Assembly: GCA_022824565.1 (NCBI GenBank)
Contig: JAJDZQ010000112.1
Location: 1-41,520, forward strand
Source: Anaerolineae bacterium
Lineage (GTDB): Bacteria; Chloroflexota; Anaerolineae; Aggregatilineales; Phototrophicaceae
DNA: 41,520 bases
Direction of reading: 5' to 3'
Numbering within the stretch: the first letter of the stretch is position 1; each line of letters opens with the position of its first letter. Position numbers and translations under genes: made by a program. The notes beneath the pieces are model-generated. The model was not told the origin of the DNA and ran no database searches. It saw nothing but the letters and a program-made list of their open reading frames with translations. This document shows, one piece after another, positions 1 through 41,520 of this stretch.

Positions 1-1149
1 GACACCCACGCCATTGCTATCGGCGCGGGCATACTCGGCACGGGCGGCGGCGGCAGCACCTATCTCAACCGCCTGCGCCTGGACAACGAATTGCGCGGGG
101 CCCGCAAATCCCTGCCCATCATCCGCGCCGACGATGTGCCCGACGATGCGCTGGTCTGCGCGGTCGGTGGCATGGGCGCGCCCACGGTCAGCAACGAGAA
201 GCTGCAAGAAGGGCGCGAGATCATGCGCGCCGTCCGCGCCGTAGAAGCCCACCTGCGCCAGCCCATGCACGCCATCATCATTGGCGAGATCGGCGGTGGC
301 AATGCGCTCGGCCCGCTGGTGGCCGCCCTGCAGCTGGGTCTGCCCGCCGTCGATGGCGACAGCATGGGACGCGCCTTCCCCGAGCTGCAGATGGACACTT
401 TCATGATTTATGGCGTTGCGCCGAGCCCCTTTGCCTTGGCCGACACGCACGGCAACATCGCCATCTTCCCGCGCATTGGCAGCCCAAAGCAGGCTGAAGA
501 GTTCGCCCGCAGCCTGACGATCGAGATGGGTGGCAGCGCTGCGCTGGTGATGCCGGTGCTGAGCGGGGCAGATTTGAAGCGCACCATCATCCGCGACACG
601 CTCAGTTTGGCGAAGCGCATCGGCGAAAGTGTGCTGGATTGCCGCGCGCGCAGCATCGAACCAGCCGAGACGATCGCCAGGCTCTGCAAAGGTCGCATTT
701 TGTTCACCGGCAAGATCACCGATGTCGAACGGCGCACTGTGCAGGGGTTCGCCCGCGGCCAGCTGAAAATCGCGCCTTTTCACACCGAGACACCTGCTCC
801 CGACAGCTACTCCACCACCGACCCCTCCCCAACGGGTTGGAGAGGGGAGTCCAGGGTTCAGCCTGCCCCCATCCCGAGGGGGGTATTAAAAATCGACTTC
901 CAAAACGAAAATCTCGTCGCGCGGCTGGGCGATGCTGTGCTGTGCGCTGTGCCCGACCTGATCACGATTGTGAGCCTGGACGACGGCGAGGCGATCGGCA
1001 CAGAGGCGCTGCGATATGGATTGCGCGTGGCGGTGCTGGGCATGCCCGCGCCCAAAGAACTCAAAACGCCCGCAGCGCTGGCGGTGGTCGGTCCGCGCGC
1101 CTTTGGCTACGATATTGACTTCTGCCCGCTGCCAGGTGATTTGTTGTGA
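1..1149 (+). CDS. DUF917 family protein (partial, 5' end outside window)
   Basis: The reading frame is open from base 1, and the first codons already encode the family's glycine-rich signature (GILGTGGGGSTY), so the true start lies just upstream of the window. The C-terminal part carries the other family hallmarks, QNENLVAR and VGPRAFGYD. DUF917 proteins include S-methyl thiohydantoin desulfurases and are often annotated as hydantoinase-associated; the substrate cannot be read here. Odd feature: between QLKIAPF and the conserved LKIDFQNENL segment there are about 30 extra codons (roughly 811-893). They are made of the GC-rich hairpin repeat found between genes elsewhere in this window, kept in frame. 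The gene ends with TGA at 1147-1149, and a toxin-antitoxin pair follows. The family call is confident; the activity is unknown. Confidence 0.85.
   Translation, partial: DTHAIAIGAGILGTGGGGSTYLNRLRLDNELRGARKSLPIIRADDVPDDALVCAVGGMGAPTVSNEKLQEGREIMRAVRAVEAHLRQPMHAIIIGEIGGGNALGPLVAALQLGLPAVDGDSMGRAFPELQMDTFMIYGVAPSPFALADTHGNIAIFPRIGSPKQAEEFARSLTIEMGGSAALVMPVLSGADLKRTIIRDTLSLAKRIGESVLDCRARSIEPAETIARLCKGRILFTGKITDVERRTVQGFARGQLKIAPFHTETPAPDSYSTTDPSPTGWRGESRVQPAPIPRGVLKIDFQNENLVARLGDAVLCAVPDLITIVSLDDGEAIGTEALRYGLRVAVLGMPAPKELKTPAALAVVGPRAFGYDIDFCPLPGDLL
816..895 (+). repeat. Hairpin repeat inserted in frame in DUF917 gene
   Basis: A CCCCTCCCC...GAGAGGGG hairpin with AAC/GTT at the tip is followed by a second C-run/G-run pair ending near 885. 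The same arrangement occurs in intergenic copies at about 3380, 10918 and 12932. It adds residues such as TTDPSPTGWRGES to the protein without breaking the frame. Confidence 0.75.
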
Positions 1150-1169
1150 GGGGCAATCTGTGCTTATAT
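1141..1169 (+). promoter_or_regulatory. Candidate promoter of the toxin-antitoxin pair
   Basis: TTGTTG (1141-1146) and TTATAT (1164-1169) are separated by 17 bases and overlap the end of the DUF917 gene. Transcription would start near 1176, which favours the ATG at 1198 over the one at 1168 as the antitoxin start. Confidence 0.45.
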
Positions 1170-1197
1170 GGTGAGGAAAAGGGAAAGGTCAAATCCA

Positions 1198-1476
1198 ATG
1201 CAAGAGGTGATCGAAAAAGAGACAAGCTTGCACATTGCTGAGGGATCGCATAGCGCACTCTTGGAAGTTGTGCGCGCGATTCATAAGCTCACATTAGAAG
1301 AAAAGGTGCAACTCTTGGAGTACTTGAGCCGCGCTCTGCAACATGACATCAAGCAGCAAGAAAATAAAGACATATCATGGGACGAGTATATCGACAACAC
1401 ATTCGGCAGCTTGCCTAATTTGCGGTTTCGGCGCGACGAATTCGGCAACCGCGAGGTTTACGAAGTTCTGGAATGA
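1198..1476 (+). CDS. Putative antitoxin of a type II toxin-antitoxin pair
   Basis: This small acidic protein of 92 residues lies directly before a PIN-domain toxin and overlaps it by four bases (ATGA, 1473-1476), the usual arrangement for translational coupling. The middle (LTLEEKVQLLEYLSRAL) resembles the helical segments of VapB/Phd-type antitoxins. The charged C-terminus (SWDEYIDNTFGSL onward) would be the toxin-binding arm. An ATG at 1168 would add ten residues, but the purine-rich GGGAAAGG just before 1198 and the candidate promoter favour 1198. No clear DNA-binding fold can be named from the sequence. The antitoxin role is inferred from size, position and overlap. Confidence 0.65.
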   Translation: MQEVIEKETSLHIAEGSHSALLEVVRAIHKLTLEEKVQLLEYLSRALQHDIKQQENKDISWDEYIDNTFGSLPNLRFRRDEFGNREVYEVLE

Positions 1477-1877
1477 TCTACCTGTTAGATACCGACATCT
1501 GCATATACCTGCTAAATGGACGCGAACCGCAAGTGAAGCGCAATGCAGATTTAGTGCACGAATCCGAGATCGCCATTAGCACGTTGACGATGGCGGAAAT
1601 GTTTTCAGGTGCTGCCAGATCAGATCAGCCTTTGCTTACTTATGCAAAACAGTCGGCTTTCTTCATGCGCTATTCGATCCTGCCGTTTGACGAAGCCGCA
1701 GCGAGAGTTTATGGACACATTGATGGATACCTGAAGAACGCAGGCATGAGAATAGGTCCTTTGGACACCCAAATTGCCGCAATCGCTTTGGCGCAAAATT
1801 TGACCCTGGTAACCCACAACACCCAACATTTTCGTCGCGTGCCGCAGCTTGCAATTGAAGACTGGGTAATAAATTAA
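1473..1877 (+). CDS. vapC: VapC-type PIN-domain ribonuclease toxin
   Basis: A 134-residue PIN-domain protein. The acidic metal-binding residues are in place: Asp6 and Asp8 in LLDTDIC, Glu42 in TMAEMFSG, and Asp98 in GPLDTQIAA. The TLVTHNTQHFRRV segment, where VapC proteins carry a conserved T-x-N-x-x-x-F motif, is also present. Members of this family cut tRNA or rRNA in a magnesium-dependent way and are held inactive by the cognate antitoxin. The gene starts within the antitoxin stop codon and has no separate promoter. It sits between a metabolic gene and a sulfatase, typical of an isolated accessory module. Confidence 0.88.
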   Translation: MIYLLDTDICIYLLNGREPQVKRNADLVHESEIAISTLTMAEMFSGAARSDQPLLTYAKQSAFFMRYSILPFDEAAARVYGHIDGYLKNAGMRIGPLDTQIAAIALAQNLTLVTHNTQHFRRVPQLAIEDWVIN

Positions 1878-1899
1878 AGTTCGGATATGGGAGACTTGT

Positions 1900-3366
1900 A
1901 TGCCCGCACAACCACACATCATCATCTTCAACCCCGATCAATGGCGCGGCGATGTCATGGCACATCTGGGCAATCCTGCCGCTGTCACGCCCAACCTCGA
2001 CCACATCGTTGAATCTGATGCCGTCTCCTTCCGCCATGCCTTCTGCCAGAACCCCGTCTGCACGCCCAGCCGCTGCTCATTTATGACGGGCTGGTATCCG
2101 CATGTGCGCGGGCATCGCACCATGTTCCATATGCTGCGTCCAGATGAACCCGTCTTGCTCAAAAAACTCAAAGATGCCGGCTACTTCGTATGGTGGGGCG
2201 GCAAAAACGACCTTGTGCCGCGACAGGCAGGCTTTGAAGACTATTGCGATGTCAAATACGCGGCGGAGCGTCCGCTGCGCCCCAATCTGCACAGCGCCGA
2301 TGATTGGCGTGGCGACCCCGAAGGCGACAATTATTACTCCTTCTTTGCGGGCAAGTTGGATATCGCGCCCGGCGACGAGGTCTATTATGACAACGACTGG
2401 GCGATGGTCGATGGCGCTTGCCAGCAGATCCGCAATGCCCCGCCCGACCAGCCGCTGTGTATCTACCTGCCCATCGGCTATCCGCACCCGCCTTATGGCG
2501 TCGAAGATCCCTGGTTCAGCCAGATCAACCGCGAGGCGCTCCCGGCGCGGCTGCCCACGCCCGACTGGGACAAAAAGCCAGCGCTGCTGCGGGGCATCTA
2601 TGAGCGACAGGGCCTGCAAGATTGGAGCGAAGAACGTCTCACCGAGCTGCGCGCCACCTATTATGGCATGTGCGCCCGCGTCGATGCCCAGTTTGGCAAG
2701 CTGGTTGCCGCCTTGCAAGAGAGCGGACTCTATGACGACAGCGCCATTTTCTTTTTCAGCGATCATGGCGATTTCACTGGCGATTATGGCTTGGTAGAAA
2801 AGACGCAGAACACATTTGAAGATTGCCTGACGCGCGTGCCACTCATCGTCAAGCCGCCTGCCCATGCGCCTGTCCAGCCCGGCAGCCGCGACCAATTGGT
2901 AGAGCTGATCGATTTCACAGCCACCGCCTACGACTGGGCGGGCATCGACCCCGGCTATGACCACTTCGGACGTTCGCTGGCGGGCGTGATCGCCGGCGAC
3001 GAATCCCAACACCGCGATGCCGTCTTTTGCGAAGGCGGACGGCTCTATGGCGAAGAACAAGCCAAAGAGAAAGAAAGCCCGGCCTACGACAACCCCGCCG
3101 TGCTGTATTGGCCTCGCGCCCAGATGCAAAAAAGCGAAAGCGGCTCGCACAGCAAAGCCGCCATGTGCCGCACAAAAACACACAAATATGTACGCCGTCT
3201 CTATGAACGAGACGAGCTCTATGACCTGCGCGCCGACCCGGGCGAGCTGCGCAACCTCATCGACGAGCCAGATTATGCGCCGGCGCTGGCCCAATTGCGC
3301 GACCGGCTGTTAACCTGGTATCAAGAAACCTGCGATGTCGTCCCGCGCGAGACCGATGTGCGCTGA
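1900..3366 (+). CDS. Sulfatase family hydrolase
   Basis: A 488-residue type I sulfatase of the alkaline phosphatase superfamily. The formylglycine motif C-T-P-S-R is at residues 54-58, followed by MTGWYPHVRGHRT; Cys54 is the residue converted to formylglycine by a maturation enzyme. A second metal/active-site segment, FFSDHGDFTGDYG, lies around residue 286. There is no signal peptide, so the protein is probably cytoplasmic. GGGAG lies about ten bases before the ATG. The substrate (sulfate ester, sulfamate or phosphonate-type ester) cannot be decided. It is read convergently with the M28-like gene, and the gap between them is filled by hairpin repeats. Confidence 0.88.
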   Translation: MPAQPHIIIFNPDQWRGDVMAHLGNPAAVTPNLDHIVESDAVSFRHAFCQNPVCTPSRCSFMTGWYPHVRGHRTMFHMLRPDEPVLLKKLKDAGYFVWWGGKNDLVPRQAGFEDYCDVKYAAERPLRPNLHSADDWRGDPEGDNYYSFFAGKLDIAPGDEVYYDNDWAMVDGACQQIRNAPPDQPLCIYLPIGYPHPPYGVEDPWFSQINREALPARLPTPDWDKKPALLRGIYERQGLQDWSEERLTELRATYYGMCARVDAQFGKLVAALQESGLYDDSAIFFFSDHGDFTGDYGLVEKTQNTFEDCLTRVPLIVKPPAHAPVQPGSRDQLVELIDFTATAYDWAGIDPGYDHFGRSLAGVIAGDESQHRDAVFCEGGRLYGEEQAKEKESPAYDNPAVLYWPRAQMQKSESGSHSKAAMCRTKTHKYVRRLYERDELYDLRADPGELRNLIDEPDYAPALAQLRDRLLTWYQETCDVVPRETDVR

Positions 3367-3373
3367 CCCCTAT

Positions 3374-3497
3374 CCCAAACCCCTCCCCGTCGGGACGGAG
3401 AGGGTAGCCAGTGCTTGCTTCCCCCTGACTCGTCGGGGGGACCGAGGGGGGTTGCGCTTCCCCCTGACCTGTCGGGGGGGGGACCGAGGAGGATTAG
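3374..3497 (+). repeat. Array of three GC-rich hairpin repeats between convergent genes
   Basis: From left to right: a CCCCTCCCC/GAGAGGG hairpin with GTC/GAC at the tip and the tail TAGCCAGTGC (3380-3411), then two copies of the CCCCCTGAC-nn-GTCGGGGGG hairpin (near 3422 and 3463), each followed by GACCGAGG. The last copy abuts the stop codon of the M28-like gene. There is no T-run, so these are not standard intrinsic terminators, but they could still block read-through or stabilise the two converging mRNAs. Confidence 0.75.
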
Positions 3498-5266
3498 ATC
3501 TTCCCCAGCGCCGCCCTGGCGATATTCGCCGAGCTTTCCAATGCCCAGGCCACGCGATTGACGCCACGAACGAGATGCGTGCGCGTGACACGCCGCATGT
3601 GATGATCGGCATTGGCAAGGTCCAGCGCTGGCGCCAGATCGGGCAATTGCGGAACGCGCATGGCCGGCTCGGTGCGGAAGCGCCCCTGCCGCGTGAAGTT
3701 GATCAGCACCAGTTCGCGCGCCATAGCCAGCAAGGCATCGTTGACCGCGCGCACCCCGGCATCAGCAACCGCGCCCTCCGCCAGCCCTTCAGCCGCCGCA
3801 TACAGTTCATCCAGCGCATCATTCAAGTCTTCCAGCGCAGCGGTCGCCGGCGAAAAATCAACCTCAGCGCCGGCCGCCGCCGCATATTCTCCCAACGTCT
3901 CGGCGAACTCTGCCGTCAGCGCGCGGAAGTCATAAGGATGCAGTGGATTATTGAGCAGGCGCTGCAGCGAGGCGGCATACACGCGCAGGTCGCGCATGAG
4001 GTGGTCTTTGTCGGCGATTTCCAGCGTGTCATTTTCGGTATGCCAGGCGATATTCGCCCCACAGCCACCCACCGCGTAATAGCCCATCTCGGCAGCTTTG
4101 GATAGCGGCATGGATGACAGCAGCATGAACAAGCTGGAGATGCCGATGTTATTGAAAGAATAATCGCCAGCCTGGTGCGGGCGCTCGCCAGTGAAGCCCA
4201 GCCCGGTCGAATCCTGCACCGCCTGTTTGGCGAAGTCATGCGCCTCGCTCATGATGGTGACGCCGCGATATTCGGTCGCCCAGCGGCAGCCCGGCGAGTC
4301 GATATTCATCTGCGCCACACAATCGCGCGCCAGGTCCAAGCCATATTGATCGGCATACCAGGTCGATGCGCCATACCGGCCCGTGGAATGCCCCGACCAC
4401 CAAGCCACCCGCAATGTCCGCGCCATATTGTCAGCCTGGCTATGGAAGATGCGCGCCAGCTCGAGCAGGGTCGCATTGCCCACCGCGTTGTCGCCGATGC
4501 CCACATCCCAGCTGTCGACATGCCCGTGCACCAGCACAAAGCGCTCGGGCTCGATATTGCCTTTGATTTCCGCCACCAGGCAGGGACATTCAAACCAGCC
4601 CTCTTTCAGCTGCGTGTGCAGGGTGGCTTCGGTCTGGCCATCCGCCATGCGCTGCATCAGGTCTTCGCCATCGGGACGGTTGATGGACAAGACGGGGATA
4701 TTGGGCTGGCGCTGATAATTGTCCAGGTCGGGCGCGCCCCAGATGGTCGTGCAGATGCCCCAGTGGATGTCTACGCCAGGATTGATAAAGATCGCGCCGA
4801 TAGCGCCCTGATTTTGGAAATACCAGACCGGCGGCGGACCCCCAAAGCCATCCACCACCACAATCTTGCCGCGCACATCGACTTCGGTAACGGGCGTGAA
4901 ATCGAAGAAATCGGCGCTGCGTCCAGCCGCGAAACCTTCGATGCGCACCATCTCGCCAGAAACACCGGCCGCAGGCGTGCTGATAGAAAATGCCGGCGTC
5001 TTGGCGCGGTATGACTTGCTGCCCACCGCCAAAGATGCCCGCACCGGCACACTCAAAAATAGCTCGGGCCTGTGCATCTCGTGCGGGATACCCAGCGCTT
5101 CCAGCCGCCCGGCAATATAAGCAAAGGCTGCGCGCTCGTCGGCAGATGACGATTCGCGCACCAGGCTGGTGAAGCGCTCCAGCAACGACCAGGGCTCGTC
5201 CGGCGCGAGGCTATCCAGCAGAGCCGCTTCCAAATCTCCTTGTTTGGCTTCGTACAATGTTTGCAT
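3494..5266 (-). CDS. M28-like zinc peptidase with PA-type insert
   Basis: About 590 residues. An N-terminal helical region and a protease-associated-type insert precede the M28 core. Candidate metal residues: His249 and Asp251 (HVDSW), Asp259 (GDNAVG), Asp323 (NIDSPG) and His409 (AWHTEND). At the place of the usual Glu-Glu pair (general base plus zinc ligand) the sequence reads SGHSTGRYG with Gly292-His293, so the mechanism is altered or the protein is not a classical aminopeptidase. No signal peptide is visible. A TTG at 5299 would give a longer frame, but ATG at 5266 is preceded by GGAGG with 11 bases between, and the candidate promoter would start transcription near 5300. The gene is divergent from the M20 peptidase, and both probably act on peptides or acylated amino acids. 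Confidence 0.8.
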   Translation of the reverse strand: MQTLYEAKQGDLEAALLDSLAPDEPWSLLERFTSLVRESSSADERAAFAYIAGRLEALGIPHEMHRPELFLSVPVRASLAVGSKSYRAKTPAFSISTPAAGVSGEMVRIEGFAAGRSADFFDFTPVTEVDVRGKIVVVDGFGGPPPVWYFQNQGAIGAIFINPGVDIHWGICTTIWGAPDLDNYQRQPNIPVLSINRPDGEDLMQRMADGQTEATLHTQLKEGWFECPCLVAEIKGNIEPERFVLVHGHVDSWDVGIGDNAVGNATLLELARIFHSQADNMARTLRVAWWSGHSTGRYGASTWYADQYGLDLARDCVAQMNIDSPGCRWATEYRGVTIMSEAHDFAKQAVQDSTGLGFTGERPHQAGDYSFNNIGISSLFMLLSSMPLSKAAEMGYYAVGGCGANIAWHTENDTLEIADKDHLMRDLRVYAASLQRLLNNPLHPYDFRALTAEFAETLGEYAAAAGAEVDFSPATAALEDLNDALDELYAAAEGLAEGAVADAGVRAVNDALLAMARELVLINFTRQGRFRTEPAMRVPQLPDLAPALDLANADHHMRRVTRTHLVRGVNRVAWALESSANIARAALGKI

Positions 5267-5306
5267 TTCGGGTGCATCCTCCACAATGAACAGAAACAAC
5301 AGCGCG

Positions 5307-5335
5307 ATTGTAACCCACCAGGGCGCGAAAGCGAA
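5307..5335 (-). promoter_or_regulatory. Candidate promoter of the M28-like gene
   Basis: On the minus strand TTCGCT (5335-5330) and TACAAT (5312-5307) are 17 bases apart. The -10 match is good and the -35 is weak. The predicted transcript start near 5300 supports the ATG at 5266. Confidence 0.4.
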
Positions 5336-5430
5336 ATGAAATGGGCCAGGCTGGAGACTATCCCGTCACTGCCAAAGACTATGGTACGATTGACCAACAG
5401 CCGGTACGCCAACTTTGGCGCTGGGCAGCC

Positions 5431-6813
5431 ATGAGGAATGCCGCCAATCCAGACATGACCGCAGACGACCTCTCAGCCGCGCTCGACTGCGCACGAGAAC
5501 GCCAGGCCGACTATTTGCACGGCTTCAAAACGTTGCTGCGCTTCCCGTCTATCAGTCTGGAGCGGGCACGCCGAGTTGACTTGCTGGAATGCGCCGAGTG
5601 GCTCGCGGACCAGATGCGCCGAGCCGGGCTGGATCATGCGCAACTGCTGCCCACTGCGGGCAATCCGATTGTATATGGCAACTGGCTGCATGCGGGCCCC
5701 GACAAGCCCACCATCTTGCTCTATGCCCACTACGATGTACAGCCGATCGCCGATGCCGCCCTGTGGCATACGCCGCCTTTCCAACCGACTGTAGTGAAAG
5801 AGCGGCTAATCGCTCGCGGCGCGGTCGATGACAAATGCGGCGTCTGGATCGCGCTCAAAGCTGTCGAATCAATCCTGGCAGCCTGCGCACGGTTGCCCAT
5901 CAACATCAAATGCCTCTTCGAAGGCGAAGAAGAGCTGGGCTCCAAGAACACAATCGCCGCGCTGAATCAATATCGCGACTTGTTGGCGGCCGACGCGTTG
6001 ATCATCTGCGATGGGCCTTTTTCGCCAAGCCAGCCCGGCATCGGCGTATCGGTGCGTGGCGCAGTGCAGGGCGAGCTGCGTGTAACGGGTCCGCCCCAGG
6101 ACTTGCACAGCGGACGCTATGGCGGCGCGGTGCGCAATCCCATCCACAGCCTGGCGCGCATCATCTCCGCGCTGCACGACAGCGAAGGCCGGGTGCAGCT
6201 GCCGGGTTTCTATGCGCAGGCGCTGCAACCACCAGCGCTCATGCCAGATGCCAACGCAGATTTCCAAAATGCGGCGGGCGTAGCTGGTTTCTTTGGCGAA
6301 TCGCTGGGTTCTTTTGCAGTTCGGACAACTTTGCTGCCGACTCTGGATGTGGGCGGGATTGCTGGCGGCTACAGCGGCAACGGACTCCGCGCGATTATCC
6401 CGGCAGAAGCGAACTGCAAATTGACCCTGCGCACAGTGCCGGGGCAAGACGGCGCAGAGATCTGGGCGAGCTTGGTCGAGCATGCCGAGGCCTTCCGCGA
6501 GCCGGGCATAGACATAGAAGCCAGGCTGCACAGCATCGCCCATCCTTTCGCCATGGCTGCAGAGGGGCGCGAGGCGAGTGCCCTGCGGCGGGCGCTGGAA
6601 TCGACGTTGGGCGTGCCGGCGCGGCTGCTGCGGCATGGCGGCTCGCTGGCAATCGGTGGCGTCTTGGCGCGACTGTTGGAGGCGCCTGTCAGTATGCTGG
6701 GCTTGGGCTCGGGCGGCAATTCACACGCGGCGAACGAATACATCGTGCTGGACGATTTCGCGCCGGCGCTCGAAGTGGCGATTCGCTTGTTTTTTGAACT
6801 GGCTGCGGAATAA
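5431..6813 (+). CDS. M20 family metallopeptidase (dipeptidase-like)
   Basis: About 460 residues from the ATG at 5431. It shows the two-zinc M20 pattern: His100 and Asp102 in YAHYDVQP, the bridging Asp in GAVDDKCG (Asp133 or Asp134), and the catalytic Glu166-Glu167 in FEGEEELGS. The middle portion is the dimerisation lid typical of the family. It resembles the dipeptidases and acyl-amino-acid hydrolases that carry the HYDVQP motif. The frame is open back to an ATG at 5341, but those 30 residues look non-conserved. The ribosome site before 5431 is weak, so the start is uncertain. It ends 35 bases before the convergent ABC permease gene. It likely works with the neighbouring M28-like enzyme and the ABC importer in peptide use (inferred from context). 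Confidence 0.88.
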   Translation: MRNAANPDMTADDLSAALDCARERQADYLHGFKTLLRFPSISLERARRVDLLECAEWLADQMRRAGLDHAQLLPTAGNPIVYGNWLHAGPDKPTILLYAHYDVQPIADAALWHTPPFQPTVVKERLIARGAVDDKCGVWIALKAVESILAACARLPINIKCLFEGEEELGSKNTIAALNQYRDLLAADALIICDGPFSPSQPGIGVSVRGAVQGELRVTGPPQDLHSGRYGGAVRNPIHSLARIISALHDSEGRVQLPGFYAQALQPPALMPDANADFQNAAGVAGFFGESLGSFAVRTTLLPTLDVGGIAGGYSGNGLRAIIPAEANCKLTLRTVPGQDGAEIWASLVEHAEAFREPGIDIEARLHSIAHPFAMAAEGREASALRRALESTLGVPARLLRHGGSLAIGGVLARLLEAPVSMLGLGSGGNSHAANEYIVLDDFAPALEVAIRLFFELAAE

Positions 6814-6848
6814 ACCGCGACTGGTCGAGGCGGGGCTGAGGAGCGCTT

Positions 6849-7766
6849 TCAATCCCCGCGCACATCCAGCACATCGCGCAGGGCATCGCCCAGGAAGTTG
6901 ATGCTCAACACCGTGATCATAATCGCCAAACCCGGATAGATGCCCAGCCACCAGGCGCGCGAAAAGAAGCTGCGGGCATCGCTGATGATCAGCCCCCAGG
7001 TCGGCGTGGACGGCTTGACACCCAAGCCCAGGAAAGACAAGCCCGCTTCTGCCAGGATGGCGAAAGACACGCTGAGCGTAGCTTGCACGATGATGGGCGC
7101 GATGGCATTGGGCAAGATATGCCGCAGCATGATGCGCGCATTTGACGCTCCCATCGAGCGCGCCGCCAGCACATATTCTTCTTCGCGGATCGACAGCACC
7201 ATGCCGCGCGTGATGCGGGCGAAATCGTCCAGGAATGCCAGCACGATAGCCACAATGACATTCTCTAGCCCTGTGCCAAAGATCGCCACCAGATACACCG
7301 CGATGATGAAATTGGGGAATGCCCACTGCAAATCGATATAACGCATGAAAATGGTGTCGATCCAGCCGCCGTAATAGCCCGAAAGCACACCCATCGCCAC
7401 GCCCAGCAGCATCGAAATCGACACCGCCACCACACCCACAAACAGCGAAACGCGCGCGCCATACAAAATGCGCGTGAACAAGTCGCGTCCCAGGTCATCG
7501 GTGCCCAGCAGATGCATGCTCGAAGGCGGCTGCAAAATATCAAATTCCTGGCTCAGTGGGTCGTAGGGAGAAATAACCGACGCGAACAGGGTGCTGAGAA
7601 CGATCGTGCCCAGCATCAGCAGACTGGCGATCGCGCGTTTTTCCCGCAACAGTTGCTGCCAGGCGCGCGGGCGCTGGGGCAGGCTGGGCTGCTCAATGCC
7701 GCGCATCTGCACAACAGAATCTTGCTTCCCCCTGACTTGTCGGGGGGACCGACGGGGGTTAGTCAT
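6849..7766 (-). CDS. ABC transporter permease, DppC/OppC type
   Basis: About 305 residues, with the family N-terminal helix (SLLMLGTIVLSTLFASVI), the HLLGTDDLGRDLFTRILYG signature, and the EAA cytoplasmic loop (AARSMGASNARIMLRHILPN) that contacts the ATPase. At least five membrane segments are visible. It is the second permease of a peptide/nickel-class importer and overlaps the upstream dppB-type gene by eight bases. The first 20 or so codons (NPRRSPRQVRGK) are encoded by a copy of the hairpin repeat. An ATG at 7706 (MRGIEQPSL) would remove this tail and still give a full-length permease; neither start has a convincing ribosome site. No DppD/DppF ATPase gene is next to it. Confidence 0.9.
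   Translation of the reverse strand: MTNPRRSPRQVRGKQDSVVQMRGIEQPSLPQRPRAWQQLLREKRAIASLLMLGTIVLSTLFASVISPYDPLSQEFDILQPPSSMHLLGTDDLGRDLFTRILYGARVSLFVGVVAVSISMLLGVAMGVLSGYYGGWIDTIFMRYIDLQWAFPNFIIAVYLVAIFGTGLENVIVAIVLAFLDDFARITRGMVLSIREEEYVLAARSMGASNARIMLRHILPNAIAPIIVQATLSVSFAILAEAGLSFLGLGVKPSTPTWGLIISDARSFFSRAWWLGIYPGLAIMITVLSINFLGDALRDVLDVRGD
7723..7764 (+). repeat. Hairpin repeat at the dppB/dppC junction
   Basis: One copy of the CCCCCTGAC-TT-GTCGGGGGG hairpin with the GACCGACGGGGG tail. It overlaps the apparent first codons of the downstream permease gene and ends at the stop codon of the upstream one. Confidence 0.75.
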
Positions 7767-8700
7767 AGCTGATGCGCGGGTCGATCACGCGGTAGAGCAT
7801 ATCGACCGCCAGATTCATGAATACCAGCAAGACCGCCACCAGCAGGATACTGCCCTGCACGACCGGATAATCGCGGTTGAGGATGCTTTGGATCAACACC
7901 CGCCCCAGCCCCTTGATGGCGAAGACATTTTCCACCACCACCGAGCCAGAAAATAGCAGCGCCAGCGAGATGCCCATGACAGTGACGACCGGGATCAAGG
8001 CATTGCGCAAGGCATGCCGAAAGATGACGCGGCGCTCGTTCAGCCCCTTGCTGCGCGCCAGGGTGATGTAATCCTGCCCCAGCACTTCCAGCATGGCGCT
8101 GCGTGTCAAGCGGGCGATAGAAGCCGAAAATGGCAAGCCCACCGCCAGCCCGGGCAATATCAAATAGCGCAGCCACTGGTCCAGCCCGGCGCTCATGGGT
8201 CGATAGCCGATGGCGGGGAACCAGCGCAGATTGACAGCGAAGACGATAATGAGCACGATACCTATCCAAAATGAGGGCATGCTGATGCCCAAGAAAGCCG
8301 CGAAGTTGAAGCCATAATCCAGCGGGCTGTCTTTCTTCACCGCCGAAATGACGCCAGCCGACAAGCCCAACGTGAACGACACCAGGAAAGCCACCATCGC
8401 CAGCGATACCGTGCGCGGCACCGCCTCGGCGATCTGCACGCTAACAGCTTGATGACTGCCATATAGCGACTGCCCCAGGTCGCCAGACAGGGTATTGCGC
8501 AGCCAGAAGAGATATTGCACGATGACCGGCTGGTCCAAGCCCAGCTTGGCGCGGATGGCATCGGCGGCAGTAGGATCGACATCTGCCAGCAGCGCGGCAA
8601 TGGGATCGCCCGGCACCGCCCGCAGCATGAAAAAGACCAGGGTGCCCACCGCCCAGACGACAATCAACGCCTGTATCACCCGCGCGACAAAATAGCGCAT
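7759..8700 (-). CDS. ABC transporter permease, DppB/OppB type
   Basis: 313 residues and full length for the family. It opens with MRYFVARVIQALIVVWAVGT and the FFMLRAVPGDP motif that marks DppB/OppB/NikB proteins. The EAA loop (TLARSKGLNERRVIFRHALRN) near residue 215 is the contact site for the ATPase. About six membrane helices are visible. Together with the following permease it forms the channel of a dipeptide/oligopeptide/nickel-class importer. It lies between the binding-protein gene (162 bases upstream) and the second permease (overlapping), so the three form one minus-strand operon starting at the promoter near 10760. Confidence 0.92.
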   Translation of the reverse strand: MRYFVARVIQALIVVWAVGTLVFFMLRAVPGDPIAALLADVDPTAADAIRAKLGLDQPVIVQYLFWLRNTLSGDLGQSLYGSHQAVSVQIAEAVPRTVSLAMVAFLVSFTLGLSAGVISAVKKDSPLDYGFNFAAFLGISMPSFWIGIVLIIVFAVNLRWFPAIGYRPMSAGLDQWLRYLILPGLAVGLPFSASIARLTRSAMLEVLGQDYITLARSKGLNERRVIFRHALRNALIPVVTVMGISLALLFSGSVVVENVFAIKGLGRVLIQSILNRDYPVVQGSILLVAVLLVFMNLAVDMLYRVIDPRISYD

Positions 8701-8749
8701 GTCCCGGTTTGCCCCTGATGCTTTGCTACCAAATCGCTATGTAACCGCC

Positions 8750-8857
8750 CCGGTCCCCCCAAAGAATCGGGGAGAAGGTTTCGCCGCGATTTCGCCAAAA
8801 TATCGGCGCGCGCTTTACCTCCCCCCTGACTTGTCGGGGGGATTGAGGGGGGTCGCC
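8750..8857 (+). repeat. Hairpin repeats between binding-protein and permease genes
   Basis: A short CCCCCC/CGGGGAG pair near 8755-8774 and a full CCCCCTGAC-TT-GTCGGGGGG copy at 8819-8842 with a GATTGAGGGGGG tail. They lie inside the transcribed operon, where such hairpins often protect or trim the upstream mRNA. That role is an inference. Confidence 0.7.
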
Positions 8858-8862
8858 CGCAG

Positions 8863-10698
8863 CTAGCTCAAACTCACCCTATCCAGATCGCGCAAGCCAA
8901 CAATGCGGCTTTCTGGCGGATAAGTCACCTCGGCGCGATGCACAAGAATCTCGGTGCCATGGAAGATGAAGATGGACGCCAGCTTGTCGCTGGTCAATTG
9001 GTTGGCTTCTTGCACCAGAGCCTTGCGCGCGGCGGGGTCGGCGGTGATCGCCTGCTGGTTGATCAATTCGTCGACGCGATCGGCGGCGAAGAAGCCAAAA
9101 TCCCGCTCGCCATATTGTTCGACCAGGTCGGCATCGTTGCGGTTGGCGCCATTAAAGCGCGAGCCGCGCAGCATCCAGTCGACCAAGCCATCGTCAGGAT
9201 CAAAGTCGCCGCCGCTGCCCAGCCGCAGCAGGTCGTATTCCATGCGGTTGGCATCTTCGATCAACACAGTGAAGTCCTTGATGTCCAGCTCGATGGCGAT
9301 GTTGAGGTTGGTGCGGTACATGTCGACGATGACTTCGGCTTGACGGCGTCCGGCCGGCGTGGTCAACAGCTTCAAGGTGGGGAAGCCCTCGCCACCGGGA
9401 TAGCCCGCGTCCGCCAGCAATGCCTGCGCCGCCTCGACATCAAACCGTTGTTCGCTGGTTTCGTTGATGCCGGTGTCGAAGTAATAACCCATCGCCGGAT
9501 TGATCGTGCCGAAGGCTGGCACGCCGCGCCCAAACAAAGCGCGCTGGATGAAGCGCTCGCGATCAAAGGCTTTTGCCAGCGCCAGCCGCACTTTGAAGCC
9601 GTTCTGCTGCTTCAACTCAGCGACCGACAGGTTGAAGTCCTCGACCACCATAGGCTCGCGCCAGGGATTGACGAAGACCGACTGGAAGCCGTTGCCGGGG
9701 ATCTCGTCCACGACCAGGTCGGGGTTCATCAAAAAGCGGTCGACCAACTCGGCAGCCACGCCATTGCCGCCGATGAGGTGGATATCGCCGGTTTCGATCG
9801 CGGCAGCCAGCGGCTCGTTTTCTGGGATGGGGATGATGGTCACCTTGTCGACGACCGGGCGGGCCGGGTCATAATAATCATCGAAGCGCTCCAGCACGAC
9901 TCCCTGCCCCAGCTGGTGCCCAGTAACGCGGAAGGGACCTGTCCCGACCGGCATCAAGCCATAATCTGCCAAGCCCATGCTGTCGATGGCGTTGCTGTTG
10001 ACGATGGTCATGGCGCGGCCGCTGCTGCGTTCCAAGGTCTTGACCAGCAGAGAAGCTTGCGGCTTGCCCAGGGTCAACTGCACGGTCATGTCGTCCAACG
10101 CGACCACATCCAGCACATTGACCAGGTTGCCATAGTGAATCGACTGCTCGGGATCTTTGGAGCGATTGTATGTGAAGACGACATCGGCAGCCGAAAAAGC
10201 ATCGCCATTGTGCCAGGTGACGCCTTCGCGCAGGTTGAATGTCCACACCAAGCCATCATCAGAAACAGTCCAGTCGGTGGCCAAGTCGCCTTCTGCCACC
10301 AGGTCGGCATTGATATGCGTCAAGCCGCTGAGCACATTGGATGCCACCTGGAATTGCAGCACCTGGTTGATCTGCGCGGGATCGAGGGTGGTGATTTCTG
10401 CTGTGCCCGCCCAGCCACAAATCAGGTGTCCGCCGCCCTGGGCGAAAGCGCGCGTGGCTGTTGGCAGAGCGATGCCAGCCGCCCCCAGCAGATGCGACAA
10501 GGACAGCGAGCCGCCCGAGGCCGCCACCAGCCGCATAAATGAACGCCGGCTCAGCTTCGGACCGCTGATCTCGTCTTTGCTCAAGCCAAAGAGCGGATCG
10601 GCCGGGTCAAAGTCATAGGCGCGGCGCTGCTCCTCGGCGATGCGCGCTTTCTGCTCGCCAGTCAGGCGCGCAAATAGGTCTTGTAGTCGTTTGTTCAT
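8863..10698 (-). CDS. Peptide/nickel-class ABC transporter substrate-binding protein (Tat signal)
   Basis: 611 residues of the SBP_bac_5 (DppA/OppA) family, shown by GVTWHNGDAFSAADVVFTYNR around residue 155. A cytoplasmic lead of about 48 residues precedes a twin-arginine motif, SRRSFMRL, with Arg51-Arg52. A hydrophobic stretch and a plausible AFA cleavage site near residue 86 follow, so the protein is likely exported folded by Tat. No lipobox cysteine is seen, so membrane anchoring is unclear. GGAGG lies eight bases before the ATG, and a near-consensus promoter sits about 60-90 bases upstream. It heads the operon with the two permeases. The ligand cannot be read; the peptidases nearby suggest peptides. 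Confidence 0.92.
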   Translation of the reverse strand: MNKRLQDLFARLTGEQKARIAEEQRRAYDFDPADPLFGLSKDEISGPKLSRRSFMRLVAASGGSLSLSHLLGAAGIALPTATRAFAQGGGHLICGWAGTAEITTLDPAQINQVLQFQVASNVLSGLTHINADLVAEGDLATDWTVSDDGLVWTFNLREGVTWHNGDAFSAADVVFTYNRSKDPEQSIHYGNLVNVLDVVALDDMTVQLTLGKPQASLLVKTLERSSGRAMTIVNSNAIDSMGLADYGLMPVGTGPFRVTGHQLGQGVVLERFDDYYDPARPVVDKVTIIPIPENEPLAAAIETGDIHLIGGNGVAAELVDRFLMNPDLVVDEIPGNGFQSVFVNPWREPMVVEDFNLSVAELKQQNGFKVRLALAKAFDRERFIQRALFGRGVPAFGTINPAMGYYFDTGINETSEQRFDVEAAQALLADAGYPGGEGFPTLKLLTTPAGRRQAEVIVDMYRTNLNIAIELDIKDFTVLIEDANRMEYDLLRLGSGGDFDPDDGLVDWMLRGSRFNGANRNDADLVEQYGERDFGFFAADRVDELINQQAITADPAARKALVQEANQLTSDKLASIFIFHGTEILVHRAEVTYPPESRIVGLRDLDRVSLS

Positions 10699-10756
10699 CT
10701 TCGTCCTCCGTCCTGTTTACCTGGTTTAGACTACAAATCATATTCCTTGCAAGAAG

Positions 10757-10785
10757 AGTATAGAAGCTCGGCGCGTCTCATGCAA
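10757..10785 (-). promoter_or_regulatory. Promoter of the ABC importer operon
   Basis: On the minus strand TTGCAT (10785-10780) and TATACT (10762-10757) are spaced 17 bases apart, a near-consensus housekeeping promoter. The transcript would start near 10750 with a leader of about 50 bases before the binding-protein ATG, which has a strong GGAGG. Confidence 0.72.
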
Positions 10786-10795
10786 AAAGATGAAA

Positions 10796-11040
10796 GCTCC
10801 TCCCGCATTTTGGGGGGACAGGACAGGTTTCCAAGCGAGCGCACCCCACCCCCAGCCCTCCCCAAAGAGACAGCGTAGGGGCGAGGCGGTGACTCGCCCA
10901 TTTAACCCCTCCCCCAGCCCCTCCCCAACAGGTTGGAGAGGGTAGCCAATGCCTTATGCTCCTTCCGACCCGAAAGGTGGATTGATTGGGTGTGAAAAGC
11001 CCCTCCCTCATTTTGGGGCAGGGATTTGGGGTGGGGGGAT
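10796..11040 (+). repeat. Composite GC-rich repeat, copy 1 (3' side of acyl-CoA ligase)
   Basis: Parts in order: GTAGGGGCGAGG...ACTCGCCCA palindrome half (10875-10900), CCCCTCCCC/GAGAGGG hairpin with AAC/GTT tip (10918-10945), TAGCCAATGCCTTAT, GACCCGAAAGGTGGATTGAT, and a CCCCTCCCTCATTTTGGGG segment ending in GGGGTGGGGG. The same modules in the same order and orientation recur at 12849-13087. Apart from the promoter at 10757-10785, the gap between the two minus-strand genes holds no gene. Confidence 0.85.
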
Positions 11041-11062
11041 GATAACACCAGATCAACATAGA

Positions 11063-12565
11063 CTATTCGCAAACTTGCGCGCGCAGGGCAGCTTTCTGCA
11101 CTTTGCCCAGGGCATTGCGAGGCAAGTCGGCGGCGAAGATCACCCGGCGCGGCGTTTTGTAGGCAGCCAGCCGTTCGCGGCAGTGCGCGCAAAGTTCGTC
11201 CGCAGCCGGGGCAGCGCCTGGCTCGGGCACGATGACCGCCACGACCAGCTCGCCCCACTCCGCATCTGGGCAGCCGATCACTGCGCAAGCCGCCACATCC
11301 GCGTGCGTCATCAAGGCCAATTCCACTTCGGGCGGATAAACATTCAAGCCGCCGCTGATGATGAGGTCTTTGGCGCGCCCCTTGAGGGTGAAGTAGCCAT
11401 CGTGCGAGCGAGAACCCAGATCGCCCGTGCGCAGCCAGCCATCTTCTGTGAACGCTTGCGCGGTCTTTTCGGGCTGCCGCCAATAACCAGCGAAGACATG
11501 CGCGCCGCGAATCTGCACTTCGCCCACCACATCATTGGGCAGGGGCAGGTCGGTTTCGGGGTCGGCGATGCGCGCCTGCACGCCTGGCAGGGGACCGCCA
11601 ACACAGCCAACGCGCCGCTCGCCATGCAGTGGATTGGACAGGTTCATGCCTGTCTCGGTCATGCCATACCGTTCCAGCAGGGTCACGCCGAAGGTGCGCT
11701 GATAGCCAAAAAAGAGATCGTCGGGCAGGCGGTCGCTGCCAGAAGTCAACAGCCGCATATGGCCCAGGGCGATGCGCCGCCCGGCCGCTTGCGCATAGAG
11801 TCGCCGGTGCATGGTGGGCACACCCATGAAGACCGAGTAGCGCCGGCTTTGCAGCAAGTCCAGCACAGCCGCCGCGTCAAAGCCAGGCAGCAGGTCGGCG
11901 GTCGCGCCAGCATGCAGCGCTCCGTGCAGCGCCACAACCAGCCCGTGCACATGAAAGATGGGCAGCGCATGCAGCAGCCTATCGTCCGCGCGCCAGCCCC
12001 AGGCTGAATGCAAGGCCTGGATGTTGGCAGTCAAGTTGCCATGCGTAATCAGCGCGCCTTTGGGACGGCTGGTTGTGCCGCTGGTATACAGCATCATGGC
12101 CGTCTGGTCGGGATCGCCGGGCGGGCTCACGGGGTTGGCGGAATAGCTGCCGACGCGCTCCAGCCAGGGCGAACTCGCGTCGATGAAGAGGGTCTCTTGC
12201 AGCGCTGGCAGGCTGGCGATCATCTCGGCAAGCGCCGACTGTTTCGCCACATCGGCGAATAACAAGCGAGCGCCCGCATCTGCCAAGAAGTAGCGCAATT
12301 CGGCAGGCGGATAACCAGGATTCAAGGGCAGAAATACCGCGCCAATTTGCATCGCCGCCAGATGCAGGTAAATGAAGGGCAGGCATTTGGGCAGCTGCAC
12401 AGCCAGCCGGTCGCCAGGTTCGGTGCCCAGCGCGCGCAGAAAGTGGGCCGTGCGACTGGTCGTTTCTGCCAACTGCGCATAGCTGACCGCCTCGCCACCG
12501 CTGAACTGGATAGCGGTTTTTTGCGGATTGCTTCGGCAGTTTTCGGCGATGGCATCGAGGAACAT
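11063..12565 (-). CDS. Acyl-CoA ligase of the AMP-binding family, malonyl-CoA synthetase (MatB)-like
   Basis: About 500 residues from the ATG at 12565. The adenylate-forming motifs are clear: [11 protein letters not shown] (phosphate loop), [20 protein letters not shown] and the C-terminal [16 protein letters not shown] hinge with the lysine-bearing tail GKVQKAALR. Segments such as [18 protein letters not shown] and [11 protein letters not shown] match malonyl-CoA synthetases better than long-chain ligases, so a short dicarboxylic or carboxylic acid substrate is likely; this is from recall of the family and not proven. The frame extends to 12667 but the extra residues are non-conserved. The gene stands alone, flanked on both sides by copies of the composite repeat in direct orientation. 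Confidence 0.85.
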
Positions 12566-12678
12566 AGGCAACCTGTACTGGTTCGTGATTAAATTATCGT
12601 TGTACCCTAATATCGCCACAGAAGTAAAGGCAAGTAAGTCATGCGACAACCAGGCAACGCCGCTCAAATTCGAAATCC

Positions 12679-12748
12679 GTAGGGGCTAGACTTGTCTCGC
12701 CCATAATTTCTCCGTTGACCCTGTGGGCGACTCAAGAGGCGCCCCTAC
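12679..12748. repeat. 70-base element with imperfect terminal inverted repeats
   Basis: The left end (12679-12703) begins GTAGGGGC and ends TCGCCCA. The right end (12724-12748) is its reverse complement with 19 of 25 positions matching. The same 25-base end motif occurs singly in the composite repeats near 10875 and 12888 and at 14271. It looks like a small non-coding palindromic element (REP/MITE-like). Confidence 0.65.
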
Positions 12749-12758
12749 GACGTTCCTC

Positions 12759-12797
12759 CATATTGTTGCACTACTTCATATTGTTGCACTACTTCAT
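12759..12797. repeat. 18-base tandem duplication
   Basis: Two perfect copies of CATATTGTTGCACTACTT (12759-12776 and 12777-12794) followed by a partial third (CAT). It lies in the non-coding gap upstream of the acyl-CoA ligase gene and is AT-rich compared with its surroundings. Confidence 0.85.
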
Positions 12798-12848
12798 TGG
12801 ACTTACTTAAGACACAGCGAGCACGGATAACACAGCGCGTGTAGAGAG

Positions 12849-13087
12849 CACTTCAACCCCTCCCCCAGCCCCTCCCTAATGAGACAGCGTAGGGGCGAGG
12901 CGGTGACTCGCCCATTTAACCCCTCCCCCAGCCCCTCCCCGACGAGTCAGGGAGGGTAGCCAATGCCTTATCCTCCCGACCCGACAGGTGGATTGATGGT
13001 GGGTGAAAATCCCCTCCCTCATGTTGGGGGAGGGGATTGGGGTGGGGGTCAGCCTCCCCCTGACTTGTCGGGGGGACCTGGGGGTGA
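12849..13087 (+). repeat. Composite GC-rich repeat, copy 2 (5' side of acyl-CoA ligase)
   Basis: Same module order as copy 1. The hairpin tip has changed to GAC/GTC (12940-12949), so pairing is kept. The end carries an additional CCCCCTGAC-TT-GTCGGGGGG copy (13054-13074) before the stop codon of the C45-family gene. The stretch 12566-13091 holds no gene: it contains only the 70-base element, the 18-base tandem repeat and this composite repeat. Confidence 0.85.
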
Positions 13088-13091
13088 ACAA

Positions 13092-14177
13092 TCAGATAAC
13101 GAAACGTTCGTAGCTGCCATCGGCGGGCGGACCCCAAACCGACCAGAATTCGCCGCTGGACGGGCACATGATGGCCGCGCCGCAGCTTTCTACATGCATG
13201 GGCGGTTTCGGTCGCGCGCAGATCGCCACTTCGTCGCGCGTCAGTTCCATCAGGTCGTCCAGGCTGGCTGCGGGATTATCCAGCAATTCCTGGGCGCGCC
13301 GCAGACGATTGCGCGAGCTGGCTTGCGATTCGGGTGGTCGTTCCCGCTCGATATCCAGATTCTGCTGGATGAGGCAGTGGTTGGTGTGGATGATGGATTT
13401 GTCCTGCAGCGGGCGGACATGCTGGCGCGTGGACATGGCTTCGACTTCATAACCGCGCCCTCGCTTGTCCATCAGCATATAATTGTGCGCGCCGGCCAGC
13501 TTGGCTTCTGTCAGGCAGGCCAGCGCCGCTTCGATGCTCGTCTGCTGCAAGATCTTGCGCACGACGAATACCCAGGTGACGCCGATCTGCCCGTCAGCCG
13601 CCATCAGGTTGTTGATGCCGACGCAGATGCCGGCGCTGTTCATGCCGATCATGCCCACGCAGCCGGTGATGGTGAATGCCAGGAATGCCGGCGCAGCTTC
13701 GGGCTTGCCGCGCAGCAGAATGACATAGGGAGTCGCCGAAGCGTGCATATCCCAAGTCTGCCCAAAGTAGCCGACTCCCGCGGCGCTGCGACAGCCCGGC
13801 AGCATAAAGGCCGTGCAATTGTCGGCGGACCGCGCTGTTGGTTGTGCCATTCCACCACAGTTGTAGACGACATCGATGAAGTCGGTGAAACCGTTGTTGA
13901 TGACCAACTCGGCCAGGCTCAGCCCGGTCGCATCGGCCATGCCGCGCAGCTCGTCCATCAGCTCCGGCGCATAGGCGATGTGCTCTTCGACGCAGGCGGC
14001 TGCCAGGTCGAGCACAGCTGCGCGCGTCAGGCTGCGTCCCGTCCATTTGGCGTCCATGCACAGGCGCACACGCTCTTCGGTGAACATGTGGATCTCGTCA
14101 TGGAAGCGCTTCCCATGCGCGAAGCCCATTGTATAGGGGCTGCCCTGCAGGTCGATGACGCGGAGTTTGTTCAGCAT
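13092..14177 (-). CDS. C45-family acyltransferase/amidohydrolase (penicillin acyltransferase-like)
   Basis: 361 residues related to isopenicillin-N acyltransferase (peptidase family C45, Ntn-hydrolase fold). The candidate nucleophile is Cys121 in ADNCTAF, before which these proteins cut themselves to expose the N-terminal cysteine. The later GMIGMNSAGICVGINNL segment is also typical. The N-terminus GSPYTMGFAHGKRFHDEI matches the family pro-region. Substrates are N-acyl amides or acyl-CoA-dependent transfers; none can be assigned here. Its position beside an acyl-CoA ligase and peptidases fits acyl-amino-acid or peptide metabolism (inference). The ATG at 14177 is the natural start. Confidence 0.85.
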   Translation of the reverse strand: MLNKLRVIDLQGSPYTMGFAHGKRFHDEIHMFTEERVRLCMDAKWTGRSLTRAAVLDLAAACVEEHIAYAPELMDELRGMADATGLSLAELVINNGFTDFIDVVYNCGGMAQPTARSADNCTAFMLPGCRSAAGVGYFGQTWDMHASATPYVILLRGKPEAAPAFLAFTITGCVGMIGMNSAGICVGINNLMAADGQIGVTWVFVVRKILQQTSIEAALACLTEAKLAGAHNYMLMDKRGRGYEVEAMSTRQHVRPLQDKSIIHTNHCLIQQNLDIERERPPESQASSRNRLRRAQELLDNPAASLDDLMELTRDEVAICARPKPPMHVESCGAAIMCPSSGEFWSVWGPPADGSYERFVI

Positions 14178-14195
14178 AGCTTCACCACCAATTTT

Positions 14196-14310
14196 GCAAC
14201 GGTTTTACCACAAAGACACGCAGCGCACAAACAGTCTTTGCCACAGAGGCACAGAGCGCCGGGCATTGCTGTAGGGGCGATGCGCTGACTCGCCCGCTCC
14301 CCCTGCGCTG
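14196..14310. repeat. Non-coding gap with short repeats
   Basis: The gap contains ACCACAAAGACACGCAG and CCACAGAGGCACAGAG, two diverged copies of a simple motif common in intergenic DNA. A GTAGGGGCGA...TGACTCGCCCG motif (14271-14296) follows, matching the ends of the 70-base element. No gene or clear terminator is seen. Confidence 0.55.
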
Positions 14311-14316
14311 ACTGTG

Positions 14317-15285
14317 CTAGACCTTGTCCATCTCGGCGCGCACGGTATCCAGCAGGTTATCGGCGCGGATTTGCGCCAGGGTATAGCAGGGACCGCCCAA
14401 CTGGTCTGCCAGTCTTTGCGCCAAGCCCTGGTCAAAGGCAACATGCTCCATGTTGATGGTGACCGTGCGAATATCGGCTTCGTGGATGCGGCGCGCGATT
14501 GAATGCGCTTCGTCTTGCGGCGAAACTGTGTCGCTGATCGACACATTGCCCGCGCCATCGGTGAGCAGGATCATCATGGGCATGACATCGGGATTGAGGT
14601 TCTTTTCGCGCATGACGGCTTCGTAGGTCATCAGCAAGCCGGCCGAAAGCGGGGTCTTGCCGCCGACCGGGATATCGGACATGGCTTCCTTCGCCAGCAC
14701 GACCGAATTGGTGGGCGGCAGCACCAGCGAGGCGCGGTCTTTTTGGAATACGACCAGCCCGACCCGATCGCGGCGTTGATAGGCATCGGTCAGCAGCGAC
14801 ATGATCGCGCCTTTGGTGGCTTGCATGCGCTCCGACACAGCCATGCTCCACGAGGCATCGACTGTGAACATGATGAGGTTGCTGGCTTTGCGCACGCGCA
14901 CTTTTTCTTGCAGGTCGCTTTTGCGCAGCGCATAGGCCATGCCGGTTTCCTGCTTTTGCTCGTCGCGCTCGACCTGGTGAGGAGCGGCAGCGCGCAGGGT
15001 GGCATCAAAGGCGATATCGCGCGGTTTTTCGCCAGCTTGTTTGGCGCGCACATAACGCCCGCGTTTGCGATCGGTGCGGGTCGTAGAGCGCCGTCCGGAT
15101 TGACGACGCGTCATCCTGTCCAACTGCGTGTTGAGCTTGCGCGTCTCGAATTCGGCTCGCGATTCGACCTGCTGCCCGCCCTCCCACCAGCGCGCGTCGG
15201 AGGTGGGGAAGACATCTTGCGGGGCAGCTTCGGCTTGGCTGAGCTCTTGTTCGGTCTGTTCGCCTTCGCCGCTTACCGTCTCACT
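14317..15285 (-). CDS. ChlD/BchD-type VWA domain, probably read as a -1 frameshift extension of the upstream ATPase
   Basis: 322 codons after the shift site. A Glu/Gln-rich linker comes first, as in the medium chelatase subunit, then a von Willebrand A domain with the metal-binding DASWS motif near MFTVDASWSM and a second strand MMILLTDGAGN. The frame has no start codon with a ribosome site: TTG at 15123 and ATG at 15114 are the only candidates, and either would discard the linker and its conserved-looking sequence. Reading into this frame from the ATPase by a -1 slip at the A-run gives a 692-residue protein, the size of a complete ChlD-like ATPase-VWA subunit. Such proteins act with ChlH/CobN to insert magnesium or cobalt into tetrapyrroles; the large subunit is not in this window. 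Confidence 0.8.
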   Translation of the reverse strand, partial: SETVSGEGEQTEQELSQAEAAPQDVFPTSDARWWEGGQQVESRAEFETRKLNTQLDRMTRRQSGRRSTTRTDRKRGRYVRAKQAGEKPRDIAFDATLRAAAPHQVERDEQKQETGMAYALRKSDLQEKVRVRKASNLIMFTVDASWSMAVSERMQATKGAIMSLLTDAYQRRDRVGLVVFQKDRASLVLPPTNSVVLAKEAMSDIPVGGKTPLSAGLLMTYEAVMREKNLNPDVMPMMILLTDGAGNVSISDTVSPQDEAHSIARRIHEADIRTVTINMEHVAFDQGLAQRLADQLGGPCYTLAQIRADNLLDTVRAEMDKV

Positions 15286-15296
15286 TTTTTTTTAGA
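15273..15296 (-). promoter_or_regulatory. Candidate programmed -1 frameshift (or slippage) site
   Basis: On the mRNA strand the ATPase frame reads TCT followed by nine A (15293-15285), then GTG AGA CGG TAA. This contains the slippery heptamer A-AAA-AAA. A shift of -1 on the last A gives AGT GAG ACG GTA, entering the open VWA frame. The zero-frame stop is four codons beyond the run. The VWA frame is closed immediately upstream by a TAA overlapping the A-run, so the two frames meet exactly here. No well-placed internal Shine-Dalgarno or strong downstream stem was found. Confidence 0.65.
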
Positions 15297-16394
15297 CTGC
15301 GCGGCGTTTTCGTCGGTCTCTTCGCTGAATTCGCCCGTGTCTTCGCCTTCGCCAAGTTCCTGGCGTTTTTCATCGACAGCCGATTCGACTGCGTTGAGGT
15401 CGGCTTGGGCATCATTGAAAGGACCGCGCTTGAGCCGATGCGGGATGGTGAGGCGGATGGCCAAGGTGATATCGCGGTCATTGATGGCGGTGCGAGCTTC
15501 ATAGGCGGCGTGCGCGCGCGCAGCTTTCAAGATCACCAGGTCGGCGCGGTGGCCGTCGATGCGCAGATCGCTAGTGATGCTGGCGATGATGCGCAAATCG
15601 TGCGTGGTATGCGTGACCTGGTCGATGATTTTGCGGGCGGCCGCGATGCGGTCGGACAACTGCTGGTCGACCGGCTGCCATGCCGTTTTGAATTCGAGCG
15701 GGTCGTTTTCATAGGCGATGTGCCGCTCCAAGATTTCGATGCGTTCGCGCGCTTCTTTGATGCCCGTGACATCGACCGAAAGCGCAAATCGATCCAGCAG
15801 CTGCGGGCGCAGGTCGCCTTCTTCGGGATTCATGGTGCCGACCAGAATAAAGCGCGCCGGGTGGCTGAAGCTGATGCCCTCGCGCTCGACGATATTGACG
15901 CCCATGGCTGCGCTGTCCAGCAGCAGATCGACGATGTGGTCGTCCAGCAGATTGATCTCGTCTACATACAAAATGCCGCGGTTGGCATTGGCCAACACGC
16001 CGGTGTCAAAGTGACGCTCGCCCAACTGGATGGCTTTTTCGATGTCCAGCGTGCCCACGACGCGGTCTTCTGTGGCGCTGACTGGCAGGTCTACGAAGCT
16101 GATGCGCCGCTCTTTCGTGGGGATATCGGCGCAGTCGGCGTACTTCTGCCGGGCAAAGTCCGACCAGCTTTCGGGCCTGGCAGGGTCGTCATTAAAGGGC
16201 GAATCGGCGATGACGCTAATCTGTGGCAGCAGGGCAGCCAGAGCGCGGGCGGCTGTCGACTTGCCGGTGCCGCGTTCGCCACGGATCAGCACGCCACCAA
16301 TGCGCATGTCGATGGCATTGAGGATCAGCGCCAGCTTCATCATGTCTTGCCCAACAATGGCGGTGAAGGGATAAACAGGCGGTCGATTGCTCAT
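15273..16394 (-). CDS. ChlI/BchI-type AAA+ ATPase (chelatase small subunit), zero-frame product
   Basis: 373 residues if translation ends at the zero-frame TAA. The Walker A motif GERGTGKST is at residues 39-47, and Walker B with GILYVDEINLLDDHIVDLLLD is near 150, matching the magnesium/cobalt chelatase ATPase family. The sensor segment FILVGTMNPEEGDLRPQLLDRF is also present. CGGAG lies six bases before the ATG. The C-terminal tail is acidic and runs into the A-run, where a -1 shift would append the VWA domain. One gene would thus supply both the small (ATPase) and medium (ATPase-VWA) subunits, as described for some chlD genes of cobalamin producers. Cobalt rather than magnesium is the likelier metal unless the organism is photosynthetic. 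Confidence 0.88.
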   Translation of the reverse strand: MSNRPPVYPFTAIVGQDMMKLALILNAIDMRIGGVLIRGERGTGKSTAARALAALLPQISVIADSPFNDDPARPESWSDFARQKYADCADIPTKERRISFVDLPVSATEDRVVGTLDIEKAIQLGERHFDTGVLANANRGILYVDEINLLDDHIVDLLLDSAAMGVNIVEREGISFSHPARFILVGTMNPEEGDLRPQLLDRFALSVDVTGIKEARERIEILERHIAYENDPLEFKTAWQPVDQQLSDRIAAARKIIDQVTHTTHDLRIIASITSDLRIDGHRADLVILKAARAHAAYEARTAINDRDITLAIRLTIPHRLKRGPFNDAQADLNAVESAVDEKRQELGEGEDTGEFSEETDENAAQSKKKVRR

Positions 16395-16543
16395 GGCGAC
16401 TCCGGTTTTTATCGCTCCAGGACAACAGAATGCGCAACTATAGGCGAAAGGCAGCGCGTTGGCAATTGCCAGCTTTGGCGACTTGACCTGTCGCGCCGCT
16501 TCATTTACGGTTTGTCGCAGTCACAATGCAAAAGGCAAGCCAG

Positions 16544-17494
16544 ATGCCACGCCAGACGATTATCTGCGTTACGCCCAATGTCGCGCTAGACCGCACCCTG
16601 GTCGTGCCCGACTTTGCCATCGGGCGCATCTCGCGCATCCGCAGCGCGATCGCGGTGCCGGGCGGCAAGGGCTTGAATGTACTGCGCGCTCTGGAGATTC
16701 TGGGCGGGCGGGCGCTGGCCATGGGTTTGCTGGGCGGGCATACCGGGCGCATGGTCGCGGCGCTGGTGGCAGAAGGTGGCTATTCTGCGCAATGGACGCG
16801 CTTCGCAGGCGAGACGCGCACCTGCACCATCATCGCCAATGAAGCAGGCGTCTCGACAGTCATCAACGAGTCGGGCAAAATCGAACCCGGCGACTGGCAG
16901 GCTTTGGCAGACGACATCGTCGCGGCCGCCGCAGACGAAGACACGGCAGCGGTTTGTCTTTGCGGCAGCCTGCCCGATGGCGCGCCAGACGAGGCGCCGG
17001 CCCAGCTCATTTCACGAATCAATGCCTTGGGCGTGCCGGTTTGGGTGGACAGCAGCGGGCTTTGGCTCGCCAATGCCATCGCCGCCAAACCGTATGCCAT
17101 CAAGATCAACAGCGAAGAATTTGCGGCTGCTCTGGGCAGGGAATTGCCTGCCACGCAAGATATCATCGACGCGGCGCGCATGCTGGTGCGGGGCGGGATT
17201 CAAATCGTCATCATTTCGCTGGGGGCTGCTGGAGCGTTGCTCATCACCAACGAGCTGGTTGCGCAGGCTGTGCCGCCGGGTATTCAGCCGGTCGATCCCA
17301 TCGCCAGCGGAGATTGTCTGCATGCGGGCGTGGTCGCAGCGCTGGCAGCCGGGGCAACCCCTGAACGAGCGCTGCAACAGGGCGTGGCGGCCGGCACGGT
17401 CAATGCGCTGTATGCCGGTGGCGCGCAATTCCCCTACGCGCACTTCGAGCGAATCCTGGCGCAGACACGATTGAACATTTTACAAAATGTTTAA
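16544..17494 (+). CDS. PfkB-family sugar kinase, FruK/LacC-like
   Basis: About 316 residues of the ribokinase/PfkB fold. The N-terminal VTPNVALDRT and PGGKGLNVLRAL motifs are those of 1-phosphofructokinase and tagatose-6-phosphate kinase. The catalytic aspartate is Asp257 in ASGDCLHAG, a variant of the usual GAGDS(F) loop. ATP-dependent phosphorylation of a phosphosugar is the expected reaction, but the sugar is not determined. An ATG at 16526 is also in frame, but the AAGG before 16544 and the family N-terminus favour the shorter form. It is divergent from the chelatase gene with about 150 bases between. No phosphotransferase genes are adjacent. Confidence 0.85.
   Translation: MPRQTIICVTPNVALDRTLVVPDFAIGRISRIRSAIAVPGGKGLNVLRALEILGGRALAMGLLGGHTGRMVAALVAEGGYSAQWTRFAGETRTCTIIANEAGVSTVINESGKIEPGDWQALADDIVAAAADEDTAAVCLCGSLPDGAPDEAPAQLISRINALGVPVWVDSSGLWLANAIAAKPYAIKINSEEFAAALGRELPATQDIIDAARMLVRGGIQIVIISLGAAGALLITNELVAQAVPPGIQPVDPIASGDCLHAGVVAALAAGATPERALQQGVAAGTVNALYAGGAQFPYAHFERILAQTRLNILQNV
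17474..17491. other. Perfect AT-rich palindrome at the end of the sugar kinase gene
   Basis: AACATTTT-AC-AAAATGTT, eight-base arms with a two-base centre, overlaps the last codons of the kinase and lies about 90 bases before the ABC ATPase start. The centre is too tight for a terminator hairpin and it lacks a T-run. An operator for the following operon is possible. Confidence 0.5.
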
Positions 17495-17519
17495 GCTCTT
17501 CCTATAGATTTCTTATACA
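17490..17519 (+). promoter_or_regulatory. Candidate promoter of the ABC/GldG operon
   Basis: TTTAAG (17490-17495) and TATACA (17514-17519) are 18 bases apart in an AT-rich gap. The -35 partly overlaps the palindrome, so binding there could block transcription. Moderate match only. Confidence 0.35.
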
Positions 17520-17581
17520 ACGCGGCTAGGCTGCTATGTCGAGATTTTTTGGGCGGCCAAACGACCGAAAGGAGCGGCCTG

Positions 17582-18496
17582 TTGATTCGTGTACAGCATA
17601 TCTCCAAGTCCTATGGCGATATCGCGGCGCTGCGCGATGTCAGTTTTGATATCCAGCCGGGCGAGATTGTTGGCTTGCTGGGACCAAACGGCGCGGGCAA
17701 ATCCACCGCTATCAAGATCATCACCGGCTTCCTGCATCCAGACGAAGGCGCAGTGGAGATTGATGGGCTCAATGTATTGACCCAACTGCGCGCTGTGCAA
17801 GCCAAAATCGGCTATTTGTCCGAGAATACGCCGTTATACCCCGAGCTTTCTGTGCAAGGCTATTTGCAGATGGTCGCCCGTTTGCGCAGTTTGCCACAGG
17901 CCGACTTGCCGCGGCTGCTTTCGGCGGCGGTATATGGCAGCGGCTTGCAGGATTATTTGACGCGCCCGATCGCCTCGTTGAGCAAGGGCTTGCGGCAGCG
18001 GCTGGGCTTGGCGCAGGCCATCTTGCACGAGCCGCGTTTTTTGATCCTCGATGAGCCCACGGTCGGGCTGGATCCCACGCAGATCGTCGAGATCCGCGCA
18101 TTGATCAAGTCTTTGGCGCAGCAGAGCACGATTCTGTTTTCTTCGCATATCTTGTCGGAAGTCGAGGCCATCTGCGACCGCGTCATCATCCTCATCAATG
18201 GCGAGCTGCGAGCCGACCAAAGCCTGCGCGCGCTGGACCAGAGCAACGACGCCACCCTGGTCTTGCAAAGCGAGCCCGCGGGTGTGGCCGAGGCGCTGGG
18301 GGCGCTGGCTGCCATCGACCAGGTGCAACCGACGCAATCGGACGATGGCTATCCAGCCTGGCGCATCTGCGGCAGCAGCGATATCACGCCCACCATCTTC
18401 GAGCTGGCGCGTCAGCACAACTGGGCGCTGCGCGAGCTGCGGCGCGATACTGTTACCTTGGAATCTTTCTTCAACCAATTGGCGACATCTGCCTAG
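17582..18496 (+). CDS. ABC transporter ATP-binding protein, GldA-like
   Basis: About 304 residues. It has Walker A GPNGAGKST, the signature LSKGLRQRLGLAQA, Walker B FLILDEPTVGLDP and the switch histidine in SSHIL, all in the DrrA/NatA/GldA export class. The frame extends upstream, but the start is taken as TTG at 17582: AGGAG ends seven bases before it and the family N-terminus (LIRVQHISKSYG) begins there. The C-terminal 80 residues form the extra domain usual in this class. It lies 10 bases before the permease-GldG gene and would energise that complex from the cytoplasm. Confidence 0.9.
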   Translation: MIRVQHISKSYGDIAALRDVSFDIQPGEIVGLLGPNGAGKSTAIKIITGFLHPDEGAVEIDGLNVLTQLRAVQAKIGYLSENTPLYPELSVQGYLQMVARLRSLPQADLPRLLSAAVYGSGLQDYLTRPIASLSKGLRQRLGLAQAILHEPRFLILDEPTVGLDPTQIVEIRALIKSLAQQSTILFSSHILSEVEAICDRVIILINGELRADQSLRALDQSNDATLVLQSEPAGVAEALGALAAIDQVQPTQSDDGYPAWRICGSSDITPTIFELARQHNWALRELRRDTVTLESFFNQLATSA

Positions 18497-18506
18497 GGAG
18501 GCTGCC

Positions 18507-21383
18507 ATGAACAAGCTGCTGGCTGTCGCCGGCAAGGAGCTGCGCCTGTATTTTGGCTCGCCAATGGCGCTAATTTTTGTCGGCGTCTTTCTGGTCTTGA
18601 CGCTCTTCGTATTCTTCTGGGTCGACAGCTTCTTCGCGCGCGGCATTGCCGATGTGCGGGCTCTGTTTGAATGGATGCCGCTGTTGATGATCTTGCTGGT
18701 GGCCGCGCAAACCATGCATCTGTGGAGCCGCGAAGCAGAAACCGGCAACCTGCAAACCTTGTTGACCATGCCCGTGCGCTTGAGCGAGCTGGTGGCTGGC
18801 AAGTTCTTGTCGGCGCTGGCGCTGGTGGCGGTGGCATTGGGCTTGACAGTCTTTTTGCCAGTCACGGTGGCATCGCTGGGCAACCTGGATTGGGGACCCG
18901 TCATCGGCGGCTATCTGGCGGCGCTGCTTTTGGCATCCAGCTATATCGCCATCGGCTTGTTCGTCTCGTCACGCACCGACAATCAACTGGTTGCGTTGAT
19001 CGGCACGGTGGTCATCTGCGGCGCATTTCAAGCGATCGGCTCGCCTGTCATCACCGACTTTTTTGGCGCGACAGCTGGCGATCTGCTGCGGCAATTCGGC
19101 ACAGGCAGCCGCTTCGAGAGCATCGAGCGCGGCGTCATCGACTTCCGCGACCTGGCCTATTATCTGTCGCTGACGATATTCTTCCTGGCGCTGAATGTGC
19201 TGTCGCTGGACAGCAAGCGCTGGAGCACGGGCGCGCACTTGCGAGCGCATCGCCTGAATGCGCGGCTGGGCATCGCTTTGCTCGGCTGCAACCTGTTGGC
19301 GCTGAACTTGTTGATCGCCCCCGCCAGCTTCGCCCGCCTAGATTTGACCCAGCACCGCGAATACAGCTTGTCCGATGTCACGACCGACCTGCTGTCTGGC
19401 TTGCAAGAGCCGCTGCTGGTGCGTGGCTACTTCAGCGAAGACAGCCATCCTGCCCTCGCGCCGCTCGTCCCGCGCATCAAAGATACCCTGCGCGAATATG
19501 AGCTGCTTTCGCGCGGCAAGCTACAGCTGGAATTCATCGACCCGCTGACCAATCCCGAACTTGAGCGCGAAGCGACGCAGATCTATGGCATTCGTCCCAC
19601 GCCCCTGCAAGTCAATGAGCGCGGCGGCGTTTCGCTCGTCAATGTCTACTTCGATGTGCTGATCGCTTATGGCGACCAGGTGGCGGCGCTCAACTTCTCA
19701 GATTTGATCGAAATTCAGGACACGGCCCTGGGCGCGGAGGTGCGGCTGCGCAACCTGGAATATGATTTGACCAGCGCCATCCAGCGGGTGGTATTTGGCT
19801 TCCAGAGCCTGGACGCGGCGCTCGCCTCGCTCGACCAGCCAGCGCGACTGACCCTCTATTATTCATCCGCGACTCTGCCGCCCATGATGCAAGATGTCAG
19901 CCAGACCATGCAGGCTGTCAGCCAGGAGTTGGCTGCCGACAATCCCGACAAACTGGCGCTGGAACTCGTCGACATGTCATCTGCCGAAGCGAGCATCGGC
20001 GAACAGGAGCTCTTTGATCGCTATCAAATCCAGCCAGTCGCGGCCAGCTTCTTCGCCGAAGAGACATTCTATTTGCACCTGGTTATCGAAGCCGCTGGCG
20101 AAATCCAGGTCATTTATCCGGCCGGTGCCTTGAGCCAGGTGGAGATTCGCAACGCTATCGAGGCCTCCTTAAAACGTTCGTCTTCGGGATTCCTGCAAGT
20201 CATCGGCTTGTGGAGCCCACCCGCCAGCGCGCCCGACCAGTTTGGACAGCAACTGCCCAGCTTGCAGCAATACGCCATCCTGGAAGATGTGCTGCGCGAG
20301 TCCTACGAAGTGCGCAGGCTGACGTTGGATGATGGCGAGATACCCGCTTCTATCGATGTGTTGATCTTGCTGGCGCCGCATAGCCTGAGCGACTTGCAAC
20401 GGTATGCCATCGACCAGTACTTGATGCGCGGCGGCGCGGTCATTGTGGCGGCGGGGCAATACCGACTGGGCATCGACCCCTATAGCGGCGCACTGCTGCT
20501 CGACCCCAACGAAGCGGGACTTTTGGACATGCTGGCCAGCTATGGCGTGCAGATCGGCGCTGGCCTGGTGATGGACTGGCAGAATGCGCCCTTCCCCCAG
20601 CAGGTGCAGCGCGACCTCGGTGGCATGCTCGTAACCGAAATCGTCGAGCTGCCCTATCCATACTTCGTGGATGTGCGCGGGGATGGGTTGCTTGCAGAAA
20701 GCGCCATCGTCAACAGCCTGCCCCTGCTGACTGTGCCCTGGGCGTCGCCCGTCACAATCGATGCTGCGCTGCTGGACGAAACGCGCGCAAACACCTTGAT
20801 CTGGTCCAGCGACAATGCCTGGCTGACGACAGAATCCAACCCGCAGCCCGACCTGGAGATGTATCCCGATTTGGGCTTCCCGGTCGGTGATGAGCTGGGG
20901 CGTTACCCGTTGGCGGTGAGCGCAACTGGCGCATTCGACAGCTATTTCATCGACAAGCCCTCGCCATTCGCGGCGCTCGAGGACGGAGCAGGCGAGGTCA
21001 GCGAAACGATTGGTTTGATCGAGCGTTCGCCCGACAGCGCCCAACTTATCGTCTTGGGCAGCAGCGAATTCGTCAATGACAATGTGTATCAGATCGCAGC
21101 GAACTTCGGCGGCGACCGCTTTTTCAGCAACTTGCAGCTAATCGCCAACGCCATTGACTCGTTCACAGAAGACGCGTCGCTGGCGTCCATCCGCAGCCGC
21201 GGCAGTGTGGCGCGCATCTTGCCGCCCATCAGCGAAGGCGCGCAGAATCAGTGGGCGCTGTTAAATTACGCGGTCGCGCTCATCGGCTTGCTGGCGATCG
21301 GCCTGGTCTGGCAAGTCCAGCGCCGCAGTGAAAAGCCGTTGCAGTTGCTGCCGCCCGAAAACAGTCACGGAGGTGCGCAATGA
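18507..21383 (+). CDS. Fused ABC-2 permease and GldG-like extracytoplasmic protein
   Basis: 958 residues. Residues 1 to about 240 are an ABC-2 type permease (GldF-like) with about six membrane helices and the motif REAETGNLQTLLTMPVR. A further helix near residue 255 leads into a large GldG-type extracytoplasmic region containing YSLSDVT and VRGYFSEDSHP. A final helix (LLNYAVALIGLLAIGLVW) and a short basic tail end the protein. In gliding Bacteroidetes GldF and GldG are separate proteins; here they are one chain. GGGAGG precedes the ATG at 18507. A longer open frame back to 18198 overlaps the ATPase gene and is rejected. The transported substrate is unknown, and gliding cannot be inferred from this family outside Bacteroidetes. 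Confidence 0.88.
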   Translation: MNKLLAVAGKELRLYFGSPMALIFVGVFLVLTLFVFFWVDSFFARGIADVRALFEWMPLLMILLVAAQTMHLWSREAETGNLQTLLTMPVRLSELVAGKFLSALALVAVALGLTVFLPVTVASLGNLDWGPVIGGYLAALLLASSYIAIGLFVSSRTDNQLVALIGTVVICGAFQAIGSPVITDFFGATAGDLLRQFGTGSRFESIERGVIDFRDLAYYLSLTIFFLALNVLSLDSKRWSTGAHLRAHRLNARLGIALLGCNLLALNLLIAPASFARLDLTQHREYSLSDVTTDLLSGLQEPLLVRGYFSEDSHPALAPLVPRIKDTLREYELLSRGKLQLEFIDPLTNPELEREATQIYGIRPTPLQVNERGGVSLVNVYFDVLIAYGDQVAALNFSDLIEIQDTALGAEVRLRNLEYDLTSAIQRVVFGFQSLDAALASLDQPARLTLYYSSATLPPMMQDVSQTMQAVSQELAADNPDKLALELVDMSSAEASIGEQELFDRYQIQPVAASFFAEETFYLHLVIEAAGEIQVIYPAGALSQVEIRNAIEASLKRSSSGFLQVIGLWSPPASAPDQFGQQLPSLQQYAILEDVLRESYEVRRLTLDDGEIPASIDVLILLAPHSLSDLQRYAIDQYLMRGGAVIVAAGQYRLGIDPYSGALLLDPNEAGLLDMLASYGVQIGAGLVMDWQNAPFPQQVQRDLGGMLVTEIVELPYPYFVDVRGDGLLAESAIVNSLPLLTVPWASPVTIDAALLDETRANTLIWSSDNAWLTTESNPQPDLEMYPDLGFPVGDELGRYPLAVSATGAFDSYFIDKPSPFAALEDGAGEVSETIGLIERSPDSAQLIVLGSSEFVNDNVYQIAANFGGDRFFSNLQLIANAIDSFTEDASLASIRSRGSVARILPPISEGAQNQWALLNYAVALIGLLAIGLVWQVQRRSEKPLQLLPPENSHGGAQ

Positions 21384-22444
21384 TCAGCCGCAGCAATGTC
21401 CTTCTCGCCAGTTTGCTCGCTGTGCAGATCGTGCTGCTGGCTGTTTCGGTTATGACCAGCGGGGGCGCAGAATCGCGGACGATAGAGCCGCTTGTTGTGG
21501 GCATCAGCGCATCGGAAGTTGAGCGCATGACAATCGCCACATCGCCCGATGACGCGGTAACTTTCATGCGCAAAGCCGGCGGCTGGGTTCTGCCCGAAGC
21601 GGACGACTTCCCTGTGGATGGCGATAAAGCAGACGAGATGCTGGACAAGCTCCTGGCTTTGGATACGCGCCGACTGGTGGCTTCGAACCCCGTCAATTTC
21701 GCGCGGCTCGAGGTCAAAGCAGACGACTTTCGGCGGCGCATAGAGCTGAGCGGCAGCAGCGACAGCGCGGTTATCTATCTGGGTGGCAGTGGCGGGGTCG
21801 ATACTGTCTATGCCCGGCGCGCCGACGAAAACCAGGTCTACCTGGGTCGCGGATTGAATTCGTGGGAGCTATCGACGCAGACCGCCACCTGGGTCGATGC
21901 CAACTATGTCAACATCGCGCAGGCCGATGTGCGACAGATCCGCGTGCGCAATGCCCAGGGCGATTTCACCCTGCTGCGCGCAGACGACGAAAGCTGGACC
22001 TACACAGACTTGCGCGCAGGCGAAATGTTGGAAGACACGAAGCTACCGGGCATCTTGCGCAACGCCGCGTCCATACGCCTGGTCGAGCCGCTGGGGTCTT
22101 CTGCCAGGGACGACTATGGCTTGGCAGAGCCGACCGTCTCGGTCGAAGTGCACTATCGGCAGCTGATCGAAACGGATGCAACGGATGCAACGGAAGCAAC
22201 GGAAGCAAACGCAGAGGCGGGCTCCACTGCTGAAGTTGTCGATGACGAAGCAGCCGAGCCGCAATACAGCGAAGAGATGGTGACACTGACATTTGGGGCG
22301 GCGCTCGAAGCTGGCGACATCGTCTTGAAAGCCAGCCAGAGCGACTACTTCGTATCCGTGCGCGAAACAACCTACCAGGTCTTTGCAGAGTTGAGCCGCG
22401 ATGACTTGGTCAAATTGCCGGAAAGCGACCTTGGCGGGGAATAA
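21380..22444 (+). CDS. DUF4340 domain membrane-anchored protein
   Basis: 354 residues. One N-terminal membrane helix (VLLASLLAVQIVLLAVSVM) is followed by an extracytoplasmic DUF4340 region with WVLPEADDFPVDGDKADEML and alternating beta-type segments. It overlaps the permease-GldG stop by four bases (ATGA), so the two are translationally coupled. DUF4340 proteins commonly follow GldG-like genes and are assumed to form part of the same envelope complex. An acidic, low-complexity stretch rich in Thr, Ala and Glu (near residue 265) is encoded by four tandem nine-base units. Function otherwise unknown. Confidence 0.85.
   Translation: MISRSNVLLASLLAVQIVLLAVSVMTSGGAESRTIEPLVVGISASEVERMTIATSPDDAVTFMRKAGGWVLPEADDFPVDGDKADEMLDKLLALDTRRLVASNPVNFARLEVKADDFRRRIELSGSSDSAVIYLGGSGGVDTVYARRADENQVYLGRGLNSWELSTQTATWVDANYVNIAQADVRQIRVRNAQGDFTLLRADDESWTYTDLRAGEMLEDTKLPGILRNAASIRLVEPLGSSARDDYGLAEPTVSVEVHYRQLIETDATDATEATEANAEAGSTAEVVDDEAAEPQYSEEMVTLTFGAALEAGDIVLKASQSDYFVSVRETTYQVFAELSRDDLVKLPESDLGGE
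22172..22207 (+). repeat. Four tandem nine-base units inside the DUF4340 gene
   Basis: Two copies of ACGGATGCA and two of ACGGAAGCA in tandem, encoding repeats of Thr-Asp/Glu-Ala. As the unit is a multiple of three, copy-number changes would keep the frame. Confidence 0.85.
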
Positions 22445-22473
22445 GCCCGGCTCGCTCGCCAGCTTTGTCGCCC

Positions 22474-22503
22474 TTACGCAGCGTATGCCCGAGCGCCTAT
22501 AAT
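22474..22503 (+). promoter_or_regulatory. Candidate promoter of glyQS
   Basis: A perfect TATAAT (22498-22503) with a weak TTACGC 18 bases upstream. The transcript would start near 22510, so ATG 22512 would be leaderless, while ATG 22542 would have a 30-base leader with GGGAG. Confidence 0.55.
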
Positions 22504-22541
22504 GCTGCGCCATGACACGGACTTGGCACGCGGGAGCATCC

Positions 22542-25535
22542 ATGCCCTTGACTTTTCAGCAAGCGATCTTGAAGCTGCACGAATACTGGGCTACGCAAGA
22601 CTGCCTGATCTGGGAGCCGCATAATGTGCAGGTTGGCGCTGGCACGGGCAACCCGGCCACCACCCTGCGTGTGCTGGGACCCGAACCGTGGCGCGTGGCT
22701 TATGTCGAGCCATCTGTGCGCCCCGACGATGGCCGCTTCGGCGAAAATCCCAACCGCATGCAGAAGTACTACCAATACCAGGTCATCCTCAAGCCAGACC
22801 CTGGCAACCCGCAGGAGCTTTATCTGGAATCGCTGGCGGCGCTGGGCATCAACGCGCGCGAGCACGATATCCGCTTCGTCGAAGACAACTGGGAGTCGCC
22901 GGCTTTGGGGGCATGGGGGCTGGGCTGGGAAGTCTGGCTGGATGGGCAAGAGATCACGCAGTTCACCTATTTTCAGCAGGCGGGCGGACAGACCCTCGCT
23001 CCGGTCAGTGTAGAAATCACCTATGGCATAGAGCGCATCGTGCTGGCGCTGCAAGGCACAGATACAGCCTGGTCGATAGACTGGCTGGACGGCGTCAGTT
23101 ATGGCGATGTGATGTTCAGCGACGAGGTCGAACACTGCCGCTATTATTTTGATGTCGCCGATGTCGATGCGCTGCGCACGGTGTTCAATGTCTACGAACG
23201 AGAATATGCGCGGGCGCTGGAAGGCGACGCGCTGATCGCCGCTTACGATTATGTGCTCAAGTGCAGCCACCTCTTCAATGTGCTGGATACGCGCGGCGCG
23301 GTCGGCGTTACAGAACGAGCCAATTACTTCCGCCGCATGCGCGAAATGACGCGCCAAATCGCTGCCGAGTACACCGCCAAGCGCGCCCAACTGGGGCATC
23401 CGCTGCTGAAGATGAGCGAGCGCTGGCGTGGCGCAGCAGTGCAGGTCCCCGCTGCCAGGCCCGAGCCGCCCAGCGAGCCAGCCGACTTCTTGCTGGAAAT
23501 CGGCGTGGAAGAGATGCCAGCTGCCGATGTCGAAATTGCCACCCAGCAAGCGCAAAAAGCCGCCCCAGCCCTCTTTGACGAGCTGCGCCTGGAGCATGCG
23601 GGCATCGACGTTCATGCCACCCCGCGCCGCATTGTCGTGCAGGCGCGCGCTGTGATGCCTCGGCAGCCTGATGCAGAATCTGTGGCCAAGGGTCCGCCAG
23701 CCGACCGCGCTTATGATGCAGACGGGCAGCCGACACGCGCTGCGCTGGGTTTCGCGCGGGGCAAGGGAATCGCCCTAGAAGACCTGCGCATCGAAGACAG
23801 GGACGGCGGCCGCTATGTAACGGCGCTGGTGCGCACCGCTGGCCGGCCCGCGACAGATGTCCTGGCCGAGGCGCTGCCGGGCTTCATCGCCGATTTGCGC
23901 TTTCCCAAATCCATGCGCTGGAACGATAGCGGCGTGGCTTTCTCGCGTCCCATACGCTGGCTGGTCGCTCTATATGGCGAGACGGTCCTCCCCTGCGCTT
24001 ATGCCGGCATCGCCAGCCAACCATCGACGCGCGGACTGCGACCGTACGGCTCGCCGATTGTCGCACTGAATGACGCCAGCGCATATCAGAAGTTCTGCAG
24101 AGAGCAGGGCATCTTGCTGGATGTGGCGCAGCGCAAGGCGGTCATCCGCGAACAAGTGGACGCCCTCGCGGCAGAAATCGGCGGTATCGTTGCGGCTGAT
24201 GACGATCTGTTGGGAGAAGTGGCGAACTTGGTCGAAGCGCCGAGGGCATTCCGTGGCGAATTTGAAAGCGACTTCCTGGACTTGCCGCGCGATGTGCTGG
24301 TGACCGTCATGCGCAAACACCAGCGCTACTTCGCGGTCGAGGCTGCGGACGGGCGGCTTTTGCCCTGCTTCATCGGCGTGCGCAATGGCGATAGCCAGCA
24401 TCTGGACAAAGTGATCCTGGGCAACGAGCAGGTCATCCGCGCCCGCTTTTCCGATGCCCGCTTTTTCTATGCTGCCGATACCGCCAAGCCGCTGGCCGAG
24501 CATATGCCTCGCCTGGACACGTTGACTTTCCAGGCCGAGCTGGGCTCTATGCGCCAGAAAAATGACCGCGTGGCTGCATGTGTCCATGATCTAGGCGCTC
24601 TGCTTGGATTTGAGGAATCCGATATAAGAATTGCGCACGAGGCTGCACAGATCGCCAAAGCCGATCTGGCCACCAGCATGGTGGTGGAGATGACATCGTT
24701 GCAGGGCGTGATGGGCAGGGAATATGCCTTGCGCGAGGGGATAGACGCGGCTGTTGCCCAGGCGATCTTCGAGCATTGGCTGCCGCGCGGGGCGGGGGAT
24801 GCGCTGCCGGCGAGCGATGCCGGGCGTCTGTTGGCGCTGGCGGACAAACTGGACAGCCTGGTTGGGTTGTTTGCGGTGGGCTTGGCGCCAAAATCGACCT
24901 CCGACCCCTATGGCTTGCGGCGCAGCGCATTGGGCATCATTCAGATCTTGCTCGAGCGTTCGCTGCCGGTTGACCTGCGCGAGCTGATCAACCTGGCGGC
25001 GCTGGCACAGCCTGTTCCCGTCAGCGACGAAGCGCAGGCACAGATCTTCGACTTTGCGCGCCGACGGTTTGACAACTGGCTGAACGACGAATTCAACTAT
25101 CCGCGCGATGTCATCAATGCTGTGCTGGCGGAGCAAGCGCACAACCCATCTGGCGCATTGGCTGGCATCGAGGCGCTGGCGAAGTGGGTCGCTCGCGAGG
25201 AATGGGAGGCTATCCTGGATAGTTTCGCTCGTTGTGTTCGCATCACCCGCAAGGAAGCGCCGCAGTTGTTCGACCCCGCGCTGCTGGACGAACGGTATGC
25301 AAAAGCGCTGTGGGCTGTCGTCCAGGGCTCGGCTGGCGAGAACCTGCGCCCGGGCGATGTAGCGGGCTTCTTGACGGCATTCGCCACGATGGTGCCCGCG
25401 GTTACAGATTTCTTCGATCATGTGCTGGTGCATGCCGAAGACGCAGCGCTGCGCCGCAACCGCATCGCCTTGTTGCAGCGCATCAGCCGCCTGCAGGCCG
25501 GACGAGCGGATTTGAGCTTGTTGGCAGATTTCTAA
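22542..25535 (+). CDS. glyQS: Glycyl-tRNA synthetase, fused alpha and beta subunits
   Basis: About 997 residues. Residues 1-300 are the alpha (GlyQ) catalytic part with [25 protein letters not shown] and QQAGG. From about residue 310 ([13 protein letters not shown]) the beta (GlyS) part begins, with [25 protein letters not shown] and a C-terminal anticodon-binding type helical region. Most bacteria encode the subunits separately; fusion is known in several lineages. The frame opens at ATG 22512, but GGGAG lies five bases before ATG 22542, where the family N-terminus starts. It charges tRNA-Gly in the cytoplasm. dnaG follows after 72 bases with its own promoter. Confidence 0.95.
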
Positions 25536-25549
25536 CGCGCCCCAAAAAG

Positions 25550-25578
25550 TTGCGCAAGCGCCTCCCGCTCAATATACT
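25550..25578 (+). promoter_or_regulatory. Promoter of dnaG-rpoD
   Basis: TTGCGC (25550-25555) and TATACT (25573-25578) are 17 bases apart, between glyQS and dnaG. This is a near-consensus housekeeping promoter that would drive dnaG, rpoD and probably the endonuclease V gene. Confidence 0.7.
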
Positions 25579-25607
25579 AAACGCCAACTGAACCGTGGAA
25601 GAAACCT

Positions 25608-27614
25608 ATGTCGGTCACCGACGACATCAAGGCTCGCATCGATATCGTCAGTTATGTGCAGCGCTATGTGCCCAGCCTGAAGAAATCTGGGCGCAACTAC
25701 AAAGCCTGCTGCCCTTTCCATACTGAAAAGACGCCGTCCTTCGTTGTTAATCCCGAACGCGGCAGCTGGCACTGCTTTGGCGCATGCGCAGAAGGCGGCG
25801 ATATCTTCACTTTCGCCCAAAAGGTCAATGGCTGGGATTTCAAAGAGGCGCTGCGTGAGCTGGCGCTACAGGCCGGCGTGCAACTGCGCGCGCAGACTCC
25901 GCAGCAAAAGGACGAGGACGAAAGACTGGAGCGGCTGCGTGGCCTGCTGGCGACCGCTGCCGACTATTATCATCGGCGCTTGCAGCAAGCCGACGCCCAG
26001 CCCGTCCGCGACTATATCTTCGCCGAGCGCGGCTTGCACGACGCCACAGTCAGCCGCTTCCAGCTGGGTTATGCGCCGCCGGGTTGGGACTTCATGTTGA
26101 GTGCGTTGCGGGGCTTGGGCTACAGCGATGAAGAGATCGTCGAAGTTGGCTTGGCAGCGCGCAACGAACGCGGGCGGATTTATGATCGATTTCGCAATCG
26201 CCTGCTGATCCCCATTCATGACCCGCGCGGACGGGTGGTGGGTTTTGGCGGAAGGGCGCTCGACCCCGCTGACCATGTCAAATACATCAACTCGCCACAG
26301 ACGCCGCTTTTCGACAAGAGCCGGCTGTTGTTTGGGCTGGATTCGGCGCGCCGGGCCATCCGCGACTCGGGCCGAGCGGTCGTTGTCGAAGGCTATTTTG
26401 ATGTCATACAGGCGCACCAGGCGGGTCATCACAATGTGGTCGCCCAGATGGGCACTTCGATGACCGAAGCGCAGTTGCGATTGCTTTCGCCTCGCCCCGC
26501 CAAGCAGATTGTATTGGCGCTGGATACAGACGAGGCCGGCATCAACGCCACTCGCCGCAGCCTGGAGATGGCTCGGAGCCTGCTCGAGCGCGATTATGCT
26601 GGCAAGCTTTCGGTCGATATTCGAATCTTGCAGGTGCCGGCTGGCAAAGACCCAGATGACTTCTTGCGCGAATCGCCGACCGAATGGGACGCGCTGCTGG
26701 AAAGCGCCCAGTCTGTTGCCGACTTTGTCATCGAGCTAGAGACGGCGCGCTTGCGTGCAGATAGCAGCCTGTTGGACAAACAAGCGGTCGCGCAGCCGAT
26801 TTTGCCCATCTTGCTGGCATCGGAAAACGATCTTCTGCGGCAAGACAACCTCCAGAAACTCGCCCGTCGCTTGCGCATCAGGGAAAGCGAATTGCTGGCT
26901 TGGGCAAAAGCAATCGCGCCTGCCAGCTCGCCAAAGCCCGCGCATCCGCCCGACCTGCCGCCGGAATACTTCGAAGCCGACTATGCCGCGCCGCCGCCCG
27001 ATATCGACCAGTCCGCTGCACCCGCGCGCGTCCAGCCAGGCTCGTTGCGCGCCGCCGAGGGCCATTGCCTCGGCCTGTTGTTGCGCAACCCGCATCTGCT
27101 CGCCCAGGTCAACCGCAAATTGCGCGAATTGGCTGGCGATGACCAATCGCTGCAAAGTGGACCGCTGCGCGAGCTGGGCGCCGACGACTTCAGCAGCAGC
27201 CGTTATCGCGCCTTGATGATCCACCTGCAAGATTCGCTGCGGCAGGATGACCTCGAGCCGCTGGACTTTCTGGCGCGCAGTATCGACGCAGAACTGCATG
27301 ATGAGCTTGCCGAGCTGCTGCGGGAAGAGCACATCGTGCTTTCACAATCGCTGCGGGGCAACTTTCAGGTCGATTTGCACGATATAGTAAAGAGTCGCCG
27401 GCCCGCGCAGCGACCAGGGCGCGATCTGCTCACTGAATTGATCAGCCGGGCGCTGCAGTTGCGCCAGGAACGATTGACCAACGAACGCGTAGATATGCAG
27501 TACTTGCAAGAAGAAGCGCAGACTGAAGCGGACAGGCAGTTGGACGACCGCCTTGCCATAGATGTCAGGCTGTCTGTATTGGCAAAGGCGCGCATTGATC
27601 TGGCGGTTGGCTGA
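25608..27614 (+). CDS. dnaG: DNA primase
   Basis: 668 residues. An N-terminal zinc ribbon is followed by the catalytic core and Toprim domain ([13 protein letters not shown], then [15 protein letters not shown]), and a C-terminal helicase-binding type region. Zinc ligands are Cys35, His38, Cys56 and Cys60. The second pair is Cys-Phe-Gly-Ala-Cys, one residue longer than the Cys-x2-Cys of E. coli DnaG. It makes RNA primers at the replication fork. GGAAG lies seven bases before the ATG. It is followed 50 bases later by rpoD, the classical primase-sigma pairing, but rpsU is not present upstream. Confidence 0.95.
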
Positions 27615-27664
27615 ATGAGGCATGGCAAACCGCTGCGGCACTTCCTTGTAAAGGAGCCAACCAG

Positions 27665-29230
27665 ATGGAAATGAGCACAATTGCCAGCATCCGGACGCAG
27701 GATGGTGGCGCTGAACTGGACACGCAGGCCGGGCGCGGCACAAACGATGCGCGCGCCGAAAACCTCACCACAACAGCCATCGTTAATTCCGGGCTCGATG
27801 ACAACGCCCGGGGCAACGCTCGCGAAAACCTGCCACAATCCGATGATCCCGTGCGCATGTATCTGAAAGAAATCGGCCAGGTTCCGCTGTTGGACAGCAA
27901 CCGCGAAATGTGGCTGAGCACGCAGATCGCCGCCGAACAACACCTGGAAGCGCTGCAAGACGAACTGGCCAGCTTTGACAAGCAAGGGCTGCCTCCGCGC
28001 GAACCCGACCACCTGGATGTAGAACGTTTTGCCTATCTGCGCTTGCGCCAAGACTGGCAGCTTTTGCAAGAATCGGCTGCGGCGCTGGAGACCGAAGCGC
28101 CAGATTTCTTCCGCGTGTTGGCAGAAACCCAAGAGACGATCGCCAATTGGGACCGCGATGGTTTTTCATACATTCGCACCTACCTGTCCGAGCGGCGCTG
28201 GGGCAAAGACGAAAAGTGGGCGGGGCTGGCGCGGGCGCTCTTCGCTGTTGTGCACGCGCTTTATCTCTTCCCATACGAGCATCAGATCCGCATGCAGCGC
28301 CACTTTCGCAAAGCGCAGGAACTGCCCAGCCCGCAGGAGTTCGATTCGTGGATCGAAGACACGCTCGACCCCGTCAGCCTGGCGAAGCAGCAGCAAGAGC
28401 AGGTCGAGCAGCATGCCGCGCTTTCTTCCGAAGCCTTGACTCGCGCTAATCTGCGCCTGGTGGTCAGCGTGGCGAAGCGCTACATGGGGCGGGGCATCAG
28501 CTTCCTCGATCTGATTCAAGAAGGCAATCTGGGCTTGCTGCGCGCGGTCAACAAGTTCGACCACACCAAAGGCTACAAGTTCAGCACCTATGCCACTTGG
28601 TGGATCCGCCAGTCGATCAGCCGCGCCATCGCCGACCAAGCCCGCACTATCCGCATCCCTGTACATATGGTCGATACCATCAATCGCATGATGCGCGTGC
28701 AGCGCGACCTAATCCAAACGTTGGGTGGAGAGCCGACCACCGAACAGATCGCGCTGGAAATGGACTTCCTTTCTGATGACGAGCGCCGGTTGATCAAACG
28801 CAGCAAGAAAATTGGCGATGATCCCGATCTGCGCCTGGCGCGCAAACTTCGCCGGGCCACGCAAAAAGTCCGCCGCATCATGCGCATCAGCCAAGAGCCG
28901 ATGAGCCTGGATATGCCGGTCGGGCTAGAAGACAGCAGCCAGTTGGGCGACTTCATCGAAGACGAAAATGCGCCGGGTCCCGTAGATTCGGCGGGCAAGC
29001 AGCTGCTGAAAGAGCAGATCCGCGCGACGCTGGGCGTATTGAGCGAACGCGAGCGCAATGTGCTCGACTTGCGCTTTGGCTTGACGAACGGGCAAGATAA
29101 TACCTTGGAAGAAGTCGGCAGCCTGCTCGGTGTAACGCGCGAACGGATTCGTCAGATCGAAGCCAAAGCCCTGCGCAAGCTGCGCCACCCCACCCGCTCG
29201 CGGCAATTGCGCGATTACCTGGAAATGTAG
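27665..29230 (+). CDS. rpoD: RNA polymerase primary sigma factor
   Basis: 521 residues. Region 1.2 ([17 protein letters not shown]) is near residue 57. Region 2 has [32 protein letters not shown] and the -10 recognition helix [14 protein letters not shown]. Region 3 follows, and region 4 with the -35 recognition helix [19 protein letters not shown] is at the C-terminus. Between regions 1.2 and 2 lies a non-conserved helical segment of about 170 residues, comparable in place to the large insert of E. coli sigma-70. Region 1.1 is not recognisable. AAAGGAG precedes the ATG. It should recognise the TTGNNN/TATANT promoters seen in this window. Confidence 0.95.
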
Positions 29231-29256
29231 CCGCGCTCCCCAGAAAACTGGCTGCT

Positions 29257-29916
29257 ATGCATATCGACGAGCTGCATCGCTGGCATCTATGCCCCAAGGC
29301 GGCTGTGGCTCTGCAGCGCGACTTGGCGAAGCGCCTGGTCGACAATGCGCCGCTGGATTTGCAGCAGGTCCACACAGTCGCCGGCGTGGATGTCAGTGTG
29401 CGTGGCGGCCTATCGCGAGCGGCGGTCGTCCTCATGCGGTTGCCACAACTGACGATAGTCGAAACGGTCCGCGCAACCGAAGCGACGCGCTTTCCCTACA
29501 TCCCCGGCTTGCTGGCCTTCCGCGAAGGACCCGTCGTGCTGGCGGCGCTGCGCCAACTGCAAACCGCGCCAGATGCCTGCCTCTTCGACGGCATGGGACA
29601 GCTGCACCCGCGCAAAATGGGCATCGCTGCGCATCTGGGCTTGTGGCTGGGGCGACCAACTATCGGCTGCGGCAAATCGCATTACATCGGCGATTATCAA
29701 CTGCCCGCAGATGTCAAAGGCGCGCACAGCCGGCTAACTTATCGTGGCGAAGCGCTGGGGGTCGTTTTGCGCACGCGTGTCAAGGTCAAACCCGTCTATG
29801 TTTCGGTGGGGCATCTGGCGGATATCGAAAGCGCGGTAGCACTCACCCTGCGTTGCACAACGCGCTTTCGACTGCCCGAGCCCATCCGCGCCGCTCACAA
29901 GGCAGCCGCCCTATAA
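29257..29916 (+). CDS. nfi: Endonuclease V
   Basis: 219 residues. The metal and catalytic residues are present: Asp45 in VAGVDVSV, Glu90 in YIPGLLAFREGP and Asp111 in FDGMGQLHPRKMGIAAHLG. The PYIPG loop that wedges the strand at the damaged base is intact. The enzyme cuts DNA one phosphodiester beyond deoxyinosine and also acts on inosine-containing RNA in some organisms. It lies 26 bases after rpoD on the same strand and is probably co-transcribed. The convergent glycosyltransferase gene ends five bases downstream with no visible terminator. Confidence 0.93.
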   Translation: MHIDELHRWHLCPKAAVALQRDLAKRLVDNAPLDLQQVHTVAGVDVSVRGGLSRAAVVLMRLPQLTIVETVRATEATRFPYIPGLLAFREGPVVLAALRQLQTAPDACLFDGMGQLHPRKMGIAAHLGLWLGRPTIGCGKSHYIGDYQLPADVKGAHSRLTYRGEALGVVLRTRVKVKPVYVSVGHLADIESAVALTLRCTTRFRLPEPIRAAHKAAAL

Positions 29917-29921
29917 CCTGG

Positions 29922-31064
29922 CTAGCTGGCGCTCAACAACTCGTGATACAGCGCGAGCGTGTCTTTGCAAACCCGCGACAGGGTGAAGCCTTCCAGCACA
30001 ATCCGCCGGCCCGCCACGCCCATGCGCCGGCAGGTTTCGGGGTTGTCCAACAGCTTTTGTACCGCCACGGTCAGCGCCTCGACATCGCCAGGCGGCACGA
30101 GACGGCCGTTGACTCCCTCGCGCACGATTTCGCGGCAGCCAGGCGTGTCGGTGGTGACGCAGGCGCGCGCGCAGGCAGCGGCTTCGATCAACACCTTGGG
30201 CACGCCTTCGCCATAAGTCGATGGCAAGCAGACGAGGCGGCTTTCGGCATAAACGCCTGGCATATCTGTTTGCTTGCCACGCCACTCAATCAGCCCTTCG
30301 TTCTGCCAGGCATCCAACTGCCTTGCGGGCACACTCAGCGGACTGGTGGGCTCTGCATAGCCGACAACGCGGAAGATCGCTCGGCCTCGCAAACGCCGCG
30401 CCACCTCCACAAAGTCGCCCAAGCCCTTCTGCCACAGCAAGCGCCCGGCATACAGAACCACTGGCAAGTCGGCGATTGGCTCTTCGGCCGGGCAGAAGAT
30501 CGTTTCATCGACGCCCGACCCGCGGATGAGTCGTGTCCGCTCTCGCTCGACCAGGCCCCGTTGGATAAAAAGCTGTTGATCGTCGGGATTTTGAAAGATG
30601 ATGCGGCTGCCCGCCCCAGCCAAAGCCAGTTTGAAAGCTGGCGCAGACAAGCGGTCGATCAGCCGCGCTTTGAAGCCATCGCCAGCGAACACATAGCCCA
30701 GCCCACTCATCGCATTGACTACCGCTCCTGGCCGGCAGAGTCGGGCGGCTATCCCGCCATAGAGCACGGGTTTGATACTGACATGATGCAGCAGATCGGG
30801 CTGCAAGCGCGCGTACAATCGGCACAGCGACAACAAAGTCCGCAGCTCATGCAGCGGGTTGGTGCCGTGCTGGCTGAAAGGTAGCGGGTGAAAGGGCAGA
30901 TCGGCCGCCTTGATGCGCCTTACCGATTCGCTATCATCGCCAGAGGTCGCCACCGAGACGCGAAAGCCGGCCTCGCGCGCCGCCAGCGCCAGCTCCAGGC
31001 GATGCGACACAAAAAAGCGCGGGATATTCACCACAAAGAGCAGGCTGGGTCGCTCGTCAGGCAA
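29922..31064 (-). CDS. Glycosyltransferase family 4-type (GT-B fold)
   Basis: 380 residues. The N-terminal acceptor domain opens with LLFVVNIPRFFVSHRLELA and the C-terminal donor domain has VLYAGRLLWQKGLGDFVEVARRL and the E-x7-E type segment EGVPKVLIEAAACARACVTT, which binds the nucleotide sugar. Start TTG at 31064, with AGAGGA six bases before it. A role in exopolysaccharide or glycolipid assembly is likely, but sugar and acceptor are unknown. It follows a small membrane protein gene on the same strand by 32 bases. Confidence 0.88.
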   Translation of the reverse strand: MPDERPSLLFVVNIPRFFVSHRLELALAAREAGFRVSVATSGDDSESVRRIKAADLPFHPLPFSQHGTNPLHELRTLLSLCRLYARLQPDLLHHVSIKPVLYGGIAARLCRPGAVVNAMSGLGYVFAGDGFKARLIDRLSAPAFKLALAGAGSRIIFQNPDDQQLFIQRGLVERERTRLIRGSGVDETIFCPAEEPIADLPVVLYAGRLLWQKGLGDFVEVARRLRGRAIFRVVGYAEPTSPLSVPARQLDAWQNEGLIEWRGKQTDMPGVYAESRLVCLPSTYGEGVPKVLIEAAACARACVTTDTPGCREIVREGVNGRLVPPGDVEALTVAVQKLLDNPETCRRMGVAGRRIVLEGFTLSRVCKDTLALYHELLSAS

Positions 31065-31096
31065 GGCAAATCCTCTTGCTGGCCGCGCAGACCGCG

Positions 31097-31612
31097 TCAG
31101 TTCGGCTCGTCAAAGTCGAACAACTGCACTTCGCTGGTATCGTCGACACCCGCGATGCTGCCGCTGAGCGCCTCGACCGGCGTGTGCTGGGCAAGGTTCG
31201 CGCCAGCCAGCACATACACCAGCACGCCAACCGACGAAAGCGCAAAGCTCGCCAAAATGCCCACCATCTGCAGCTGCCCGAAGAAAAAATCGCTGACATC
31301 ATCACGAATATGCGAGCCAAAGCCGACAATATCCGCCAAGCCCGCCATCGCCGCGAACAAGATGCCCGTGATCGCCAGACGCACGCCGATCTGTTGGCTG
31401 AGTGTGGCTGGCACGCCCAGGAAAAAAATGCACTTCAGGTAAATCATCGCGCCCAGCACCAAAAATCCGTAGCCGGTCACGATCATCAGCACCTGCACGA
31501 GACCGATGCCCGCCGCGGTCGCTGCGCCAGTCACGCCGGGGAACAAACCCATGAAACAGATCATCGCGCCCAAAGCGCCCAAAGCTATGCCAATCTGAGA
31601 AAATCGCCACAT
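31097..31612 (-). CDS. Hypothetical four-helix membrane protein
   Basis: 171 residues, not recognised as a named family. Four hydrophobic segments are visible, near residues 7-27, 31-58, 77-99 and 114-136. A tail of about 30 residues follows, rich in acidic residues (VDDTSEVQLFDFDEPN) and probably cytoplasmic. The gene begins six bases after the stop of the M19-like gene, so it is co-transcribed with it and probably with the glycosyltransferase. No catalytic motif can be seen. Confidence 0.75.
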   Translation of the reverse strand: MWRFSQIGIALGALGAMICFMGLFPGVTGAATAAGIGLVQVLMIVTGYGFLVLGAMIYLKCIFFLGVPATLSQQIGVRLAITGILFAAMAGLADIVGFGSHIRDDVSDFFFGQLQMVGILASFALSSVGVLVYVLAGANLAQHTPVEALSGSIAGVDDTSEVQLFDFDEPN

Positions 31613-31618
31613 GACTGC

Positions 31619-32686
31619 TTATCCGTCCGCCAGGCTTTCTCGCAGTTTGCGCAGCATATTGCCGCCCAAGATGGCTGCCGTCTCGTCATCAGAAAAGCCG
31701 CGTTCGCCCAAGGCATCGCGCAGCAGCCACAAATCGCAGTTGGTGTCAATCTCCGCGGGCAGGCTGCTGTAGGCATAACCGCCGTCGATGTCGCTGCCCA
31801 GGCCGACATGCGCAGCGCTACCCACCAGTTGGCAGACATGGTCTACGGCATCGACCCAGTGCGAGACCGTTACCCGCCGCTTGGGGTCGCTGGGATGCCA
31901 GTCGCGGCGCAGGTACCGATTATACAGCATTATACCCATGACGCCGTCACGCTGGCACAGTTGCTGGATCAACGGGTCGGACAAGCAGCGCGGATGGTCA
32001 TAGATGCGCCGCGGGCTGGTGTGGCTGACGATGATCGCGCCTGCATAGCGTTCAATGGCCGCCGCAGCCGCGCGTTCTGGCAGCCTGGCGATATCCAGCA
32101 AGCTGCGAAAACCCTCCAGCGCTTCCAGCAATTCGTAGCCGAGCAAAGTCAGATCGCCAGCTTCTCCTGCGCCCGTCACATAACGATTGCCGCCCCAGGC
32201 CGGCGCCACGATGCGCACGCCGTATTCCAGCCACTCTTCAATTTGCTTCGGCTCGCTGATTGGCGCTGCGCCCTGCAGCAAAGGCACGATGCCCTGCAGC
32301 CGCCCGCCGAAATCATCCTTCGCCTGCCACGACGCCAACACCTCGTCCAGATCTTGCAAGCACAAGACGAGGCGAATCTGCTGATTGTCGTCGGCCAGAC
32401 GGTGATAATGATCCAGTTGCCAGCGGGCAATTCGTTGCGCATCGGCCTGGCCGCGGCTGGTGTAGCGCGCCCAGGCTGGCAAGCCCGGCGTCGCCTCGTC
32501 CCATACCTGTATGCTGCCGAAGACCAAAGCCACCCGTCCCAGCAGGTTGTCGCGCAGGCTGGTGGTCGCCGGGGGAAGCGTTGGATTCGGTTGCGCGCGG
32601 CGTTGCAGCCAGGCCCAGCTGGCATAATCCCGCCCCAGCTGCAAGGCGTTTGGCGCGATATTCTGGATGGCATCGACGATGATCAT
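31619..32686 (-). CDS. M19 (membrane dipeptidase) family homologue lacking most metal ligands
   Basis: 355 residues with the overall M19 layout: the late motifs SHTSPRRIYDHPRCLSD and HVGLGSDIDGGY match the renal dipeptidase family. The zinc-site positions are changed. The family's N-terminal His-x-Asp is replaced by Ile7 and Asn9 (VDAIQN), the bridging Glu by Gln138 (PLLQGA), and the His of the DLxH motif by Arg201 (DIAR). His222 and Asp299 remain. It is therefore probably not a zinc dipeptidase, or works by another route. No signal peptide. It is divergent from the ABC-F gene and leads a three-gene minus-strand group. Confidence 0.8.
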   Translation of the reverse strand: MIIVDAIQNIAPNALQLGRDYASWAWLQRRAQPNPTLPPATTSLRDNLLGRVALVFGSIQVWDEATPGLPAWARYTSRGQADAQRIARWQLDHYHRLADDNQQIRLVLCLQDLDEVLASWQAKDDFGGRLQGIVPLLQGAAPISEPKQIEEWLEYGVRIVAPAWGGNRYVTGAGEAGDLTLLGYELLEALEGFRSLLDIARLPERAAAAAIERYAGAIIVSHTSPRRIYDHPRCLSDPLIQQLCQRDGVMGIMLYNRYLRRDWHPSDPKRRVTVSHWVDAVDHVCQLVGSAAHVGLGSDIDGGYAYSSLPAEIDTNCDLWLLRDALGERGFSDDETAAILGGNMLRKLRESLADG

Positions 32687-32764
32687 GACAGCCCAAGTCT
32701 ACACGGTCTGCGCAGCCTGTGGTACAAGGGACTGTAACAGCACAGCCTTGAGCCGCCAATCTTT

Positions 32765-34411
32765 ATGCGCATCATCCAGTTGCACAACGTCGGCGTCAAC
32801 TTCGCCGGGCGCGAGCTGTATCGTGGCATCTCGTTGGACATTAACGACCGCGATCGCATCGCCCTGGTGGGTGCCAATGGCGCGGGCAAATCCACACTCT
32901 TCAAGTTGCTGCTGGGCGAACTCGCCGCCGACAGCGGGCACATCACGCGCCGGCCGCATGCGCGCATCGCCGGCTTGCCACAAGATATCGAGCTGCCTGC
33001 CGAAAAAACCCTGCTACATACCGCGCTGGTCAAACCACCCGAGCTGGCGGCCACGGAAAAGACTTTGACCGAGATTGAAAGCCGGTTGGCAGACCCGGCT
33101 GTCTATAGCGATGCCTCGCGATTGGCAGCAACGTTGGAAGCGCACGAAGCCCAACTGGCGCGCTATGAACAGATGAACGGGCATCGACACGCCAGCCATG
33201 TGCGAGAGCTGCTGGCCATGCTTGGCTTTGACGAAGACGACTATGCGCGGCGCAACGCCAGCTTGTCGGGCGGACAAAAGAAGCTGGTTGCGCTGACGCA
33301 GTTGGCGGTTGCCGCGCCCGATCTGCTGCTGCTGGACGAGCCAGACAACCACCTCGACCTGAATGGCAAACACCAGTTGGAACAATTCATCCACAGCTAC
33401 CGCGGCGCTATCGTCATCATTTCGCACGACCGCTATCTGTTGGACGAAGTCGCCACGCAGACCGTCGAACTGGAAGACGGCAAACTGAACACCTATCACG
33501 GCAATTATTCCTATTATATCAACGAGCGCGAACGCCGCCGTCTGCGCCAACAACAGCAATATGTAACGCAGCAGAAAGAGATCGCTCGTCTGGAAGAAAT
33601 GATCGAGCGCTTTGAACGTTGGGCGCGCCAGGTGCTCAGCCGCAAGCACATGCTGGCAGCCCGTCAACGCAGGCGCATGCTGCAGAAAATGCACGACCGC
33701 GGCGAAATTATCGAGAAAGTGGGCGAGCAACGGTTGATGGACTTCAAGGTGGCAGGCTGGCGCGGCAGCAAAAATGTGCTGGAACTGCGCAAGCTGTGCA
33801 TGGCTTTTGATGACGAGCCGCTCTTTCTGGATGCCGACTTGCTCATTCGGCATGGCGAGCGCGTCGGCATCATCGGCGGCAACGGCGCGGGCAAGACAGT
33901 CTTGCTCAAGCTGGTCCTGGGCGAACTGCAGCCGACTTTGGGAGTGGTCAAGGTTGGCCCCAGTGTGCGCATCGGCTATTATTCGCAAGAGCATCAGACT
34001 CTGGCCGGCTGGCTGGAAGACACGCCCTTGCAATTGATCCGCAGCATACAAAACAGCAGCGAATCCAACGCGGTGTCTTTTTTGCTGGGGATGGCATTCA
34101 GCTATCAGCAGGCGCATCAGCCCATCGGCAGCTTGTCAGGCGGCGAGCGCAGTCGCCTGCAGTTGGCGCTGGTCATGCTGCAAGAGCCGAATCTGCTGTT
34201 GCTGGACGAGCCGACCAACAACCTGGATATCGCCTCGGTCGAAGTGCTCGAAGCCGCGCTGGACGACTTTGTCGGCACAGTGGTCATCGTCTCGCACGAC
34301 CGCTATTTCCTCGACCAGACTGTCGATAGGCTTGTCGAACTGCGCGCGGGCGAATTGCGCGAATTCCCTGGCGGCTATACCGAGTACCTGCAGGCGACCG
34401 GGCGTCTGTAA
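32765..34411 (+). CDS. ABC-F family ATPase (translation factor type)
   Basis: 548 residues, two ABC cassettes in one chain and no membrane segments. First cassette: GANGAGKST, LSGGQKKLVALTQ, LLLLDEPDNHLDL. Second cassette: GGNGAGKT, LSGGERSRLQLA, LLLLDEPTNNLDI. The linker between them (about residues 240-325) is highly charged and helical (ERERRRLRQQQQYV), as in ribosome-binding ABC-F proteins, which act at the tRNA exit site. The first Walker B reads DEPDNHLD rather than the common DEPTNHLD. Whether it is a housekeeping factor or protects ribosomes from antibiotics cannot be told. Confidence 0.9.
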   Translation: MRIIQLHNVGVNFAGRELYRGISLDINDRDRIALVGANGAGKSTLFKLLLGELAADSGHITRRPHARIAGLPQDIELPAEKTLLHTALVKPPELAATEKTLTEIESRLADPAVYSDASRLAATLEAHEAQLARYEQMNGHRHASHVRELLAMLGFDEDDYARRNASLSGGQKKLVALTQLAVAAPDLLLLDEPDNHLDLNGKHQLEQFIHSYRGAIVIISHDRYLLDEVATQTVELEDGKLNTYHGNYSYYINERERRRLRQQQQYVTQQKEIARLEEMIERFERWARQVLSRKHMLAARQRRRMLQKMHDRGEIIEKVGEQRLMDFKVAGWRGSKNVLELRKLCMAFDDEPLFLDADLLIRHGERVGIIGGNGAGKTVLLKLVLGELQPTLGVVKVGPSVRIGYYSQEHQTLAGWLEDTPLQLIRSIQNSSESNAVSFLLGMAFSYQQAHQPIGSLSGGERSRLQLALVMLQEPNLLLLDEPTNNLDIASVEVLEAALDDFVGTVVIVSHDRYFLDQTVDRLVELRAGELREFPGGYTEYLQATGRL

Positions 34412-34417
34412 CCCGAA

Positions 34418-35218
34418 CTAGAGATCGGCAGGCCGCGCCCGGATGACCGCGCCGGGGATCGTGAACGAAAAGTCATCGCTGCTGATCTGCGTGGGCAACC
34501 CAAAGCCCCGGCGGATGTCTGCGGACGCGCCAGCGAAGAGTGATTTGATCATGTCGCGATTGGCCCGAGAGGTGCGCATGCGCTGCGTCCATGTCGCAAA
34601 GTGCAGGCTGAGCTCGAAATGTTCCAGCGCCGCCGCCACGAAACCAGCCGCTCGCAGCATCGCCAGCCATTCCGAGGCGCGGAAGTCGCGGACATGCGAT
34701 GGGTCGCGCAGCAATTCGATGGTCTGCAAAAAGGTATCCTGGGCATACTCTTCGCTGGCCATGATATCGCTGATGACGAAGACGCCCGTTGGCTTCAGCA
34801 CGCGCCGAAACTCCGCCAGCGCCCGTTCAGGTTCTTGCCAGTGGTGCGCGCTGTAGCGGGTGGCGACAATGTCAAAGCTGGCGGCGGGGTAGGGCAGTTG
34901 CTCGACATCCGCTTGCTGCAGCGCCAGGTTGGCCACGCCGCGTTCACGAGCCAGCGCTTCTACCTGGTCGAGCATGGCGCGCGTAAAGTCACAGGCGCAG
35001 ACCTCCCCCGCGCGCCGCGCCAAAGCCAGGGCGGTATGGCCCGCTCCACAGCCCGCGTCCAAGGCCAGCTTGTCTGCCTGCGGGTCGGCAGCCGCGACCA
35101 GCATATCGAGATCGGCGCCCGCGGCATGGACTTTGCTGGTGCGATAATTGGCGGCGACTTCGGCGAATTGACGTTGCACATGGCTCTTTACATCCGCGAG
35201 CTGGTCCGGCGCGGTCAT
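34418..35218 (-). CDS. SAM-dependent methyltransferase, UbiE-like
   Basis: 266 residues with a class I Rossmann methyltransferase core. Motif I is LALDAGCGAGHTALALAR, the acidic end of the next strand is VCACDFTRAMLDQ, and later ADVEQLPYPAASFDIVATR. The C-terminal third is less conserved and probably sets the acceptor. The substrate is unknown. The gene is convergent with the ABC-F gene (six-base gap) and divergent from rpoB. No good ribosome site is seen before ATG 35218. Confidence 0.85.
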   Translation of the reverse strand: MTAPDQLADVKSHVQRQFAEVAANYRTSKVHAAGADLDMLVAAADPQADKLALDAGCGAGHTALALARRAGEVCACDFTRAMLDQVEALARERGVANLALQQADVEQLPYPAASFDIVATRYSAHHWQEPERALAEFRRVLKPTGVFVISDIMASEEYAQDTFLQTIELLRDPSHVRDFRASEWLAMLRAAGFVAAALEHFELSLHFATWTQRMRTSRANRDMIKSLFAGASADIRRGFGLPTQISSDDFSFTIPGAVIRARPADL

Positions 35219-35279
35219 GGGCAGGGGTCGGTTCTGCCGACAAGTGCCAAAAAGACCCTTGCCATCGCCAGCGAATGTG

Positions 35280-35358
35280 TTAGACTATTCACAACATCTC
35301 CTGATATCAAACAGCCGCAAGGTTTGCCTTGACAACGCCTTTGGTATTCTTGTACGCT
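35280..35358 (+). promoter_or_regulatory. Two candidate promoters of rpoB and its leader
   Basis: TTAGAC (35280-35285) and TGATAT (35302-35307) are 16 bases apart. A second pair, TTGACA (35329-35334) with TACGCT (35353-35358), has an 18-base spacer. From the second, a leader of about 155 bases precedes the rpoB TTG. It holds an unsupported short frame from ATG 35400 and no recognised ribosomal-protein operator. Nothing else is seen in 35219-35523. Confidence 0.55.
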
Positions 35359-35523
35359 TCAGGTTTGCAGTCTTCTTGCCGTCACGCAGTTGCGGATACA
35401 TGAAAACCGACCACGACAATTTGTGTTGGTTGAATTTGCAACGTCTCACCAGTCTGTGTGGCGCGATAAACGCGTCGATGCCCGCCCCCAGCCGAGTCCA
35501 GAGTCCAGCCAAGGAGCCGCGCC

Positions 35524-40407
<4,884 letters not shown>

Positions 40408-40486
40408 ACGGCGTTATCAGAGCTGGGGGCGCGCAAGCGTGGCGACCTCCAGCCAGTCATAACCCGCCAGGAAACGAGCCAGTCGC

Positions 40487-41520
40487 GTGGGCAAGAAGGT
40501 AGCCATTGCCTTGCTAGCTGTCGCTTTTTCGTTGCTGGCGCTGGAAGTCGGCTGGCGCTTTTATGTCGCAAACTTTGGCACGCAGCAGCAAAAAATCCTC
40601 TACCTCTATTCACGCGCCGAAATCGACGAGCTGCAATCGCTGTACCGCCCCTTGCCTTTCGTCAATTATGGACTGACTCCCGACCGGGACGATGTCAATT
40701 CGCTGGGCTACCGGGGACCAGAAATCACACAGCCCAAACCGCCAGACCGCTACCGCATCGTGGCGCTGGGCGGCAGCACCACTTATGGCGGTTACCTGGA
40801 CAGCTACGCATCAACCTGGACCTACAAACTCGAGCGACTGCTGGCCGATAACTATGGCTACAGCCAGGTCGAGCTGGTCAATGCGGGCGTGCCGGCTTAT
40901 TCGTCGTTCGAGTCGGCGGTCAACTTCATGCTGCGCGCGCAAGACCTCGATCCCGACATGATCATCATCTATCACGCGACCAACGATGTGCGGGCGCGCC
41001 TGGTCGACCCCGCAGGCTATCGAGGCGGCTATGAACTGCGCGGCACTTGGCGAACCCTCGATCAAGCGCTGCCGGCCAGCGCTTTGCAGCGGCTGCTTTT
41101 GCACAAGCTGGGCGATTCGCTACAGCTGGCTTTTTCGCTGGGCGAAAGAATGCCCCCACCCAGCGATGTGCGCGCATGCCAGTTGGATACGAGCGGTCCA
41201 GAAGCGATATGCGCCAACCTGGGGGCAACAGCGGCGCAAATTTTGGACGCCAACCCGCCCATCTTCTTCCAGCGCAACCTGCACAATATCATTGCAATGG
41301 CGCAGAGCCACGATATCGCTACGCTGCTGCTGACCTGGGCTTATTCGCCTTTTGTCTATGACGCGCCCAATGGCGATGTCATGAGCCAGCCTTTCCGACA
41401 AGCCGCTGTCGCCGAGCACAATGCAATCATTCGCGAGCTGGCAGCAGAGCGCGGCACGCTTTTTTATGACATGGCCGCCAACTTGCCAATTGAACGGCAG
41501 TACTGGATCAATGGCGTGCA
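40487..41520 (+). CDS. SGNH/GDSL-type hydrolase-like protein (partial, 3' end outside window)
   Basis: The frame is open from a GTG at 40487 to the window edge (344 codons seen). An N-terminal hydrophobic segment (VAIALLAVAFSLLALEVGW) would export or anchor it. The candidate nucleophile is Ser97 in VALGGSTTYGGY, and the block III asparagine is Asn166 in YHATNDVRAR, both in the positions expected for SGNH hydrolases. The Asp-His part of the triad would be past the window end. Such proteins are esterases or acetyl-transfer partners acting on envelope glycans or lipids. It starts 80 bases after rpoB on the same strand, with only a weak AGGA upstream. An unusual neighbour for rpoB, where rpoC is expected. 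Confidence 0.72.
   Translation, partial: MGKKVAIALLAVAFSLLALEVGWRFYVANFGTQQQKILYLYSRAEIDELQSLYRPLPFVNYGLTPDRDDVNSLGYRGPEITQPKPPDRYRIVALGGSTTYGGYLDSYASTWTYKLERLLADNYGYSQVELVNAGVPAYSSFESAVNFMLRAQDLDPDMIIIYHATNDVRARLVDPAGYRGGYELRGTWRTLDQALPASALQRLLLHKLGDSLQLAFSLGERMPPPSDVRACQLDTSGPEAICANLGATAAQILDANPPIFFQRNLHNIIAMAQSHDIATLLLTWAYSPFVYDAPNGDVMSQPFRQAAVAEHNAIIRELAAERGTLFYDMAANLPIERQYWINGV

Follow-up and report, generated by a model that had tools for sequence, protein, structure and literature searches.

In-frame palindromic inserts in protein-coding genes are an established phenomenon, as exemplified by the Rickettsia palindromic elements (RPEs) and by the GTAG/CGTC-tagged REPs. RPEs are short hairpin repeats that occur both between genes and fused in frame within conserved protein genes (Ogata et al. 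2000; PMC2229807), and the product of the RPE-bearing gmk gene is translated and active (PMC2229807). Tagged REPs are hairpins of 20-40 bp that form dimers and clusters and lie in frame within known genes across several phyla, and insertion at roughly the same recB site has been reported once, for two Xanthomonas species; the defining mark of RAYT-associated REPs is a hairpin tagged at one end with GTAG or CGTC (PMC3733652). Bacterial MITEs such as ERIC/RU-1 and YPAL/RU-2 are non-autonomous as well as repetitive, and their open frames can be fused into genes; most of those described are rich in A+T and have TA ends as well as target duplications (PMC2229807).

The repeat analysed here is an element of the same kind as RPEs, as it occurs in intergenic DNA and also, with the frame kept, inside conserved genes, both in the genome of the window (the whole 41,520-nt stretch of an Anaerolineae contig, phylum Chloroflexota, that was analysed) and in related genomes. 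As a sequence family, it is different. The RPE of the alphaproteobacterium Rickettsia is a palindrome of 105-146 bp whose terminal inverted repeats measure 12 bp, whereas the GC-rich unit here spans about 36-41 nt, consists of a C5-6/G6 hairpin plus ACCGAGGGGGG, and is largely restricted to one Chloroflexota genus, where it is mostly intergenic and is used in either orientation and in five or more frames. The comparison with Rickettsia made by the sequence-only reading of this DNA thus stands as a likeness but not as membership. Unlike tagged REPs, the repeat carries neither GTAG nor CGTC as a terminal tag in the consensus of 77 copies, and capture at the same site recurs in numerous species, in a paralogue family and in several genes. 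Unlike the MITEs described, it is G+C-rich; it forms a hairpin, and a DNA alignment of one empty/filled site, in a sulfatase gene, revealed no target-site duplication. What is new is the repeat and its host group, together with the recurrence of capture at fixed loops across many species and genes. A literature search of incomplete coverage brought up no description of the repeat from Chloroflexota, and Rfam gave no match for window positions 1-14000.

Each unit (C5-6, short loop, G6, ACCGAGGGGGGT) is a GC-rich hairpin, usually located between genes and often arranged in tandem at 36-41 nt. The exact 16-nt core, GGGGGGACCGAGGGGG, is present in 82 copies in the genome of the window (G000), or 164 with one mismatch allowed, compared with 0 and 2, respectively, for the reversed core, which has no exact match in the whole genus. 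The consensus derived from 77 contexts is GC(C/T)TCCCCCTGAC(Y)(Y)GTCGGGGGGACCGAGGGGGGT, with G/C-rich and less conserved flanks. The core was detected in 31 of the 34 genomes of the genus (uncultured Anaerolineae/Chloroflexota MAGs, many of them fragmented) and in just seven of 400 sampled Chloroflexota genomes, none of which except G000 contained more than two copies; outside the genus, copies number one or two. The spacings of the tandem copies listed for the genomes are distributed over all three phases, indicating that the repeat unit does not itself account for frame-keeping within genes. No mobiliser was found: the three genomes with the most copies (G000, G098 and G115) have no match to the Y1 transposase (RAYT, PF01797), which gave weak partial matches in some other genomes and a strong one only in G099, a genome without the core. 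Two candidate peculiarities of the repeat were rejected: it is not unusually stop-free (5.08 of 6 frames open versus 5.07 for shuffles), and its folding energy is no better than that of shuffles. In several G000 contigs, cores lie a few hundred bases or less from an end, and the repeats thus probably interrupt the assembly.

The coding sequence at the start of the window remains open across the repeat segment and encodes a member of the S-Me-THD (DUF917) family, as indicated by high-scoring matches to both Pfam domains (PF06032, E 3.5e-55; PF20906, E 2.3e-62) and by the family fold (Foldseek to 2o3i, E 7e-20). Positions 780-930 have a best match of 89% identity over 44 nt elsewhere in the genome (E 1.7e-9) and 27 matches at E<=0.001, self included, and positions 816-856 belong to a repeat family with other window copies at 3374, 10912 and 12926. 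The first copy in the loop reads CCCCTCCCC...GGAGAGGGG (about 806-856); the second is eroded in G000 and keeps the full core, GGGGGGACCGAGGGGGG, in the G115 orthologue, whose loop is 21 nt longer (Table 1). These data bear out the sequence-only reading in placing an intergenic repeat, with the frame kept, inside the DUF917 gene. The limits it proposed (811-895) were close but inexact, as alignment with 30 orthologues from the genus places the variable segment at residues 261-295 (781-885), and its figure of about 30 added residues agrees with the net gain of 29.

Table 1 Repeat-related features of the window.
Feature	Positions	Strand	Basis or remarks
S-Me-THD (DUF917) gene, 382 aa	1..1149	+	ORF, Pfam domains; contig edge truncates 5' end
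Repeat-derived loop, residues 261-295, 35 codons replacing 6 of short-loop orthologues	781..885	+	Orthologue alignment; AlphaFold
First repeat copy, CCCCTCCCCAACGGGTTGGAGAGGGG type	806..856	+	Family D3; 89% over 44 nt to C120, E 1.7e-9
Eroded second copy, a C5/G6 hairpin (C5..G6)	861..885	+	Orthologue alignment
Sulfatase (1900-3366), empty site	2358..2371	+	DNA alignment; PF00884 on G115 protein
Both repeat types, in the sulfatase-peptidase intergenic gap	3374..3453	+	Families D2, D3
Dispersed repeat copy	7721..7760	+	Family D2
Dispersed repeat copy	8815..8854	+	Family D2
Repeat array	10844..11037	+	Families D1, D5, D3
Repeat array	12858..13088	+	Families D1, D5, D3, D2

The AlphaFold model of the S-Me-THD protein has a mean pLDDT of 90, exceeding 90 in the core and falling to about 50 in the insert, which sits between two confidently predicted strands (residues 250-258 and 296-301). 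The insert is thus probably a disordered loop, and the low pLDDT of the inserts in general suggests disorder and exposure. Outside the loop, purifying selection acts on the protein (dN/dS of 0.07-0.19 among five close species). The loop codons are under relaxed constraint: between G000 and G115, 9 of 12 changed codons in the loop are nonsynonymous, compared with 10 of 51 elsewhere, in addition to the 21-nt indel.

Alignment of the 31 orthologues from the genus (427 columns, one row being cut N-terminally) contains a single internal gap, which corresponds to this loop. A short form, with 17 residues between GFARG and FQNE, is found in 20 of the 31 orthologues, as well as in G099 and all outgroup genera on the tree, and the remaining 11 possess extended loops of 20 to 53 residues, all in frame. 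Most of the extended loops contain recognisable copies of the genus repeat, in both orientations and several frames. Specifically, the loop comprises a CCCCTCCCC-type copy ahead of a core copy in G000 and G115, a core copy alone in G098, a reverse-oriented core read as PLGPPNELG in G100, a composite read as RRGDRGG in G119 and G130, and a segment read as GGPRGV in G111 and G116. On a tree inferred with the loop masked, the long-loop species require six changes, and the AU test rejects a single long-loop clade (p 1.8e-62). Because these species do not form a clade, capture probably recurred among the orthologues. The same loop is extended in seven genomes in a paralogous S-Me-THD family, most of the extensions being plainly the repeat and again in both orientations, and measures 16 residues in the sister sequences. 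Altogether, the inserts use at least five of the six reading frames and both orientations, and hence do not represent one inherited peptide. A search for unrelated loops of equal length at this position brought up two of intermediate length, without obvious repeat: L012 (G126), nested in a clade whose other members bear the repeat, and L018 (G103), sister to a repeat-bearing species. Given these positions beside repeat-bearing relatives, both loops may be eroded copies, which would be the simplest reading. The sequence-only proposal that a non-coding repeat became protein sequence is supported by the orthologue alignment, the short-loop outgroups, the recurrence in species, paralogues and other genes, and the predicted lack of structure of the insert.

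The scattered distribution of long loops might alternatively reflect one or a few ancestral captures within the genus, subsequently spread or lost through recombination between species. The loops of G116, G119 and G130, which match each other at 88-89% across about 80 nt in genes that are not sisters, fit such a scenario, and exchange of alleles between species could account for these shared composites. However, G116 and G119 have this composite outside long open frames as well, so it may have arrived independently. Furthermore, the short alleles keep exactly 17 residues, such that each loss would have to be exact, and lineages differ in repeat type, orientation and frame, even within the clade of G000, G115, G098, G126 and G100. 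We therefore regard allele exchange as unlikely to explain the overall pattern.

The repeat extends to other genes, as the sequence-only reading had suggested might be checked; the intragenic copies came to light when the surroundings of exact cores were read, and their numbers are not unbiased genome counts. The 77 distinct core contexts of G000 yielded two clear conserved genes, encoding a class II aldolase and a type ISP restriction enzyme, and the 43 cores of G098 (40 stretches) yielded a molybdenum hydroxylase and a PMT_2 glycosyltransferase (L328:489-2399), with three more genes of G098 recovered through the orthologue work. Open frames in which the repeat falls in a spurious extension beyond the conserved domain (L153, L297, L087 and similar) were dropped. 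The aldolase contains the repeat in one loop in ten genomes (G000, G114, G109, G130, G101, G119, G111, G106, G123 and G103) and has the short form in G115, G098, G118, G105 and others; its insert (residues 92-105) has a pLDDT under 50, in a weaker AlphaFold model, and a PDB sequence search with the aldolase returned no match. The insert in the type ISP enzyme of G000 is about 100 residues long and consists of several repeats, and that in the molybdenum hydroxylase (about 21 residues) is missing from the solved relative 1sij. The SHMT-GcvT protein of G129 and an ABC permease of G119 also carry the repeat. The G103 aldolase (L251:321-1193) has three in-frame tandem 42-nt units of 14 residues each (PIPPNSLGGTERGL-PIPPDASGGTEGGL-PIPPNSLGGTEGGL, the first read without the leading P), a BNR-repeat protein of G129 (L295:789-3026) has two separate in-frame inserts, and the PMT_2 transferase has, beside the repeat, three copies of another tandem repeat of 15 residues, KARADSVNRSRMGGG. 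Finally, the sulfatase site is empty in G000, G126 and G100 and filled in frame by a reverse-oriented repeat in the sister species G115 and G098, and both junctions look like replacement rather than clean insertion.

Recurrent filling of the same loops in several enzymes could also be envisioned as the outcome of selection for the insert, which would act in the protein as a linker or binding loop, or in the mRNA as a hairpin affecting translation. Such a role is very unlikely, considering that the length, sequence, frame and orientation of the insert vary freely, that most species lack it, that substitution in the loop is relaxed, and that the folding energy does not improve on that of shuffles. 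Local slippage or GC-biased expansion, with a merely compositional likeness to the intergenic repeat, is compatible with the poly-C and poly-G runs and with the three tandem units of the G103 aldolase, but is extremely improbable given that a specific, non-symmetric ACCGAG-containing core recurs in unrelated genes and intergenic DNA while the reversed pattern has no match genus-wide.

Our results strongly favour a model in which a dispersed GC-rich repeat enters genes and its frame-keeping copies survive in tolerant loops and are translated. Under this model, the genus bears a probably mobile, non-autonomous hairpin repeat that is mostly intergenic but would also land, or be copied, in genes; gene-breaking copies would be lost, and frame-preserving ones in exposed, flexible loops would persist, presumably as neutral and translated segments. 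Copies in the S-Me-THD gene would have replaced a 6-residue hairpin turn and then eroded via substitutions and in-frame indels, the tolerant loop having been filled, apparently by independent insertions, in about six orthologue lineages and a paralogous family. A stronger version, in which the loops are preferred landing pads and some activity copies the repeat over a short target stretch, replacing it, would explain the same-site recurrence across species and paralogues and imply a new mobilisation system without RAYT, yet we consider it decidedly doubtful. Non-coding repeat DNA appears to have been turned into protein more than once and in the recent past, sister species differing in whether a site is empty or filled. 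In these otherwise gap-free enzymes, one can directly count how new protein segments arise, spread and decay, and an RPE-like process is now seen in another phylum, with a repeat of no known mobiliser.

Two further features of the window were observed. Positions 1168-1877, between the S-Me-THD and sulfatase genes, hold a small gene pair that resembles, by reading, a PIN-domain toxin and its antitoxin. Downstream, the arrays at 10844-11037 and 12858-13048 constitute long direct repeats (87-88% identical, about 2014 nt apart) that flank an acyl-CoA synthetase-like gene on the minus strand (11063-12667).
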